A stretch of DNA of 64,000 nt from Oxynema aestuarii AP17 (GTDB taxonomy: Bacteria > Cyanobacteriota > Cyanobacteriia > Cyanobacteriales > Laspinemataceae), in assembly GCF_012295525.1 (NCBI RefSeq), contig NZ_CP051167.1, positions 62,001-126,000 on the forward strand, written 5' to 3'. A program made the position numbers and the translations under genes. Positions 1-64,000 of this stretch are shown here, piece by piece. The number at the start of each line of letters is the position of its first letter. Position 1 is the first letter of the stretch. The notes beneath the pieces are model-generated. The model had not been told where the DNA came from. It did no database searches and worked only from the letters and a program-made list of their open reading frames with translations.

Positions 1-234
1 CGAGTGAATTTTGCTGAAAACTCTTTCATCCTAGAGAAAAACTTAGCCACGTCAACTCCTCACACGCCAACCACGAGCAAACCCGTTATTGGGTTTTATT
101 TTAGAACCTCGTTTGGAGATTTGCATTTTTCAATCTCGCCAATTTTAAATACCAAGCCGGAACGGCTAAGTTCCGGCAAGGGTAAAATTTAAAAAAGTTA
201 TCAGTCGCTATCGAGAATCGAAGGGCGATCGCCC
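1..234. other. Left-edge stretch without a supported gene
   Basis: A 62-codon frame on the plus strand shows no recognisable features and is not called. An 8-bp perfect hairpin (GCCGGAAC, loop of 6, GTTCCGGC) lies at 156-177, about 60 bp past the chlG stop. No clean T-run follows on either strand, so its role as a chlG terminator is only possible. Confidence 0.5.
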
Positions 235-1290
235 CTACACGGCGTGTCCGATCGCCAAGGCGGTGACGAGCATTCCAATCACGAGGAATGGTTGGGCGCT
301 GGCTTGATATTTAACGTCATTTTCGAGGGGATCGCGCAAGAAATACATATCCTGGAAAGTAATTTGAGGAATGACCAACAAGATCAAAATCGCGGCGTAC
401 AAATTCTGATGAATGCTCATCAAATATCCGGCGATCGCAAACTGGAACAGGTCGATCGTCAGTACGCAAATCCACGCGGCTGTAGTCACCCCAAACATCA
501 CCGGGAGGGATTTTAAGCCCAGTTGTTCGTCTCCTTCCACACTTTTGAAGTCGTTGACGATCGCAATCCCCAATCCGGCCATACTGTAAACCAGGGTGAC
601 GACAATGATGGTGGTATTGAGTTCCCCGAACAATGCTTGTCCGGCCCACCAGGGTAAGGCGATGTAACTCGAACCCAAAGCATAATTCCCCAACCAGCCG
701 TTTTTCTTGAGTTTGAGCGGCGGCGCGGAGTAAATGTAGGACAGGAACGACCCGCCAATGGCTAAGGCGGTAATCGTGGGAAATTCGTGACCCGCCCACA
801 AGTCTAAGGCATAGGCGACGCCGATCCCGCCGAGGAGAAGGACCCAAATTTGGGTGACGACTTGGGGAACGGAAATGGCGCCGGAGGGAATCGGACGGTA
901 AGGTTCGTTGATGGCGTCGAGGTCGCGATCGTAAAAATCGTTGATCGTTTGGGTGTACCCCGCCAGCAACGGTCCGGACATCAGCATACAAGCGGCGGCG
1001 ATTAACAGGTGTTCGAGTTTCCACTCGTAGTTCCCGGAGGCGGCGGCCCCGCAGACGACCCCCCAAATCAAAGGGATCCAGGTGATCGGTTTCATCAACT
1101 GCAGGCGGATTTTCCAGATCGAGGTTTCGCGGACGTCGGCCCCTTTCATTCCCAACATTTGCCGGGTTTTGGCACTGCGATTTTCTTCCGGTTTCCCGGG
1201 GGGTCGGGTGTTGTCCGTCGGTTGCGCTTTGTCTGGGGCTGTATCGATCGGGTTTGACTCGGGTGCGGGCGGGTTAGACATATCAGGCAA
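235..1290 (-). CDS. chlG: Chlorophyll synthase ChlG
   Basis: A 351-residue membrane prenyltransferase of the UbiA family. ChlG esterifies chlorophyllide a with phytyl or geranylgeranyl diphosphate, the last step of chlorophyll a synthesis, in the thylakoid membrane. The first aspartate-rich motif is visible as NDFYDRDLDAINEPYRPIPSG-like sequence near residue 115, and the second as NDFKSVEGDEQLGLKSLP near residue 245. Seven to nine hydrophobic segments follow a hydrophilic, proline-rich N-terminus of about 45 residues, as in other cyanobacterial ChlG. It stands alone on the minus strand and diverges from feoA. Confidence 0.97.
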   Translation of the reverse strand: MPDMSNPPAPESNPIDTAPDKAQPTDNTRPPGKPEENRSAKTRQMLGMKGADVRETSIWKIRLQLMKPITWIPLIWGVVCGAAASGNYEWKLEHLLIAAACMLMSGPLLAGYTQTINDFYDRDLDAINEPYRPIPSGAISVPQVVTQIWVLLLGGIGVAYALDLWAGHEFPTITALAIGGSFLSYIYSAPPLKLKKNGWLGNYALGSSYIALPWWAGQALFGELNTTIIVVTLVYSMAGLGIAIVNDFKSVEGDEQLGLKSLPVMFGVTTAAWICVLTIDLFQFAIAGYLMSIHQNLYAAILILLVIPQITFQDMYFLRDPLENDVKYQASAQPFLVIGMLVTALAIGHAV

Positions 1291-1946
1291 TTAGAATCTT
1301 GGGTAACTTGGCACTGGATCTCAATGATTTTATCGAAAACGAAAATTCTGCGCGAACAAGAGACGACAATTTGCAAGTTGAGCGATGGCGCGATCGCGGG
1401 GCGGGTCGTGCCATCGCCCGTCCCTTTTTAGGGAGAGTTGTGTAAAATATATATATGTTACACTTAAAGATAAAATATTGACTTTACTAAATAAGTGTAA
1501 ATAAATGTAAGAAGTTTGAGGGAGTCACGATCGCCCCAGCGCGTCAATCACCCGAAGCACCGGGCGATCGCGCAGTTACCTCGATTGGCGATCGCTCTAA
1601 AACGATCCGATCGCGCAAATCTCCTCTCAAACTGGCAACTTTTGACTGTTTTCGCCGCCAAAAGCCCATAAATGCCGGGATCGCGCTCTTGCCAAGTCAA
1701 GAGAGTCTTCCTACAATGAACTCATTAATTGAAAATTATTATCAACTACTATCCGTCAAAAGGTAACGGTTTATTTCATTGCTTTATAGCTGTAGAAGAC
1801 GCGAAGACGGGATCTTAATTGCTAAAAATTGTTATTTTTTAGGCTTTAAACGATTTTTATTGTCAAATAGTGATAGGGTAATAAATCAAGAGTTTTTCCC
1901 CTACAAGTAATGAGAATAACTCCGAATTAATAGAGAGGTCAGGGAA
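1291..1946. other. Intergenic region between chlG and feoA
   Basis: No gene is supported. It contains an AT-rich block at about 1440-1515, several HIP1 octamers (GCGATCGC and partial forms) and the Fur-like box listed separately. Promoters for the divergent chlG and feo genes must lie here, but I could not fix a convincing -35/-10 pair. Confidence 0.5.
1730..1744. promoter_or_regulatory. Candidate Fur box upstream of the feo operon
   Basis: TGAAAATTATTATCA matches the inverted-repeat 7-1-7 form TGATAAT-N-ATTATCA at 13 or 14 of 15 positions. It lies about 200 bp before the feoA start, next to AT-rich sequence. Control of feo by Fur is well established in bacteria; binding here is inferred. 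Confidence 0.45.
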
Positions 1947-2567
1947 ATGAAACAGCCGTATCGATCGCGAACCCATCGGTCTGAAAACCACCTCAAAAGA
2001 GGATTTACCTTCCTCGGAGGTCGTTGCGATCGCGAAGCGTCTCCCCCGGAGAATCGCCCCCATTGGCACGCCGAAGATGGTCAATCCTCAGAAAACGCCA
2101 TATTTCCCCTATCTTGCGCGCAAATGGGCGATCGCCTGTGGGTAGCTGCCGTAGGGTCGGGGCGAGGGCACCACGGCTTGCGAGTTGGCGACGAAGTGCA
2201 CGTAGTCAGCTTGACCCCAAGCGGTTCGGCGGCGATCGAAGTCAACGGTCAATACCTCGGTTTGGGGTGCAATCAGGCGCGATCGATCGCGGTTTCGCGC
2301 CATCCCATCCTGGAAATCGATAATACATTTCCTTCCCAGCACTTGCACGACCTCAAAATCGGGGCAACCGGGCGCGTTCTCAGCTACGACTGTCCGCGCC
2401 GGGGCTACCGCAAACGACTGCTGGCCATGGGATTGACCCCCGGAACCGAATTCACCGTCACCCGTCACGCCCCCCTCGGCGATCCCGTCGAAATCTACGT
2501 GAGAGGATTTAGCCTCAGTTTGCGAAAAGATGAAGCGCGCGCCTTACTGGTCGAACTCGTGCGCTGA
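1947..2567 (+). CDS. feoA: FeoA-like protein with two FeoA (SH3-like) domains
   Basis: A 206-residue cytosolic protein. The C-terminal part (about 134-205) is a clear FeoA domain, with the LKIGATGRVL start and the RKRLLAMGLTPGTEFTV core. Residues about 54-117 (LRVGDEVHVV...) look like a second, more diverged copy. FeoA supports ferrous iron uptake by FeoB. Many FeoA proteins are only 75-90 residues, so the duplication and the arginine/histidine-rich first 50 residues are notable. ATG at 1947 follows a purine-rich AGGGAA. feoB starts 90 bp downstream on the same strand. Confidence 0.88.
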   Translation: MKQPYRSRTHRSENHLKRGFTFLGGRCDREASPPENRPHWHAEDGQSSENAIFPLSCAQMGDRLWVAAVGSGRGHHGLRVGDEVHVVSLTPSGSAAIEVNGQYLGLGCNQARSIAVSRHPILEIDNTFPSQHLHDLKIGATGRVLSYDCPRRGYRKRLLAMGLTPGTEFTVTRHAPLGDPVEIYVRGFSLSLRKDEARALLVELVR

Positions 2568-2657
2568 GTTGTATAGTTTGTTCGATTGTCCTGTAGAAAG
2601 ATCGGCGATCGCCCGAACTCGACCGGGGGCGATCGCCCTTAGCCCCCTTCCCCGCCT

Positions 2658-4961
2658 ATGAACTCCACCATCACCGCCCGCGCCACGATCGCCACCATCG
2701 GTAACCCCAACTGCGGCAAAACCACCCTCTTCAACGCCCTGACCGGATCCAACCAAATCACCGGAAACTGGCCTGGGGTCACCGTCGATCGCGTCGAAGG
2801 CACCTACAACCACGACGGACAAACCGTCACCATCATCGATTTACCGGGGGTCTACTCCCTCGACGCCGAAGACCAAGACACCGGACTTGACGAACGCATC
2901 GCCCGCGATTACCTCCTCTCCGGCGCCGTCGATTTAGTCGCCAACGTCATCGACGCCTCCAACTTAGAACGCAACCTCTACCTGACCACCCAATTAATTG
3001 AAATGCGGTTGCCCGTCGTCGTCATTTTAAACATGGTAGACGTGGCGCGAGAACGGGGATTCGACATCGATCTCGATCGCCTTTGCCAACACCTGGGCTG
3101 TCCCGTGGTGGCGGTGGTCGCCTCCAAAAGCCAGGGATTGAGCGAGTTAAGGGCGGCGATCGATCGCGGATTGCGCGATCGCCCGATCCCGTCCACCTTC
3201 GTCGCCTATCCCGCCGTCGTCGAAGACGCGATCGCCGATCTGATGCCCTACTTAGACAATCCGGCCCGGGTCGTCGATCCGCGCTGGACCGCCCTGCGCC
3301 TGTTAGAATACGACGATATTGGCGTTCCCACCTTGCAGCGACGGGAACTCGATCGCGTCTTAGCCCACTGGAAACGACGAGTCGGCGACGTACTCGGCGA
3401 CGACCTCGATATCGCGATCGCCGACGCCCGTTATACCTTCATCCGCCACCTCAGCGAACAAGTGGTGGCGCGATCGCGCGAAGTCAGCCTCAACCTCACC
3501 CAGCGTATCGATCGCATCGTCCTCGATCGCTGGTTGGGCATCCCTCTGTTTTTCGCCGTCATGTATCTGATGTTCCTGTTCGCGATCGACTTCGGCAACG
3601 TCTTTATCGACTTTTTCGATATCCTCACCGGAACGATCTTCGTAGACGGCTTCGGACGGTTGTTAACCACCGTGGGAATCCCCGATTGGTTGGTCGTCTT
3701 GCTGGCGAACGGCGCGGGGGGCGGGCTGCAAACCGTTTCCACCTTCATCCCGGTCATCGCCTGTACCTTCCTCTTTCTCGCCTTTCTCGAAGACTCCGGC
3801 TACATGGCCCGCGCCGCCTTCGTCATGGACCGCCTGATGCGCTTTATCGGCTTACCCGGGAAATCCTTCGTCCCCATGCTAGTCGGTTTTGGCTGCAACG
3901 TCCCCGCCATTTTAGCCACCCGGACCTTAGAAAGTCCGCGCGATCGGCTGATGACAATTTTAATGAATCCTTTCATGTCCTGCGGCGCAAGGCTTCCCGT
4001 TTACGCCCTCTTCGCCGCCGCCTTCTTCCCCGTCGGCGGTCAGAATATCGTTTTCGCCTTATATCTCGTCGGAATCGGGGCGGCGATCTGCACCGGACTG
4101 ATTCTCAAACATACAATCTTGCGCGGCGATATTTCTCCCTTCGTCATGGAACTCCCCCCCTATCACCTCCCGACGTTACGGGGGATCTTGTGGCGGACGT
4201 GGGACCGCCTGCGCGAGTTTATCGTTCGCGCCGGAAAAGTTATTGTTTTAATGGTGATGGTTCTCGGATTACTCAATAACGTCAGTTGGGACGGATCCTT
4301 GGGCAACTCCCAAACCTCGGTGTTGAGTAGTGTCAGCCGCAGCGTCACCCCGGTCTTCGCGCCGATGGGGATTCGCCAAGAGAATTATCCCGCCACCGTG
4401 GGCGTTTTCACGGGAGTTTTCGCCAAAGAGGCGATCGTCGGTTCTCTCGATTCCCTTTACGGACAACTGGCCCGGGAAGACATTCCCCCCGAACCCGATA
4501 CCCCCTTTGAATTCTGGGGCAGTATCCGCGATGCCTTCGCCTCTATCCCCGCCAATCTCGCCAATTTAGGCAACCAACTACTCGATCCTTTGGGAGTCGG
4601 TGTCGGCGATCTGGAAAACACCGAAATTGCCGCCGAAAGTCAGGGGGTCGCCTCGCAAACTTTCGGCCAAATGGTCAACCGCTTCGACGGCAAAATCGGG
4701 GCGTTTGCTTATCTCTTATTTGTCTTATTGTATTTTCCCTGTTTGGCTGCCACCGCCGCGATTTACCGCGAAACCGGGACGCGATGGACCGTATTCGCCG
4801 GGGTGTGGACGACCGGGTTGGCGTATTGGGTGGCGACGGTGTTTTATCAGGCTGCAACGTTTGCACGCCATCCGGCATTCTCCACGGTTTGGATCTTCGG
4901 CGCCATTGCCCTATTGGCGGGGACGATCTTGGGAATGCGCCGGATGGGACGAGTGATTTAG
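2658..4961 (+). CDS. feoB: Ferrous iron transporter FeoB
   Basis: A 767-residue inner-membrane Fe(II) transporter. The N-terminal G domain shows G1 GNPNCGKTT (residues 15-23), G3 DLPGVYSL and G4 NMVD. A helical linker leads into the membrane domain, with two Gate regions; the conserved cysteine sits in SCGARLPVY. Length and motif order match the FeoB family. It lies between feoA (90 bp upstream) and the small feoC, whose SD sequence begins at the feoB stop, so the three genes form one operon, probably iron-regulated. Confidence 0.97.
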   Translation: MNSTITARATIATIGNPNCGKTTLFNALTGSNQITGNWPGVTVDRVEGTYNHDGQTVTIIDLPGVYSLDAEDQDTGLDERIARDYLLSGAVDLVANVIDASNLERNLYLTTQLIEMRLPVVVILNMVDVARERGFDIDLDRLCQHLGCPVVAVVASKSQGLSELRAAIDRGLRDRPIPSTFVAYPAVVEDAIADLMPYLDNPARVVDPRWTALRLLEYDDIGVPTLQRRELDRVLAHWKRRVGDVLGDDLDIAIADARYTFIRHLSEQVVARSREVSLNLTQRIDRIVLDRWLGIPLFFAVMYLMFLFAIDFGNVFIDFFDILTGTIFVDGFGRLLTTVGIPDWLVVLLANGAGGGLQTVSTFIPVIACTFLFLAFLEDSGYMARAAFVMDRLMRFIGLPGKSFVPMLVGFGCNVPAILATRTLESPRDRLMTILMNPFMSCGARLPVYALFAAAFFPVGGQNIVFALYLVGIGAAICTGLILKHTILRGDISPFVMELPPYHLPTLRGILWRTWDRLREFIVRAGKVIVLMVMVLGLLNNVSWDGSLGNSQTSVLSSVSRSVTPVFAPMGIRQENYPATVGVFTGVFAKEAIVGSLDSLYGQLAREDIPPEPDTPFEFWGSIRDAFASIPANLANLGNQLLDPLGVGVGDLENTEIAAESQGVASQTFGQMVNRFDGKIGAFAYLLFVLLYFPCLAATAAIYRETGTRWTVFAGVWTTGLAYWVATVFYQAATFARHPAFSTVWIFGAIALLAGTILGMRRMGRVI

Positions 4962-4972
4962 GAGGAAGGGTG

Positions 4973-5188
4973 ATGATTCTTCGCGATTTGCAAGTCTATC
5001 TCGCCGAACGACATACGGCGTCTCTAGCAGAACTGTCTACTCATTTTCACGTGGAAGCCGCCGCCTTAGAACCGATGTTGAAAAAGTTGGTGCGTAAGGG
5101 TCGGGTTCGCCAACTGCCGCCTCCCAAACCCTGCGGCGAATGCACTCAGTGCGATCGCACTGTATTTGAAGTTTACCAGTGGGTTTGA
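4973..5188 (+). CDS. feoC: FeoC-like winged-helix protein
   Basis: A 71-residue protein. Residues 1-50 are predicted to form a winged helix (MILRDLQVYLAE..., LKKLVRKGRVRQL). The C-terminal part has three close cysteines, CGECTQC, like the Fe-S cluster-binding loop of FeoC proteins. FeoC-type proteins bind FeoB and may sense iron or oxygen. The start is set by ATG at 4973, just after GGAGGAAGG (4961-4969), which begins on the last base of the feoB stop codon. The frame is open further upstream inside feoB, but that part is a shadow. Confidence 0.85.
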   Translation: MILRDLQVYLAERHTASLAELSTHFHVEAAALEPMLKKLVRKGRVRQLPPPKPCGECTQCDRTVFEVYQWV

Positions 5189-5527
5189 TTAGCACGAACT
5201 GGGGCGACATTGTTCGCCTATCCAGTTTAAATAGGGTTCAAATCCGGCGATAATCGGAATCGCAATAATTTCGGGGACTTCGTAATTGTGAAGTTCCCGA
5301 ACTTTGGCTTCTAAGCGATCGAAGTGGGTTAAATCGGTTTTAACGATCAATTGCCATTCTCGATCTTCGTTGACTTCTCCTTTCCAGGTATAAATGGACT
5401 CGATCGCACTGATGCTGACACAGGCGGCGAGGTTCGCATCGACTAAGCCTCGGGCGATGGTTTTGGCGTCTCGTTCGGAGGGGGCGGTGACTAGGACGAT
5501 GCCGTAGCGATCGGTTGTTTCAATCAT
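5189..5527 (-). CDS. cutA: Divalent-cation tolerance protein CutA
   Basis: A 112-residue protein of the CutA1 family, small trimeric ferredoxin-fold proteins linked to copper and divalent metal tolerance. Family hallmarks are visible: the N-terminal IVLVTAPSERDAKTIARGLV, the CVSISAIESIYTWKGEV motif and the VPEIIAIPI strand near the C-terminus. Its stop codon abuts the feoC stop with no base between them, so the two genes converge without room for separate terminators. It could be cotranscribed with nothing else on this strand. Confidence 0.93.
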   Translation of the reverse strand: MIETTDRYGIVLVTAPSERDAKTIARGLVDANLAACVSISAIESIYTWKGEVNEDREWQLIVKTDLTHFDRLEAKVRELHNYEVPEIIAIPIIAGFEPYLNWIGEQCRPSSC

Positions 5528-6329
5528 TGGGGGTCTCCGGTTTGCACGTCGGTGGGGGAGTTCGGATCGCGGTTGCAGGGACGATCGCCTCCTCTGGAAA
5601 CCCCATCATACTATGCCAGACGCGCCAGTACGGGGCGATCGCCGCTTGTTGCGCTCTCTTGTTCGGTGAGTGCGTCGGCGGTTCGGGGGGGCGCGATCGC
5701 CAGGGTTGAAAATCACATAATTTAAGTGTATTTTGAAGCATATTTGTTTTATATTCAAGTTGTTTGAAAAACAAACTCGTTCAAAAATAACACAAAGTAT
5801 TTCATTGACCCCCGAGTGGAGAGGAATAGACCTTCCCGGTTTCTGAGATCGGTTCTTAGGGAGTGGGTGAGTCTGCGAGGGAAATTTTGGAGAAGGGAGT
5901 TTGAAAACGAACCGCCGTTGAATCGTGGGGCGTGCGATCGCCGATTCGGACTTGTGAAATTAATTTGAGGGAGACCCTGGGGGGAAAGGGAGGGGGAAAG
6001 TCCTTGCTGGGTCTGCAATTGCGCGTGAGGGGTGGAATCTCAGTTTTTATTTTTGCCGTTACGGGTAGAATTTAGAGAGAATGGCCCTGTTGTCGAGGCA
6101 GGGTCGAGGCGATTGTCCGATCGGATCTGAGCGATCGCGGTGCGGTTGACCGAGAGGAATTTGCAAGGGAAACGTGGGGGAAAAGACGGGGAAATCGGGG
6201 AGCCGTCTGAGGGGAAAAGGGCGCCGGATCGGGTCGGGGGAAGCGCAGGAATTTATCTTAAATACCCAAGCGTTAAGGAGGATAGTGAGAGACAGCCTGG
6301 AACCAAAATCTAAACGGAGGCAGGGATTG
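5528..6329. other. Intergenic region upstream of the WD40 gene
   Basis: No gene is supported here. The frame of the WD40 gene is open back to a GTG at 6174, but that part reads as low-complexity, basic sequence and lacks a good SD. HIP1 sites occur at about 5625-5700. A purine-rich tract (about 6150-6240) precedes the gene. Confidence 0.5.
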
Positions 6330-8882
6330 ATGGAACCCGGCGAACTGGCCAAACTGGAAATGAGGTTATACAAACCCCTGCCGGGGATTGGGGGATGGTT
6401 GCGGCAGCAGGCGGCCCAACTGTTGGTAGAAGACCGCTCGGCGGCGGCGGCCCAACTGTTGGCGCAAGCGGCGATCGCCCCGGACGACGAGCGCTTGAAC
6501 GAAATTGCGATCGAGGCGTTGCGAAAGTTAGAAGGGCCCGAGGCGATCGATGCGGTATGTGCGGTCTGGGCGAGTACGCGCCACGAACGACTGACCCAGT
6601 TACTGCTCGAACGGCGCTGGATCGCCCGCCACCCCCTGGCGCTGTGCTTGCTGACGGCGTTAAAAGTCGGGCAGGTCGAGCAGGCGATCGAGAAGATCCC
6701 CGATCCGATCAAGCCCCTCCTGAAAGCCTGCCGCGATCGCGACGTGCAGATCGCCCATGCGGCGCGCCAGTGCTTGTTCCGCCTGCAAAATCCCGAGGCG
6801 ATCGATGCCTTGTGCAAGCAGTGGGCGATGACCCGGACGCCCTTTTTAGAACAAGTGCTCTTAAGCGGCAGTTACATCGCCCGCCAACCGCTTTTAATCC
6901 GGGTATTGAGCGCCCTCAAAGTCGGACAGATGCAAGTGGTGACCCAAGAAGGGGGGGAAGTGGTCGAACCGTTGCTGATTGCCTGTCGCGATGTAGACGG
7001 CTGGATCGTGATGCAAGCGTTGGTAGCGTTGCGGCAGTTGCAACGACCGAAAGCGCGCGAGGAAGTCTGTCGCTGGGCGATCGAGCGAGACCATCCTTTA
7101 GCGAGCGAAGCGGCGATCGCCGCCAAATATGCCCCCAGCGACCCGCAAAAACGCGCCTTATTTTATTACCTCACCGAACAGTGGGCCGATTACGACCAGC
7201 TCGACATCGACGGCAGCTTGCTACAAAATGCCTATCTCGATGCCGACGAAGCGGTGCGATCGCGCATTGCCGACAAAGCCCGCAAAGCCGGACGCCTCGA
7301 AATCGTCGAAACGATCGTCGGACCGCCGAACCGCCGCCGACTCGGGGAGATGAGCGATCGCGAATGGGAAAATACGATCGCCATTTTAGCCCGCTCGCGA
7401 TCGTGGTCGAGCATGTGGAAACTCGCCCAACAAGCGCCCCCCGCCTGGAGCGTGCGCCTCTTGCGCCAGATCGAACCCCAGTGGCAACCGCAGACCCCCA
7501 ACGAGTTATCCGGGTGGCAGGTCCTGCACAAGCTCGCGAGCCAATGTATCGGCGATGTCTCCGCCTTAGCCGGACGGATGCACTGTTCCCACGCGATCGG
7601 TCCGACGAGCCAACCCGTGACCTGTTTCGCGATCGGGCCGACCAGTGTGGGCTACGTGCGAGAACCGCCCCTGTTGGCGATCGCCCTCGCCAACGGCACC
7701 GTCGAACTGTGGAATACCGCCACGGGGGAGCGCGTCAACACCCTCGGTCAGCCCTACAGCCGCACCGGAGACCTCGATCGCCCCCCAGTCAAACACGGCG
7801 GGCCGATCGAATGTCTCGCCTTCAGCCATCCCGGTGTGGGCGCCTACGGCAAAACCTTGCTACTGGCAACGGGAAGCGACGATCGCAGCGTCCGCCTCTG
7901 GCGCATTTCCACGGGCCAAGCCTTGCAACAACTCAAAGGACACACCGGACCGATCAACTGCCTCGCGATCAGTCCCACCGGAGAACAGCTCGCCACCGGA
8001 AGCGCCGACGGCACCGTGCGCCTCTGGCGCCTGCCGACCGGAAGCCTGCAAGCCACCCTCACCGGGCATACGGGCTGGATCAACTGCCTCGCGATCAGTC
8101 CCGACGGCCAACTCCTCGCCACTGGAAGCGCCGACGGCACCGTGCGCCTCTGGTTGCTTCCCAGTGGCGAAGCGATCCAAACCCTGACCGGACATGCCGG
8201 ACCGGTCGAATGTTTGGCCATCTCTCCCGACGGCCAACTGCTGGCTACTGCCAGTTGGGATACCACGGTACGCTTGTGGTGGTTGCCTGTCGGCGCCCCC
8301 TTCAAAACCTTAAGCGGCCATCGCGGTTCCGTGGCCTGTCTGGCGTTCAGTCCCGACGGCAGCGCGATCGCCACCGGGAGCAACGATTACAGCGTCCGCC
8401 TTTGGAAACTCCCCGACGCCGAACCTTTACCCCCGTTAGAAGGCCATACCGGATCGATTTCCTGCTTGGCGTTCAACCCGACTGGGGAACTACTGGCCAC
8501 GGGCAGTTGGGATCGTACCGTGCGGTTGTGGCATACCGCGACCGCGACCGCCATCCAGCAACTGCGCGGTCACGAAGAATGGGTGATGGGGTTGCAATTT
8601 AGCGATAACGGCCAAGTGCTGGCGACCAGCAGCGCCGACAAAACCGTGCGCTTGTGGACGCCGCAGTTAGCGCGGTTGAGCCGTTTGCCCGTGGGCGCCT
8701 TGAGTACGACCGATTTGGAGTTCGTCCGCCGCTTGGCTAAAGACCCCCATACCTCCGATGCGGAACGCAGTTGGTTGCGCTTTTTGATGGCCTCGATCCG
8801 ATGGAACCGCCATCAGGAAATGGGGGGAACGAGTTTGACTTCGGCGAGTCCTTCGCCATCGGTCGATCGCGAATGGCATTAG
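6330..8882 (+). CDS. HEAT-like/WD40 repeat scaffold protein
   Basis: An 850-residue soluble repeat protein. The first ~400 residues hold alpha-helical HEAT-like repeats, including two long copies about 80 residues apart that share GPEAIDAVC/NPEAIDALC, WIARHPL/YIARQPL and LLTALKVGQ/VLSALKVGQ. Residues about 435-790 hold eight WD40 blades with repeated LAISPDGQLLATGSADGTVR-type cores, enough for a closed propeller. No enzyme domain is visible, so a protein-protein scaffold role is inferred. The ATG at 6330 is chosen because GGAGG (6316-6320) sits 9 nt upstream; an upstream GTG at 6174 is the alternative. Its stop overlaps that of the convergent sensor gene by 4 nt. Confidence 0.87.
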   Translation: MEPGELAKLEMRLYKPLPGIGGWLRQQAAQLLVEDRSAAAAQLLAQAAIAPDDERLNEIAIEALRKLEGPEAIDAVCAVWASTRHERLTQLLLERRWIARHPLALCLLTALKVGQVEQAIEKIPDPIKPLLKACRDRDVQIAHAARQCLFRLQNPEAIDALCKQWAMTRTPFLEQVLLSGSYIARQPLLIRVLSALKVGQMQVVTQEGGEVVEPLLIACRDVDGWIVMQALVALRQLQRPKAREEVCRWAIERDHPLASEAAIAAKYAPSDPQKRALFYYLTEQWADYDQLDIDGSLLQNAYLDADEAVRSRIADKARKAGRLEIVETIVGPPNRRRLGEMSDREWENTIAILARSRSWSSMWKLAQQAPPAWSVRLLRQIEPQWQPQTPNELSGWQVLHKLASQCIGDVSALAGRMHCSHAIGPTSQPVTCFAIGPTSVGYVREPPLLAIALANGTVELWNTATGERVNTLGQPYSRTGDLDRPPVKHGGPIECLAFSHPGVGAYGKTLLLATGSDDRSVRLWRISTGQALQQLKGHTGPINCLAISPTGEQLATGSADGTVRLWRLPTGSLQATLTGHTGWINCLAISPDGQLLATGSADGTVRLWLLPSGEAIQTLTGHAGPVECLAISPDGQLLATASWDTTVRLWWLPVGAPFKTLSGHRGSVACLAFSPDGSAIATGSNDYSVRLWKLPDAEPLPPLEGHTGSISCLAFNPTGELLATGSWDRTVRLWHTATATAIQQLRGHEEWVMGLQFSDNGQVLATSSADKTVRLWTPQLARLSRLPVGALSTTDLEFVRRLAKDPHTSDAERSWLRFLMASIRWNRHQEMGGTSLTSASPSPSVDREWH

Positions 8883-9964
8883 TCCTCGGTCGAGCCGTGC
8901 TGGCGCAGTTGTCGGGCGCGATCGACTAAAGAGCGCCAGTCCCGAGGGCGCTTGAGTTCGGCTTCGCGGCCCGCTTTGCTCTGGCGGGCGCGATCGCTCT
9001 CCAGGCGCAACCGTTGCAATTGTTCTAAAAAGTTGCGTTCTCGCGAGTAAATGGCTTGAGCCATCTCGCGAAACAGTCGGGACAGTTGCCCGAATTCGTC
9101 CTGACGGCGGGCGATGCGATCGAGCTGGCGCAGTTCTTCGACTCCCGCTTCACTCTCGCCGCTCAGTTCGTTGTTGCTAATTTTACGGGCTAGTTGGGCG
9201 ATCGGGCCGATCGGGGCGATCGCGAGCTGGCGCACCAAACGGTTGACAATCACGATAACCAGGGCAAAAATCCCGATAAATACACTCAATGCCGTCAAAC
9301 AATCCCGAAAGGCGGTATCGAAAACGGCACTGGCGGGCACGTAAATCGTCTGCGCTCCAATAATTTCTCCGAGTTGCCAGCCAAAACCATTTTCGGCCCC
9401 GTACATTGCGATCTGGCTCTTCGGTGCCGCTTCCGGGGTGCTGTGGCAGCGCAAACACTGGGGTTGACGAATGACTAAGGGGCGCGCGACGTAAAAATGT
9501 TGTTGTCCTAAAATGTTGCGGAAGCCTTGGAGTTCTTCGAGATTCGGCTGACGCCGAAACTGCTCGACCAGTTCGGCTTCAAAGGGGTCGGCGCGATCGC
9601 GCAAGTTGGTCGGGTTGAGGGTTGCATCTTTATACAGATAATTTTCAAACCCCTTTTTTCCCCGAAACTGCTCGAACACTTGCCGCGCCGCATAACTGGG
9701 GATCGCTTCCGGAATGAATCGATCTTGCGATTCCAAGGGTTGTTCCAACAAGTCGCTGACTTGGGCGTTCGTATATTGCCGCACGGAATCGATCGTTTCC
9801 ATCAGGACGATCGCCTGTTGGGAAACCTGGTCGGTGGCGGTCCGATTGTGCAAGTTGGAAAGGACTGCAAAGCTCAAGACGCTGCCACCGAGAAATACCA
9901 GCCCGAGAATGACCAGAAATTTCAAGCTGACGTTAAGGCTGTTCCAGGCAAGCTTACGGATCAT
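8879..9964 (-). CDS. Membrane sensor with haem-binding DUF3365 (Tll0287-like) domain and HAMP
   Basis: A 361-residue protein with a transmembrane helix at about 13-37, a periplasmic or lumenal sensor domain, a second helix at about 222-241, a HAMP-type linker and a coiled-coil tail. The sensor domain contains CLRCH (C170, C173, H174), a c-type haem attachment motif typical of DUF3365/Tll0287-like domains. That suggests redox or gas sensing. No kinase, cyclase or methyl-accepting output domain follows HAMP, so it must signal through a partner or is a truncated receptor. Its stop overlaps that of the WD40 gene. Confidence 0.85.
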   Translation of the reverse strand: MIRKLAWNSLNVSLKFLVILGLVFLGGSVLSFAVLSNLHNRTATDQVSQQAIVLMETIDSVRQYTNAQVSDLLEQPLESQDRFIPEAIPSYAARQVFEQFRGKKGFENYLYKDATLNPTNLRDRADPFEAELVEQFRRQPNLEELQGFRNILGQQHFYVARPLVIRQPQCLRCHSTPEAAPKSQIAMYGAENGFGWQLGEIIGAQTIYVPASAVFDTAFRDCLTALSVFIGIFALVIVIVNRLVRQLAIAPIGPIAQLARKISNNELSGESEAGVEELRQLDRIARRQDEFGQLSRLFREMAQAIYSRERNFLEQLQRLRLESDRARQSKAGREAELKRPRDWRSLVDRARQLRQHGSTED

Positions 9965-10008
9965 TGCACGACGCTCTTAGATTTGCGTTCTCGTCCGCAG
10001 GCGGGACT

Positions 10009-10275
10009 TTACCACCCTTCGGGGTCTGCGGGAGGCTCGCCGCTCCAAGCGGCGGACACGGGAGCGGCGATCTCTGCTCCTTCGCGTTGCAGCCAGGTGA
10101 ACAGGCGATCGAATTGCTCCACGGAGATTAAGCCATATTTTAACAAGATCGTCGGCAACGGCCCGCATTCGCGATCGCTGTAGCGCAAGGCCATTTCAAT
10201 TGAGGCATTGGAGAGGGATAATTCTTGTTTTAAAAAGGCGATCGCCGGAGTTAATGAATAGTTAAGGTTTGTCAT
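10009..10275 (-). CDS. DUF2949 family small protein
   Basis: An 88-residue cyanobacterial protein whose core (LIKxELSLSNASIEMALR..., GPLPTILLKYGLISVEQFDRLFTWL) resembles the DUF2949 family, of unknown function. It is predicted to be alpha-helical and soluble. It lies 44 bp upstream of the haem sensor gene on the same strand, so the two may be cotranscribed. The last 20 residues are proline- and glycine-rich and probably disordered. Confidence 0.75.
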   Translation of the reverse strand: MTNLNYSLTPAIAFLKQELSLSNASIEMALRYSDRECGPLPTILLKYGLISVEQFDRLFTWLQREGAEIAAPVSAAWSGEPPADPEGW

Positions 10276-10514
10276 TGGCCGTGTTTCCTAAAAGATTATG
10301 AAAATATTAAAAAACTGGTCTGAAAACGAAGAAAAACAAAGCTTGACAAACACTCTAACCGATGGGTTTTCCCGAGGTTTAATTTTTTACATTAATTTAT
10401 AATCACCTTAATCGATCGACTTTCTTATGTTCGAGATCGTCGATCCAGTACGGTTACTCGCCCGAGCAAGGCTGGAGCGGACGGAGACGGGTTCGATTCC
10501 GGTTGAATGTCAAA

Positions 10515-10546
10515 CAAAAAGGCTCCCTAGAAACTAGAGAGCCTTC
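10515..10546 (-). terminator. Rho-independent terminator of tkt
   Basis: Read on the minus strand, a 10-bp stem with one mismatch (GGCTCTCTAG, loop TTT, CTAGGGAGCC) is followed by TTTTTGTTTG. It lies about 30 bp past the tkt stop codon. Confidence 0.8.
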
Positions 10547-10574
10547 CGGGGCGATCGCCGCGCGACCTAGAGAA

Positions 10575-12581
10575 TTAACCTAAGAGCGCTTTCGCTTTGG
10601 CGACCACATTATCGACAGTAAAGCCAAAGTTCTTGAGCGCCACGCCGCCGGGAGCGGAGACGCCGAAGCGATCGATACAGACCGTATCCCCTTCGGAACC
10701 GACATAGCGGCACCAGCCGAAGCTCGAACCCGCTTCCACCGCGAGACGCTTGGTGACCGCTTTCGGCAGCACGGACTCGCGATAGGCATCGTCTTGCTCG
10801 TCGAAGATTTCCCAGCTCGGCATCGACACCACGCGAACTTTCTTCCCTTCAGCGCGCAGTTTTTCCGCCGCTTCGGCACACAGATGAGTTTCCGAACCCG
10901 TCCCGATGAGGATAATCTCCGGGGTACCGTCGCTGTCGGAGAGGATGTAACCCCCCTTGCTCACCCCTTCGATCGAGCTTCCGGCCAAGTTGGGCAGTCC
11001 TTGACGGGACAGGGCCAACAAGGTCGGGCGTTTGCGATTTTCGACGGCGACTTTGTAGGCGCCGGAAGTTTCGTTACCATCCGCCGGACGCATGACGATC
11101 AACTCGGGGATGGCGCGCAAGGTGGCGACATGTTCGATCGGTTGGTGGGTCGGGCCGTCTTCGCCGACGCCGATGGAGTCGTGGGTCATCACCCAAATGA
11201 CCCCCGCTTCCGCCAGAGCAGATAGGCGAATCGCACCGCGCATGTAGTCGGTGAACACCAAGAAGGTCGCACCGTAGGGGATTAAGCCGGAGCCGTGCAG
11301 GGCGATGCCGTTGCAGATGGCGCCCATGCCGTGTTCGCGCACCCCGAAGCGGAGGTTGCGGTTTTCGTAAGCGCCTTTCTGGAAGTCGCCGGAGCATTTG
11401 AGCAGGGTTTTGTTGGAAGGCGCCAAGTCCGCCGAACCGCCGATCAGTTCGGGCAGCACGCCAGCGAGGGCGTTGAGGACTTTACCGGAGTGGTTGCGGG
11501 TGGCGTCTCCTTTATCTTCCGGGGTGTAGGTCGGCAGGGCTTTGTCCCACCCTTCGGGAAGTTTACCGCTCATCATCCGTTCTAAGAGGGCGGCTTCTTC
11601 GGCGTATTCGGTTTTGTAGCGCGTCCACAAACTGTTCCATTCTTGTTCGTAGCTGGCGCCGCGTTCTACCGCTTTGCGGAAGTGGCTGAGGGCGTCTTGA
11701 GGAACTTCAAACTCGGGATAGTTCCAGCCCAAGTATTCGCGAGTAGCTTTGACTTCATCGGCGCCGAGGGCTGCCCCGTGAACGTCGTGGCTGTTGGCTT
11801 TGTTGGGGGAGCCGTAGCCGATGGTGGTGGTGACTTTAATTAAGGAGGGCTTGTCGGTGACTTTCTTGGCTGCTTCGATCGCCTTTTGAATGGCGTCGAG
11901 GTCCGTGTTGCCGTTTTCGACATGTTGGACGTGCCAGCCGTAGGCTTCAAAGCGCTTGCCGACATCTTCGGTAAAGGAGATATCGGTGGAACCGTCGATG
12001 GAAATGTGGTTGTCGTCGTACAAGGCGATCAGCTTGCCGAGGCCGAGGTGTCCGGCGAGGGAGCAAGCTTCTCCAGAGACCCCTTCCATGTTGCAACCAT
12101 CACCGAGGATGACGTAGGTGTAGTGGTCTACGATGTTGAGGTCGGGTTTGTTGAATTTGGCCGCCAGATGGGCTTCGGCCATGGCGATCCCGACGCCGTT
12201 GGCAATCCCTTGACCGAGCGGTCCGGTGGTGACTTCGACCCCTTCGGTTTGGAAGTTTTCCGGGTGACCGGGGGTTTTCGATTCCCACTGGCGGAATTGC
12301 TGGATATCGTCGATGCTTACACCGTCGTAACCCGTCAGGTAGAGCAGGGCGTACTGCAACATGCAGCCGTGTCCGGCGGAGAGGATGAAGCGATCGCGGT
12401 TGAACCACTTGGGATTTTTGGGGTTGTAGCGCATCAAGCGGTCCCAGAGGACGAAGGCCATCGGGGCGGCGCCCATGGGCAGTCCGGGATGGCCTGAGTT
12501 CGCTTTTTCTACCGCATCAATCGCTAAAAAGCGAATGGAGTTGATGCAAAGTTCTTGGAGGGATTGGGTTGCAACGGCCAT
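10575..12581 (-). CDS. tkt: Transketolase
   Basis: A 668-residue thiamine-diphosphate enzyme of the Calvin-Benson cycle and pentose phosphate pathway that moves two-carbon units between sugar phosphates. The TPP motif [13 protein letters not shown], the N-terminal [17 protein letters not shown] and the second-half active-site stretch [18 protein letters not shown] are all present, and the length is normal. It follows fabF and acpP on the same strand but is separated from fabF by 213 bp, so it may have its own promoter. A clear terminator follows it. Confidence 0.97.
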
Positions 12582-12794
12582 AGTCTCTTTTTTTTTAACG
12601 ACGCTCTTGTACTGGAGGGCGTTCGCTTCAAGTGAGTCTCAAAGCGAGTCTGCCCTAAAGGATAGACTCATGATCCCATTAGGGGGATATACCGACAAGG
12701 GGATCGGCTCAAAATCACTGCCGAGGGAGCATGAAAGCGGTATCGGCGACGAACCGATCGCGACTTTCACGCTCGACGGGAGGCGAGTGAGGTT

Positions 12795-14045
12795 TCAGGC
12801 GAACTTTTTAAACGCTAAGGTGACGTTATGCCCGCCAAACCCGAAAGAATTGGACAAGGCGACGTTCACCGTTTGGGCGCGACTTCGATCGGGAATGTAA
12901 TCCAAGTCACACTCGGGGTCGGGATTTTCTAAGTTAATGGTCGGGGGGACGCGATCGTTGGCGATCGCCATCACCGTTGCCACAGCTTCGATCCCGCCGG
13001 ATCCGCCGAGTAAATGCCCGGTCATCGATTTGGTCGAGCTAATCGCCACCTCGGCGGCGCGATCGCCCAAAGCTTTTTTAATCGCGAGGGTCTCGGTTTT
13101 ATCGTTGGCGGGGGTACTCGTCCCGTGGGCGTTGATGTAGCTGACCTGTTCGGGAGCGATCCCGCCATCTGCCATCGCCAGTTCCATCGCCCGGGTTGCT
13201 CCGGTGCCGCCGGGAACGGGAGAGGTGATGTGATAGGCATCGCAGGTCATGCCGTACCCGACGATTTCCGCATAAATCTTGGCGCCGCGATCGAGGGCGT
13301 GTTCTAATTCTTCGAGCAGCAGGATGCCCGTGCCTTCGCCCATAACGAAGCCGTCGCGATCGCGATCGAACGGACGGCAGGCTCGGGTCGGATCGTCATT
13401 GCGGGTCGAAAGCGCCCGCGCCGAGGCAAATCCAGCCACGGACAAGGGCGTGATCGCCGCTTCCGTACCGCCGCAGATCGCCAGCTTGGCATAACCGCTT
13501 TGAACTAACCGGAAGGCATCGCCGACCGCATTCGACCCCGCCGCACAAGCGGTCACCGGGCAGGAATTGGGCCCTTTGGCTCCGGTATGGATCGCCGTCA
13601 GTCCGGCAGCCATGTTGGCAATCATCATCGGCACCATGAACGGACTACAGCGATCGGGTCCTCGATTGAGATAGACCGTCTGCTGGTCTTCCATCACCTT
13701 AATGCCACCAATGCCCGTGCCGATGATGACCCCCACCTGTCCTGCGTTCAGGTCATCGATCTCAAAGCTTGCATCCGCCAGCGCTTGCTTGCTGCCTGCA
13801 ATGGCAAACTGAGCGAAGCGATCCATGCGCTTGGCCTCTTTGCGATCCAAATAATCGTGCGGGTCGAATCCTTTGACTTCTCCGGCAATTCGGCAGGCAT
13901 GTTTGGAGGCATCGAAGGCGGTAATCGGTCCGATCCCATTCCGCCCGCTCGACAATCCTTCCCAATACTCTTGGAGAGTATTTCCAATCGGGGTAATCGC
14001 ACCAAGACCCGTAACAACAACTCGTTTTCGTTCGACGTTGGTCAT
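12795..14045 (-). CDS. fabF: 3-oxoacyl-ACP synthase II (FabF)
   Basis: A 416-residue condensing enzyme of type II fatty acid synthesis. It extends acyl-ACP with malonyl-ACP. The thiolase-fold catalytic triad is visible as the cysteine in TACAAGSNAVGDAF, the histidine in NAHGTSTPANDKTET and the histidine in STKSMTGHLLGGSGG. It lies 58 bp downstream of acpP on the same strand, so carrier and condensing enzyme are probably coexpressed. Confidence 0.97.
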   Translation of the reverse strand: MTNVERKRVVVTGLGAITPIGNTLQEYWEGLSSGRNGIGPITAFDASKHACRIAGEVKGFDPHDYLDRKEAKRMDRFAQFAIAGSKQALADASFEIDDLNAGQVGVIIGTGIGGIKVMEDQQTVYLNRGPDRCSPFMVPMMIANMAAGLTAIHTGAKGPNSCPVTACAAGSNAVGDAFRLVQSGYAKLAICGGTEAAITPLSVAGFASARALSTRNDDPTRACRPFDRDRDGFVMGEGTGILLLEELEHALDRGAKIYAEIVGYGMTCDAYHITSPVPGGTGATRAMELAMADGGIAPEQVSYINAHGTSTPANDKTETLAIKKALGDRAAEVAISSTKSMTGHLLGGSGGIEAVATVMAIANDRVPPTINLENPDPECDLDYIPDRSRAQTVNVALSNSFGFGGHNVTLAFKKFA

Positions 14046-14103
14046 GATTCAGTATCGAGAGCTTCCACACTTTAAACGCAGAACCCAGGTGGAGGCAGGC
14101 AAT

Positions 14104-14355
14104 TTACGCAGAGGCTGCCACTTTGCTGCTGATATAGTCCACGGCAGCTTGCACCGTAGCTATGTCTTCTGCCGCTTCATCGGGAATTTCAATATCAAAT
14201 TCTTCTTCTAAAGCCATTACTAATTCAACGACATCTAAGGAATCGGCGTTGAGATCGTTAGCAAAATTGGCTTCGGGTTTGACTTGGTCGGGTTCGACTT
14301 CTAATTGTTCGATGACAATCTTCTTGACTTTCTCGAAAATGTCCTCTTGACTCAT
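14104..14355 (-). CDS. acpP: Acyl carrier protein
   Basis: An 83-residue acidic protein that carries acyl chains on a 4'-phosphopantetheine arm. The attachment serine is in the [18 protein letters not shown] motif (DSL). The start is ATG at 14355, preceded by AAAGAGGAAAAGC; the frame stays open upstream to 14496 but that extension is not part of the family. fabF follows 58 bp downstream. Confidence 0.97.
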
Positions 14356-14806
14356 TAGCTTTTCCTCTTTAGATGCCGTAGCTTCAATCGTATAGGGATT
14401 TGGTTCTTGCTCGATGTCTCGTTTGCGGAACTCCTCGACGCCAAGATTGCTGCGGGATTGTCCTCGCAATTTCGGCGCGGGATCGCTTTTGGACATTTCC
14501 TTATCTTATCCGATTGTTGTCACGGAAAGACAACGCGAGTTGGATTGTCTCGGAGTCCGTGGTTGACGAGGGTCGAGTTCCCTCGATGGCGAAAAATCCT
14601 TGACTTTCGGCGCTCGACAACGGTTTAAGCGATCGCCGCCGCTCCCGGGGAGGTGGCGCGGGAGGGAATCGATCCTCTATTTTCATCCAAAAAAAACCGC
14701 TTCGGTGCGATCGCCGCTCCCTTGCACGAGGCTCGCAACAGGGGATGATAGAGATGGGCGTCTCGCGCACTTCGCCCGCCTTTGTTTCCTAGGACCAGGC
14801 ACTCTC
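14356..14806. other. Divergent intergenic region acpP / HdrB-like gene
   Basis: About 450 bp with no supported gene. Promoters for both divergent genes must lie here. Apart from HIP1-type GCGATCGC sites and a G+C-rich purine tract at about 14640, I see no structured element. Confidence 0.45.
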
Positions 14807-15712
14807 ATGGTATCTAAATCGCTCAAATACGCTTACTTTCCCGGTTGTGTTGCCCAAGGCGCTTGTCGCGAACTGTATCAGTCTACCGGAGCGTTGGCCG
14901 AAGCTCTCGGGATCGAGCTGGTGGAACTAAAAAAAGCGTCTTGCTGCGGTTCCGGCACGTTTAAGGAAGATTCCCAACTGTTGGAAGATGCGGTCAACGC
15001 GCGCAATATTGCCCTCGCCGAACAACTCAATTTACCCCTGCTCACCCACTGCAGTACCTGTCAGGGGGTGATCGGTCATGTAGACGAGCGGCTGAAAGCG
15101 TTAAAAACGGAAGATCCCGCCTATATCGACCGAATCGATACATTACTGAGCGAACAACACTGCTCTCCCTATCGCGGCACCACGGAAGTCAAACACTTGC
15201 TGTGGGCGTTAGTGGGGGATTACGGTTTGGAGGCGTTGCGCGATCGCGTGCGCCGTCCCCTGTCGGAACTCAAGTGTGCTGCGTTCTACGGCTGCTACCT
15301 GTTACGCAAGCAAAGCACCCTCCCCTACGACGATCCGTTCGACCCGCGCTCGATGGAAAACCTGTTTGAGGCGGTGGGGGCGACTCCGGTGATTTATCGA
15401 GGGCGGACTCAATGTTGCGGTTGGCCGTTGTCGAGTTACGCTACCGAACAGTCGTTTCAAATGGCGGGAACCCACATCCAAGAGGCGATCGCCGCCGGGG
15501 CCGATTGTCTGGTCACTCCTTGTCCCTTGTGCCATCTGAATTTAGACTCGCGTCAGCCCGAGGTCGCCCAACAGATCGGCCAACCCCTCAACTTACCCGT
15601 GCTGCACTTACCGCAACTGGTGGCTCTGGCGTTGGGACTCGAACCGGAACAACTCGGCTTAGACCGTCACGTGGTTTCGACGCGCTCTTTGTTACAAAAA
15701 TTAGCATTCTAG
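14807..15712 (+). CDS. HdrB-like CCG-domain protein (CoB-CoM heterodisulfide reductase subunit B family)
   Basis: A 301-residue protein with two cysteine-rich CCG domains: CCGSGTF near residue 45 and CCGWPL near residue 204, each with upstream and downstream cysteines ([26 protein letters not shown]). In methanogens HdrB holds non-cubane [4Fe-4S] clusters in disulfide reduction. Cyanobacteria do not make CoB or CoM, so here it is likely an electron-transfer or thiol-disulfide protein of unknown partner. The ATG at 14807 is chosen since the upstream open frame has no homology-like content. psaC follows 273 bp downstream. Confidence 0.85.
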
Positions 15713-15905
15713 GACGAGGGAGGGCAAGGGGAAGCGATCCCCGAGGGGAGCGAGGAAGTGGCCTTTCCGAGGCGATCGCGCCCCTGTAGCTCGATCCGAG
15801 CGATCGCCCGTTTTGCCGTCGGAATATTACGATGTTTTAAGTTATCGGCCCTTTGATGAGAGGACTCAGAACGACTGCGATAAACTAAGCCAAGATTTAT
15901 ATCTC

Positions 15906-15929
15906 TTAACGGTGAAACCTCACCGTTAA
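15906..15929 (+). promoter_or_regulatory. Perfect hairpin in the psaC leader
   Basis: A perfect 9-bp stem (TTAACGGTG and CACCGTTAA, 6-nt loop) lies 57-80 nt before the psaC start. There is no T-run after it, so it is more likely an mRNA-stability or regulatory hairpin, or an operator, than a terminator. Confidence 0.5.
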
Positions 15930-15961
15930 AGCTATTTACCATCGATCTGAAATCCTGTTGA

Positions 15962-16231
<270 letters not shown>

Positions 16232-16278
16232 AGTCATTCGACTCGATACCTTGTTTTCAACGCAAGGTTTTGTTGTAA

Positions 16279-16310
16279 AAGAGGGAGCAAACGGCTCTCT
16301 CTTTTTTTTT
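16279..16310 (+). terminator. Rho-independent terminator of psaC
   Basis: A stem GAGGGAGC / GGCTCTCTC with a short loop is followed by nine or more T residues, about 50 bp past the psaC stop. Confidence 0.85.
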
Positions 16311-16647
16311 AACTTCTTTTTGAACTCTCATTTGTTTTAACTTTTTTGAAGCGAGGTGCGCGCGATCGCGCAAGCGGGGGAACGGTCGAGTTTCCGGAAT
16401 CCACGGCAGGCCGTCGGAAGACAACTCTCAAGGACGATCGCCCCCCGTATAACGTCCCGTGGGGCGATCGTCGAGTCGGAGTCGAGAGGACCTTTGCAAC
16501 TCAACCCTCGCCTTTCCGGGACGATCGCATCGGTGTCGATGTCGAATTTCCCTCCAGAACCCAGCCAACGGCGATCGCCTCCCAACCGACTCTAGAAAAC
16601 GCAAAATAATATAAACAGTACCGCATTCAACAGGAGCGATCGGTTAC
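16311..16647. other. Intergenic region upstream of glmS
   Basis: About 340 bp with scattered HIP1 sites and no supported gene. I looked for a glmS ribozyme core and did not recognise one. The SD for glmS is CAGGAGCG near 16630. Confidence 0.45.
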
Positions 16648-18561
16648 ATGTGTGGAATCGTCGGTTACATCGGCACGCAAACCGCGAGCGAAATTTTACT
16701 ATCCGGATTGGAAAAACTGGAATATCGAGGCTACGATTCGGCAGGCGTCGCCACCGTCCATGACGGTCAACTCCAGTGCGTTCGCGCCAAAGGCAAGCTC
16801 CATCACCTGCGAGACAAGCTCGAAGGGTTGGAAAATCCGGCTCAACTCGGCATCGGTCACACGCGGTGGGCGACCCACGGCAAACCGGAAGAACACAACG
16901 CCCACCCCCACATGGACAATCACCAGCGCGTGGCGGTGGTTCAAAATGGGATTATCGAAAATTATCGGGAATTGCGGGCCGAACTGCAAGAACGCGGACA
17001 CCAGTTTCGTTCGGATACGGATACGGAAACGATCCCGCACACGATCGCGGAAATCTTGACCCAGTTGGACGGCAGCGATCGCACCAATGCGGCGCTGCAA
17101 GCGACTTCGCCGTTATTGGAGGCGGTACGCCAAGCGGTGAATCGCTTAGAGGGAGCTTTTGCGATCGCCGTCATCAGTGCCGACCATCCCGACGAACTGA
17201 TCGTAGCCCGCCAGCAAGCGCCTTTAGTCATCGGTTTCGGTCAGGGGGAATTTTTCTGCGCCTCGGACACTCCGGCGATCGTCTCCCACACCCGGGCGGT
17301 GTTGGCGCTTGAAAATGGAGAAATCGCCCGTCTGACCCCGTTAGGCGTCGAAATCTACAACTTTGCGGGCGATCGCCTCCGCAAATCTCCCCGCTTGCTC
17401 AACCTCAATCCCTTACTGGTTGAAAAGCAGGGCTTCCGCCATTTCATGCTCAAAGAAATCTACGAGCAACCCGGCGTCATTCGCACCTGTTTGGAAGCTT
17501 ATTTTAACAACGACTGGCAGGCGGGAGACCACGAACAACCCCCGGTCACCCTCGACATTCCCCCGGAGTTATATGCGGATCTCGAACAGATCGAAATTCT
17601 CGCTTGCGGGACGAGTTGGCACGCCGGATTAGTGGGCAAATACTTGCTCGAACAACTGGCGGGAATTCCCACCAACGTACAGTATGCCTCGGAGTTCCGT
17701 TACGCTCCGTCGCCGTTGCGACCGAACGTGATGATGGTCGGGATCTCTCAGTCGGGAGAAACGGCGGATACCCTGGCGGCGTTGGCGACGGAACAACAGC
17801 GCCGCAACGGTCTCGACCCCGCCTATCACGCCCGCTTGGTGGGGATTACCAACCGTCCGGAATCGTCTTTGGGCCATTTGGTGCCGCATTTGATCGATAC
17901 TCACGCCGGGATCGAGATCGGGGTGGCGGCGACGAAAACTTTTTTGGCGCAGTTGATGGCGTTTTACGCTTTGGCCCTGGATCTGGGTTACCGGCGCAAA
18001 GCGTTAACGGAAGCGCGCATCGAGGAGATTATTGCGGGATTGCGGCAACTTCCAGCTCAAATTGAGATGTTGCTCAGTTCTCAAGATGGGGCGATCGAAG
18101 AGTTGGCCCACGAGTTTGTGGAAACTCAGGATTTTATTTTTATCGGACGGGGGATTAATTTCCCGATCGCTCTCGAAGGCGCCCTCAAGCTCAAGGAAAT
18201 TAGTTACATTCACGCGGAAGGCTATCCGGCGGGGGAAATGAAGCACGGCCCGATCGCCTTGCTCGATTCTAAGGTTCCGGTGGTGGCGATCGCCATGCCC
18301 GGGACGGTCTACGAAAAGGTGATTTCTAACGCCCAAGAAGCGAAAGCCCGCGATTCTCGCATTGTCGGCGTTACGTCTTTAAATGGCAAGCACGCGACGG
18401 ACGTGTTCGATACTCTCTTACCCGTTCCGGTGGTGGATGAATTAATTTCGCCGATTTTATCGGTGATTCCGTTACAACTTTTGGCTTACCACATTGCGGC
18501 CCGTCGCGGTTTGGACGTGGATCAGCCGCGCAATTTGGCCAAGTCTGTAACGGTAGAATAG
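16648..18561 (+). CDS. glmS: Glucosamine-6-phosphate synthase (glutamine-fructose-6-phosphate aminotransferase)
   Basis: A 637-residue cytosolic enzyme that makes glucosamine-6-phosphate from fructose-6-phosphate and glutamine, the entry to peptidoglycan and LPS amino sugars. The N-terminal Ntn-type glutaminase starts with Cys2 (MCGIVGYIG) exposed after Met removal. Two SIS sugar-isomerase domains follow (about 290-440 and 470-620; CGTSWHAGLVGKYL and GRGINFPIALEGALKLKEIS). The family C-terminus DVDQPRNLAKSVTVE is intact. It appears to be a single-gene unit. Confidence 0.97.
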   Translation: MCGIVGYIGTQTASEILLSGLEKLEYRGYDSAGVATVHDGQLQCVRAKGKLHHLRDKLEGLENPAQLGIGHTRWATHGKPEEHNAHPHMDNHQRVAVVQNGIIENYRELRAELQERGHQFRSDTDTETIPHTIAEILTQLDGSDRTNAALQATSPLLEAVRQAVNRLEGAFAIAVISADHPDELIVARQQAPLVIGFGQGEFFCASDTPAIVSHTRAVLALENGEIARLTPLGVEIYNFAGDRLRKSPRLLNLNPLLVEKQGFRHFMLKEIYEQPGVIRTCLEAYFNNDWQAGDHEQPPVTLDIPPELYADLEQIEILACGTSWHAGLVGKYLLEQLAGIPTNVQYASEFRYAPSPLRPNVMMVGISQSGETADTLAALATEQQRRNGLDPAYHARLVGITNRPESSLGHLVPHLIDTHAGIEIGVAATKTFLAQLMAFYALALDLGYRRKALTEARIEEIIAGLRQLPAQIEMLLSSQDGAIEELAHEFVETQDFIFIGRGINFPIALEGALKLKEISYIHAEGYPAGEMKHGPIALLDSKVPVVAIAMPGTVYEKVISNAQEAKARDSRIVGVTSLNGKHATDVFDTLLPVPVVDELISPILSVIPLQLLAYHIAARRGLDVDQPRNLAKSVTVE

Positions 18562-19120
18562 ATTACATTTTGGTCATTTTTGCCTGTTTTGCTACTTCGG
18601 GTCGGCGAGAAGAAAGCTTCGATCTCCTGACCCGATCTTCTTGTGAATTTTTACGATCGAAACTCTCGATCTTTGTCAATTTCTGCAAAGCGATCGCCCG
18701 TCTATCCCGCGATCGCTTATCGTAGAACTGAGGCGATCGATGGATCCGCAACTTCCTTCTGTTTGGCGATGTTGCCGTTTTTTTAACCCCTTTTTATCGG
18801 CGAGAGATCCTAGCGTCTCTTTCGATCGAGATCGGCGCCTCCCCTTCTCTGACAAGGGTTTGGGATCGGCGATCGCTCTATTCGCCGACTCCTAAAGCTC
18901 GCCACTCCCCCGCCTTAACTTTAAGAAAAATAAAGCACGCTGCAATGTAATCTATTCGCTTTTTCTTCATAAAGGTTTATGCTCTTGTCGATGATTTATA
19001 AGGTAAAGTTATGATAACGCCAATGTAAGGTTTTTGTAATTATTGTTGCATCTTATGTGTTGTTGAATCTGCTATTACCAGATAAGCTATGGTGTAAATA
19101 TAAAGGAAAAATTAAAGGTA
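18562..19120. other. Intergenic region downstream of glmS
   Basis: About 560 bp without a supported gene. The last 200 bp are AT-rich (18900-19110), with several possible -10 hexamers, and probably hold the promoter of the structured leader that begins near 19120. Confidence 0.45.
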
Positions 19121-19495
19121 CTAGACCTCGGGTTCTTCCAGTCTCCGAGGTCGGCGTCAAAGTAGACTGGAGATGGCCGCTCCAAGCTCCGGGTTTGGGT
19201 CAATTAACCCACTGTTGAGTCTTGGCAACGGCGATCGCGGGTGAGGGCTTGACTCTACCCCTTCCGGGTCGGAAGATCCCTCGAACGAGAACCGAAAACG
19301 AAGGGCTGAATCTTTCCCCAATTCCAGCCCTCTGTTAGGGAAACATCCATTTCCCCGACCGATACCCAGGCATCTCGATGCGCGTACCGTAGGGGAATCC
19401 TCCAGGTTTGGTGGTTCCTGGCCGCAAGGTATCCAAAATCACTATTTTGCTCCTCCCTTCTGCCGGATGGACATCCAAGAGGGTAACCGCAAAGG
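19121..19495 (+). ncRNA. Candidate structured RNA or leader with H-type pseudoknot
   Basis: Dense secondary structure lies directly before a small gene. Stem 1 is a perfect 8-bp pair GACCTCGG (19124-19131) with CCGAGGTC (19145-19152). Its loop contains TTCCAGTCT (19136-19144), which pairs with AGACTGGAG (19164-19172; eight Watson-Crick pairs plus a G-T), giving a classic H-type pseudoknot with loops of 4, 0 and 11 nt. More hairpins follow: TGGGT/ACCCA near 19195, CTTCC/GGAAG at 19261-19275, AGGGCTG/CAGCCCT at 19302-19331, and GGATG/CATCC just before the SD. I do not recognise it as tmRNA, RNase P RNA, SRP RNA or a known riboswitch. Confidence 0.45.
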
Positions 19496-19503
19496 AGGTT
19501 TTG

Positions 19504-19734
19504 ATGAACCCGTTAATGCTCCGTCAACTGTGGTCGTCGATTGAAAATTCTCAGGTGAATATTCTGTTGAGCCTCGACGACACGAGTTTGATTCAATGGT
19601 TGATCAAGCAGTTCAAGCAAGAGCAATCCCTGAATCAAGACGAAACCAACATGATCGACAATTACCTGAGAACGAAACTGTCATTGATTCGCGACATCGC
19701 CCAAGAACGGATCGGAACCGAAAGCATGGGCTAA
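19504..19734 (+). CDS. Conserved-looking small hypothetical protein (76 aa)
   Basis: A 76-residue soluble, probably helical protein (MNPLMLRQLWSSIENS..., LIQWLIKQFKQEQSLNQDE...). No catalytic motif is visible. I recall similar short proteins in other cyanobacteria but cannot name a function. The start is well supported: AAAGGAGG at 19491-19498 lies 5 nt before ATG 19504. The frame is open upstream to 19408, but that overlaps the structured leader. The long folded leader suggests post-transcriptional control. Confidence 0.7.
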   Translation: MNPLMLRQLWSSIENSQVNILLSLDDTSLIQWLIKQFKQEQSLNQDETNMIDNYLRTKLSLIRDIAQERIGTESMG

Positions 19735-20418
19735 AATCCTGCGCCGATTCCGATCGCGATCGCCCTCCCCCTTTCTTCCCTCGCGCGATCGCTCAGAATC
19801 GTCAGCCAATCTCCCCGGCGCCAGATCCGACGGCGATCCTGGCCGTCAAACGCGCCATCGCCTTCGGTCACGCTTCTTGACAGTCCCCAACCTAAAGGGA
19901 CGGGGATTCTCGCTCGACCGGGAGGCCGAGGACTTTCCCCTCTGCGAGCTTCATCACGCTGTAAGATAAGACCTGAGCCACGAGCGATCGACAACTTTCG
20001 TGGCGCGGTCGGTCAACGTCGCCTACGCCACCTACGCCGAAGGTCGCTCTCAGGCGCTCACCTGCGATCGATCCCAACTCCTCTCGCGGCGATCGCGCTT
20101 TCCCAACCCGAAGACCACCAAATTTTCGACAACCTCATTTCTAAACAACCCCTCGCCCCGTCGTCAGCGACGCAGACCCCCGGTGGAGGTACGTTCGGCG
20201 TTGGTTCATTTACGTCACCTACGCCGAAAAACTCGGCATTACCTCTAAAAATATCGAGGAACAAGCCAATAATCTCATAGGTCCCGCCCTTTCGTTGAGG
20301 GAAACGGCAAAACGACACAGGGTTTTGAGCTTTCACGTTTTAAGCTTTCACTCAGTCTGGAGTCTCGATTCCCTCATTTTCTCGATCTAAAATCAAAAAT
20401 CTAAAATCTAAAATCATC
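19735..20418. other. Intergenic region with a possible decayed reading frame
   Basis: No intact gene is supported. Between about 20040 and 20280 the plus strand has coding-like stretches, for example SQPEDHQIFDNLISKQPLAP in one frame and YAEKLGITSKNIEEQANNL in another, which suggests a frameshifted gene remnant. Heptamer repeats (ATCTAAA) occur at 20384-20416, directly before the next gene. Confidence 0.35.
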
Positions 20419-21390
20419 ATGGGTTTAGGCTTACTGATTGACGGTAAATGGGTTTCCGAACGGGAACAAGAAGATAACCAAGGTCGATTTATTCGTCCTT
20501 CTACGACCTTTCGCCATTGGATTACTGCCGACGGTTCCAGTAGCTTTCAAGCCGAAAGCGGACGCTATCATCTCTATATTTCTTGGGCCTGTCCGTGGGC
20601 GCATCGAACAGCAATTATGCGCCAATTGAAAGGACTGGATAAGGCGATCTCTCTGTCGGTCGTGTCCGCCGTTATCGACCAAAATAGTTGGGAATTTAGC
20701 GACGAACCGGGGATGATTCCCGATCGCGTCAACGGCTGTCATTATTTGTGGCAACTGTATCTTAAAGCCCAACCCGATTATAGCGGACGGGTTACAGTTC
20801 CCGTATTGTGGGATAAGAAAACTGGGGCGATCGTCAATAACGAATCTCGCGAAATTATTCGGATGTTAGATACCGAATTTGAAGGGATTGCCCAAAATTC
20901 GGTTAATTTTTGTCCGCCGGACTTGAAAGTGGAGGTCGATCGCGCGATCGATGCGATTTACCAACCGATTAATAACGGCGTTTATCGGGCGGGATTTGCA
21001 ACCACTCAAATGGCCTATGAAGAAGGGGTCGCCGATTTATTTAAAGCCCTGGATAATTGGGAAGAAATTTTAGGGAAACAACGCTATTTATGCGGCGATC
21101 GCCTCACGGAGGCAGACTGGTGCATGTTCACAACTTTATTGCGCTTCGATCCGGTTTATTATTTCCATTTTAAATGTAATTTACGCCGGATTCAAGACTA
21201 TCCCAATCTCTGGAATTATCTCAAAGAGTTATATCAATATCCCGGAGTGAAAGAAACCTGCAATTTCGACCATATCAAGCGCCATTACTATCAAAGTCAT
21301 CCCAAAGTAAACCCCACTCGTGTCGTTCCTATCGGGCCGATCTTTAATTTAGACGAACCCCACGATCGCGATCGCTTTAGTTCGGAGTGA
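20419..21390 (+). CDS. Glutathionyl-hydroquinone reductase (Xi-class glutathione transferase)
   Basis: A 323-residue cytosolic enzyme. The thioredoxin-fold N-terminus carries the family motif SWACPWAHR with catalytic Cys58, and the all-helical C-terminal GST domain holds the family's YxxGFA-type and LCGDRLTEADW motifs. Xi-class enzymes reduce glutathionyl-hydroquinones with glutathione, in quinone or chlorinated-aromatic detoxification. Length (about 320) matches the family. It is flanked by repeats on both sides and has no operon partner. Confidence 0.9.
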   Translation: MGLGLLIDGKWVSEREQEDNQGRFIRPSTTFRHWITADGSSSFQAESGRYHLYISWACPWAHRTAIMRQLKGLDKAISLSVVSAVIDQNSWEFSDEPGMIPDRVNGCHYLWQLYLKAQPDYSGRVTVPVLWDKKTGAIVNNESREIIRMLDTEFEGIAQNSVNFCPPDLKVEVDRAIDAIYQPINNGVYRAGFATTQMAYEEGVADLFKALDNWEEILGKQRYLCGDRLTEADWCMFTTLLRFDPVYYFHFKCNLRRIQDYPNLWNYLKELYQYPGVKETCNFDHIKRHYYQSHPKVNPTRVVPIGPIFNLDEPHDRDRFSSE

Positions 21391-21405
21391 AGCTGTTAGA
21401 TCACT

Positions 21406-21540
21406 TACAGCACTCGGGCGTCTGATGAGGTACAGTGACGATCCCCCTAACCCCCTTTTCAAAGGCGGGTTGGGGGGATTTCGGGGGGAACGAGGAAAGT
21501 CCGCCTTTTTAAGGGGGATTTAGGGGGATCTAAATGTCTT
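21406..21540. repeat. MITE-like palindromic repeat, copy A (right end degraded)
   Basis: The core 21440-21540 starts GATCCCCCTAA and ends TTAGGGGGATC, with internal inverted copies of CCCCCTT/AAGGGGG. The left flank (TACAGCA at 21406 and GATGAGGTAC) resembles the outer parts of copy B near 26.9 kb. No matching TGCTGTA end is seen on the right. Confidence 0.65.
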
Positions 21541-21757
21541 GCATAGCAGAGGAAAATGCCATATTAGACATTTAAACTGCATGAGTCAAAGAGCGCGAAC
21601 GCGAAAGTGTAGACCGAGTAGAATCGTTCCTAAAACCTTTATGAAATAAGCTTTTTACGGATTAAGAATCCTGTCTTTCGGTGGGCTTGAAAAGTTCACC
21701 ACAGGCTTTGTTCCGTAACTTTAAAAGAGAAAAAGCTTAACTTTACTGACGGGGACG

Positions 21758-22359
21758 GTCAGTATTGTCGTTTCGTTTCTGATGGGGGTCTTGCTGAACC
21801 TCGGGCGACCAAGTCGCTTACCGATCGTGAGTTGGGGAGCGATTGTCTACATCGAAATTCTTCGGGCATTTCCCTTGATTGGAATTGTATTTATAGCACA
21901 ATAAATGTTACCCTTATTTTTGCCTGCCAATATAGAACGCGATCGCCGGATTGGCTCTATTTAGTGCGACTTAGTGCGGCATATATGGCGGAAAATGTAC
22001 GTGGAGGCTTGCAATCGATCTCTAGCACTCAACTGGAAGCGGCGACAGCCTTGGGCTTGTCTTCGCCGTTAATTGTCGTCTTAATGGTCTTATCGCAAGC
22101 GTTACGGGCGGTGGTTCCCGCGATGGTCGGTCAGTTTATCGGCTGATTTAAGGATACGTCGTTACTGTCGATTGTTGGTTGAGTCGCGTTAACGGGGATG
22201 GCGCGATCGATTGTCGCCCAACCCGAATTTATCGGACACTACGCGGAAGTTTATATTTTTGTTACCTTAATTTATTGGCTATTTTGCTATGGGATGTCTT
22301 GGGTCAGTCGCCATTTAGAAAAAAAGTTAGGAATAGAGACTTCGACGGATAATCGTTGA
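21758..22359 (+). pseudogene. Decayed amino-acid ABC transporter permease gene (AapM/BztC-like C-terminal part)
   Basis: The translated remnant matches the inner-membrane permease of polar amino-acid ABC transporters: YIEILRAFPLIGIVF, AYMAENVRGGLQSISSTQLE (the EAA-loop region), then QFIG-FKDTSLLSIVG and a C-terminal YWLFCYGMSWVSRHLEKKLG. It is clearly broken: the N-terminal half is missing, there is an in-frame TAA at 21902, a frameshift between about 21905 and 21970, and two in-frame TGA codons (22144 and 22180) at positions where a leucine would fit. No partner subunits are near. Confidence 0.85.
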
Positions 22360-22491
22360 GGCGATCGCCACGATCGCGATGGCGCCAGGGTAATGGCGAT
22401 ACAGGTAAGTTTGCTTATTTTTTTCGGCAAATAAAGAGAACCTTTTAAAGTTTGATAAACATTCATAAACTATTATGTTACCTGTCAAAAA

Positions 22492-22520
22492 TCCTTAATT
22501 ACTCTGACTATAATTAAGGA
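22492..22520 (+). promoter_or_regulatory. Perfect 9-bp hairpin before the 39-residue gene
   Basis: TCCTTAATT (22492-22500) and AATTAAGGA (22512-22520) form a perfect stem with an 11-nt loop, ending 43 nt before the ATG. It may act as operator or leader hairpin. Confidence 0.4.
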
Positions 22521-22563
22521 AAATCCCTAACTCAAGCGTCAAGAACGTCAAGGAGAGTCTCTC

Positions 22564-22683
22564 ATGGATGACTCTGGTAAAAAGTTTCCAACCTATACCG
22601 ATGAAAGTGTAGCCGACTTGCTGATTTTCTCAATTATTGTTTTGTGTCTGTTTACCTTTGTGATTGTCCTCGGTATTTTTTAG
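22564..22683 (+). CDS. 39-residue single-helix membrane protein
   Basis: ATG 22564 to TAG 22681 encodes 39 residues: a polar N-terminus (MDDSGKKFPTYTDESVADL) and one hydrophobic helix of about 19 residues. An SD, AAGGAGAG, sits 7-8 nt before the start and a terminator follows 40 bp after the stop, so this is a real small gene. Size and topology resemble small subunits of thylakoid complexes (photosystem, cytochrome b6f or NDH-1 families), but I cannot assign it to one. Confidence 0.7.
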   Translation: MDDSGKKFPTYTDESVADLLIFSIIVLCLFTFVIVLGIF

Positions 22684-22722
22684 TTGACTGCATCGAACCG
22701 AAAAGACAATTAGAAATTCAAT

Positions 22723-22760
22723 AAAGGGCAGGTCGTCGTTGGATCTGTCCTTTCTTTTTC
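22723..22760 (+). terminator. Terminator after the 39-residue gene
   Basis: AAAGGGCAG and CTGTCCTTT pair (one G-T) across a 13-nt loop and are followed by CTTTTTC. Confidence 0.65.
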
Positions 22761-22826
22761 GGATGTAGGAATAAAATATATAAATTTAGGGCGATCGCTA
22801 TTTTCTTTTAAAAATGCGATCTAGAA

Positions 22827-23942
22827 ATGAAACTTGATGCAACCTTGTGGCATGGTTCTTTTAATAACAAAGAGAGTACCTTACAGCAACTTTCTCCTTA
22901 TGTAGGAAAGCTAAAAACTGGAATGGTGCAAGTTTTGTTACAACTGTATTCTCAAACAGGAGATACGGTACTCGATCCGTTTTGCGGTTCGGGAGTGGTT
23001 CCCTTAGAAGCGGCGATCGCCGGACGCCGGGTATGGGCCAACGATCTCAGCCCCTACGCTTACGCAATTTCCCGGGCAAAGTTGGAGGCGCCATCAACAA
23101 AAGCCGAGGCGATCGCCCGCGCCGAAATTTTACTCGAAACCGTCGAACGAGAAGCTCCTAACATCGATTTAACGCTAATTCCTCAATGGGTAAAAGACTT
23201 TTTTCACCCAGATACTTTACGAGAAATTATCGTTGCCTTTTGCTGGTTAAAAGAACGAGAAGAGTATTTTCTCACGGGCTGTTTGTTAGGAATTTTGCAT
23301 CACGTTCGCCCCGGTTTTTTGTCCTATCCAGCTAGCCACCTCGTCCCGTATTTACGAACCTCGAAATATCCCCGCGATCGCTTCCCGGAAATGTACGCTT
23401 ATCGGGATTTGCGATCGCGGTTGCTCGCTAAAATTAAGCGGGCTTATCGCCGTTCTTTACTCCCAGACCATTGGGGCGATCGCCATTATCAGATTTGGCA
23501 AGAGAATGCGATGAGTTTGGCGATCGATAACGAGTCCGTCGATACTATTATTTCCAGCCCGCCGTACTTTGGCGCCCTGGACTACGCCCGCGACAATCGA
23601 CTGCGTTTGTGGTTTCTCGGTTGTGAGGATTGGCAACAATTAGATCGCTCTTTAACGGCGAAAATTAAAATATATTTACCACAAATGTCGCTTTGCTTGC
23701 GAGAAATGTATCGCGTTCTCAAACCCGGCAGTTATTGCATTTTAGTTTTAGGAGACGTGCGTCAAAATGGCAAAACTCGGCGAACGGCAGAACTGTTAGC
23801 CGAAGAAGCCCTAAAAGTTACGAGCGATCGCTTCCGTATAGAAACCATTTATGACGATCTGATTCCCGACAATCGGCGATCGCGCCGCCAAACAAAAATG
23901 ACAAAATTCGAGCGGATTTTAGTGATGCAAAAAACAGCTTGA
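22827..23942 (+). CDS. Orphan DNA methyltransferase (amino-methyltransferase type, SPPY motif)
   Basis: A 371-residue SAM-dependent DNA methyltransferase. Motif I DPFCGSG (residues 50-56) binds SAM, and the catalytic motif SSPPY (243-247) is the form typical of N4-cytosine and some N6-adenine enzymes. The ~185 residues between them would hold the target recognition region, i.e. alpha-group order. No restriction endonuclease gene adjoins, so it is probably an epigenetic, solitary enzyme. Its target cannot be read from the sequence. ATG 22827 is the only reasonable start. Confidence 0.85.
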   Translation: MKLDATLWHGSFNNKESTLQQLSPYVGKLKTGMVQVLLQLYSQTGDTVLDPFCGSGVVPLEAAIAGRRVWANDLSPYAYAISRAKLEAPSTKAEAIARAEILLETVEREAPNIDLTLIPQWVKDFFHPDTLREIIVAFCWLKEREEYFLTGCLLGILHHVRPGFLSYPASHLVPYLRTSKYPRDRFPEMYAYRDLRSRLLAKIKRAYRRSLLPDHWGDRHYQIWQENAMSLAIDNESVDTIISSPPYFGALDYARDNRLRLWFLGCEDWQQLDRSLTAKIKIYLPQMSLCLREMYRVLKPGSYCILVLGDVRQNGKTRRTAELLAEEALKVTSDRFRIETIYDDLIPDNRRSRRQTKMTKFERILVMQKTA

Positions 23943-24211
23943 CTTTTAAGCAAAGGTAGAAGTTCGTAAGCCAGCTATCCCGATCTCATTCCCGAGCTCA
24001 TTTGAGACATCGAACAGGCAACAAAGAACAGACAAAAGCCAAAAATCGGCACTCAGAACTCAGTCATAGAAGTTAGTCGCTTCAATCGATTCCGCTCCAT
24101 TTTTCCTCCCCAGGGAACATCTGCCCCCTCGCGAGAGTCAATGTCAGAGAAATTCGGCGATTCTTAATTGGAATCGGCGAAAAAATATCCTATTCTGGAG
24201 ACATCAAATCT

Positions 24212-24604
24212 ATGAATCTTTCTCTCACGGCGAAAGTTCTCGCACTCAGTGCAGGTTTTGCATTGTCTTCAGGGTTCATCTTTCCTCACGCCGCCAACGC
24301 GCAAATCCCCAAACCCGCTTTGACGGCAACTTGGTTACTTTTACAAGGTCAAAAATACCCGATTATTCGTTCTATGCCTGTGATTTTAAACAAAGCAGGT
24401 GGCTTGGGAAGCGTCGGGGATATTATTCGTCCTCAAACTAGCGATGACGGTCGCTATGAATTGGTCGAACTCATCGGGGATATGAGTTCGCAGAGTGTTT
24501 TTTCTTACATGGGACGAACCGCGTTTAGAAAAGCTAGGGTTCAAGATACCGTTACGGGCGAAGTCTTGGAAGTTTTACTTCCCTTAATTGTTCGTTATTT
24601 CTAA
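24212..24604 (+). CDS. Exported small protein of unknown function
   Basis: A 130-residue protein with a clear Sec signal peptide (hydrophobic core LALSAGFALSSGF, cleavage after AANA, residue about 30). The mature part (about 100 residues) is mixed and ends in a hydrophobic stretch, EVLEVLLPLIVRYF. No domain is recognised; the periplasm or lumen is its likely location. A strong terminator follows 55 bp after the stop. Confidence 0.7.
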   Translation: MNLSLTAKVLALSAGFALSSGFIFPHAANAQIPKPALTATWLLLQGQKYPIIRSMPVILNKAGGLGSVGDIIRPQTSDDGRYELVELIGDMSSQSVFSYMGRTAFRKARVQDTVTGEVLEVLLPLIVRYF

Positions 24605-24657
24605 ACCGGATATCTTGCAAGGCTATAAAATTTTTACCTGCTGCTTTCTATATCTTA

Positions 24658-24688
24658 AACTCCAGTAGCTAGCTGGAGTTTTTTTTAT
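24658..24688 (+). terminator. Rho-independent terminator of the exported protein gene
   Basis: A perfect 8-bp stem AACTCCAG / CTGGAGTT with loop TAGCTAG is followed by eight T residues. Confidence 0.9.
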
Positions 24689-25005
24689 GTTGCTCTATAG
24701 CTAAGCTGTTTTTATTTCCAAATGGATAAAAGTTACGAAGTAAACCCGATCGTTGTCCCACCAAAACCCTTATTGCATGATATTTTTAGAAAAAACACTG
24801 GTTTGACTCATGCTGTTTACATGCCTAAGCTATTTCTTTTTTTTAATCCCTATAGTAGGTTTAAATTAGTTGAGTCAGGGGGGTTCACCTGAAACCCTTG
24901 AGAGTAGGAGCATCCTTCAGGTACGCTCGGGAACACTCGATCCCTACTTAGGTTACAAATCATTTAAGATTACTAAAGCACGATCGCGCTAAAATTAAGC
25001 CTTAC
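24689..25005. other. Intergenic stretch
   Basis: About 320 bp of AT-rich sequence with no supported gene, repeat or convincing promoter. Confidence 0.4.
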
Positions 25006-25224
25006 TCAGACATCAAAGGCGATCGCAACTCCCGATCTCCATCCCATTAAATAAAAATCGCCCTTCTGATGGCCACGATCTTGTAATTGCCGGATATAAT
25101 TTGAGACATCGAGCGATCGCGCTTCCCCGATCTCCAAATCGGAGAAAACCGGAGGGCGATCGCGCGATCGCTTGTCAGTTTTAATCTCTGGCACTTCAGA
25201 GATCCGTGTATCTACTTCCATCAA
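25006..25224 (-). CDS. Possible small protein or gene remnant (72 aa)
   Basis: A 72-codon frame whose translation looks protein-like, especially YIRQLQDRGHQKGDFYLMGW. It lacks a good SD, and its start is only 8 bp from the start of the divergent propeller gene, leaving no promoter space. It could be the C-terminal end of a lost larger gene. No family is recognised. Confidence 0.3.
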   Translation of the reverse strand: MMEVDTRISEVPEIKTDKRSRDRPPVFSDLEIGEARSLDVSNYIRQLQDRGHQKGDFYLMGWRSGVAIAFDV

Positions 25225-25232
25225 CTCGACTG

Positions 25233-26840
25233 ATGACTTTAGCGCGACGAAATTTTAATAAACTGGCGTTGCAATTTTTACTCGCCAGCACCATTCCACC
25301 GACGATTAACGCCTGTCAGCGCAGCAATTCCGATGCGATCGCCCCTCAAACACTGTTCTCGAAAGCCGTAACTTCCAAAGTTAACGAATTAGTTCCCGAA
25401 CCCGGGTTAGAAATCGATTTAATCATCCCCACCTTTCTCGGAAACGATCGCCGCATTTTTTACGGACGAGGTATTCCTAAAAACCTCAAAGTCCTCGATA
25501 AATTCCCATTAGGAACGGGGAGAACAAAAGTAGGCTCGACCTGGAAAACCTGGAGTGGTGCGGGGTGGACCGGACAACCGACCTTAACCCGCGATCGCGA
25601 AAAACTCTATTTAACCATCGGATCTTACGACCATCATTTACGCAAAATCGATCTCGACACCAACGAACTCATCTGGAAATATCAATTTGATGACGTTCTT
25701 AAAGGAACGGCGACAATTTATATCGATCCGACCGCCACAGACGACAATCGCATCGTGATTTTACAAGGGAGTCGCTTGGGGAATAAAAATTCTGTCTCTA
25801 CCTCAAAACCGATTCCGAGTTTGCGCGCCATTTCTTTTAGAACGGGTCGAGAAATTTGGAAATTAAATATTAAAAAAACAGCCAGTTACAGCCGGGATAA
25901 TGATAGCAGCCCTTTAGATTTGGGGAACGGTTTATTATTTAATGCAGGGGAAAATAGTATCGGTTATTTTCTCAACAGTTCGACCAAAGCGGTTTCGGAA
26001 AAATTGGAATTGTTGCAGCCGGAAATTTTGAGCGAAGTCCAACTCTACGAGGAACGAGATCGGAGTCGTCAAGGGGGAAATCTCGTGACTGAATCTTCTC
26101 CCGCCAGACTCGGCGATCGCCTTTATATTGCCTCTGGTTCCGGTCATATTTATGGCATTAGTGTGACCGATCGCCAAATTGTTTGGGATTTCTTTACCGG
26201 ATCCGATCTCGATGGAACCGTGGCGATTTCTGACGATGGAAAACTTTTTTGTTCGGTAGAAAAACAATATATTTCTGGTTCGGGAGGCATCTTAAAACTC
26301 GATCCGACTCAAGAACCGCAAGCGGCGATCGAATGGTTTTTACCCACAGGAAATGCCAGTTTAAAAAGTTGGAAAGGCGGGGTGATCGGTTCGGTGGCGT
26401 TAAACGATCGCTATCGTTCCGGGGAAGAGTTTCCGCCGCTTTTTGCAACGAACGCACTCGACGGCTATTTTTATCTCGGATCGCAACATACAGTGACCGG
26501 GGAAAAAGTTAAAAGCTTTTCCGGGAAAGGTGAATACGATACGCCATTAATTTTGTACCAACAGAAAATAGGTGCGTCGATTTCTACACCAATTTTTACC
26601 GAGGGCAATCGGGCGATCGCCGCCGGATATAATGGAGTTTATTTATTTGAGTTTATTTGGGAAAAAAGCAATCCGGGCGATCGCCAAGCGGCGGTCAATT
26701 CCCGAGGCGAATTTTATCGTTTGAAGGTCGAACAAATCGCGGAATTTAAACCTGGTGTTTCGTTTGAAGCCACTCCAATTGTTTGGAACGATCGCGTTTA
26801 TCTGTGCGGTCGCGATGGTTGGTTATATACGTTAGGATAA
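25233..26840 (+). CDS. Exported PQQ-type beta-propeller protein
   Basis: A 535-residue protein from ATG 25233. The N-terminus (MTLARRNFNKLALQFLLAS...INACQRS) has a twin-arginine-like RRNFNKL motif, a hydrophobic stretch and a cysteine that may be a lipobox. The rest has PQQ/BamB-like propeller repeats (GQPTLTRDREKLYLTIGSYDHHLRKIDL, RAISFRTGREIWKLN, LYIASGSGHIYGISVTDRQIVWDF, RVYLCGRDGWLYTLG). Function is unknown; a periplasmic scaffold or quinoprotein-like fold is inferred. A GTG at 25206 is the alternative start. A MITE sits directly after the stop. Confidence 0.8.
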   Translation: MTLARRNFNKLALQFLLASTIPPTINACQRSNSDAIAPQTLFSKAVTSKVNELVPEPGLEIDLIIPTFLGNDRRIFYGRGIPKNLKVLDKFPLGTGRTKVGSTWKTWSGAGWTGQPTLTRDREKLYLTIGSYDHHLRKIDLDTNELIWKYQFDDVLKGTATIYIDPTATDDNRIVILQGSRLGNKNSVSTSKPIPSLRAISFRTGREIWKLNIKKTASYSRDNDSSPLDLGNGLLFNAGENSIGYFLNSSTKAVSEKLELLQPEILSEVQLYEERDRSRQGGNLVTESSPARLGDRLYIASGSGHIYGISVTDRQIVWDFFTGSDLDGTVAISDDGKLFCSVEKQYISGSGGILKLDPTQEPQAAIEWFLPTGNASLKSWKGGVIGSVALNDRYRSGEEFPPLFATNALDGYFYLGSQHTVTGEKVKSFSGKGEYDTPLILYQQKIGASISTPIFTEGNRAIAAGYNGVYLFEFIWEKSNPGDRQAAVNSRGEFYRLKVEQIAEFKPGVSFEATPIVWNDRVYLCGRDGWLYTLG

Positions 26841-26846
26841 CCCAAA

Positions 26847-26987
26847 TACAGCAGTTTTCGCTGTTGGGCGGTACATTTCGATCCCCCTAAATCCCCCTTA
26901 AAAAGGGGGACTTTCACTGCCCCCCTTTTTAAGGGGGGTTGGGGGGATCTTTGCCTCTCGTACCTCATGACAGTGCCAATTGCTGTA
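26847..26987. mobile_element. MITE-like element, copy B, complete with terminal inverted repeats and flanking duplication
   Basis: 141 bp, starting TACAGCA and ending TGCTGTA. The core 26880-26949 carries GATCCCCC...GGGGGATC inverted repeats. It is flanked by an almost exact 12-bp direct repeat, GGATAACCCAAA on the left (26835-26846) and GGATAACCAAAA on the right (26988-26999), as expected of a target duplication. The left repeat includes the stop codon of the propeller gene. There is no coding capacity. Copy A lies at 21.4 kb. Confidence 0.75.
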
Positions 26988-27131
26988 GGATAACCAAAAA
27001 TAGAAAGAATCTAACTGGAGGTAGAGCGCGCGATCGCCTAAAAATGTTATAAACAAACCAGCAAAATCTCTCAAAATCGAACATTATTAACCGCTCAATT
27101 TGCCTTGAAAGCGCGATCGCGCCGAAAACTA

Positions 27132-27608
27132 ATGTTAAAATCTTGGATGGTTGTTGCTGTCGTCACTTTACTGGTGGCGATCGGTGGAAGTTCCCTCAAT
27201 TCTTCAGAAGATTTACGCTGGTTCAATCGCCTGCGTCGTCCCCAATGGCTGACCTTTGAAGCCGCCATTCCCCTCATTTGGACTGTTATTTTTATCTGTG
27301 GTGCGTGGTCGGCGGTGGTGACCTGGGAAAGCGATCCGGGAACGATTAAAACTTGGGTATTGATGGGGTTTTATTTAGGTTTAGAAATCGTGACCATTTC
27401 CTACACGATTCTGTTGACCAAATTGCGAAGTTTGCTCGTCGGAACGATCGTCGGCGCCACGGGAACCGTACTGAGTGCTTTACTCGCCGTCAGTGTCTGG
27501 TCGGTTTCCCAGTCGGCGGCGTTGTTATTAGTTCCTTATTTACTTTGGAGTCCGATTGGTACTTATACGACTTGGGAAATGCTCAAACTCAACCCCCCTC
27601 ACCGCTAG
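27132..27608 (+). CDS. TspO/MBR family membrane protein
   Basis: A 158-residue protein with five hydrophobic segments and family features such as WFNRLRRPQWLTFEAAIPLIWTVIF. TspO proteins bind tetrapyrroles and related ligands in the membrane and are linked to stress and tetrapyrrole control in cyanobacteria. The ATG at 27132 is preferred over an upstream TTG at 27105, because the latter only adds a basic HIP1-encoded segment. It converges with the FmdB-like gene. Confidence 0.85.
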   Translation: MLKSWMVVAVVTLLVAIGGSSLNSSEDLRWFNRLRRPQWLTFEAAIPLIWTVIFICGAWSAVVTWESDPGTIKTWVLMGFYLGLEIVTISYTILLTKLRSLLVGTIVGATGTVLSALLAVSVWSVSQSAALLLVPYLLWSPIGTYTTWEMLKLNPPHR

Positions 27609-27724
27609 TCCGATCGCGATCGATCGCTGTTTCGAGGGGCGATCGGGTTTTGAGATCGGCTCAACCCATAAACATCCCGATCGCTCGATCGATGGCGAAA
27701 TAAAAGATAGAATTAATGGCAAAA

Positions 27725-28063
27725 TTAATCGCCAAATTTCTTTTTCATATCCGGGTAAGTGGAGCGATCGCCCGGTCGGACAATGCGACTTTCGTTGTCC
27801 GTCGCCGTGACGTTTTCATAAACGCCATCCTCGCGTTTGACTAACTTACTAAACCCGTGACTCTTCAGATCGCTATTCCCCGTCGGGACGATCGTATGTG
27901 GTGCGGTAATCAAACGCTTGACGGGAGTATCTTCCGGCGTATCGCCCGGATCGCATTTGGCAAAACGGCAGAGTTCGCCCCAGGTTTGCGCTCTCTCGTT
28001 CATCCCGTGCATGACGTCCAACTTTTGGTTATTACTCGGACACAAATAACTGTAGATGGGCAT
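27725..28063 (-). CDS. FmdB-like small protein with atypical zinc ribbon
   Basis: A 112-residue protein starting MPIYSYLCP, like the MPIYEYRC start of FmdB/putative-regulatory zinc-ribbon proteins. Only three cysteines (C8, C33, C38) are present, and the usual paired CxxC motifs are absent, so metal binding may be lost or altered. The C-terminal half is polar and probably disordered. ATG 28063 is chosen by this family start; the frame extends upstream to 28153. Function is not known. Confidence 0.6.
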   Translation of the reverse strand: MPIYSYLCPSNNQKLDVMHGMNERAQTWGELCRFAKCDPGDTPEDTPVKRLITAPHTIVPTGNSDLKSHGFSKLVKREDGVYENVTATDNESRIVRPGDRSTYPDMKKKFGD

Positions 28064-28406
28064 GGCAATAACTCGATTGACGTTTAGGGTATGACGATTT
28101 TTAGGAAAATCTTCCTCAATTGAATCGTAGCAATAACTCCCCCAAGTCGTCAATCTAGGGCTTTAGATAAAAAATGGTAAACCATTGGATAAAATGACTC
28201 TATTGACTTCATCCTTTTCTCGAAAACTTTAAATAATTAATCATTTTTTGAGGGGTTTTACGGTCAAAAAACTAGATCGGACAACGGCGATCGCCACTTC
28301 TGCGGTTGAGCGATCGCGCAGACCCGATCGCCCGTTCCTCAGTCGCAATTTCCCGTACAATTAAAACTTTGCCCTTAATTTTCTCAATCCATCGGTAAGC
28401 GCGCGG
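28064..28406. other. Divergent intergenic region
   Basis: About 340 bp between the FmdB-like gene and the glycosyltransferase. A small hairpin (AATGGT/ACCATT, 28173-28186) is the only structure seen; no gene is supported. Confidence 0.4.
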
Positions 28407-29360
28407 ATGACTAAACTGATTATCCAAATTCCTTGTTATAACGAGGAACGAACCCTCGGCGTCACCTTGAGCGAATTACCTCGCCAGTTGCCCGGAATCG
28501 ACCAAATTGAATGGTTGATCGTGGACGATGGGAGTCGCGATCGCACCGTAGAAGTCGCCAAAGCTTGTGGGGTCGATCGCATCGTCCGCCTCGGAAGTAA
28601 CCAAGGGTTGGCGAAAGCTTTTATGGCAGGTTTGGAAGCCTCTTTAAAAGCGGGAGCGGATATTATTGTGAACACCGATGCGGACAATCAATACTGTGCG
28701 GAAGATATTCCCAAACTGATCGAACCCATTTTATTGGGAGACGCGGAAATCACGATTGGCGAACGTCCGATCGCCGATATCGAGCATTTTTCACCCACTA
28801 AAAAAGCGCTCCAACGCCTCGGGAGTTGGGTCGTTCGTTTGGCGAGCAATACGAAGATTCCCGACGCTCCGAGTGGTTTTCGCGCCTTCAGTCGGGAAGC
28901 GGCGATGCGTCTCAATGTTTTTAATGAATATACTTATACTCTGGAAACGATTATTCAAGCGGGACAAAAGGGAATGGCGATTACTTCGGTTCCCATCCGC
29001 ACGAATGGTTTTTTACGACCGTCGCGTTTAGTCAAAAGTATTCCCGCCTATATTCGGCGATCGATTTTTACAATTTTTCGGATTTTTATGACGTACAAAC
29101 CTTTACGGTTTTTCCTCATTTTGGGGAGTTTTCCGTTTGGGTTGGGATTTATTCTCGGCGTTCGCTGGATTGTTTATTTTTTGATGGGAACGGAACGCAC
29201 GCGGATTCCGAGTTTAATTCTGGCGGCGATTTTAATGTTGATGGGCTTTCAATTATGGATGTTGGGCTTAGTGGCGGATTTAATGGCGGTGAATCGCAAG
29301 TTACTCGAAGAAATCCAGTTGCGCTTGAGGCGATCGGAGATTGAAAAAGAACGGAAGTAG
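28407..29360 (+). CDS. Family 2 glycosyltransferase with two C-terminal transmembrane helices
   Basis: A 317-residue GT-A enzyme of the dolichyl/undecaprenyl-phosphate sugar synthase type. The N-terminal IQIPCYNEERTLG, LIVDDGSRDRT and NTDADNQY (DxD-like) motifs bind the nucleotide sugar and metal. Two hydrophobic segments lie at about 230-255 and 270-292. Such enzymes load a sugar on a lipid carrier at the cytoplasmic membrane. It has no glycan cluster around it. Confidence 0.85.
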   Translation: MTKLIIQIPCYNEERTLGVTLSELPRQLPGIDQIEWLIVDDGSRDRTVEVAKACGVDRIVRLGSNQGLAKAFMAGLEASLKAGADIIVNTDADNQYCAEDIPKLIEPILLGDAEITIGERPIADIEHFSPTKKALQRLGSWVVRLASNTKIPDAPSGFRAFSREAAMRLNVFNEYTYTLETIIQAGQKGMAITSVPIRTNGFLRPSRLVKSIPAYIRRSIFTIFRIFMTYKPLRFFLILGSFPFGLGFILGVRWIVYFLMGTERTRIPSLILAAILMLMGFQLWMLGLVADLMAVNRKLLEEIQLRLRRSEIEKERK

Positions 29361-29369
29361 GAATTTGAG

Positions 29370-29396
29370 ATTTTAGATTTTAGATTTTAGATTTTA
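29370..29396. repeat. Heptamer repeat (ATTTTAG)n
   Basis: Three full ATTTTAG units plus a partial one directly after the glycosyltransferase stop. The complement is the (ATCTAAA)n heptamer found at four other sites in the window. Confidence 0.8.
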
Positions 29397-29432
29397 TGGT
29401 GGTTTCAAATAAGAATGAGACACAATATCTGT

Positions 29433-29460
29433 GTAGAGGTGATTCGCGAATCACCTCTAC
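29433..29460. repeat. Perfect 28-bp palindrome (GTAG...CTAC family)
   Basis: Fully self-complementary 28-mer with half-site GTAGAGGTGATTCG. It differs from the copy at 36676-36703 only at paired positions, so both stay perfect palindromes. Confidence 0.85.
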
Positions 29461-29531
29461 AGGGTGTGGGTAAACTGACTCTTAAAGGCGCTGTAAATGC
29501 CAGAATCTGTCTCAATCTAAATTGAAATGAC

Positions 29532-29558
29532 TTTAGATTTTAGATTTTAGATTTTTAG
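29532..29558. repeat. Heptamer repeat (TTTAGAT)n
   Basis: About three and a half heptamer units in the same orientation as the array at 29370, on the far side of the 28-bp palindrome. Confidence 0.8.
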
Positions 29559-29580
29559 AGATTACAAAGATAAATATAAA

Positions 29581-29607
29581 GTAGGGGTTTGGTTACCAAA
29601 GCCCTAC
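29581..29607 (-). terminator. GTAGGG...CCCTAC hairpin after the osmoprotectant operon
   Basis: A 12-bp stem with one mismatch (GTAGGGGTTTGG and CCAAAGCCCTAC, loop TTA), 41 bp past the last gene of the minus-strand operon. It lacks a strong T-run, so it may work as a 3' stabilising hairpin; it also belongs to the GTAG...CTAC palindrome group. Confidence 0.45.
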
Positions 29608-29647
29608 AATCTCAAACAAGGCTCTTAATGTTTATAATAATAATCTC

Positions 29648-30580
29648 TTATTGGCCAAAATTTTTCTCAGCTAAAAACTCGGCGACTACATTTTTAACTT
29701 TGCGAAATTCACCATCGACTTGATAGTTCAACTGGCGCATTTCGGCGGCAGAAATGTTGCCGGAAATTTGGCCGATAACTTCGGCAAGTTCGGGATATTT
29801 TTCTAAGGTTTCTTGGCGAATGACGGGGATCGCTTCGTATGGAGGGAAATATTTTTTATCGTCTTCTAGAACGACTAAATTGAGGGTTTCGATCAAGCCG
29901 TCGGTGGAGTTGGCGGCGATCGCGTCTACCTTATTGTTGACTAAGGCGCGGTACATTAACCCTAAATCCATAATTTCCGGACTGCTGGAAAACTTGAGGT
30001 TGTAAGTGTCCGACAAGCCGGGAAAACCATCTTCGCGCGAGATGAATTCGTAACCAAAGCCTGCTTCCCATTCGGGGGCGTAGCGAGCTAAATCGGAAAT
30101 AGTTTTTAACTGATATTTTTGGGCATCTTCGTTCCGAACGACGATAGCGTAAGTATTTTGAAAGCCGAGGGATTGACCCACTTCTAAATTAAATTGCTGT
30201 CGATATTCTTCGGCAACAATTTGATAAACTTTTTGGGGATTACTTATCGGTTTTTTGTTTAAAATTGCACTCAGAGCCGTTCCGGTATATTCGACATAGG
30301 CATCAATTTGTCCGGCAACGATCGCCCGATGACAGATAAAAGTTCCGCCTAAATTTAAACGTCTTTGGACTTTTAAATCGGTTTGGTTTTCGATATGTTG
30401 GGCGAGCAGTTCGCCTAAAATGACTTGTTCGGTAAAATTTTTCGAGCCGATCGCCAGGTCGCCACCACCGGAGAACCCGGAGATCGAAGTACTGCACGCC
30501 GCCACCGCCACCGCGACGATCGCGGAAATCAACAACAGGGCGATCGTCTGCCAGCTTTTCTTCGCAAACACTCGACTCAT
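29648..30580 (-). CDS. Osmoprotectant ABC transporter substrate-binding lipoprotein (OpuC/OpuBC type)
   Basis: A 310-residue lipoprotein with signal helix and lipobox VAAC (Cys29). The mature domain is the OpuAC-like periplasmic binding fold (IGSKNFTEQVILGELLAQ, VEYTGTAL, VDAIAANSTDGLIETLNLVVLEDD). The family binds quaternary ammonium compounds such as glycine betaine or choline, or related ligands; the actual ligand here is unknown. Its start overlaps the permease stop by 4 nt (30577-30580), so it is the last gene of a coupled operon. Confidence 0.9.
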   Translation of the reverse strand: MSRVFAKKSWQTIALLLISAIVAVAVAACSTSISGFSGGGDLAIGSKNFTEQVILGELLAQHIENQTDLKVQRRLNLGGTFICHRAIVAGQIDAYVEYTGTALSAILNKKPISNPQKVYQIVAEEYRQQFNLEVGQSLGFQNTYAIVVRNEDAQKYQLKTISDLARYAPEWEAGFGYEFISREDGFPGLSDTYNLKFSSSPEIMDLGLMYRALVNNKVDAIAANSTDGLIETLNLVVLEDDKKYFPPYEAIPVIRQETLEKYPELAEVIGQISGNISAAEMRQLNYQVDGEFRKVKNVVAEFLAEKNFGQ

Positions 30581-31221
30581 TCGTTCGCCGCTCCTTTGGG
30601 GGTGATGTGATTTTCGAGCCAGCCGATCGCGAAATCCGCCAACAACGCCATCAACGCCGCCGGAACGGCCCCCGCGAGAATCAAATCGTTATTGACCATC
30701 GAGATCCCTCGAAAAATAAACACGCCTAACCCTCCGGCGCCGATCGCCGCCGCGATCGTAGCGATCCCGACAGAAATCACCGTAGCTACGCGAATTCCGG
30801 CCAAAATCACCCCTAACGCCAACGGAATCTCGACTTGAACCAATAACTGCCAGTCCGTCATTCCCATTCCGCGTCCGGCTTCGCGCACTGCCGGGTCTAC
30901 ATTGGTAATCCCGGTGTAGGTGTTGCGAATAATCGGCAGCAGGGAATAGAGCATCAACGCCACCATCGCCGGAACTTTGCCGATCCCGCCGAGGAGGGGA
31001 ACGGAAATCAAGAAACCGAACATCGCCAAACTCGGGATTGTCTGCACGATATTGGCGAAAGTCAACACGGTTTGAGATAAGCCGGGCTTGCGGGTGATTA
31101 AAATTCCGAGGGGCAATCCGATCGCCGTCGCCACCAAAATCGCCACGAACACTAAAAACAGGTGTTCGCCCGATCGCAGCAAAATTTCCGATCCGTATCG
31201 TATTAAAAAAAAGTCGTTCAT
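30577..31221 (-). CDS. Osmoprotectant ABC transporter permease
   Basis: A 214-residue inner-membrane permease with about five to six helices and the BPD-transporter EAA-type loop (VDPAVREAGRGMGMTDWQLLVQVEIPLALGVILAG). The ATG at 31221 overlaps the stop of the upstream ATPase gene by 4 nt, which fixes the start and indicates translational coupling; the frame's extension to 31278 is inside the ATPase gene. Only one permease gene is present, so a homodimer is inferred. Confidence 0.92.
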   Translation of the reverse strand: MNDFFLIRYGSEILLRSGEHLFLVFVAILVATAIGLPLGILITRKPGLSQTVLTFANIVQTIPSLAMFGFLISVPLLGGIGKVPAMVALMLYSLLPIIRNTYTGITNVDPAVREAGRGMGMTDWQLLVQVEIPLALGVILAGIRVATVISVGIATIAAAIGAGGLGVFIFRGISMVNNDLILAGAVPAALMALLADFAIGWLENHITPKGAANE

Positions 31222-32009
31222 CCCTGAGACTCCCGGGCGAACGCCGAGGCTTCCACATCTTCGAGCGATCGCAAACAACTGATAAACGCCCGGGCCTCCG
31301 GATCCTCCGATTCGAGAAACTCTGCCGGAGTCCCGAGGGCGACCATTTTACCGCCATGCATCAAGCCGATGCGCGACGCCAAGATAAACGCTTCTTGAAT
31401 GTCGTGGGTAACGAAAACGACCGTTTTCCCGAGTTGTTGCTGCAGGCGGCAAAACTCCTGTTGCAATTCCAAGCGAGTAATCGGGTCGAGGGCGCCGAAC
31501 GGCTCGTCCATCAACATGATTGGCGGGTCCGCCGCCAGAGCGCGGGCGACCCCGACGCGCTGGCGCTGACCTCCGGACAATTGTCTGGGATAGCGGTGTA
31601 AGAACTGTCCCGGGGGATCGAGTCCGACCAATTCGAGCAACTCGACCACCCGAGCTTGAATGCGATCGCGCTCCCAATTGAGCAACGACGGCACCAAGCC
31701 CACATTTTCGGCGATCGTGAAATGGGGAAATAGCCCGTATCCTTGAATCGCGTAACCGATGCGGCGGCGCAGGGCGATCGGATCCCAGCGCGTCGTCGGC
31801 TGACCTTCGACCAACACCTCCCCCGTCGTCGGGACGTAGAGATGATTGATCAACTTCATCGTCGTCGTTTTGCCGCTTCCACTGCGTCCGAGAAGGACGA
31901 GTGTTTCGCCCTGGTGGATCTTGAAATTCAAGTTCGACACCAACGTGCGACGGTTGACGCGGAAGGACACGTCGAAAAACTCGACGGCGTTTTCGTTTTC
32001 CCGTGACAT
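31218..32009 (-). CDS. Osmoprotectant ABC transporter ATP-binding protein
   Basis: A 263-residue ABC ATPase with Walker A GRSGSGKT (residues 41-48), the Q-loop AIQGYGLFPH, signature LSGGQRQRVGVARAL, Walker B IMLMDEP and the switch histidine in FVTHD. It lacks a CBS domain, as in shorter OpuCA-like proteins. ATG 32009 lies 4 bp after the methyltransferase stop; the adjacent TTG is less likely. It is the second gene of the methyltransferase-ATPase-permease-binding-protein unit. Confidence 0.93.
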   Translation of the reverse strand: MSRENENAVEFFDVSFRVNRRTLVSNLNFKIHQGETLVLLGRSGSGKTTTMKLINHLYVPTTGEVLVEGQPTTRWDPIALRRRIGYAIQGYGLFPHFTIAENVGLVPSLLNWERDRIQARVVELLELVGLDPPGQFLHRYPRQLSGGQRQRVGVARALAADPPIMLMDEPFGALDPITRLELQQEFCRLQQQLGKTVVFVTHDIQEAFILASRIGLMHGGKMVALGTPAEFLESEDPEARAFISCLRSLEDVEASAFARESQG

Positions 32010-32013
32010 CAAA

Positions 32014-33276
32014 TTACTTTTTGAATTCGTACACCGCTAACAGACCGTGGGACGCGCCCAACCCCTGTTGCAAGTTCCATTCTAGCTCTCGCAACAGATA
32101 GGCCAATTGCGGTTCGACCAAATTGGCGCGCGGGTCGTCCAAGCGCATATTCGGCGCGCAGCGCACCGCCTTGCGAATCGTGCGGATCGCATCTTGAACC
32201 AGGGGCGGTTCTCCCGCCGGGGGTTCGGTTTGGAGTTTGTGCGGGTTGCGCCAGTGTTCCAAGGCATCCATGCAGGCGTAAACTACCGCATTCCAAGAAT
32301 CTTGCAGCTTGTCGAAAAAGCGATTGAGATGGGGGTGATCCGGATGGGGATGGTACTCGAACAGTAACTGAGATAAATCCGTGCGGGTGTTGATTTGGTG
32401 TAAGGAGTTGACCGCCGCGCGCAGGGGTGGCGCTTCCGGATTGAATTCCCGAGTGTTCATGTGGCGTCCGACCAGGATCGAGCGATCGCACAGACGGCGT
32501 TTCGCCACTTTGACCCCTTTACTCGCCGCAATTTGGGTCACGAAGCGATCGAATTCTTCCCCACCCCAGAAGCGAATCGGGAAGCGTTCGACTTCGATCT
32601 CGCCCCGTGCGTCGGGCGGGTAGATATACGACATCGAATAGGTTTTCATAATCGAGCCGTTATCTTTATTTTCCCCCCAGTAGCACGGCCACTCGTAAGA
32701 ATAGCGTCCCAACAGATCGGCGACGAAAATCGAGCGATCTTCGACATTTTTGCAAATTTGGCCGATCAGTTGCTCGAAAGATTCGTCGTTGAGGTGGGAA
32801 AGAGAACCGTAAGAGGAGAAATACACGTCGTAAGGTGCTTCTCCCGGTTCCATCGGCAATCCTTCGTTGAGATCGCAGACGTTAAATGAGGCTTGAGAAT
32901 GCTTGGCGTGAACTTCTTTGCCTTTTTGGATCATCGCGGGACTGATGTCTACACCTTTGTAGCAACTAATATCCCGGTAACTTAAGACCCGTTCCGGTTC
33001 GGAATCGAGATTGCGAGGGCGTTTCGGCAGGGTGGTGAGAATTCCGAGTCCTTCACCCGCGCCACAGCCCAAATCCATGACTCGAATGCCGCTATTCGCT
33101 TCTCGTTGGCGTTCCACCAACGGTTCGAGAAATTGACTTAATACGGTTCGATTAAAGCGGTCTTCCCAATATCTTCTTACGTTGTCGTGTTTGCCAAATA
33201 GACCCGGAGAATCGCTATCGTAGGCCCCGATTGCAACAGCTTTGGCGTAGTTTTTGAGAACATCAAGTTGCTTCAT
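32014..33276 (-). CDS. Unusual SAM-dependent methyltransferase linked to an OpuC transporter
   Basis: A 420-residue protein. Residues about 40-260 form a class I methyltransferase fold with motif I DLGCGAGEG (68-76) and the acidic residue of motif II in KGVDIS (D110). A C-terminal region of about 150 residues (from about 270) is helical and matches nothing I recognise. It is longer than the glycine/sarcosine and dimethylglycine N-methyltransferases (about 270-280 residues). Only 4 bp separate it from the osmoprotectant transporter genes, so it may N-methylate an amino acid to a betaine-type solute. Substrate is not determinable here. Confidence 0.75.
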   Translation of the reverse strand: MKQLDVLKNYAKAVAIGAYDSDSPGLFGKHDNVRRYWEDRFNRTVLSQFLEPLVERQREANSGIRVMDLGCGAGEGLGILTTLPKRPRNLDSEPERVLSYRDISCYKGVDISPAMIQKGKEVHAKHSQASFNVCDLNEGLPMEPGEAPYDVYFSSYGSLSHLNDESFEQLIGQICKNVEDRSIFVADLLGRYSYEWPCYWGENKDNGSIMKTYSMSYIYPPDARGEIEVERFPIRFWGGEEFDRFVTQIAASKGVKVAKRRLCDRSILVGRHMNTREFNPEAPPLRAAVNSLHQINTRTDLSQLLFEYHPHPDHPHLNRFFDKLQDSWNAVVYACMDALEHWRNPHKLQTEPPAGEPPLVQDAIRTIRKAVRCAPNMRLDDPRANLVEPQLAYLLRELEWNLQQGLGASHGLLAVYEFKK

Positions 33277-33444
33277 ACACTCTGTCCCTCAGTGTTGTTT
33301 GTGGCCACCCGCGAACAAGTGACGAATTTTGTTTTAGATTTTGACCGCTTTGCCTGTGGCTTTTTACAGTCGTTCGACTCCCTCGGTTGATGTTGAAAGA
33401 TCGAATTGTGGTTGAAAATTTGCCATTTTCTGCGCGATCGCCCC

Positions 33445-33570
33445 GATTTGACTGCTAAGATAAATCGTAGGAATCCTACGGCTTGGGCGGTCTGCCTAGA
33501 CCATCTAAGCACTTATCGGGCTATCTGTTAAGCGCCAAGCGAACATTTCGCTCGTGGCGAGCGGTTTTTT
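33445..33570 (+). ncRNA. Candidate small RNA antisense to the amidotransferase-methyltransferase spacer
   Basis: On the plus strand three hairpins occur in a row: GTAGG-AAT-CCTAC (33467-33479), GGTCT-GCCT-AGACC (33489-33502) and a long terminator-like stem with small bulge (CGCCA/TGGCG plus AGCGAA/TTCGCT, 33533-33559) followed by GCGGTTTTTTG. No plus-strand gene lies upstream, so the terminator would end a separate short transcript of about 100 nt. A possible -10 (TAAGAT or GATAAA) lies near 33456. On the minus strand the same DNA would be part of the operon mRNA. Confidence 0.4.
33533..33570 (+). terminator. Plus-strand rho-independent terminator inside the minus-strand locus
   Basis: An 11-bp interrupted stem with a 3-nt loop region is followed by six T residues (33565-33570). 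It works only on the plus strand, since no T-run follows on the minus strand. Confidence 0.7.
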
Positions 33571-33573
33571 GTG

Positions 33574-33606
33574 TGACCTTTGTCTGGCTTTTGTCTGACG
33601 TTTGTC
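33574..33606. repeat. Three contiguous 11-bp direct repeats
   Basis: TGACCTTTGTC, TGGCTTTTGTC and TGACGTTTGTC follow each other without gaps, with a fourth partial TTGAC. The spacing is one helical turn, as for a multimeric regulator site. They lie 13 bp past the amidotransferase stop codon (minus strand) and directly after the plus-strand terminator. Confidence 0.7.
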
Positions 33607-33619
33607 TTGACTTCAAACC

Positions 33620-35122
33620 CTAGAGTGGGCGTTCGGACCAACGGGCGACGTTATCTAAAATTGGTTCCGGACGGTCGAAAACGTCCATAAAGATTTGATG
33701 GTAGTAACATTCTTCAGGCGATCGCAGATTTGCATCGGGATGCTGCCGCGCGTAGCCTTGTGCTGCTTCGGGATCGATCGCCGAGGCGAGCATTTCGCTC
33801 AACAAATCGACGGTACCACTGCCTTCGTCAAATTGTTCTTTGACGCGCCAGACAATTTGTTCGGGGAGTAAGTCTTCAAAAGTTTTACGCAAAATCCATT
33901 TTTCGGTGACCGGGGAACCGACGAGTTTTAATTTCGCCGGAATGCGTTGTCCCAATTCAATCATTTTCAAATCGAGGAAGGGAACTCGTCCTTCGATGGA
34001 ATGGGCCATCGTCAGGCGATCGACGCGCTGCAAGTTGATATTGTGTAACGAGGTCACCGAACGGCGCAATTCGCGATGGAGGGTCGCTTCGTCGGGAATA
34101 TCTTTGTAGTAGGTGTAGCCTGCAAACAGCTCGTCGGCCCCTTCTCCCGTGAGGATGACTTTGACGTGTTGCGCGGCGAGACGGGAAGTGAAGTAACAGG
34201 GAATCGCGCTGCGAACGAGGTCTTGGTCGTAAGATTCGAGGAAATAGATGATTTCGGGGAGTTTTTCGCGAACTTCCTTCGCGGTAATCGTGTATTCGTG
34301 ATGGATCGTGTCGAGATGCCGGGAGACTAAGCGGGCGGCTTCGAGGTCCTTGCTGCCTTCGATCCCCACGGAGAAGGTGTGCAGGGGGGATTGATGCTGG
34401 CGGGCGATCGCGGCGATCAGGCTGCTGTCGAGTCCGCCGGAGAGAAAGGCGCCGAGGGGAACGTCGCTCATCAAGCGCTTGACGACCGCCGTTTCTAAGG
34501 TTTCGCGCAGGCGGGGAATCCAGTAGTCCGCATCGGTAGCGAGTTCGGGGTCGAGGTCCGGAACGCTGTAGAACGAGGAAAATCCGGAGTCGGAATGGAA
34601 CAGACTCCCGGGGGGAAATTCGCGGACGTTGCGACAATGGGGGGCGATCGCCTTGAGTTCCGAGGCGAACAGGAAAGAACCGTCTTTTTCGCCGTAGTAC
34701 AGGGGTTTGATCCCGATCGGATCGCGCGCCGCAAACAGGGAATCCCCGTCGGCGATCGCAAAAGCGTACATCCCGTCAATCTGCTGTAAAACGTCCGTAC
34801 CGCTTTCTTCGTACAGGTGTAAAATTGCTTCCGTATCGCTGCTGGTGTTGAAGTCGTAGCGATCGCTCAGACCCGAGCGTAACTGTTTGAAATTGTAAAT
34901 TTCCCCGTTGGCGACGATCGCCCGACTTTTTTGACGACCGTAAATCGGTTGATTGCCACCTTCCGGATCCATGATACTCAGGCGACGATGACCCAAGATC
35001 CCCTCGACACTGGTGGAGACAAACATCCCTTCCGCGTCGGGTCCCCGGTGAATCAGGGAATCCATCATCGCTTTAACGCTTGTTTGGTCTTTATCGCCCC
35101 AAATCCCGGCAATACCACACAT
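33620..35122 (-). CDS. Asparagine synthase-like glutamine-dependent amidotransferase
   Basis: A 500-residue cytosolic enzyme. The Ntn glutaminase domain starts with Cys2 (MCGIAGIWG) and has HRRLSIMD and ANGEIYNF. The synthetase domain has the ATP PP-loop SGGLDS (228-233), GEGADELFAGY, the SIEGRVPFLD motif and the catalytic-lysine stretch VKEQFDEGSG, all as in E. coli-type AsnB. It is somewhat shorter than typical AsnB. It may make asparagine or amidate another carboxylate. It lies 343 bp upstream of the methyltransferase on the same strand, which suggests a joint role in a small-molecule pathway. Confidence 0.85.
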   Translation of the reverse strand: MCGIAGIWGDKDQTSVKAMMDSLIHRGPDAEGMFVSTSVEGILGHRRLSIMDPEGGNQPIYGRQKSRAIVANGEIYNFKQLRSGLSDRYDFNTSSDTEAILHLYEESGTDVLQQIDGMYAFAIADGDSLFAARDPIGIKPLYYGEKDGSFLFASELKAIAPHCRNVREFPPGSLFHSDSGFSSFYSVPDLDPELATDADYWIPRLRETLETAVVKRLMSDVPLGAFLSGGLDSSLIAAIARQHQSPLHTFSVGIEGSKDLEAARLVSRHLDTIHHEYTITAKEVREKLPEIIYFLESYDQDLVRSAIPCYFTSRLAAQHVKVILTGEGADELFAGYTYYKDIPDEATLHRELRRSVTSLHNINLQRVDRLTMAHSIEGRVPFLDLKMIELGQRIPAKLKLVGSPVTEKWILRKTFEDLLPEQIVWRVKEQFDEGSGTVDLLSEMLASAIDPEAAQGYARQHPDANLRSPEECYYHQIFMDVFDRPEPILDNVARWSERPL

Positions 35123-35225
35123 AATTCTTTAGTTCTCTTCAATCTCTATATTCAACGCTTCGCCCCGTGCGAGGCATTCGGTGCTTGGATCGATTGCAAC
35201 ACGACACCGAACAGCGACCCTGGAA

Positions 35226-35254
35226 ATTATACATTTTTTTTAGTTTTTATGCAA
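35226..35254 (-). promoter_or_regulatory. Candidate promoter of the amidotransferase gene
   Basis: On the minus strand, -35 TTGCAT (35249-35254), a 17-bp spacer and a consensus -10 TATAAT (35226-35231) lie about 105 bp upstream of the start codon. Confidence 0.55.
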
Positions 35255-35987
35255 GGATTATCGAGGGGGGCTTCCCAGAAATAAACCGTGAAATCTTTTC
35301 CAGAATCATCGTTTCCAGAAAGACATCCCCTCTGAAATTGAGAGACTTTTCCGTCTAAAATAATGCAATAGAATTGCAAGTCCATCGCAAAATTTTCTTT
35401 TAAAAACTAGAGAGACGATGGGGGAAGCGGTTCGAGGAGGGAACTCAGATGCAACTGCTCGAAGTCTGCATCGGCAGTAGTACCGGAGAGAATAGTACCG
35501 GAGAGAAACAGGCGGTTAGAGAAATAGGCATCATCGCAGTGCACGAGATTAAGTTACAGTGAATTGACGATATTCTTAGAGAGTAAAATAACCCCTCAAT
35601 CGGAACGAGTAGAGCGGGGCGATGCGCTATTTTTAACCGTAATTTTGCACCGGATCCGACAAGGGAGGCGATCTCGTCGTCAAGTCCGGCGATCGTCCTG
35701 TGAAGGCAACCCCATCCGGAGCTTACCCTAGCAAAGTGGCTCTACAAGGCTTGTCCGGAGCTGGTCGAACCCTGTTGGGAGCGAAGCCGAAGGGGGGCAA
35801 AGCTTTAAAACTATTGTTTTTGGTAAGATTTTCCATTCAGTTTTAGAGTAGTCAAGGGGGGCTGTAAACCGACTGGAGGCGATCGCCACGGGTCGAACCC
35901 GGTTACCCTCGTATTCGTGGTGGGAACAGTTTGAGAATCCCGTTAATTTGCCGTGATGGCAAGGGGAGGAGATGGAGCGCAAGAAAG
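35255..35987. other. Intergenic region between divergent amidotransferase and response-regulator genes
   Basis: No gene is supported in about 730 bp. It contains a short tandem repeat, AGTACCGGAGAGAAT twice at about 35479-35506, and some palindromic sequence near 35720-35790. The plus-strand regulator gene is preceded by AGGGGAGGAG. Confidence 0.4.
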
Positions 35988-36365
35988 ATGCCTAAGATTC
36001 TATTAGTTGAAGATAATGAAATGAATCGGGATATGTTGTTACGTCGCCTCAAACGGCGCGGTTTTGACGTGGCGATCGCCATTGACGGAGGCCAGGGAGT
36101 GGACATGGCGACCTCGGAAGCTCCGGATCTGATCTTGATGGATATGAGCTTACCCGTCCTCGACGGTTGGGAAGCGACGCGGCGCATCAAAGCCGCCCCA
36201 GAAACTCATTCCATCCCGATTATCGCCCTGACCGCTCATGCGATGTCCGGCGATCGCGAGAAATGCTTGGACGCCGGATGCGACGACTACGACACCAAAC
36301 CTGTAGAGTTTCCCCGATTGCTCGAAAAAATTAAATCTCTCATTTCCAAAGAAGCCACCCCGTAA
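35988..36365 (+). CDS. Single-domain response regulator (CheY-like)
   Basis: A 125-residue receiver domain without output. The acidic pocket (E8, D9), phospho-acceptor Asp52 (LILMDMSLP), the threonine/alanine switch (ALTAHAM) and the lysine in TKPVEF are intact. ATG 35988 begins MPKILLVEDNEMNRD; upstream codons are weak. It lies before the large PAS histidine kinase on the same strand, so a phosphorelay among 35988-41337 genes is likely. Confidence 0.93.
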   Translation: MPKILLVEDNEMNRDMLLRRLKRRGFDVAIAIDGGQGVDMATSEAPDLILMDMSLPVLDGWEATRRIKAAPETHSIPIIALTAHAMSGDREKCLDAGCDDYDTKPVEFPRLLEKIKSLISKEATP

Positions 36366-36819
36366 GGGCGCTCTCGACCGAGGGATCGTGGCCGCATCCA
36401 CGGCTTTAAGAGCCGCGCGATCGCCCGTCCCGTCTTCTCGGCGAGCGATCGCCCTCCCAAGCCCTGGCAACGGGGAAACTCGCGGTTCGCCCTCCCCGGG
36501 GGCTCCCCAAAAGTTGCGATAGAATTGCAAAAAAATCGAGGTTTGAAGCGCAAGGGTCAAGAGAACCTCTTTTTTTCTAATTGTATAAATTCGTCGCTAT
36601 TGCCTTCAAAAAATAGTTGTTAAACTGAAAAGCAACCCAAACCCTCGCCGATTGAAACCCTCCACATTGCAACCTGTAGGGGCGTTTCGCGAAACGCCCC
36701 TACAAGAAATCGCGATTCTCGCTCGGGGAACAATCGACCCGATCGCCCCGAAGCGTCGAAGGTCGTGCGATCGAATTCGTGCAGGAGTTGCCCCGCAAAC
36801 CCAGAAGGTCTGTACAGTT
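36366..36819. other. Intergenic region before the PAS histidine kinase
   Basis: About 450 bp. It holds the 28-bp palindrome at 36676-36703. The kinase frame is open through this region back to 36652, but the palindrome and lack of an SD argue that it is untranslated. Confidence 0.5.
36676..36703. repeat. Perfect 28-bp palindrome (GTAG...CTAC family)
   Basis: Fully self-complementary, half-site GTAGGGGCGTTTCG. Relative to the copy at 29433, all three changed positions per arm are matched in the other arm. It lies 117 bp before the kinase start. Confidence 0.85.
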
Positions 36820-39800
36820 ATGGATCTCCACTTCGAGAAATCCCCATCCCGTCTCGTCTGGATTTATACCTCCCTCGGGATGACCTTCGGCTGCGGCTTG
36901 ACCGTCGGCTGTTGGGTATGGGATCTCGCCCACCAAGATCTCGGTTTATCCGTCACCGCGATCGCCACCCTTCACGATTCCCAACCGAGTTATTGGCTTT
37001 TAGACCTGTTCCCCTTCTTGTTCGGCTGGTTAGTCTACCAGCACGGCTTGGGGCGATCGCCCCATCCCGGAGCGACCCCAGAAACGGACCGTGCCTACCT
37101 CAGTGCGGATCCCGGCGAGGCGATCGCCGCCAGCCCCGGCAACCCGGACGATCGTCCCCGACGGGCGGCGGCGAAACCACCGAACGGAGATTCCCACTGG
37201 AACGCCGCCAGCGTCGCCCTTTACTGGCAACAAATGCCCCTAGCGGCGATCGGACTCGACCTCGACGGGCGGATCGTCAGTTGGAATCGAGCCGCCGAGC
37301 AGATCTTCGGCTATGGCGATCGCGAGGCGATCGATCGCCCCTTCGCCCCCTTATTAGTCGCGCCCCCTTTTCACGATGCCTTCGAGCGCCTGTGGCACGA
37401 TTTGCTCGAAGAGCGACAGACCAGTCAAACCACCTACCAAAACCTCACCAAACAGGGAAAAATCGCCGTTTGCGAGTGGTACAACACCCCCCTGATCGAC
37501 CCCCACGGCGAACTGGTCGGCGTCGTCGCCCTCGCCCGCAATATCAGCCAGCAAGTCGAATCGGAAGCCGTTCGCCGCGAAATGGAATATCGCTTTCGCC
37601 GCCTTGCCGAAGCTACCTTTGAAGGCATTCTCATCCACAATTGGGGAACGATTCTCGACGCCAACCAAGCCCTCGCCACCATGAGCGGCTACGCCCTCGA
37701 AGAATTGATCGGGATCGACGGCTTCGAGTTACTCCATCCCGACTCTCGCGCCTTCGTGCGCGAGCAAATCGCTCGGGGAGAAGAGCGGCCCTACGAAGTG
37801 ACCGCCTTGAAAAAAGATGGCACGACCTTTCCCGTAGAAATTCAAGGGCGATCGCTACCCTTCCAAGGAGAAACGGTGAGAGTGGCGGCGATCCGGGATA
37901 TCAGCGAGCGCAAGCGGTCTCTAGAGGCTCTGCGGCGCAGCGAGGCGCGCTATCGGGCCATTTCCGAGATGGTTTCCGATTTCGTTTATTCTTTCGAGAT
38001 CGACGCCGACGGAGGAGAGGTACTCGGGTGGCTGACCGACTCGTTCGAGCGGATGACGGGCTATCGCGTCGCGGAGATCGTTCGCCGAGGGGGCTGGCGG
38101 GAGTTGGTGCATCCGGAGGACGCAGGGCGTTATGCCGAGTTTCAACGGCAATTGCTCGAAAAGCGATCGGCGTCCGGGGAGTATCGAATTTTCGCTAAAA
38201 ATGGCGAGGCGTGCTGGTTGCGCGATACGGCGAAATGGGTGTGGGACGAAGAGCAAGGGCGCTACGGGCAGATTTTGGGGTCGGTTCGCAATATCAGCGA
38301 TCGCAAGCGATCGGAAGCCCAGACCTTGCATACGATGTACTTGTTGCGTAAAAGCGAGGCCAAAAATCGTGCCTTGCTCAATGCGATTCCGGATTTGATG
38401 TTTCGCTTCGATCGCGCCGGAACCGTGTTGGATTTAAAGGCGGTCAAAGGGGTGGAGTTGGGAACGAGTCCGGTGCAGTTTGTCGGACGCCCACTCGCCG
38501 AACTATTTCCCGCCGAGGTGGCAGATCTGTGCATGAAAGCCCTGGAACGGGCGTTCAAGTGCCAGGATATCGAGATTTTCGAGTATGAATTGAATCTCGA
38601 CGGCGAACCGTGCAGTTACGAGAGTCGGATCGTGGCGAGTGGGGACAATGAAGTGTTGGCGATCGTGCGCGACATTACCCAGCGCAAGCGCTGGGAACGG
38701 GCGGTGAGCGAAAGCGAGGAGAAATATCGCTCGGTGGTCGAGGGGGTGCGCGAGGCAATTTTTCAAACCGATCGCGCCGGACGGCTGACCTTTCTCAATC
38801 CGGCGTGGACTGAAATGACTGGATATGCAGTGGGCGAGAGTTTGGGCTGCTCTTTTATAGATTACGTGCATCCGAGCGATCGCCCCAAGTATGCCCAAAT
38901 GTTTGCGCGGGCGATGGCGAGGGTTCCCGGGGACGACGACGAGGCGATCGCCCCCGGGGATGGAGTACCCGATTTTACCCGCCCCCATGAAGTCTGTTAC
39001 TTGACCAAAGCGGGAGAAATGCGGTGGATGGAAGTCAACGCCCGTGTCTGTCTCGACGACGAAGGGGCGATCGTCGGCAGTGCGGGGATTCTCAACGATA
39101 CCACCGAGCGCAAGCGCGCCGAGGAGCAGTTACGGCAAGCCAAAGCGGCTGCAGAAGCCGCCAACCAAGCGAAAAGTACGTTTCTGGCGAATATGAGCCA
39201 CGAACTGCGAACGCCGTTAAATGCGATCGTCGGCTATAGCGAACTGTTGCAAGAAGATTGGGAAGAGTTGGGCGACGATCGCTCGATCGCCGATTTACAA
39301 CGGATTCAAACCGCCGGAAAGCACTTGCTCAGTTTGATTAATGACATTTTGGATATTTCCAAGATCGAAGCCGGAAAGATGGAGTGGGAACTCGAAAGTT
39401 TTGAGATCGAGTCCCTCGTCGAGGAAATCGTCGCCAGCACTCAACCGCAGATCGCCAAAAATAATAACCAACTCGAAATTATTTACGGCCCCCATCTCGG
39501 CTCGATGTACGCCGACGCCACCAAAGTTCGACAAATTTTAGTCAATTTACTCGGAAATGCGGCGAAATTTACCACGAATGGGAAGATTACCCTGAGCGTC
39601 CGCCGGGAAAAAACTACCTTGCGCGCGGCGCGATCGCGCGATCGCGCCGATACGATTGTTTTTTGCGTCAGCGATACCGGGATCGGCATCGCCCCCCATC
39701 AATTGCCCAAACTGTTTGAAGCGTTTTCCCAAGGGGATGCATCGACCACGCGCAAATACGGCGGCACGGGTTTGGGTTTGGCAATCTGTCATGAATTCTG

Positions 39801-39915
39801 CAAAATGATGGGCGGTGAGATTTCTGTGGAAAGCGAATGCGATCGCGGTTCTACCTTTACCGTCCGTCTGAGTGCTGTCGTCGAAAGCCCGACAACACCC
39901 GGATCTAACCGTTAG
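36820..39915 (+). CDS. Multi-PAS sensor histidine kinase
   Basis: A 1031-residue membrane-anchored kinase from ATG 36820 (AGAAGG lies 12 nt upstream). Two hydrophobic segments (about 12-35 and 58-76) precede about five PAS domains, several with PAC-type ends such as VRDITQRK and LNDTTERK. The HisKA domain has FLANMSHELRTPLNA with His794, and the HATPase domain has DTGIGIAP, the F-box LFEAFSQGD and GGTGLGLAICHEF. It ends without a receiver. Neighbouring receiver proteins at 35988 and 40276 are candidate partners. The signal is unknown; PAS domains may bind flavin, haem or other ligands. Confidence 0.92.
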   Translation: MDLHFEKSPSRLVWIYTSLGMTFGCGLTVGCWVWDLAHQDLGLSVTAIATLHDSQPSYWLLDLFPFLFGWLVYQHGLGRSPHPGATPETDRAYLSADPGEAIAASPGNPDDRPRRAAAKPPNGDSHWNAASVALYWQQMPLAAIGLDLDGRIVSWNRAAEQIFGYGDREAIDRPFAPLLVAPPFHDAFERLWHDLLEERQTSQTTYQNLTKQGKIAVCEWYNTPLIDPHGELVGVVALARNISQQVESEAVRREMEYRFRRLAEATFEGILIHNWGTILDANQALATMSGYALEELIGIDGFELLHPDSRAFVREQIARGEERPYEVTALKKDGTTFPVEIQGRSLPFQGETVRVAAIRDISERKRSLEALRRSEARYRAISEMVSDFVYSFEIDADGGEVLGWLTDSFERMTGYRVAEIVRRGGWRELVHPEDAGRYAEFQRQLLEKRSASGEYRIFAKNGEACWLRDTAKWVWDEEQGRYGQILGSVRNISDRKRSEAQTLHTMYLLRKSEAKNRALLNAIPDLMFRFDRAGTVLDLKAVKGVELGTSPVQFVGRPLAELFPAEVADLCMKALERAFKCQDIEIFEYELNLDGEPCSYESRIVASGDNEVLAIVRDITQRKRWERAVSESEEKYRSVVEGVREAIFQTDRAGRLTFLNPAWTEMTGYAVGESLGCSFIDYVHPSDRPKYAQMFARAMARVPGDDDEAIAPGDGVPDFTRPHEVCYLTKAGEMRWMEVNARVCLDDEGAIVGSAGILNDTTERKRAEEQLRQAKAAAEAANQAKSTFLANMSHELRTPLNAIVGYSELLQEDWEELGDDRSIADLQRIQTAGKHLLSLINDILDISKIEAGKMEWELESFEIESLVEEIVASTQPQIAKNNNQLEIIYGPHLGSMYADATKVRQILVNLLGNAAKFTTNGKITLSVRREKTTLRAARSRDRADTIVFCVSDTGIGIAPHQLPKLFEAFSQGDASTTRKYGGTGLGLAICHEFCKMMGGEISVESECDRGSTFTVRLSAVVESPTTPGSNR

Positions 39916-40275
39916 TCTTGAGGATAAACAAAATAATACAAGACCCCTTCAACTCGCTAGAATCCAATAGATGAACCCCTTTGCTTGCTGGAGAATTTCC
40001 CCCTTCTCAAATGGCGATCGATGGGTTCGTCCGCTCTACGGCTCGCGATACGCCGAAGGCGTCGCTTCGCTAACGCACGGCGCCCGTCGTCCCGTTTCTC
40101 GACCGTCGGCCTCGATTTTGTAGGCTTCTCAACCCCTCCGTGCGAGGTTCGATCTTCTAAACTTTAGACTATAAACTTTAAACTCTTTCGCAACTGAGGC
40201 GATCGCGATCTTCTCCTTCTGGAATCAACCCTGTCCCATTCAATTCGGGATCGATTTAGATAAAGAGGCTGTACC
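39916..40275. other. Intergenic region between kinase and cyclase genes
   Basis: About 360 bp. A palindromic G+C-rich stretch (CGATACGCCGAAGGCGTCGC, about 40049-40068) resembles dispersed cyanobacterial repeats. No gene is supported. Confidence 0.4.
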
Positions 40276-41337
40276 ATGACACTCGACCAAGCTTCAGTGC
40301 TTGTGGTAGATGATGTTGAAGCAAACCGAGATTTGCTCTGCCGTCGGCTCCAACGGCAGGGCTACACCGTGCAGGTGGCGGAAGATGGAGTCAAAGCACT
40401 GGAGTTGATTCGCGCCGAACCGTTTGATTTGGTGCTACTCGATATCATGATGCCCCAAATGAATGGGTATCAGGTTCTCGAAGAGCTCAAAGCCGACCCG
40501 AATTTACGTCATATCCCGGCGATCATGATCTCCGCCGTAGACGATATCGATAGTGTCGTCAAGTGCATTAAACTCGGTGCAGAAGATTATTTACCCAAAC
40601 CCTTCAATCCCGTTTTACTCAAGGCTCGGATTAGTGCCTGTTTGGAGAAAAAGCGCCTGCGCGACCAAGAACAAGCCTTTTTGCAGCAGTTGAAGGAAGA
40701 ACAGGAAAAATCCGAACGGCTCTTACTCAATATTCTGCCCAAACCGATCGCCGAACGACTCAAGCAAGGCGAACGCACGATCGCCGATAATTTTACTCAA
40801 GTGACGGTGATGTTTGCCGATATTGTCGGCTTTTCTCAATTGTCCGCTCACTTGTCTCCCGCCGAGTTAGTCGAATTTCTCAACGAGATTTTTTCCCAGT
40901 TCGACCAACTCGCCGACCATTACGGACTCGAAAAAATTAAAACCATCGGCGACGCCTATATGGTCGTCGGCGGATTGCCCACCCCACGCCCGGATCACGC
41001 CGAGGCGATCGCCCGAATGGCCCTCGATATGCTCGTCGATATCAAGCAATTCCGCACCAAATACGGCGAAAGTGTGCGAATGCGTATCGGAATCGGCACC
41101 GGTCCGGTGGAAGCTGGGGTTATCGGTACGAAAAAGTTTAGTTACGATTTATGGGGCGATACGGTCAATATGGCCAGCCGGATGGAATCTCACGGGATTC
41201 CCGACTGTATCCAAGTCACGGAAACGACTTATCAATGTCTCAAAGATCGATTTTTATTCGAGAAACGCGGTGCGATTCAAGTGAAGGGGAAAGGGGAAAT
41301 GGTGACGTATTTATTGGTGGGGAAAAGTGAAAAGTGA
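40276..41337 (+). CDS. Receiver domain-adenylate cyclase (class III)
   Basis: A 353-residue soluble protein. The N-terminal receiver has phospho-acceptor Asp56 (VLLDIMMP). A coiled-coil linker leads to a class III nucleotide cyclase domain (about 175-345): metal-binding VMFADIVGFSQL and the second Asp region, substrate lysine in LEKIKTIGDAYM, and YDLWGDTVNMASRM, where Asp plus the Lys indicate ATP rather than GTP and the N...R pair binds the transition state. It is expected to make cAMP upon phosphorylation. It sits right after the PAS kinase and is the likely output. Confidence 0.93.
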   Translation: MTLDQASVLVVDDVEANRDLLCRRLQRQGYTVQVAEDGVKALELIRAEPFDLVLLDIMMPQMNGYQVLEELKADPNLRHIPAIMISAVDDIDSVVKCIKLGAEDYLPKPFNPVLLKARISACLEKKRLRDQEQAFLQQLKEEQEKSERLLLNILPKPIAERLKQGERTIADNFTQVTVMFADIVGFSQLSAHLSPAELVEFLNEIFSQFDQLADHYGLEKIKTIGDAYMVVGGLPTPRPDHAEAIARMALDMLVDIKQFRTKYGESVRMRIGIGTGPVEAGVIGTKKFSYDLWGDTVNMASRMESHGIPDCIQVTETTYQCLKDRFLFEKRGAIQVKGKGEMVTYLLVGKSEK

Positions 41338-41349
41338 AGAGGGAAAAGT

Positions 41350-41418
41350 GAAGAGGGAAGAGGGAAGAGGGAAGAGGGAAAAATTCCTGAATCTAAAATC
41401 TAAAATCTAAAATCTAAA
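41350..41418. repeat. Adjacent heptamer arrays (GAAGAGG)4 and (ATCTAAA)4
   Basis: Four GAAGAGG units (41350-41377) with a degenerate lead-in, then four exact ATCTAAA units (41391-41418), between the cyclase stop and clpS. Confidence 0.85.
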
Positions 41419-41525
41419 ATGCCCCCCGCGACTCCCCCAGACGCTGGTACACTGGAGGGTAAAGATTTGTGCACAACTGCGATCTAGGTCATGCGATTGT
41501 CGTGCTACGAGGGAGGGCAATGCTA

Positions 41526-41900
41526 ATGGGCACCCAACGAACTGAGAATCCTCACGCCTTTAGCCCGAGGAGTGTCAATGAGGTGATTGCTACAGTCTTG
41601 CCCGTGTCGGCCATAGCGCCGACGGTTACTCCCGATCGCACCGCTCAAGTCACTCGAAAACCTTATCCGAATTATCGGGTCATCGTCCTTGACGACGACT
41701 TCAATACGTTCGAACATGTGGCCACTTGTTTGATGCAATATATCCCCGGAATGACGGGCGATCGCGCCTGGAAACTGACCAATCAAGTACACTTTGAAGG
41801 TCAGGCGACTGTCTGGGTCGGGCCGTTAGAACAGGCGGAATTATATCACCAACAACTGAGTCGAGCCGGGTTGACCATGGCGCCTTTAGAACAGGCATGA
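41526..41900 (+). CDS. clpS: ClpS-type adaptor protein
   Basis: A 124-residue protein. The C-terminal ~80 residues form the ClpS fold, with the N-degron pocket motif YRVIVLDDDFNTFEHVATCL. ClpS hands substrates with destabilising N-termini to ClpC/ClpP. The sequence has an N-terminal extension of about 45 residues. ATG 41526 is chosen because GAGGGAGGG (41509-41517) gives good spacing; ATG 41520 and a further upstream start are possible. It lies 75 bp before the DUF2103 gene on the same strand. Confidence 0.88.
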   Translation: MGTQRTENPHAFSPRSVNEVIATVLPVSAIAPTVTPDRTAQVTRKPYPNYRVIVLDDDFNTFEHVATCLMQYIPGMTGDRAWKLTNQVHFEGQATVWVGPLEQAELYHQQLSRAGLTMAPLEQA

Positions 41901-41975
41901 ATGGCGATCGCGCAGTGACGACCTAGGAGTATCGCCCGGTAACACTCTCTTGGCGTAATGTGAGTAAACTTTAAC

Positions 41976-42266
41976 ATGAGTAATCCCGGCGGCGGGCGTT
42001 TAGTCCTCAACCATTCCACAAATTTACCCGGTTTAATTCCGGTTCTGGAACGCTTGGTAAAAGTTTCCGGAGTTCAAACAGTCACCCCCGGCGTTATCGG
42101 ACGGGCAAAAGGTCACTGTCCCCACCTGCGCCTGAGAGTGTCGGTTCCGATTCGCGGGGGCTACAAGGCGATCGCCCGTCAGGGAAAAACCGTGCAAGAA
42201 GTTTTTATTATCACCAATTTGAGTAAAAAAGATTTAGAAGAGGCGATTAAATCGGTCAAGAAATAG
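41976..42266 (+). CDS. DUF2103 family protein
   Basis: A 96-residue small basic protein of the cyanobacterial/archaeal DUF2103 family, described as a possible metal-binding protein. The motif GRAKGHCPHLRLRVSVP contains the likely ligands (H, C, H). It follows clpS closely on the same strand, an order I recall from other cyanobacteria. Function is unknown. Confidence 0.8.
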   Translation: MSNPGGGRLVLNHSTNLPGLIPVLERLVKVSGVQTVTPGVIGRAKGHCPHLRLRVSVPIRGGYKAIARQGKTVQEVFIITNLSKKDLEEAIKSVKK

Positions 42267-42357
42267 GAAATCGCCTCTGTGATTACCCAATCGATCGCAT
42301 CAATGATAGAGCAACCGTAGGGGCGAACCCTCAAAAATCTAGCGCTCCTAATGCGAC

Positions 42358-43452
42358 CTATCTCCGGGGAGTTTGAGCCGGAAAGACCCGTAACGCCTCT
42401 TGGGGGGCGATTAACTTGACCCGAGTTCCGATCGCCAATGCGGGTTCGCTCGTCGTGCGCGCGTGCAGTTCCCGACCGGAAGGGGCGATCAAACAGTAGC
42501 GATGTTCTCGTCCGAGAAATTGGCGATCGCGGATCGCGACCGGGGCGCTGTCGTCCGGTTGCAAGTGCAAATCTTCTTCGCGAATCATCAATTCGCCATC
42601 CCCTATCCCCATCGATTCCCCGGTCTCTTTGCTGTCAATTTCATCCTTCGCCACGTTCGCCACGAAGGATCCGACCTCGGTTTCCCAAACTTGACCGTTG
42701 CGTTGGGCGGGCAGAAAATTGGCTTGGGTAACAAATCCGGCGACGAAACGGGAGGCGGGGTGGCGATAAATCTCTTCAGGGGTTCCCAACTGTTCCAAAT
42801 GTCCGCCGCACATCACCGCAACTTTATCGGAAATCGCTAATGCTTCCTCGCGATCGTGGGTGACGAAAATCCCCGTGGTTCCGGTCGTTTTGAGAATTTT
42901 ACGCACTTCTTCGCGCAGGTAAAGCCGCACTTGTACGTCTAAATTACTCAAGGGTTCGTCCAGCAAAACGAGGGCGGGAGAAGGGGCCAAGGCGCGGGCT
43001 AAAGCGACGCGCTGACGCTGACCGCCGGAGAGTTCGTGAGGATAGCGCCGTTCGAGTCCGGTGAGTCCGACCAGGGCGATCGCATCTGCAACCCGTTCGC
43101 GAATTTCTGTTCGATCTCCCGGTTGCAGTCCGAAGGCAATATTGGCGGCAACGTCGAGATGGGGAAAGAGGGCGTATTCTTGAAACACCATGCCCAAATG
43201 ACGCCGTTCGGGGGGAATCCAAACTCCCGGCGCCGCAACGGGTTCTGAGTTAATGGCGATCGCGCCGTCGTCCGGTCGCTCGAATCCGGCAATTAAGCGC
43301 AATAAGGTCGTTTTACCGCAACCGGACGGCCCGAGCAATCCGAGGATTTCCCCCTTATTCAAACTCAGGGAAATGCGATCGACGGCGGGGGCGAAACTTT
43401 TAGAGAAGGTCTTGCTAACGCGGTCTAAGGTCAGAATGGGAGAGTTGGTCAT
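42358..43452 (-). CDS. futC: Iron(III) ABC transporter ATP-binding protein FutC
   Basis: A 364-residue ABC ATPase with Walker A GPSGCGKT, Q-loop VFQEYALFPH, signature LSGGQRQRVALARAL, Walker B LVLLDEP and the switch THD, followed by a C-terminal TOBE-like regulatory domain (about 240-360). Together with the upstream futA and futB genes it completes a ferric iron importer. The IS607-type element separates it from futB by 1.9 kb, so its transcription may depend on readthrough or a new promoter. Confidence 0.88.
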   Translation of the reverse strand: MTNSPILTLDRVSKTFSKSFAPAVDRISLSLNKGEILGLLGPSGCGKTTLLRLIAGFERPDDGAIAINSEPVAAPGVWIPPERRHLGMVFQEYALFPHLDVAANIAFGLQPGDRTEIRERVADAIALVGLTGLERRYPHELSGGQRQRVALARALAPSPALVLLDEPLSNLDVQVRLYLREEVRKILKTTGTTGIFVTHDREEALAISDKVAVMCGGHLEQLGTPEEIYRHPASRFVAGFVTQANFLPAQRNGQVWETEVGSFVANVAKDEIDSKETGESMGIGDGELMIREEDLHLQPDDSAPVAIRDRQFLGREHRYCLIAPSGRELHARTTSEPALAIGTRVKLIAPQEALRVFPAQTPRR

Positions 43453-43576
43453 TGCAGGTGAAGGAAGGCAAGAGGCAAAAAGCTAAAGGCAAGTGGGAAC
43501 AGATAGTCTTTAACCCGGTAATTACTGGTAAAACCTAGTAATACTGTGTATTAGGTGCTATCTTACCTGGCTCTGG

Positions 43577-44716
43577 CTAATTGCCAGAGATTGTTTTCAA
43601 AAAGACATTGATACTGCCATTAGCATCCCGGTCGATTCTATGGGAGCAATTGGGGCAGACAAATTTCTTAGAACCGCCTAGCCGATTGTGAATCTGCCCG
43701 CATTTTGAGCAGGTTTTGCTTGTATATTCTTCCGTGACTTCTATTACCTGGCAGCCTCGTTTAACCGCTTGGTGAACCAGCCTCTGTTTAAAGCGGTAGT
43801 GCGCCCAAGTGAGCAAAGAACGTGCTGTTTTATGGTTAATCTTTCGCTTGGCTCTGTAGACCATGAACGATGACTTAAAGTCGGGAATCATGACCTGGGA
43901 GTAATTAGAGGTCAAGAAAGCAGCAGTCTTTTTGTGACATTCATCAACCAGGTTTCTAATTTTTATTCTTAGCTGCCGAGCCAGCTTTCTTAGCTTGAAT
44001 CTTTCGCGCTTATTGTCTCTACCTTTAGCTTTAGCAGTTTCTGACTGAATCCGATCTAAACGCTTACAGAGCTTGACAATGCGCGAGATTGAGCCGTTGC
44101 CTAGTTCAATGATCTTGTTGCCGTCAAAACCAGTCAAAAAAGTTCTCACTCCAGGGTCTAGGGCGATCGCCTGTTGATGAGGATTGGTCAGCCTTTCCTC
44201 TTCGACGGTGTAAGTTATAAACCATCTACCTCGATCCAAAATGACATTAAAATCGCTCGGAATCGCTTCTGGTATTTCTTCACTGGCATTGACTTTTAGC
44301 TCCTTTAGCTTAATTCCTGACTCGGTTTTGTGCGTTGGGTAGGTCGTGTCCCCTCTCCAGTTTTGAGACTGTAACTTAAAGGATGAAACGGGTTGACGGC
44401 AACTCCGAAACTTTGGCCTCAGCTTGTGTTCTTTGGGAGTGTTTTTAAAGGCGGCATGAGCGTCGAGCACCGCCGCTCCACGCAAATTAAAGGGAGTTGA
44501 ATTTACCCATTCCGGGATCTTCGACATCACCACCTGACGCAAGTCATAAGCACTAGGTAATTTAAGCCCTTCAAAGTAAGTATCGCGTAATCTTGCCATT
44601 CCGGCGTTATAGCAATATCTGCTAGCTGCCAGCCACTTGCGCCAAGTCATCTTTAATTTGGTTTCAGGGTAAACCCGGATCTTCTTTGATTTGAGACTTG
44701 TATTTCCTGAGTCCAT
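43577..44716 (-). CDS. tnpB: IS607-family TnpB (RNA-guided nuclease family)
   Basis: About 379 residues from ATG 44716; the same frame is open further upstream through tnpA. The RuvC-like core shows IALDPGVRTFLTGF (first Asp) and SHRIDRDANGSINVF (third Asp). At the usual RuvC-II place the sequence reads MIPDFKSSFMV, without the canonical Glu, while a Glu stands in VTEEYTSKTCSKCG, as in TnpB/Fanzor-type proteins with a relocated catalytic Glu. A zinc finger CSKC...CPNC follows. TnpB proteins cut DNA guided by an RNA from the element's right end. Confidence 0.85.
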   Translation of the reverse strand: MDSGNTSLKSKKIRVYPETKLKMTWRKWLAASRYCYNAGMARLRDTYFEGLKLPSAYDLRQVVMSKIPEWVNSTPFNLRGAAVLDAHAAFKNTPKEHKLRPKFRSCRQPVSSFKLQSQNWRGDTTYPTHKTESGIKLKELKVNASEEIPEAIPSDFNVILDRGRWFITYTVEEERLTNPHQQAIALDPGVRTFLTGFDGNKIIELGNGSISRIVKLCKRLDRIQSETAKAKGRDNKRERFKLRKLARQLRIKIRNLVDECHKKTAAFLTSNYSQVMIPDFKSSFMVYRAKRKINHKTARSLLTWAHYRFKQRLVHQAVKRGCQVIEVTEEYTSKTCSKCGQIHNRLGGSKKFVCPNCSHRIDRDANGSINVFLKTISGN

Positions 44717-45236
44717 AGAGTCGGTAAGAGAAGACGTGAACGATTGCCAGTATGTCTTCCACCATTTCTCTTTCTGGACTAAGTTCTGTGTTGTTGCAAA
44801 CCACGAGTTCTGTATGGTTGAGTTCGCAAATCCATTTGAGCAACTCAAATCCAAATCTTGCCAATCTGTCTTTGTGCCCGACCACAAGCTGTTCGACATC
44901 TCCTGACATAACTCGTTCCAGAATGGCTTTAAATTTTTTTCGATTGTAGTTGAGTCCTGACCCGATTTCTTTGATGACTTCGGCTCTTGGGTAGAGGCAA
45001 AGTAGGTAATCTGCTTGCCGGTCAAGGTCTGCTTTTTGCTTGTGACTGCTGACTCTGGCATAGATGATCCTTGCTCTATTTTTCTTTCCGGCAATCGAGG
45101 ATATGTCATACCTGCGATGTCCAGAGGGAATTCTAATTGCATGTATTTTTCCTTGTTTGTCCCAATTTCGCAGGGTCTTCTCAGAGACTCCGAGAATTGC
45201 TTGCGCTTCTTTCGGGGTGACATATTTTTTCGGCAT
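44664..45236 (-). CDS. tnpA: IS607-family serine recombinase TnpA
   Basis: A 190-residue transposase. The N-terminal MerR/excisionase-type helix-turn-helix (YVTPKEAQAILGVSEKTLRNW, ending in PSGHRRYD) binds DNA. The resolvase domain has the catalytic serine in YARVSS (Ser63) and the LVVGHKDRLARFGFELL and Glu/Arg motifs of the family. It is short by about 10-20 residues compared with some homologues but looks intact. Its 3' end overlaps tnpB by about 53 nt. Confidence 0.92.
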   Translation of the reverse strand: MPKKYVTPKEAQAILGVSEKTLRNWDKQGKIHAIRIPSGHRRYDISSIAGKKNRARIIYARVSSHKQKADLDRQADYLLCLYPRAEVIKEIGSGLNYNRKKFKAILERVMSGDVEQLVVGHKDRLARFGFELLKWICELNHTELVVCNNTELSPEREMVEDILAIVHVFSYRLYGLRKYKSQIKEDPGLP

Positions 45237-45321
45237 CTTGGTGGTAAAAATTCACAATTTAATCCTACCACTTTGGATGGCTAATTTTCCGGAATATTCT
45301 GGAAAATTAGCCATCAGTACC

Positions 45322-45354
45322 CATCTAAAATCTAAAATCTCAAAGTCTAAAATT
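45322..45354. repeat. Degenerate ATCTAAA heptamer array
   Basis: Four to five ATCTAAA-like units lie between the IS end and the futB stop codon. Confidence 0.7.
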
Positions 45355-46959
45355 CTAAACTTTTTGTCGGGTCAAGAGTAAGGTGGACGCGGCGGAAACG
45401 AGGAGTAACGTCAAGGAAGCTGCCGCCGCATCGGTGAAGGCAACATCTTCGGTGGCTTGCCAAATTTGAGTGGCTAGGGTTTTGAAGCCGATGGGGGCGA
45501 GTAACATGGTGGCGGGTAACTCCTTGATCGCGGTCAAAAAGACCAGAACGGCACCGCCGAGGATGCCGGGACTGACGAGGGGTAGGGTAATTTCGCGTAA
45601 GGTTTGCCAGGGCGATCGCCCCAAACTGCGGGCGGATTCTTCTAATTGCGGATTGACTTGTAACAAGCAACTGCGGATCGTTCCCACGGATTGGGGCAGA
45701 AATAAGACTAAATAGGCGAATACCAGCATGGGCAAGGTTTGATACAGCCAGGGCAGGTAATTGGCGCCTAAAAAGACGAGGGAGAGGGCGATCGTGATCC
45801 CGGGGAGTCCGAAGCCGATGTAAGTACACCGCTCGATCGCCGTGGTCAGGCGTCCGGGGAAGCGCACGGCGAGAATTGCCACGGGAAGGGCGAATAAAGT
45901 GGTGACGACGGCGGCAGATCCGGCGGCGAGGATCGAGTTAAAGGCGGCTTCCCAGGTATCGACGGGGATTTTTCCGGCACTCAGACCCCGACCGAGCCAA
46001 AAGACGGTGACGGCGAGGGGAAGAAGTAACCCCAGCCCGGAGACGATCGCGCACAAGGCGATCGCGATCCCTTTCCACGGTCCTAATTTAATCGTGGGCG
46101 GTACCCGACTACTCCCGGAACTCTGGCTGTAGTAAGCGGCCCCGGTTCTGACGCGATATTCCAGCCACAAAATCAGCCAGACGAGTAACACGAGCACCAA
46201 CGCCAGGACGGCGGCGGAGTGGCGATCGAAGCTGGTCTTATATTGAGTAAAAATGACTCGGGTAAACGAGTCGAAGCGCATCAAACTCGGGGTTCCGAAA
46301 TCGCGCAGGGCGTAAAGGGCGACCAGCAAGCCTCCGGCGACGAGGGAAGGGCGCAATTGCGGTAAGGTGACTTGCCAAAAGGTCTGCCAAGGATTGCGGC
46401 CCAAACTGCGCGAGGCTTCTTCTAAAGCCGGGTCGATCCCTTGCAAGCCGGAACGCACGGAAATGAGCAAGTAGGGATAAGTAAATAAGGTCAGGGACAG
46501 CAGCGCTCCGGGCCAGCCGTAAATGGAAGGCAGTTCGCTGACGCCGAGGGGTTCGAGTAACAGTTGCAGCCAACTGCCTCGGGTGCCGAAGGTGGCAATT
46601 AAGGCGAAGCTGCCGACGTAACTGGGGACGGCGAGGGGTAAGGTGGTGGCGATCGCCCAAAAGCGCCGTCCGGGGAGATCGGTACGGGTGGTCAGAAAGG
46701 CAAGGGGAATGGCGATCGCGGCGGAACAGAGGGTCACTCCGAGGGCGAGGGTCGCACTGCCTGCAAACACTTCTATGGTTTTACCGCGCGAGAGCAGTTC
46801 CCCAATGCGATCGCCTCCCGCTCCTGCGGCGCGCACGAACAAATATGCTAAGGGGGTAAAAATGGCGATCGCGACGGTTGCCGCCGCCGCTACGAGCAAC
46901 AGGGGCGGTCCGGAATACCCGTACCCCCCCCAAATTTTCAGTGTTTTTGCGAATTTCAT
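45355..46959 (-). CDS. futB: Iron(III) ABC transporter permease FutB
   Basis: A 534-residue inner-membrane protein with about 12 helices, made of two fused permease halves. Each half has an EAA-type loop (LEEASRSLGRNPWQTFWQVTLPQLRPSL and LEESARSLGRSPWQTLREITLPLVSPGI). This fused form is typical of FbpB/FutB-type ferric transporters. ATG 46959 is chosen over the frame's upstream extension, which overlaps non-homologous sequence. futA lies 183 bp upstream; the IS607 element begins about 40 bp downstream of the stop. Confidence 0.93.
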   Translation of the reverse strand: MKFAKTLKIWGGYGYSGPPLLLVAAAATVAIAIFTPLAYLFVRAAGAGGDRIGELLSRGKTIEVFAGSATLALGVTLCSAAIAIPLAFLTTRTDLPGRRFWAIATTLPLAVPSYVGSFALIATFGTRGSWLQLLLEPLGVSELPSIYGWPGALLSLTLFTYPYLLISVRSGLQGIDPALEEASRSLGRNPWQTFWQVTLPQLRPSLVAGGLLVALYALRDFGTPSLMRFDSFTRVIFTQYKTSFDRHSAAVLALVLVLLVWLILWLEYRVRTGAAYYSQSSGSSRVPPTIKLGPWKGIAIALCAIVSGLGLLLPLAVTVFWLGRGLSAGKIPVDTWEAAFNSILAAGSAAVVTTLFALPVAILAVRFPGRLTTAIERCTYIGFGLPGITIALSLVFLGANYLPWLYQTLPMLVFAYLVLFLPQSVGTIRSCLLQVNPQLEESARSLGRSPWQTLREITLPLVSPGILGGAVLVFLTAIKELPATMLLAPIGFKTLATQIWQATEDVAFTDAAAASLTLLLVSAASTLLLTRQKV

Positions 46960-47142
46960 GCCAGCCTGGATGGTATTGTCTGACCCTCGGCCTTGGCCCG
47001 TGGGCGACCGACAGGGGAATCTGCTTTGCAGACGCTTCGCGATCGCCCCCACTAGCGAACCGTTTGACCGACGACCCGATCTAGAATATGCCCAATTGCC
47101 TCGGTTTGTTCGCGTCGGGGACGGCGATCGCCCGGTACCGTT

Positions 47143-48210
47143 TTAGAGCACTCCCGAGTCTTGCAACAGTTTGAGGGTGGCGTCGAGATCGTCGAGATTG
47201 CTCAAATCGATCGTTTTGTAGTCGATCTCTGCGAGGGGTTTGAGATCTTTCGCCGCCTCTATTCCACTCACCAAGGGATACTCGTAAGTCTCGGTAGCAA
47301 AATATTTCTGGGCGTCTTCCTCTAACAGAAAGCCGATGAATTTCTGGGCGGCTTCCGGGTTTTTGGCGCTGTCGAGAATCGCAACCCCCGCCACGTTCAC
47401 TAAGGAACCGACATCGTTCGTGTAGTGGTGTGCCACGGGAACGTCTGGATTTTCCGCTTTCAGCCGTTCTAAATAATAATGGTTGACAAACCCGACGGCA
47501 ATTTCCCCCCGCGAAAGGGCTTCGACAATCGGCGTATTTTTGGGATACACTTGCGGGTTATTCGCTTTAATCCCTTCGAGCCACTGACGGGCCGCTTCTT
47601 CCCCCTCGCTGAGGCGCAAGGCGGTCACGAAGGATTGAAAGGAGCCGTTGGTCGGCGCCCAACCGATTTTTCCTTCCCATTTCGGATCGGTCAAATCCAT
47701 AATCGAGGCGGGCAATTCTTCCGGTTGGACTAAATCAGTGTTGTAGTCCACGGTTCGCACCCGTCCGGTGACCCCGACCCATTCCCCTTCGGGAGAGCGG
47801 TAGCGTTCGTCTACTTTGGAGAGCAATTCTTGCGGGATCGCGGTGGTGCGCTCGGCTTTTTGCAAGGCGCCGAGGGCTCCGGCATCCTGCGCGAAGAACA
47901 GGTCGGCGGGACTGTTTTGTTGTTCTTCGAGAATCGCGGCGGCGAGTTCGGCGGTGTCTCCGTAGCGGATTTCGACCTCTACTCCGGTTTGGGTTTCAAA
48001 TTTCTCGATCAGTTCGCCGACGAGTTTTTCGCTGCGTCCGGAATAGATGACGAGTCCCCCTTCGGCTGGCGTACTGGCGACGGTGGCTTCGCTGCCGGAG
48101 GTTGCGGTATTTTCGGCTTGCGGTGTGACGGTGTTGCTCGAACAGGCGATCGCCACGAAACCACTGGCAACTGTTAACCCGAACAAACTCAATATTTTTC
48201 TTCTTTTCAC
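47143..48210 (-). CDS. futA: Iron(III) substrate-binding protein FutA
   Basis: A 355-residue periplasmic binding protein, starting at GTG 48210 with SD AGGAGAAGG upstream. The signal region (GLTVASGFVAIACSS) has a lipobox-like IACS, and a Ser/Thr/Glu-rich linker follows before the ferric-binding fold (LVIYSGRSEKLVGELIEKFE; tyrosines in NHYYLERL and ETYEYPL are likely iron ligands). Twin basic residues RRK precede the hydrophobic part, so export could be by Tat or Sec. It supplies Fe(III) to FutB/FutC. Confidence 0.94.
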   Translation of the reverse strand: MKRRKILSLFGLTVASGFVAIACSSNTVTPQAENTATSGSEATVASTPAEGGLVIYSGRSEKLVGELIEKFETQTGVEVEIRYGDTAELAAAILEEQQNSPADLFFAQDAGALGALQKAERTTAIPQELLSKVDERYRSPEGEWVGVTGRVRTVDYNTDLVQPEELPASIMDLTDPKWEGKIGWAPTNGSFQSFVTALRLSEGEEAARQWLEGIKANNPQVYPKNTPIVEALSRGEIAVGFVNHYYLERLKAENPDVPVAHHYTNDVGSLVNVAGVAILDSAKNPEAAQKFIGFLLEEDAQKYFATETYEYPLVSGIEAAKDLKPLAEIDYKTIDLSNLDDLDATLKLLQDSGVL

Positions 48211-48637
48211 GCCCTTCTCCTTACGGTGTCACTCAACCTGGCTTAATTAGAAAAAGTCTCAATTACTTGGAAATTCTCCAAATCTATGAATAGAGGATTT
48301 AGACAACCCCGTCAAGCTTACTGCAAAAAATTCTCGAAAATCAAGGTAGGTTTCTGGGAGGTTTAGGGTCGATCGCCAAATTTTTAGGAAGAAATCGCCG
48401 TAAAAACAGGATAATTTGGCTTTAATCATCCCAAACATCGCTTTTTAAGCTTTTTTAGCCTCAAAAAATCGATTTTTTGCTGTATTAACTTTGATGTTGA
48501 GCAATTGACCTAATTACTGTTGCAAATATTTATAAATAAAGTATTGACAAATATGACCTTATTTGTTACGAAAATTACCGTTTCCGGCGAAGGGCGAATC
48601 TCGATCGCGGCGATCGCGCAACCGATACACGACGGCC
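48211..48637. other. Intergenic region upstream of futA
   Basis: AT-rich and about 430 bp long. It must hold the fut promoter. I looked for a Fur box of the TGATAAT-N-ATTATCA type and found no convincing match. Confidence 0.4.
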
Positions 48638-48692
48638 AAAAAAACAAAAAAAGATTCTCTTCCCGCGATCGCGTGGTGAGGGGGGAAGAGAA
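48638..48692 (-). terminator. Rho-independent terminator of the [2Fe-2S] ferredoxin-like gene
   Basis: On the minus strand a perfect 10-bp stem TTCTCTTCCC / GGGAAGAGAA is followed by TCTTTTTTTGTTTTTTT, about 50 bp past the stop at 48743. Confidence 0.9.
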
Positions 48693-48742
48693 CGACAAAG
48701 CAAGGGAAAATTGGCAAATTTTAGGCAAATTCTCGGCAAATT

Positions 48743-49330
48743 TTAAAGATGTTTTGCGATTAATTCGGGAACTTCTTTCGGTTTAAACTTCGTGTAACGA
48801 GTTTTATCCGGCATGACCACCACGTTCGGCCCGAGTTTGCACCGACTCATGCACCCGGTCGCCTTAATTTTTACCCGATCTTGCAAACCACTCTCGCGCA
48901 AGCTCTCTTCCAACGCCTGACAAACCGCTTTCCCGCCGCGCTTGCGACAGTCGGATTTCTGGCAGATGAGAATTTTAACGGGTTTATCCGGCGCCGGAGC
49001 CGTTTCGCTTTCTAACTGGCAGGGACTGGCACTGGTGTACTGTTGGCAGATCTCGGCTGGACTGGCGGGCAAGACCTGACGGGCTTTGAGTTTGAGTTTC
49101 CCGGTTTTCAGGTTGAGTTTGCGTTTGCCGCTTACCCGGATGCGATCTCCCCGATTGAGGGCGTCGGACAAGCTGGCCCGTTCTTTCTTCGACAGGCTCA
49201 GATCGATGGTTTGGATGCCCTCGGTGGTGGCGATGCCAAGCTGTTTGGCTTTCTTATTTTTTTTATCGAAAAAACCGAGTAAGCGTCCTTCTAAAGCAAA
49301 TTTCGAGACTTGTTGATGAGATTTACCCAT
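48743..49330 (-). CDS. Thioredoxin-like [2Fe-2S] ferredoxin domain protein
   Basis: A 195-residue soluble protein. The C-terminal ~80 residues have the thioredoxin-like [2Fe-2S] pattern ILICQKSDCRKRGGKAVC ... CMSRCKLGPNVVVMP. The N-terminal ~110 residues (FALEGRLLGFFDKKNKKAKQLGI..., RIRVSGKRKLNLKTGKLKLKA) are basic and look like an OB-type or RNA/DNA-binding fold. An electron-transfer or sensing role is inferred. ATG 49330 is set by MGKSHQQ; codons further upstream are not family-like. It lies next to the fut genes but has its own terminator. Confidence 0.85.
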   Translation of the reverse strand: MGKSHQQVSKFALEGRLLGFFDKKNKKAKQLGIATTEGIQTIDLSLSKKERASLSDALNRGDRIRVSGKRKLNLKTGKLKLKARQVLPASPAEICQQYTSASPCQLESETAPAPDKPVKILICQKSDCRKRGGKAVCQALEESLRESGLQDRVKIKATGCMSRCKLGPNVVVMPDKTRYTKFKPKEVPELIAKHL

Positions 49331-49996
49331 TGTGGTTCGTCGTAGGTCGTGGTTTTCGATGGTTTGTTTTAAACCGAGCGATCGATCGCAGACGGGGCGA
49401 TCGCCGTGTCCGAAACTCAAATTTTCGAGGTAAAATTTGAGAAAAATTTGCATTAATTAAATTCACGATAGCTCTTGGGCGTTTCAGGACGCTGGGGTTG
49501 AGCACCTCCCCATTCGCGATCGAAAATTCGATCGCTCCTTTCCTTTCCACCATAAATCAACTGATAAATATTCTCATCTACCTGACGAGAGGATTTAATA
49601 AAACTTTACATTACTACAGAATGATGGCGCCCTAGATGCACCCGGGGGAGGCGCCCGTTAGGGCTCCGATGTCCATGGAAGGGGATCGATCCTGGGGTAA
49701 AAGGGGGCAGGTTGGGCTAAGCTAGAGGCAGAACAGGCCATCAGGGCCGAACTTCCCGAACTGCCCGATCTTTTCGAGAAGAGAACACCCGGGCACAGAA
49801 GGGAGAGTTTTTCCCTCTTCTGTGCCGTTGCCGTGTCTCGTTGACGATCGCCCCTTTCGATAGGCGTGTCATCTACTTGCGGGGTCGGGGATTCGATCTC
49901 GGCGGCCAATCGGTTCGGGTCGGATGGACGGGCGATCGCGCTTCCACCGCCATAACATCCCCAGCCTCGATTTTTTTGTCAAGGAGTTCTGTCAAC
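49331..49996. other. Long leader or intergenic region with strong hairpins
   Basis: No gene is supported. From about 49620 the sequence is rich in pairing potential: GCCCTA/TAGGGC flank GGCGCC copies (49629-49668), and a perfect 10-bp stem GGCACAGAAG/CTTCTGTGCC lies at 49792-49826. None has a T-run. The region may be a folded 5' leader of the 87-residue gene or a separate RNA. Confidence 0.4.
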
Positions 49997-50260
49997 ATGT
50001 CTTCGCCTACATCCCCAGTCGAGTCCGACGGGATGGAGTCCGAATTATTTGAGGGGACAACAGACCCGCGTGCGATCGCTGCTAGCGAGCATCGCGACGT
50101 CGCCGCTCCTCCCCGCCAGACGGTCGATCCGGGGTCTTCACCCTTAAAAGAAGTGGCTCGCTTTAAACCGACGATCGCCCATTTCTTAGATGAAGACGAC
50201 CCCGAACGAACACCAGAACGCTGGTGGCATCGCCGTCAAGACTCCAAACCGACGTTTTAA
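49997..50260 (+). CDS. Small polar protein of unknown function (87 aa)
   Basis: An 87-residue acidic, Pro/Ser-rich protein, probably disordered at its N-terminus, with a more ordered C-terminus (VARFKPTIAHFLDEDDPERTPERWWHRR). The start is supported by AAGGAG (49981-49986), 10 nt before ATG 49997; the frame's upstream extension is not credible. A strong hairpin follows it. No family is recognised. Confidence 0.6.
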   Translation: MSSPTSPVESDGMESELFEGTTDPRAIAASEHRDVAAPPRQTVDPGSSPLKEVARFKPTIAHFLDEDDPERTPERWWHRRQDSKPTF

Positions 50261-50300
50261 CCAGCCCAGTGCTGCTCCATGCTAGGCCGCAGCCTCCCAA

Positions 50301-50339
50301 ATCGGGGGAAGTGAGATCGATAACGAGACTTCCCCCGAT
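50301..50339 (+). terminator. Strong 12-bp hairpin after the 87-residue gene
   Basis: ATCGGGGGAAGT and ACTTCCCCCGAT pair perfectly across a 15-nt loop, 40 bp past the stop. There is no T-run, so it may protect a 3' end rather than end transcription by itself. Confidence 0.55.
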
Positions 50340-50684
50340 GCGATCTTTGACCGTCGATCTGCGGCGAACTGCAAGCTGAAGCGAACGCCAACTCCCCCAA
50401 CAATCCCCGTTCCAGGTATCGACCGGGAGAGGCGATCGCCCCTGAGTTTTCTAGACTTCTGGAAAATTAATGAGTTTTTATTGCAATAAAGCCCCAATTA
50501 TCCTCTAAGCTACTAAGGAGCTTGTTGCAGAATATTCTCAACAACTTCCCCTTGGCTCCGGGAGACCCTCGCGCGATCGCGCCGATGGCGGGGTAGGGCG
50601 CGATCGCGCCGTTCCCTAGAAAGCCCTGGCGATTGCGGTTGCCAGTTCCTCGACCGACCAGATATCCAGACCGAAGAGCGACTT
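50340..50684. other. Intergenic region upstream of the Fur gene
   Basis: About 345 bp, AT-rich near 50460-50510 and with HIP1 sites near 50570-50620. No gene is supported. Confidence 0.4.
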
Positions 50685-51200
50685 ATGAGCATATACAATG
50701 CGGCGGCATTGAAAGCCGAACTCAGGCAACGGGGTTTTCGGATGACAGCCCAACGAGAAACCATTTTGAGGGTCTTTCAAACTATTCCCCAAGGAAAGCA
50801 TCTCAATGCGGAGGAATTGTACAATATTCTCCAACATCAAGGGGAAAAAATTAGCGTTTCTACGGTTTATCGTACCCTCAACTTGATGGCGAAAATGGGA
50901 ATTTTACGCGAACTCGAATTCGCCGAAGGACACAAACACTACGAACTGAACAAACCTTCCGAACTCCACCATCACCTCATCTGTGTCGAATGTCGCCAAA
51001 CCGTGGAATTTAAAAGCGATTGGATTGCCAAAATTGCGAAAAACCAAGCCAAATCTAACGAATTTGAATTACTCGACTGTCAGCTAACCCTTCATTGTGT
51101 TTGCTTAGAAGCCTTTGAGGAAGGTTGGCCTTATTGTCTTCCCGAAGATTGGGTCTGTCCCAAATCTCAACGCCATCGCTCCAGTTGCGAACCCCATTAA
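50685..51200 (+). CDS. fur: Fur family transcriptional regulator, FurA-like
   Basis: A 171-residue DNA-binding metalloregulator. The winged-helix part (LKAELRQRGFRMTAQRETIL..., ISVSTVYRTLNLMAKMGILREL) is followed by a metal-binding dimerisation domain with EGHKHYEL and HHHLICVECRQTVEF. The C-terminus (DCQLTLHCVCLEAF..., GWPYCLPEDWVC) resembles the cyanobacterial iron regulator FurA rather than Zur. It would control feo and fut genes in this window when iron-loaded, and could also respond to redox through its cysteines. It appears monocistronic. Confidence 0.85.
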   Translation: MSIYNAAALKAELRQRGFRMTAQRETILRVFQTIPQGKHLNAEELYNILQHQGEKISVSTVYRTLNLMAKMGILRELEFAEGHKHYELNKPSELHHHLICVECRQTVEFKSDWIAKIAKNQAKSNEFELLDCQLTLHCVCLEAFEEGWPYCLPEDWVCPKSQRHRSSCEPH

Positions 51201-51617
51201 ACCGCCCGATTGGGCGAAGCGAACTACTGCGAGTTTTTGGATAAACAGGCGCTGGAAACAACAAAAAATCTTCAAGAGAATGAAGAGTTAAAAGGACGAA
51301 AAATTCGTCGACCGCCATACTTTTTCGGAGTATTGGAACGAGATTTTCTATTCTTTATCGAGAAAATTTCAAGATACGTTGAAACGGATCGGAAGGTTAA
51401 AGAATAGCGAGGGGCGATCGCCTTCGGATTGGCGCCATCTCTCTGAGCCGATCGCATTGGAAATCACCGTTCTTTGATGAATGGATGACTCCAGCAGCAT
51501 TTTGGCGAAATCCTTTAAGATAGAGGATGGCGAGACGGGCGATCGTCTCCCGATCGCGCTAAGCTCTCTGAATACAGAGAGCATCTGTCGTCCCCGCTCA
51601 ATTTGTCATAGATAAAG
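51201..51617. other. Intergenic region upstream of the glutamine amidotransferase gene
   Basis: An open stretch of 65 codons from a TTG at 51210 to 51407 has a protein-like composition but no SD or known similarity, so it is left uncalled. Near 51560 an AGCTCTCTGAATACAGAGAGC inverted repeat lies about 45 bp before the next gene. Confidence 0.4.
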
Positions 51618-52361
51618 ATGCAACAGCACCCTACTGGCACCAGAATTTTGGCCATCCAACACGCCGATTGTGAAAATCTCGGTTACTTTGAAACGGTCTT
51701 GCGTCAACTCAAAATTCCTTTCGATTATTTGGATGTTTCGAGTGGCGAAACTTTTCCCCTAACCTTAAACAATTATACCCACTTGATCGTTTTAGGCGGA
51801 TTTATGAGCGCCTATCAAGAACGGGAATATCCCTGGCTGCGTTACGAATGCGATTTGATCGAATATGCATTGGAACGGGAGATAGGAATTGTCGGGATTT
51901 GTTTGGGCGCTCAATTAATTGCCAAAGTCCTCGGCGCTTCAGTACAAAAGGGCGATCGCGGTTCCGAGATTGGATGGTATGACGTGGTGTTAACTCCCGA
52001 CGCCCAACAGGATCCACTCTTGAAAGAATTTCCCCACCAATTTAAAGCCTTGCAATGGCATGGGGACACATTCGATCTACCGGAAAAGGCGGTGAGATTA
52101 GCCAGTTCTAGCAAGTATGAAAATCAAGCCTTTCGCTATGGCGATCGCGTTTGGGGATTGCAGTTTCATTTAGAAGTGACTGAAGAAATTATTCAGCGCT
52201 GGTTGGTCAATCACAACCAGCGCCATCCAGTACCGCAACAAATTCCTCCTTATCCAATTCAGAAAGCAACCTCCAAGAATTTATCAGAATTTCAGACCAT
52301 GGCCGATCGATTTATAGAGCAGTTTATTGCGGTCACGACTCCAGTTTCTCAGTCATCTTGA
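51618..52361 (+). CDS. Class I glutamine amidotransferase (GuaA-GATase-like)
   Basis: A 247-residue enzyme with the class I triad: Cys95 in GICLGAQLIA, and His184 and Glu186 in LQFHLEVTEE. It is a free-standing amidase domain of the type found next to peptidases or unknown synthases, so its ammonia acceptor or actual gamma-glutamyl substrate is unknown. Its last 13 bp overlap the 3' end of the convergent TPR gene. It has its own promoter region and no operon partner. Confidence 0.85.
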   Translation: MQQHPTGTRILAIQHADCENLGYFETVLRQLKIPFDYLDVSSGETFPLTLNNYTHLIVLGGFMSAYQEREYPWLRYECDLIEYALEREIGIVGICLGAQLIAKVLGASVQKGDRGSEIGWYDVVLTPDAQQDPLLKEFPHQFKALQWHGDTFDLPEKAVRLASSSKYENQAFRYGDRVWGLQFHLEVTEEIIQRWLVNHNQRHPVPQQIPPYPIQKATSKNLSEFQTMADRFIEQFIAVTTPVSQSS

Positions 52362-54397
52362 AATAACGATCCTTGTTCTATGCGATTGAGGAAGATCTCC
52401 TCGGCATCGAGATCGTCTTCTTCTTCCATTAACTCGGCGAGTTCCTCGTACAAGTCGATCCGCTTTTGGTAACTATCAATTTTTGGATTGTTGTCATCGA
52501 CGTCACGCCACATCTTGAGACAACTCTTAGCGGCAGTCAAGTCTTTTTCTTGTAAAGCAAGATTAATTGAGATCTGGCAATAAGTGGTGTATTCAAAAAT
52601 GTGAAATTCTTCAACTTCAAGGATCGGTTCGAGAAGTGCTTTTGCTTCCTTAATCCGATTTTTCAATAGTTCTAGGTTAGCCAAACCCAAACGACCCATC
52701 AGATAATCGGGATGATTTTGATAAATTTCTCGAATGAGTTTTTCTGCTTCTTCACCGCGATCCTGTAGTTGATAAGATCCGGCCAAATTGTACAGGATAT
52801 CCGGCGCATCTGGCGCGTATTGTAAGGCTTGTTTGAGTAGTTTTTCTCCTTTGACACCTTGGTTGTTTTTCAGGGCGAGAACCGCCTTTTCTAGCAATTC
52901 TTGAATATGAGGCTCGTGAGAAATTCTGGGTTCGTAATCGATAGTCAGGCTTTGTAATATAATCTCTTGCCATTTTCCTTGAATCCACAGGCGAACGGAT
53001 TGACGATGCTTTAGGATTTGACGATCGATTAAAATTTGGCTTCCATTCAAGCGCATCCGATCGGGACCGCGATCGCTGAAGACAAACTCACGCAATCTTT
53101 CTAATAAGTTTGGGGTTTGCAACATAGAAATCGACATCATCGCAAATTCTCTGGCCTCGGGACTGCCGCGATCGAGTAAAATGGGAACGATCTTTTCGAT
53201 CTCTGGATGCTGTTGAAAATAACTTTGAGCGATTTCAGCCTTGGTGGTTTCATCGTCTAGATCTCGACCTTGAATTAAGGAAGTTAGATCGTCAACGGCC
53301 TTTCTGCAAATCCAATTAGAGATGGGAAAAGGCCAAGGTGCGTGTCGATCGCTCATCGGTCGATTGGCATCTCTGAGGTTGCTCGACACCAGCTCGTTAT
53401 GCGGTGAAAGATCGAGGGATTTTTGCCAATACTGACGCGCTTCAGTTTCGCGACCTTCTCGTAAGGCAGCTACGGCAACCAAGTGGTAAAACATCGGTTG
53501 CTCTCGGTCGTAAAAACTTCCTTCAGCTTTGAGGCGATCGGCGATCTCTAAAATCGTTTTGTTGTCTCCAAAATACGAGAGAGTTTCGACTACCTTGAGC
53601 AGAAATTCCGGGTGCTCCGACTCCATTTTTAGGAGCTTATTTAACTCGGTTTGAGCCTCCTCAACTTTTCCTTGAAGATATAAAAATTGCGTGATATTTC
53701 CTTGCGCGTGAAAGTTATTCGGATCGAGGGCGATCGCCTCCCGGGCTGTGGCTAGGGCGGCTTCGCTATTCTCCTCTCGATAATAGGACTGGGCGAGATG
53801 GTTGAGGGCGCGAACGTAGGTCGGGCAAATTTGTAAAATTTCCTCGAAAAGCTCTCTTCCTCGGGGGTAGTGACCCCGTTCGATTAAACTTTGACCTTTG
53901 TCTTGCAATGTCAAGATTTCTTCTGCTCTGGGTTCACCAGAAAGACCACTATCTGCTATCCAACCTGCTAATTCTTGCTCGATCTTTGCGATGTTATTTT
54001 TGATTTCAGGAGCCTTGTTCGCCTGGGGATATTTCTCCAGATAAGTGCGTAAAGTGCTGAGGGCTGCAACAGCACGGCTGTTATATAGATAACTATTTGC
54101 TAGGTGTAATAAAACGGATTGACTATTGGGATCGATTTCTAGAATTTGCTCGCAGATCTCTTCCTGATTCAGATAATCATTAATTTTAGTGTAATATTCG
54201 AGATAAGATTTGAGAACATCAATGGAATTTGGATATTTTTCTTTGAGTTCGTCTAATAAACTCTCTGCTTTATCATAATTGTCATGTTTTAAGGATTTTT
54301 CGACTTGAAGGAGACCCGTTTTTAATTGGCTGGCACTGCTGCCAAATCCTTTGCCTCCAGATGATGGCAATTTTTTAGCTTTGTTCTTCTTAGCCAT
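52349..54397 (-). CDS. Large TPR repeat protein
   Basis: A 682-residue soluble protein with TPR-like helical repeats at about 25-130, 165-360 and 480-640 (for example YVRALNHLAQSYYREENSEAALATAREAIALDPN). The middle part (about 365-480) is different and has an SDRHAPWPFPISNW motif. The N-terminus is lysine-rich and the C-terminus very acidic (EELAELMEEEDDLDAEE). A scaffold role is inferred. ATG 54397 (MAKKNKAKKLP) is preferred over an in-frame TTG-type start at 54421. Confidence 0.85.
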   Translation of the reverse strand: MAKKNKAKKLPSSGGKGFGSSASQLKTGLLQVEKSLKHDNYDKAESLLDELKEKYPNSIDVLKSYLEYYTKINDYLNQEEICEQILEIDPNSQSVLLHLANSYLYNSRAVAALSTLRTYLEKYPQANKAPEIKNNIAKIEQELAGWIADSGLSGEPRAEEILTLQDKGQSLIERGHYPRGRELFEEILQICPTYVRALNHLAQSYYREENSEAALATAREAIALDPNNFHAQGNITQFLYLQGKVEEAQTELNKLLKMESEHPEFLLKVVETLSYFGDNKTILEIADRLKAEGSFYDREQPMFYHLVAVAALREGRETEARQYWQKSLDLSPHNELVSSNLRDANRPMSDRHAPWPFPISNWICRKAVDDLTSLIQGRDLDDETTKAEIAQSYFQQHPEIEKIVPILLDRGSPEAREFAMMSISMLQTPNLLERLREFVFSDRGPDRMRLNGSQILIDRQILKHRQSVRLWIQGKWQEIILQSLTIDYEPRISHEPHIQELLEKAVLALKNNQGVKGEKLLKQALQYAPDAPDILYNLAGSYQLQDRGEEAEKLIREIYQNHPDYLMGRLGLANLELLKNRIKEAKALLEPILEVEEFHIFEYTTYCQISINLALQEKDLTAAKSCLKMWRDVDDNNPKIDSYQKRIDLYEELAELMEEEDDLDAEEIFLNRIEQGSLFQDD

Positions 54398-55007
54398 ATC
54401 CCTCGAAGTTCCTTGCGTCAACTAATCATCTAGAGTGGGTAATAGGGACGATCGTGCGATCGCCGGAAACGAGCCATGAAAACTCAAATAGATTTTATCA
54501 TAGCTCGAATTGTTGTAAATTGCACTAAATTTGAGTTGGTCAATCTATCGAAGAACGCAGAATTGTTGAGCGGAAAAACCTAAAACCCTATAAATAGATA
54601 CACGAATCCTGTGAAATTCCAAATTCAGCATCTAGAAAGTAGCTCTCAAGGCTAATTAACATAAGTATTTTTTAGCCATAAAGTATAAAATTTTGCAATT
54701 CGCACAATTTGTCTACTCTCTTTTTGTTATAAAATTGCGACATTAAAACTATTTGAAGAATTTAATATGAAATTAAATTTTCGTAAATTTGAATGCGAAT
54801 ACCCTTTTCATTGTTGGTGTTAAGCCGGGCTAACTTATTTGTTTGAGGAACTCTTGTCATTTTTTATTTTTATTTACTCCCAATCTAAGAATCTCATGTT
54901 TTTTGAAAAAAAAGATAGTATAAGCTGGCCATTTATGTTCGCTACCCTGCATTAGTTAAGTTAGAACAGGGCGGTGTCTTATTCTCATAATAGGCGATCG
55001 CGTTCTC
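54398..55007. other. AT-rich intergenic region
   Basis: About 610 bp between the minus-strand TPR gene and the end of the FAD oxidoreductase gene. No gene, repeat or terminator is supported; 54600-54950 is strongly AT-rich. Confidence 0.4.
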
Positions 55008-56267
55008 TTACTTGGCCGCTAAAGTATAGGACTGCCCTAGCGATCGCCTCAAACTCGGCTTCCTCAGAGCCGCCGAAATGCGATCGCCGGCCATCCTCGC
55101 CCCAGCCAGGTTTCGTGCCACTGGCCCTACCTGCAAAGCCGCCAACCCACCCATGACGAATAACTCGCAACCTGGCCAGCGCAAATACTCATCTAACACG
55201 GGCAGACCCCCGACCGATTCCGGTGGATATACTTTGCAGACTTCCGACAATAACGGTTCGGCGGCCACATCCAACCGCGTACCAGTTGCCAGCTCAATAC
55301 GATCGCATTCATACACTGCACCATCATCGCACATAATCTGCCATTGGCGATTTTCCCAACGGGCACTTACCACTTCACAACTCTCGTAAATGGCCAGATT
55401 TCCCCGATGGGATTCCCGTCGCAACTGAGTGGCAACTTCTGGCGTCATCGACCCGCCATTGCGCGCCGAGGCGATCGCCCGCCAACGTGCGACCCAATTC
55501 GCTTCCCGGCTAAATTCCTTCAGATACTTCGGTCCCAACCATCCCGGATCGGCGTCAAATAGTTTTTCTTGCAATTGGCGCTTCATCATTAACATCACCT
55601 TCGCACCTCGCTTTAATGCGCCGATCGCCAGATGTCCCGCCGTTAACCCGCCACCAACAATTAAAACCCGCTCTCCGTGCAACTGCAATTGACGCAGATC
55701 GATCTGATGGGAATGACACAGGCGATCGCTCGGATAGGGCGTTTGGATGCGACTCACCCAGTCAGGGAAATGCGGCGTACCGCCTCCCGTGGCCAGCACC
55801 ACCCGTTGCGCCACCACCTCACTTGTCCCCCCCTCTAACGCCAAGCGAAAGCGATCGCCCCGCGTCCCGACGAGGGGTTCGATTCGCCTCACTTTCGCCG
55901 TCACTACCCGATTTTCAAGCTGCCACCGGGCGATCGCATCCTCACAAAAGTCCTGAAACAACTCCGTTCCCGGCAAATCGTAAGGCGGGAATAACTCGCG
56001 ATCGCGCGTCTGGGCAAACCGACGCAGGGCAAACGGATCCGGATCTGGATGGTGTACCGCCGGACTCCGCAAATGCGGGATTTCCAAAGCCGCAAACTGA
56101 TGACACCACTGAGTCAACCATCGCCCACTGGGGTCAAACACCACAAACCGACGGCGCATACTTTTGCGCTTTTGCAACAGATGCGCCACCAGGGTCAGCG
56201 CCTGTGGCCCCGCGCCAATTATGGCAATGTCGATTTTGGAAGGAATCAAGGCAAAATTTTCGTTCAT
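55008..56267 (-). CDS. FAD/NAD(P)-binding oxidoreductase in the zinc operon
   Basis: A 419-residue flavoprotein resembling the N-hydroxylating monooxygenase/lysine monooxygenase-like group. The FAD-binding motif is IAIIGAGPQAL (near residue 14), followed by the conserved RSPAVHHPDPDPFAL substrate-side stretch, an ATGGGTPHFPDW motif, and the NAD(P)H site VLIVGGGLTAGHLA. It lies 65 bp downstream of znuB on the same strand, so it is probably coexpressed with the Zn importer; siderophore-like or zincophore-like hydroxylation is one inference. ATG 56267 is preferred over an upstream start. Confidence 0.8.
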   Translation of the reverse strand: MNENFALIPSKIDIAIIGAGPQALTLVAHLLQKRKSMRRRFVVFDPSGRWLTQWCHQFAALEIPHLRSPAVHHPDPDPFALRRFAQTRDRELFPPYDLPGTELFQDFCEDAIARWQLENRVVTAKVRRIEPLVGTRGDRFRLALEGGTSEVVAQRVVLATGGGTPHFPDWVSRIQTPYPSDRLCHSHQIDLRQLQLHGERVLIVGGGLTAGHLAIGALKRGAKVMLMMKRQLQEKLFDADPGWLGPKYLKEFSREANWVARWRAIASARNGGSMTPEVATQLRRESHRGNLAIYESCEVVSARWENRQWQIMCDDGAVYECDRIELATGTRLDVAAEPLLSEVCKVYPPESVGGLPVLDEYLRWPGCELFVMGGLAALQVGPVARNLAGARMAGDRISAALRKPSLRRSLGQSYTLAAK

Positions 56268-56332
56268 CGCTACTCTAACTTTTGTTCGCTCTTCGGTGGA
56301 TGGCAATCCATAGCGTGAGAAGCCGACTCTTC

Positions 56333-57163
56333 TTACTTAACAATTGGCCCACAGGCAGAACGACCCGATCGCCACTTCAGCAGTAAGATCGACAAATACG
56401 CCGTACCGGAGACCAAAATAATCGTGGCCCCGGAGGTCAAATTCAGGGTATATGACAGCCATAATCCAATGGAAGTAAACAGCACCCCCAAAAGAGATGC
56501 GATCGCCATCATCTGTTTTAAATCTCTCACTAACTGAGTGCTAATCGCGGCGGGGATGGTAAGCAACGCAATGGTCAGAATCAATCCCACCACCTGCATC
56601 ATCATCACTACCGTCAAGGCGATCTCCCCGAGGAGCAAGAAATAAATCCCATTCACTGGCACATTTTGAATCGTGGCGAAGGACTCGTCAAAAGAAATCG
56701 CCACTAACTCTTTGTAAAACAACACCACCAGGGCGATCGCGATCGCATCGAACCCCAGCATGATTTGCAAATCGCCCGTGGGAACACTTAGAATACTCCC
56801 GAATAGATAGCTCATCAAATCCGCCTTGTATCCCGGCGTCAGATCCACCAAGATAATTCCCACCGCCATCCCCACTGCCCACATCACGCCGATGGTGGTA
56901 TCGGTTCGCTCTCGGGTTTGGCGCTGCACGATTCCCATTGCCAACCCGGCGAGGGTGCTAAATGCCACCGCACCTAGCAGGGGATTAAAATTAAAAAAAT
57001 ACCCCAGACCAATACCTCCGTAAGCGGTATGGGCGATTCCCCCGGCGATAAACACGATGCGATTGACCACCACAAACGTGCCGATGATGCCGCAAGCAAG
57101 ACTCACTAACACCCCCGCACATAGGGCATTTCGCATAAAATCGTACTGTAATGCTTCCATCAT
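56333..57163 (-). CDS. znuB: Zinc/metal ABC transporter permease ZnuB
   Basis: A 276-residue inner-membrane protein with about seven to eight helices of the ABC-3 family (FVVVNRIVFIAGGIAHTAYGGIGLG; LLTIPAAISTQLVRDL). Together with znuC and znuA it forms a divalent metal importer, with zinc most likely given the operator upstream. The start overlaps the znuC stop by 4 nt, so translation is coupled. The FAD oxidoreductase gene follows 65 bp downstream. Confidence 0.93.
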   Translation of the reverse strand: MMEALQYDFMRNALCAGVLVSLACGIIGTFVVVNRIVFIAGGIAHTAYGGIGLGYFFNFNPLLGAVAFSTLAGLAMGIVQRQTRERTDTTIGVMWAVGMAVGIILVDLTPGYKADLMSYLFGSILSVPTGDLQIMLGFDAIAIALVVLFYKELVAISFDESFATIQNVPVNGIYFLLLGEIALTVVMMMQVVGLILTIALLTIPAAISTQLVRDLKQMMAIASLLGVLFTSIGLWLSYTLNLTSGATIILVSGTAYLSILLLKWRSGRSACGPIVK

Positions 57164-57915
57164 GGCTCTGTTCTCTCCTGGATATTTGCGTCTGGGACGG
57201 AGGGCAAGATCGGGTCTTGGATCGGTTTCGGGTCATAAAACAATCGGCGATTCAAATAACCGATCGTCTTCACATAGGGCGCAATTTCCTCCAAATCGTG
57301 AGAAATCGTTAAAATCGTCACCGACTGGTTGAGTTGTTGTAACAAGTGGTAAATCTTCGTCCGCCCCCCGTCATCCACACTGGCGGTGGGTTCGTCCAAC
57401 AGCAGGATGTGCGGTTGGGTCGCTAGGGCGCGAGCGACGTAAACTCGCTGGCGCTGTCCTCCGGAAAGGGTGCCAAACGGGCGATCGCGCCTATCGAACA
57501 AATCCACCTGTTGCAGGCACTCCGCCACAATCCGATCGTCTTGCCGATTGTAGGGATGCAGCAAGGCACGCTTTGCCAGTCGTCCCATTCTCACTACATC
57601 CCACACCCGAATCGGAAAATCCCGGTCGCATTCCACGGTTTGCGGCACGTACCCGATATATCGTCGCCCCTGTTTCGCGCTCCTGCCCAAAATACGAACC
57701 TCCCCCTGCATGGGTTGGAGCAGCCCCAGCAGCACTTTGATAAGGGTAGTTTTGCCGCCGCCATTCGGTCCGTTGAGGGCGATGAAGTCTAAAGGGTTGA
57801 CCTCCAGGGTAATGTCTTCTAAAACTGGGTGGCGATCGTACCCCGCCCACAAATGTTCGATCGCGATCGCGGGTGGATTGAGGGAGTTAAGTGTGGTTTT
57901 TTGTGCTAGTTGCAT
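57160..57915 (-). CDS. znuC: Zinc ABC transporter ATP-binding protein ZnuC
   Basis: A 251-residue ABC ATPase starting at ATG 57915. Walker A is GPNGGGKT, the signature LSGGQRQRVYVARAL, Walker B LLLDEPTASVD and the switch SHDLEE. The frame is open upstream to 58056 but that part overlaps znuA and is not used. Only 11 bp separate it from the znuA stop, so znuA-znuC-znuB is one unit. Confidence 0.94.
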   Translation of the reverse strand: MQLAQKTTLNSLNPPAIAIEHLWAGYDRHPVLEDITLEVNPLDFIALNGPNGGGKTTLIKVLLGLLQPMQGEVRILGRSAKQGRRYIGYVPQTVECDRDFPIRVWDVVRMGRLAKRALLHPYNRQDDRIVAECLQQVDLFDRRDRPFGTLSGGQRQRVYVARALATQPHILLLDEPTASVDDGGRTKIYHLLQQLNQSVTILTISHDLEEIAPYVKTIGYLNRRLFYDPKPIQDPILPSVPDANIQERTEP

Positions 57916-57926
57916 AACCGAGTCCC

Positions 57927-58904
57927 CTAACGAAGGTTCATTGGTACGGGACGCGGTTGGCGGGGAAAGGGTAACACTCCGACGCGAATGCGCGATCGCC
58001 CCTCGCTTAAGACCCGCGAGAATGTACTGACGATCGCGCCCAAATTCTCCAGCCAATCCGGGGCGAGGGGATCGATGAGAATCACTTCCCCTCCTATTTC
58101 ATTGGCGATCGTTTCCGCAGCTTTGGTGCTAAACTGAGGCTGGGCAAAAATAACCTGTATATCCTCCTGTTTCGCCCGTGCGATTAACTGTGCCATCTCC
58201 GCCGCACTCGGTTCGGTACCGCCAATCTCGATGGGAATCATCTCTAAATCGTATTCCCGGGCGAAGTAACCCCACGCGGGATGGAAAACCATGAATTTCG
58301 GCTGCTGCAAATTGGCAAGGGAGGTACGAATTTCGGCATCGAGTCCCCCAATGTCGGCGATAAACCGTTCTAGATTTTGTCGATATTCTGCTTGTCGCGG
58401 CGGGTCGAGTTCTACCAAGGTATCGTAAATTGTCTGTGCCTGGATCTTGACTAATGCGGGTGAGAGCCATACGTGCGGATCCGGATTGGCATCCTGTTGA
58501 TGACCCCCGGATCCGTGGTGCGAATGGGCGCTCATCGGCATCCGCTCGATATCTTGTGTGGTATCTACCAACCGCATCTGCGGGTTAGCCGCCTGGATTT
58601 TGTCCATCCAGGCATTTTCAAAGGGGACGCGGATGCGAAAGTACGCCTCTGCCTCGCTCAACGCCCGCAACTGAGAGGGTTTTGGCTCGTAGGTTGCTGG
58701 CGAAGCCCCCGGTTCCACCAAGACATTCACCCTCACGTTTTCGCCGCCAACCCTCTGGACAAAGTATTTCTGCGGCAAAATGCTGACGGCGATGTCTAAT
58801 GGATCCGTTTGCGCTCTCAATTCCGATTTTGGATTCGGTTGGCATCCCTCCAGGGGCGCCACCGCAAAACACAGCACGGCGATCGCAAGCCGACAGGGTT
58901 TCAT
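57927..58904 (-). CDS. znuA: Zinc-binding periplasmic lipoprotein ZnuA
   Basis: A 325-residue substrate-binding protein from ATG 58904, which has AGGAGG directly upstream. The frame extends to 59021, but that would put 39 extra residues ahead of the signal peptide. The signal peptide ends in a lipobox-like LEGCQP. The mature part has the metal ligands and a short His-rich loop (SAHSHHGSGGHQQD), then NPDPHVWLSP. This loop is typical of zinc-specific ZnuA. It opens the zinc operon. Confidence 0.92.
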   Translation of the reverse strand: MKPCRLAIAVLCFAVAPLEGCQPNPKSELRAQTDPLDIAVSILPQKYFVQRVGGENVRVNVLVEPGASPATYEPKPSQLRALSEAEAYFRIRVPFENAWMDKIQAANPQMRLVDTTQDIERMPMSAHSHHGSGGHQQDANPDPHVWLSPALVKIQAQTIYDTLVELDPPRQAEYRQNLERFIADIGGLDAEIRTSLANLQQPKFMVFHPAWGYFAREYDLEMIPIEIGGTEPSAAEMAQLIARAKQEDIQVIFAQPQFSTKAAETIANEIGGEVILIDPLAPDWLENLGAIVSTFSRVLSEGRSRIRVGVLPFPRQPRPVPMNLR

Positions 58905-59033
58905 CCTCCTCCTACTCGCCAGCTTAGGGGCAACTGAGTTTTGTAGGCGCGGGGACTGAGTTTCGCGCTCTCCACTCCTCCGTCGGAACGCATGGATCCA
59001 AAATAATCGCTGGATTTTCATCGGAAATTTTGA

Positions 59034-59061
59034 TTGACTTTACTTTGATAATGATTATCAT
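59034..59061 (+). promoter_or_regulatory. Candidate promoter of the porin gene overlapping the Zur box
   Basis: On the plus strand, -35 TTGACT (59034-59039) and -10 TATCAT (59056-59061) are 16 bp apart, with the Zur-type palindrome 59046-59060 lying between and over them. Repression by steric block would be expected. Confidence 0.5.
59046..59060. promoter_or_regulatory. Perfect Zur-type operator between znuA and the porin gene
   Basis: TGATAATGATTATCA is a perfect 7-1-7 inverted repeat. It lies 141 bp before znuA (minus) and 122 bp before the porin gene (plus), so it can control both. It fits the Fur/Zur family consensus; placement next to znu argues for Zur. Confidence 0.8.
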
Positions 59062-59182
59062 ACTTGAAAGACGAGTCGTTGGCGATGCCTACCAAAAAAA
59101 AGGCGATCGCCGATGGGTTCCCGCCTTGTTAGATCCAAACCCGATGGGCTTGGGGGATAACCTTGTAGTGTGAGGAAATTAG

Positions 59183-60832
59183 ATGGTATTTTGGGTGTTC
59201 TGGCAAAAATCAAGGAGAACCGCGATCGCCACGGGGACGATCGTGGCAACTTTGTTCCTCTCGACTCCGGTACCCGGATCGGCACACTCGGGGTCTTCCC
59301 CGGATCGCGATCCGAGGGGGTCAGCGAGACCCTCGAACCTCCTTCACCTGTCCCAGCAAACCCCCTCCCCCCTGCAACAGGTGAACTCGGTGTCGGATCT
59401 CAGTGACGTTCGACCCACAGACTGGGCGTTTGCAGCTTTACAGTCCCTTGCCCAACGGTACAATTGCTTGTTAGCCTATCCCGACAACCGCTATCAGGGC
59501 GATCGTTCCCTGACCCGCTATGAATTTGCGGCGGGATTGAATCTCTGTCTCAATCGGATCGCTGAATCGATTGGCAACAGTGGCGCCGATTTAGAAGGAG
59601 AAGATTTATCCCGCATTCGGCGATTGCAAGCCGAATTTTCCTCAGAATTAGCGACATTACGAGGTCGCGTCGATGCTTTAGAAATCCGCACGGATTCTTT
59701 GGCCGCCAATCAGTTTTCCGCCACTACCCAATTGGTCGGCGAAGCTAGCTTTTTTCTAAGCGGCGCACTGGGGGACGAAAAAGCCAATGATTCGGGAGAA
59801 TCAGTGCAGGAAAATACGACGTTGGATTATCGGTCTCGGTTGATTTTTAATACCAGTTTTACCGGGAAAGATCTGTTGAAAACGTTTTTGGTTTCTGCCA
59901 ATTCAGCCAGACTGGGTGGAGAGGTGACCGGAACGAATATGACTCGGTTGGCTTTTGATGTAAATACGAATGGCTCGGTTATTTTAGGGAAGACGTTTTA
60001 TCGGTTTCCCGTGGGGGATAACTGGCGGGTGAATGTGGATGCAGTTGGTGGGGGATTTAATGCAAATGTGCCGACGTTTAATGAGTTTTTTACGCCGGAA
60101 ATTACTGGAGCGCTTTCTCGATTTGGTCGCTTCAATCCGATTTATCGCCAAGGGTTGGGCGGGTCGGGTTTGACCCTGACTTATTCACCGAATTCGGCGA
60201 TTTCTTTATCTTTGGGATATCTCGCCCCGGATGCCAGCGAACCGACTGGGGGAAATGGCCTATTTGACGGTCGCTTTGCGGCACTCGGACAGGTGGCGTT
60301 TAAACCGAGCGATCGCTTCAGAGTGGGGGTGACTTACGTGCGTTCCTACGCCCCCGGGTCGCAGGTGGCGGTCTCTGGGGCGATCGGCAGCCAACTGGCA
60401 AATCGGCCATTCGGTGAAACGGCAACTTCTGCAGACCATTTCGGCGTGCAAACTTCTGTGGGGATTGGTTCTCACTTGATTCTCGGCGGATGGGCGGGTT
60501 TGACCCTGGCTCGCGCTGAAGATGAAGGGGTTGGGGTTCGCCAGGGGGATGATGCAACGATTTTTAATTGGGCGGTGACCTTAGCTGCTCCCAATTTGGA
60601 CGATCGCGGTTCGCGTGCGGGCATCGTCCTCGGACAGCCGCCAAAGGTGACGGATAATGACGGTGGGGAGTCGGATGAGGATACTTCGTTTCATTTCGAG
60701 GGGTTTTATCGGTATCAGATCGCTCCGGGAATCGCGATCGAACCGGGTTTTTTGGCGATCGTCAATCCGGAACACGATGCAGATAACGATGCAATTTGGA
60801 TCGGCAATCTGCGAACGATTTTTCTGTTTTAA
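59183..60832 (+). CDS. Outer-membrane porin with SLH domain (OprB/iron-uptake porin family)
   Basis: A 549-residue protein: a signal peptide (VATLFLSTPVPGSA), one S-layer homology domain (DLSDVRPTDWAFAALQSLAQRYNCLLAYPDNRYQGDRSLTRYEFAAGL-like, about 70-125), a coiled-coil linker (RIRRLQAEFSSELATLRGRVDALE) and a beta-barrel ending in an aromatic residue (TIFLF). Cyanobacterial porins of this kind admit ions. The shared Zur-type operator with znuA suggests a zinc-uptake role. SD GAGG (59171-59174) supports ATG 59183. Confidence 0.9.
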   Translation: MVFWVFWQKSRRTAIATGTIVATLFLSTPVPGSAHSGSSPDRDPRGSARPSNLLHLSQQTPSPLQQVNSVSDLSDVRPTDWAFAALQSLAQRYNCLLAYPDNRYQGDRSLTRYEFAAGLNLCLNRIAESIGNSGADLEGEDLSRIRRLQAEFSSELATLRGRVDALEIRTDSLAANQFSATTQLVGEASFFLSGALGDEKANDSGESVQENTTLDYRSRLIFNTSFTGKDLLKTFLVSANSARLGGEVTGTNMTRLAFDVNTNGSVILGKTFYRFPVGDNWRVNVDAVGGGFNANVPTFNEFFTPEITGALSRFGRFNPIYRQGLGGSGLTLTYSPNSAISLSLGYLAPDASEPTGGNGLFDGRFAALGQVAFKPSDRFRVGVTYVRSYAPGSQVAVSGAIGSQLANRPFGETATSADHFGVQTSVGIGSHLILGGWAGLTLARAEDEGVGVRQGDDATIFNWAVTLAAPNLDDRGSRAGIVLGQPPKVTDNDGGESDEDTSFHFEGFYRYQIAPGIAIEPGFLAIVNPEHDADNDAIWIGNLRTIFLF

Positions 60833-61718
60833 CGGGATTTTGCGGGTTTGATGGACGATCTTCATGGTCGGGAGGGTTTTTACTACAAGACTTCCGCACC
60901 ACCTTCACGGGTAGGGTGCGCAACTTGTTTGCCACCCTACAGCTTGTCTGCTATTTTTAAGAATAATTATTTTTTGTATTAAAAAGGAATAATTAAGTTG
61001 TTTGACATTTAAGTTGCATATACACAAGACAAAAATAAATCTGAACTCCGTCAACAATTCCCCGCTCGTTATCCGTGCCAGAAAAAAGCTTGACTTGATG
61101 ATATTTATGGTGCCAAGCGTCAGCTTGGGTCGAGACTAAAGCTCAGCCAGCCGGAGACAAAAGTAAAGGTGTCTAGAGCCGGGTAATTATTTTGCGGGAG
61201 GTCGCCGAGATATTTCTTGACAATTTTGGGAAACTTCGATCGATCTATTACTCTTATATATTTATAATTTAGACGGCCAAGAAATCATAAATGTTTCTGG
61301 CGTGTTTTTATTTTTCTCCTATCATTCAACACTTCTGGGAAAGGCGATCGCCTTTTAACATCATTAAAATAAATATGTATATAAAAGGTATTTGCGATAA
61401 TTGTATATTTGAGCCTAAAGTCAATTATAAATAAGATTATTTTGTGGAATTTAAAACCCATCTACAAAATAAATACTTTTAAGAATATCATTAACTTAGT
61501 GAACTTGTTGTTTCCCGGATGTTGAGTGGCGGGACTTGGGGGTAATGAGAGGTTCTGTATTGTTCAATGTGTTTTCGATCGCCCTAAACTTGCAAGTTTC
61601 TGATTTTAACATTATCAAAACAACGATCGCCGTCGCTTTTAAACCTTCTGAATGCCCAACCATGGCAATATAGTATAAAATCATGTAAAATAATATTCAC
61701 CCGTCGATCCGTAAATTT
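60833..61718. other. Long AT-rich intergenic region
   Basis: About 890 bp. It contains the palindrome at 60911-60940, AT-rich blocks at 60955-61030 and 61240-61480, and no supported gene. A minus-strand frame of 62 codons (61496-61684) has no SD or recognisable content. Confidence 0.45.
60911..60940. repeat. GTAGGGTG...CACCCTAC palindrome
   Basis: A perfect 8-bp outer stem with a further GCAA/TTGC pairing, 78 bp past the porin stop. It shares the GTAG...CTAC ends with the palindromes at 29433, 29581 and 36676 and could serve as the porin mRNA 3' hairpin. Confidence 0.7.
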
Positions 61719-62894
61719 ATGCGACTTATTCATACAGCAGATTGGCATTTAGGACGCAGACTGAAAGGAATCGATCGCACGCCAGAAGTCGCGGGAGCAT
61801 TACAACAAATTCTCGTAGCGGCAAAAGAATTAGAGGTCGATGCGGTTTTGATTGCGGGAGATATTTTCGACATTCCCAATCCCCCAGCTTATGCAGAAAG
61901 AGTGGCTTACGAGTTTTTTTGCGGGCTGCAAGAAGCGGGAATTCCTGCGGTGGCGATCGCCGGAAATCACGATAGCGCCACCCGCATCGACGGTTTAGCC
62001 AATTTACTCTCTTTGGCGGGAGTGCGTGCTTTGGGAAAACCGCGACCGTCCGAAGATGGAGGGGCAATTATTCTCAATACCAAAAGTGGTAAACTCTGCG
62101 TCGGCGCGCTGCCGTTTGCTTCGGAACGGCGAATGCTAGATGCATCCAGTTTGTGGATGGAAGATGAAGAAGTCCAAAATGCGAGTTATCGCTCGGCGAT
62201 CGCCGCTCTTTTTAAAGATTTAACGAGTTGGTTTGCGCCCGATCGCGTTAATATTCTCATGGGACACTTGGCGATAGAAGGAGCAAAACTGGCCGAATCC
62301 GAAGTGATGTATTACAGTCAAGATAAATACGCCCTCGGCGAGCAAACATTGCCCGAGCAAGCGCAATATATCGCCCTCGGACATATTCATATTCACCAAC
62401 AAGTTCGCGCCAGTGCGCCGACTTATTACTCCGGATCTTTGATTCAAATTGATTTCGGCGAGGCGGAACAAGAAAAAGGCTTTTGTTTGATTGAAGTCGA
62501 ACCGGGAGGGGAGGCAAAAGTTGAATTCAAACCCGTTTTATGTCAAAGACCGTTAAAACAATTGTTTTGTGATTTAGACAATTTAGAGGAAACCTTAGAA
62601 GCGAATCGCTACCATCCCGGTTTTCTCAAAGTTATTGTCAATTTAGACAGTCCGGTGATGGGATTGGGCGATCGCGTGCGCCAGATTTGCCCGCAAACCC
62701 TGCAAATCGTACCGAATTATCCCGAAAAACGCTATTTCCGACGGTCTAGACCGCGCGATCGCGATCGCTTCGATCCGATCGCCGAATTCGAGAACTATTA
62801 CCGCGACACCCACGGGAGAACTGCCCCGGCGGCGGTGGTGGGAGAGTTCGAGAACCTCTATCGCAATTTACGGGAAAAGGGGGTCGGCAATTAG
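61719..62894 (+). CDS. sbcD: SbcD/Mre11-family exonuclease
   Basis: A 391-residue metallophosphoesterase nuclease. Family motifs are in order: HTADWHLG, AGDIFDIPNP, AGNHDS, MGHLAIEGAK and ALGHIHIHQQV. A C-terminal capping region follows. SbcD acts with the ATPase SbcC on DNA ends and hairpins. No sbcC lies in the window. It starts at ATG 61719 and is alone on its strand up to the pentapeptide gene. Confidence 0.93.
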   Translation: MRLIHTADWHLGRRLKGIDRTPEVAGALQQILVAAKELEVDAVLIAGDIFDIPNPPAYAERVAYEFFCGLQEAGIPAVAIAGNHDSATRIDGLANLLSLAGVRALGKPRPSEDGGAIILNTKSGKLCVGALPFASERRMLDASSLWMEDEEVQNASYRSAIAALFKDLTSWFAPDRVNILMGHLAIEGAKLAESEVMYYSQDKYALGEQTLPEQAQYIALGHIHIHQQVRASAPTYYSGSLIQIDFGEAEQEKGFCLIEVEPGGEAKVEFKPVLCQRPLKQLFCDLDNLEETLEANRYHPGFLKVIVNLDSPVMGLGDRVRQICPQTLQIVPNYPEKRYFRRSRPRDRDRFDPIAEFENYYRDTHGRTAPAAVVGEFENLYRNLREKGVGN

Positions 62895-63027
62895 TTCGGG
62901 GCGATCGCCACTCGCCAAATCACCTGACTCAAGGGCAATCCTGGGGTATAGTCTACTACGGGATCGGCAGTTTGCCACCATTGGCGCGACCGTCCGATGT
63001 TCAATCATTGTGGTGTGAGGTTTTAGC

Positions 63028-63813
63028 GTGAGAGTAAACCTGATAGCGACGGCGGCGATCGTTGCCATCTTGTCGTTTCCCCATCCATTAATTGCTGGAA
63101 ACCCGCAAGATTTTAGAACTTTAATCGAAACGAGTTCCTGTCCGGGTTGCGATCTGAGTGGGGCGACCCTCAACGATCTAAATTTACAATCCATTAATTT
63201 AGAACGGGCGAATTTACGCCGGGCGAATTTCAGCCGTTCTAAACTGGGGGCGGCGAATTTAAAAGATGCGATGTTAGAAAGTGCTTCGTTTAATTCTGCG
63301 GATCTCAATCAAGCGAATTTAAGCGGGGCAATTCTCAATAGTGCTTTTTTGGATAATGCGATTTTATCCAATGCGAATTTAAGAGGAACGGAATTAAGAA
63401 GTGCTTCTTTACAGCGAGTCTTTTTAGATGATGCGGATTTATCCGGCGCTAAATTAACGCGAGCTACCCTGACGAGTGCATTGATGACTAATGCGATTTT
63501 ACAAAATGCAACGTTGGGAAATGCAAATTTAAGTAATGCGAATTTACGTAATGCCAACTTAAGTGGCGCGACCCTCGCTCATGCCAATCTTAGAGATACA
63601 GATTTAAGGGGAGCTAATTTAAGTCACGCAGATTTTACGAATACCATTTTAACGGGCGCCGATTTAAGCGGAGCCAATTTAACGGGAGCTAATATTTTTT
63701 CGACGTATTTAGGAGATGTTAATTTGTGCGGGGCGACGATGCCGAATGGGATCGTTTGGGAGCGCGGTTGTCCGGTGGAAGAGAATCCGGTAGAAGAGAA
63801 TACAGGTGAATAA
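63028..63813 (+). CDS. Exported pentapeptide-repeat protein
   Basis: A 261-residue protein from GTG 63028, with a signal peptide (AAIVAILSFPHPLIA) and about 35-40 pentapeptide units of the A(D/N)LxX type (NLRRANFSRSKLGAANLKDA and on). These fold into a right-handed quadrilateral beta-helix. The cysteine pair SSCPGCDL precedes the helix, and a C-terminal stretch (VNLCGATMPNG..., RGCPVEENPVEEN) follows. Function is unknown; it is likely periplasmic or lumenal. The start could shift slightly, since no ATG is available. Confidence 0.85.
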   Translation: MRVNLIATAAIVAILSFPHPLIAGNPQDFRTLIETSSCPGCDLSGATLNDLNLQSINLERANLRRANFSRSKLGAANLKDAMLESASFNSADLNQANLSGAILNSAFLDNAILSNANLRGTELRSASLQRVFLDDADLSGAKLTRATLTSALMTNAILQNATLGNANLSNANLRNANLSGATLAHANLRDTDLRGANLSHADFTNTILTGADLSGANLTGANIFSTYLGDVNLCGATMPNGIVWERGCPVEENPVEENTGE

Positions 63814-63902
63814 AATCATACAGAATAACGGGGAGATAACGGGGACGATCGCCTGTGGAATGCAAGGAGGTTCGGTAGGATGGGGAAAAAAAGGAGCGAA
63901 CG

Positions 63903-63986
63903 ATGAAATTTATGGAAACTTCATTGATAAAAGACATCGATCGTATAGTATTAAAACCGAGCCAAACAAGCGAAAAGTCTGTCTAA
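63903..63986 (+). CDS. Possible 27-residue peptide
   Basis: ATG 63903 to TAA 63984 encodes 27 residues (MKFMETSLIKDIDRIVLKPS...). An AAGGAG sits about 6 nt upstream. It has no recognised family; it may be a leader peptide or a truncated gene start at the window's edge. Confidence 0.3.
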   Translation: MKFMETSLIKDIDRIVLKPSQTSEKSV

Positions 63987-64000
63987 TCTATGAGCGCACC

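Follow-up and report, generated by a model that had tools for sequence, protein, structure and literature searches.

Downstream-peptide RNAs (PMC2864571) are structured leaders that, in cyanobacteria, stand before a short protein of unknown function. Here, we describe a long leader in front of a gene for a 76-residue protein, located in a 64,000-nt stretch of DNA (hereafter, the window), and compare it both with that class of RNA and with the leaders of the same gene in relatives. The window is of cyanobacterial origin and belongs to the Laspinema family, its nearest named relatives being Laspinema and related Oscillatoria and Phormidium strains, and the host genus is represented by a single genome in the comparison set. 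The gene is flanked by glmS (upstream) and by a glutathione S-transferase-like gene (downstream). Features of the locus are collected in Table 1.

Table 1. Features of the leader and its flanks, numbered from the first nucleotide of the window.
Feature	Position	Strand	Remarks
Conserved promoter-like block; TATGGT 19088-19093; upstream repeats near 19024-19059	19020..19120	+	nhmmer profile
Conserved 5' domain of the leader, only upstream of the 76-residue gene family	19110..19172	+	55 bits with covariance model R1, the window being among its seeds
S1, 5' strand (GACCTCGG)	19124..19131	+	pseudoknot stem; unaligned in relatives
S2, 5' strand (TTCCAGTCT)	19136..19144	+	pseudoknot stem; also from comparative alignment
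S1, 3' strand (CCGAGGTC)	19145..19152	+	pseudoknot stem
S2, 3' strand (AGACTGGAG)	19164..19172	+	equivalent to the widespread AAGACC motif of relatives' leaders
Leader middle without relatives, ~260 nt, approximate boundaries	19173..19433	+	no similar DNA found
Second, weaker H-type pseudoknot candidate	19302..19343	+	not significant: at least two candidates in 188 of 2000 shuffles
3' domain common to relatives' leaders; hairpin CCCTTC..AGAGGG, GGTAACCGC, SD AAGGAGG 19492-19498	19434..19503	+	leader-end profile
76-residue conserved protein, four predicted helices	19504..19734	+	AlphaFold mean pLDDT 89.9

Results

The 76-residue gene and its conserved upstream block

The gene family was found in 258 of the 389 genomes of the order that were searched, and the orthologues read are mostly 45-71% identical to one another. 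An earlier note on this DNA had assigned the gene a start codon and a Shine-Dalgarno sequence (SD), and both assignments are correct (ATG at 19504, AAGGAGG at 19492-19498). Searches of Pfam and NCBIfam placed the protein in no family, and a sequence search of the PDB yielded no relative. Although its AlphaFold model is a confident four-helix structure, the fold was uninformative as to function, with only small helical proteins retrieved by Foldseek (E of at least 2.1) and VIA-align (Z of at most 4.8).

In the host family and in many other families, the orthologues are preceded by a promoter-like block that ends in AATTAAG. A nhmmer profile of relatives' upstream regions, with the window itself among the seed sequences, matched the window with a score of 68.3 (E 1.6e-20), and transcription probably starts from this block. 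The leader of the window is the region between the block and the ATG. These two points lie 8-20 nt apart in several genera. Most of the genera with a clear block have 92-106 nt, two genera have 164 and 200 nt, and the window has 383 nt; in several families that retain the 76-residue gene, the leader is nearly absent. The block is conserved in relatives and the leader resembles theirs at its 5' and 3' ends, in agreement with the earlier description of the region as a leader of this gene. As judged by comparison of sequences, its position and its shared ends, with an unshared middle between them, identify it as such.

Within 19020-19060, and likewise in relatives (TTAAGTATTTT GTAACTATTGT TTCAACTTGTG), the promoter-like block carries repeats phased by ~11 bp, which suggests a candidate operator for an OmpR/PhoB-type response regulator. 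The published PhoB/SphR-type box is CTTAACCT (PMC1906773); the ~11 bp spacing fits an operator of this type but the repeat units match the box poorly, and the assignment remains a lead. Farther out, the related loci L002, L021, L024, L061 and L203 have a tRNA gene several hundred bases ahead of the orthologous gene, and CRISPR direct repeats (RF01343) occur near the orthologous gene at L015:2862-3188.

Shared ends and unshared middle of the leader

Similarity to relatives' leaders is confined to the first ~60 and the last ~70 nt of the window leader. A profile built from the final 68 nt of 56 leaders of relatives found its best match in the window at 19434-19502, a weak match (E 3.7e-4 when the leader was searched by itself and 0.12 for the window) to which the SD contributes part of the score. 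No terminator-like site was found on the + strand between leader and gene. Apart from short chance matches, the middle ~260 nt had no counterpart in the host's own genome, in 194 genomes of the order, in phages or in plasmids. When the whole leader was searched as DNA, it matched the nearest genera at the block end alone. Three accounts of the long leader were rejected: a multi-copy element (no copies found), kinship with phages or plasmids (no similarity found) and tandem copies of the ancestral leader (no convincing repeats). We also noticed a possible upstream open reading frame of 23 codons at 19173-19244, right after S2, with the sole SD-like GGAG abutting its ATG.

The leader of the same gene in L095 (genome G096) contains an inserted repeat of ~100 bp with TTACGCAAA / TTTGCGTAA inverted ends and 44 matches genome-wide. 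Since ~100 nt of this leader are a 44-copy repeat, leaders of the 76-residue gene can grow by insertion.

A strong H-type pseudoknot predicted at the 5' end

The sequence allows an H-type pseudoknot at 19124-19172, in which the stems S1 (8 bp) and S2 (9 bp, the last pair being U-G) interleave and the loops, 4, 0 and 11 nt long, are sterically feasible. The same stems and loops had been proposed in the earlier note, and our search recovered them at identical coordinates; S1 could be extended by one G-U pair into S2. When all H-type candidates on both strands of the window were ranked on the weaker stem's stacking energy, this pseudoknot came first (-17.0 kcal/mol). Of 2000 dinucleotide-shuffled versions of the leader, 4 contained an equally strong one, and at that rate we estimate that chance would give ~0.7 such pseudoknots over both strands of the whole window, which makes the structure notable, not extraordinary. 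It may form in the cell. A general pseudoknot in all relatives was rejected, the best candidates of other genera being mostly no better than those of shuffles.

Searches of the leader against Rfam, at the gathering threshold and at E<=10, returned chance matches only and no riboswitch, ribozyme or housekeeping RNA, ARAGORN gave no match, and the covariance model of the Downstream-peptide / glutamine-II riboswitch (RF01704) had no match at any reported threshold. This is in line with the earlier note, whose author had recognised no known riboswitch or housekeeping RNA here.

Comparative evidence on the two stems

The covariance model R1 of the 5' domain was seeded with five sequences, those of the window and of four relatives, which had been picked because they carry the helix. 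It found additional relatives, likewise ahead of the 76-residue gene (L013, L009, L095, L012 and L008, others more weakly), and no credible second copy of the domain in the host's own genome, where the next match had an E of 0.56. A helix GGUCU-19 nt-AGACC lies 30 nt past the AATTAA anchor in the window, L021 and L015, and the spacer is 18 nt in L008; by inspection, an S2-type helix is also present in L024 (spacer of 20 nt) and in L095 (spacer of 19 nt, AGAUC). Three genera, which belong to two families, thereby have S2 at the same place and with the 19-nt spacer, three more have variants, and the S2-type helix is absent from the genera of L002, L068 and L013.

When these five sequences are aligned, pairing holds in 84% of S2 cells and three of the nine pairs have changed on both sides, counts that overstate the support for S2 because the sequences were chosen for having the helix. 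One of its pairs shows a compensatory replacement (A-U vs. G-C), and the pattern is lost when the partner strand is slid. For S1, only 52% of cells are paired across these sequences, which are related at the level of genera, and the stem does not recur in relatives. Covariation in homologues, which the earlier note had looked to for both stems, gives S2 some support and S1 none in five sequences selected for the helix. Furthermore, leaders of several families have in common a motif, AAGACCAG.., that falls on the 3' strand of S2, so that part of the conservation of S2 has another cause. On these comparisons, the S2 helix is supported as real, but not proven.

Independently of the pseudoknot, the leaders of several families (for example those of L021, L061, L069 and L016) carry a recurring motif, AAGACCAGTT-TC--CC, which could be a site for an sRNA or a protein. 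A GUCU/AGAC pairing in L069 was discarded, as it breaks down in congeners. In the genus sampled most fully, with 21 leaders at 85% identity, changes in the consensus hairpin are one-sided only and none is compensatory. Together with the leader grown by insertion, these one-sided changes indicate that leader structure turns over quickly.

Ordinary nested folding of the leader

The minimum free energy (MFE) of the leader is ordinary, with z of 0.09, -0.45 and -0.69 against shuffles in three runs, and its paired fraction is 0.65, as compared with 0.50-0.59 in spacers and 0.60-0.64 in genes. Base pairing had been described as far denser than in adjacent spacers. This was not borne out: the upstream spacer at 18565-18945 has a z of -4.07, against -0.69 to 0.09 for the leader. 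That spacer, which follows glmS, is itself far more stable than its shuffles and has several GCGATCGC-type palindromes within it. As to the further hairpins of the earlier note, the leader has seven local hairpins of at least 6 bp vs. 3.2 in shuffles, none of 100 shuffles reaching seven, but parts of the gst and glmS coding regions likewise carry seven. An ordinary MFE and a hairpin count matched in neighbouring genes leave the claim of exceptional density unsupported.

Discussion

We give about an even chance to the reading that this is a 5' UTR elongated in a lineage-specific manner, with a 5' structure that is conserved in part, and predicted to act in cis on mRNA stability or translation. 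The start and end of the leader correspond to the ~100-nt leader of many related genera, and ~260 nt lie between them in this lineage only. At the 5' end, the long-range helix S2 would be ancestral and retained, as the comparisons support, and the local hairpin S1 may have grown inside it in this lineage to produce the H-type pseudoknot. The folded 5' end might shield the transcript and the SD-adjacent 3' hairpin might tune ribosome access; the leader would set the amount of the 76-residue protein in cis, without a dedicated small-molecule ligand. In favour of an elongated leader we count the related promoter-like block and the related 5' and 3' domains upstream of the same gene, the place and spacing of S2, its A-U vs. 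G-C change, the weaker pseudoknots in 1996 of 2000 shuffles and the insertion in L095. We count against it that S1 is not kept, that the hairpin in the 21 sequences is uncompensated, that the MFE is ordinary and that the seeds were selected for the helix.

It is plausible, though somewhat doubtful, that the leader is an ordinary, freely drifting 5' UTR whose pseudoknot arose by chance in a G+C-rich stretch prone to hairpins and serves no function. Free drift would accommodate the ordinary folding energy, the absence of S1 elsewhere and the turnover of leader sequence between genera, as well as the several families that keep the gene with nearly no leader, the mobile-repeat insertion tolerated by L095 and the ~0.7 pseudoknots expected in the two-strand window. 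However, the place and spacing of S2 are fixed in several genera, with one compensatory change, and conserved sequence blocks are found at both ends of the leader.

We regard as rather unlikely, and as compatible with an elongated leader, that a mobile element was inserted as the middle and persists there, whole or as a remnant, with folds of its own. Relatives' leaders join both flanking domains directly, and the 44-copy repeat of L095 shows such an event in a sister genome, but the middle has no second copy in its own genome, nothing similar in phages, plasmids or 194 genomes, and no clear terminal inverted repeats or target duplication.

An undescribed class of pseudoknotted cis-regulatory RNA that controls the conserved small protein, elaborated here to a ~380-nt multi-domain sensor, seems improbable. 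By analogy with the glutamine / Downstream-peptide RNAs (PMC2864571), for which the same arrangement of pseudoknot, long leader and small uncharacterised protein is reported, the small protein might be controlled by a ligand-sensing riboswitch of an undescribed class. We consider this very improbable, its support going no further than that resemblance: the leader has no Rfam match and no highly conserved core of the type seen in known riboswitches, and the element stands upstream of one gene family only and nowhere else in the genome. The leader is, moreover, missing in many orthologues, and the many relatives that have the gene with almost no leader make an essential riboswitch unlikely. A free-standing, stable small RNA or an RNA of housekeeping type (tmRNA, RNase P RNA or 6S RNA-like) is scarcely credible, since a length of ~380 nt, many hairpins and two pseudoknot candidates are set against the lack of any Rfam or ARAGORN match, no terminator-like site on the + strand before the gene, and a position and flanks that are those of a leader.

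The leader and the promoter-like block suggest that expression of the small protein, retained by most genomes of the order, is controlled. If the S2 helix is functional, it provides a handle on what the 76-residue protein responds to; if not, the locus is a clear example of fast turnover and lengthening of a leader before a conserved gene. A structured 5' UTR is a well-known kind of thing, while this leader is without an Rfam family and its gene without a Pfam or NCBIfam family.

Like RF01704 (PMC2864571), the window leader is a structured cyanobacterial 5' leader before a short uncharacterised protein; unlike RF01704, it is ~380 nt long, is linked to one gene family only and has a structure that is not conserved beyond a few genera. 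With the leaders of the same gene in Laspinema and others, it shares the promoter-like block, the 3' domain by the SD and, in some of them, the S2-type 5' domain, but those leaders are 92-106 nt long as opposed to 383 nt, and S1 and the middle 260 nt are found only in the window. Finally, like plain, ligand-free bacterial 5' UTRs, it folds in cis before the SD and varies among relatives, and it differs from plain structured 5' UTRs in having one unusually strong pseudoknot at its 5' end.
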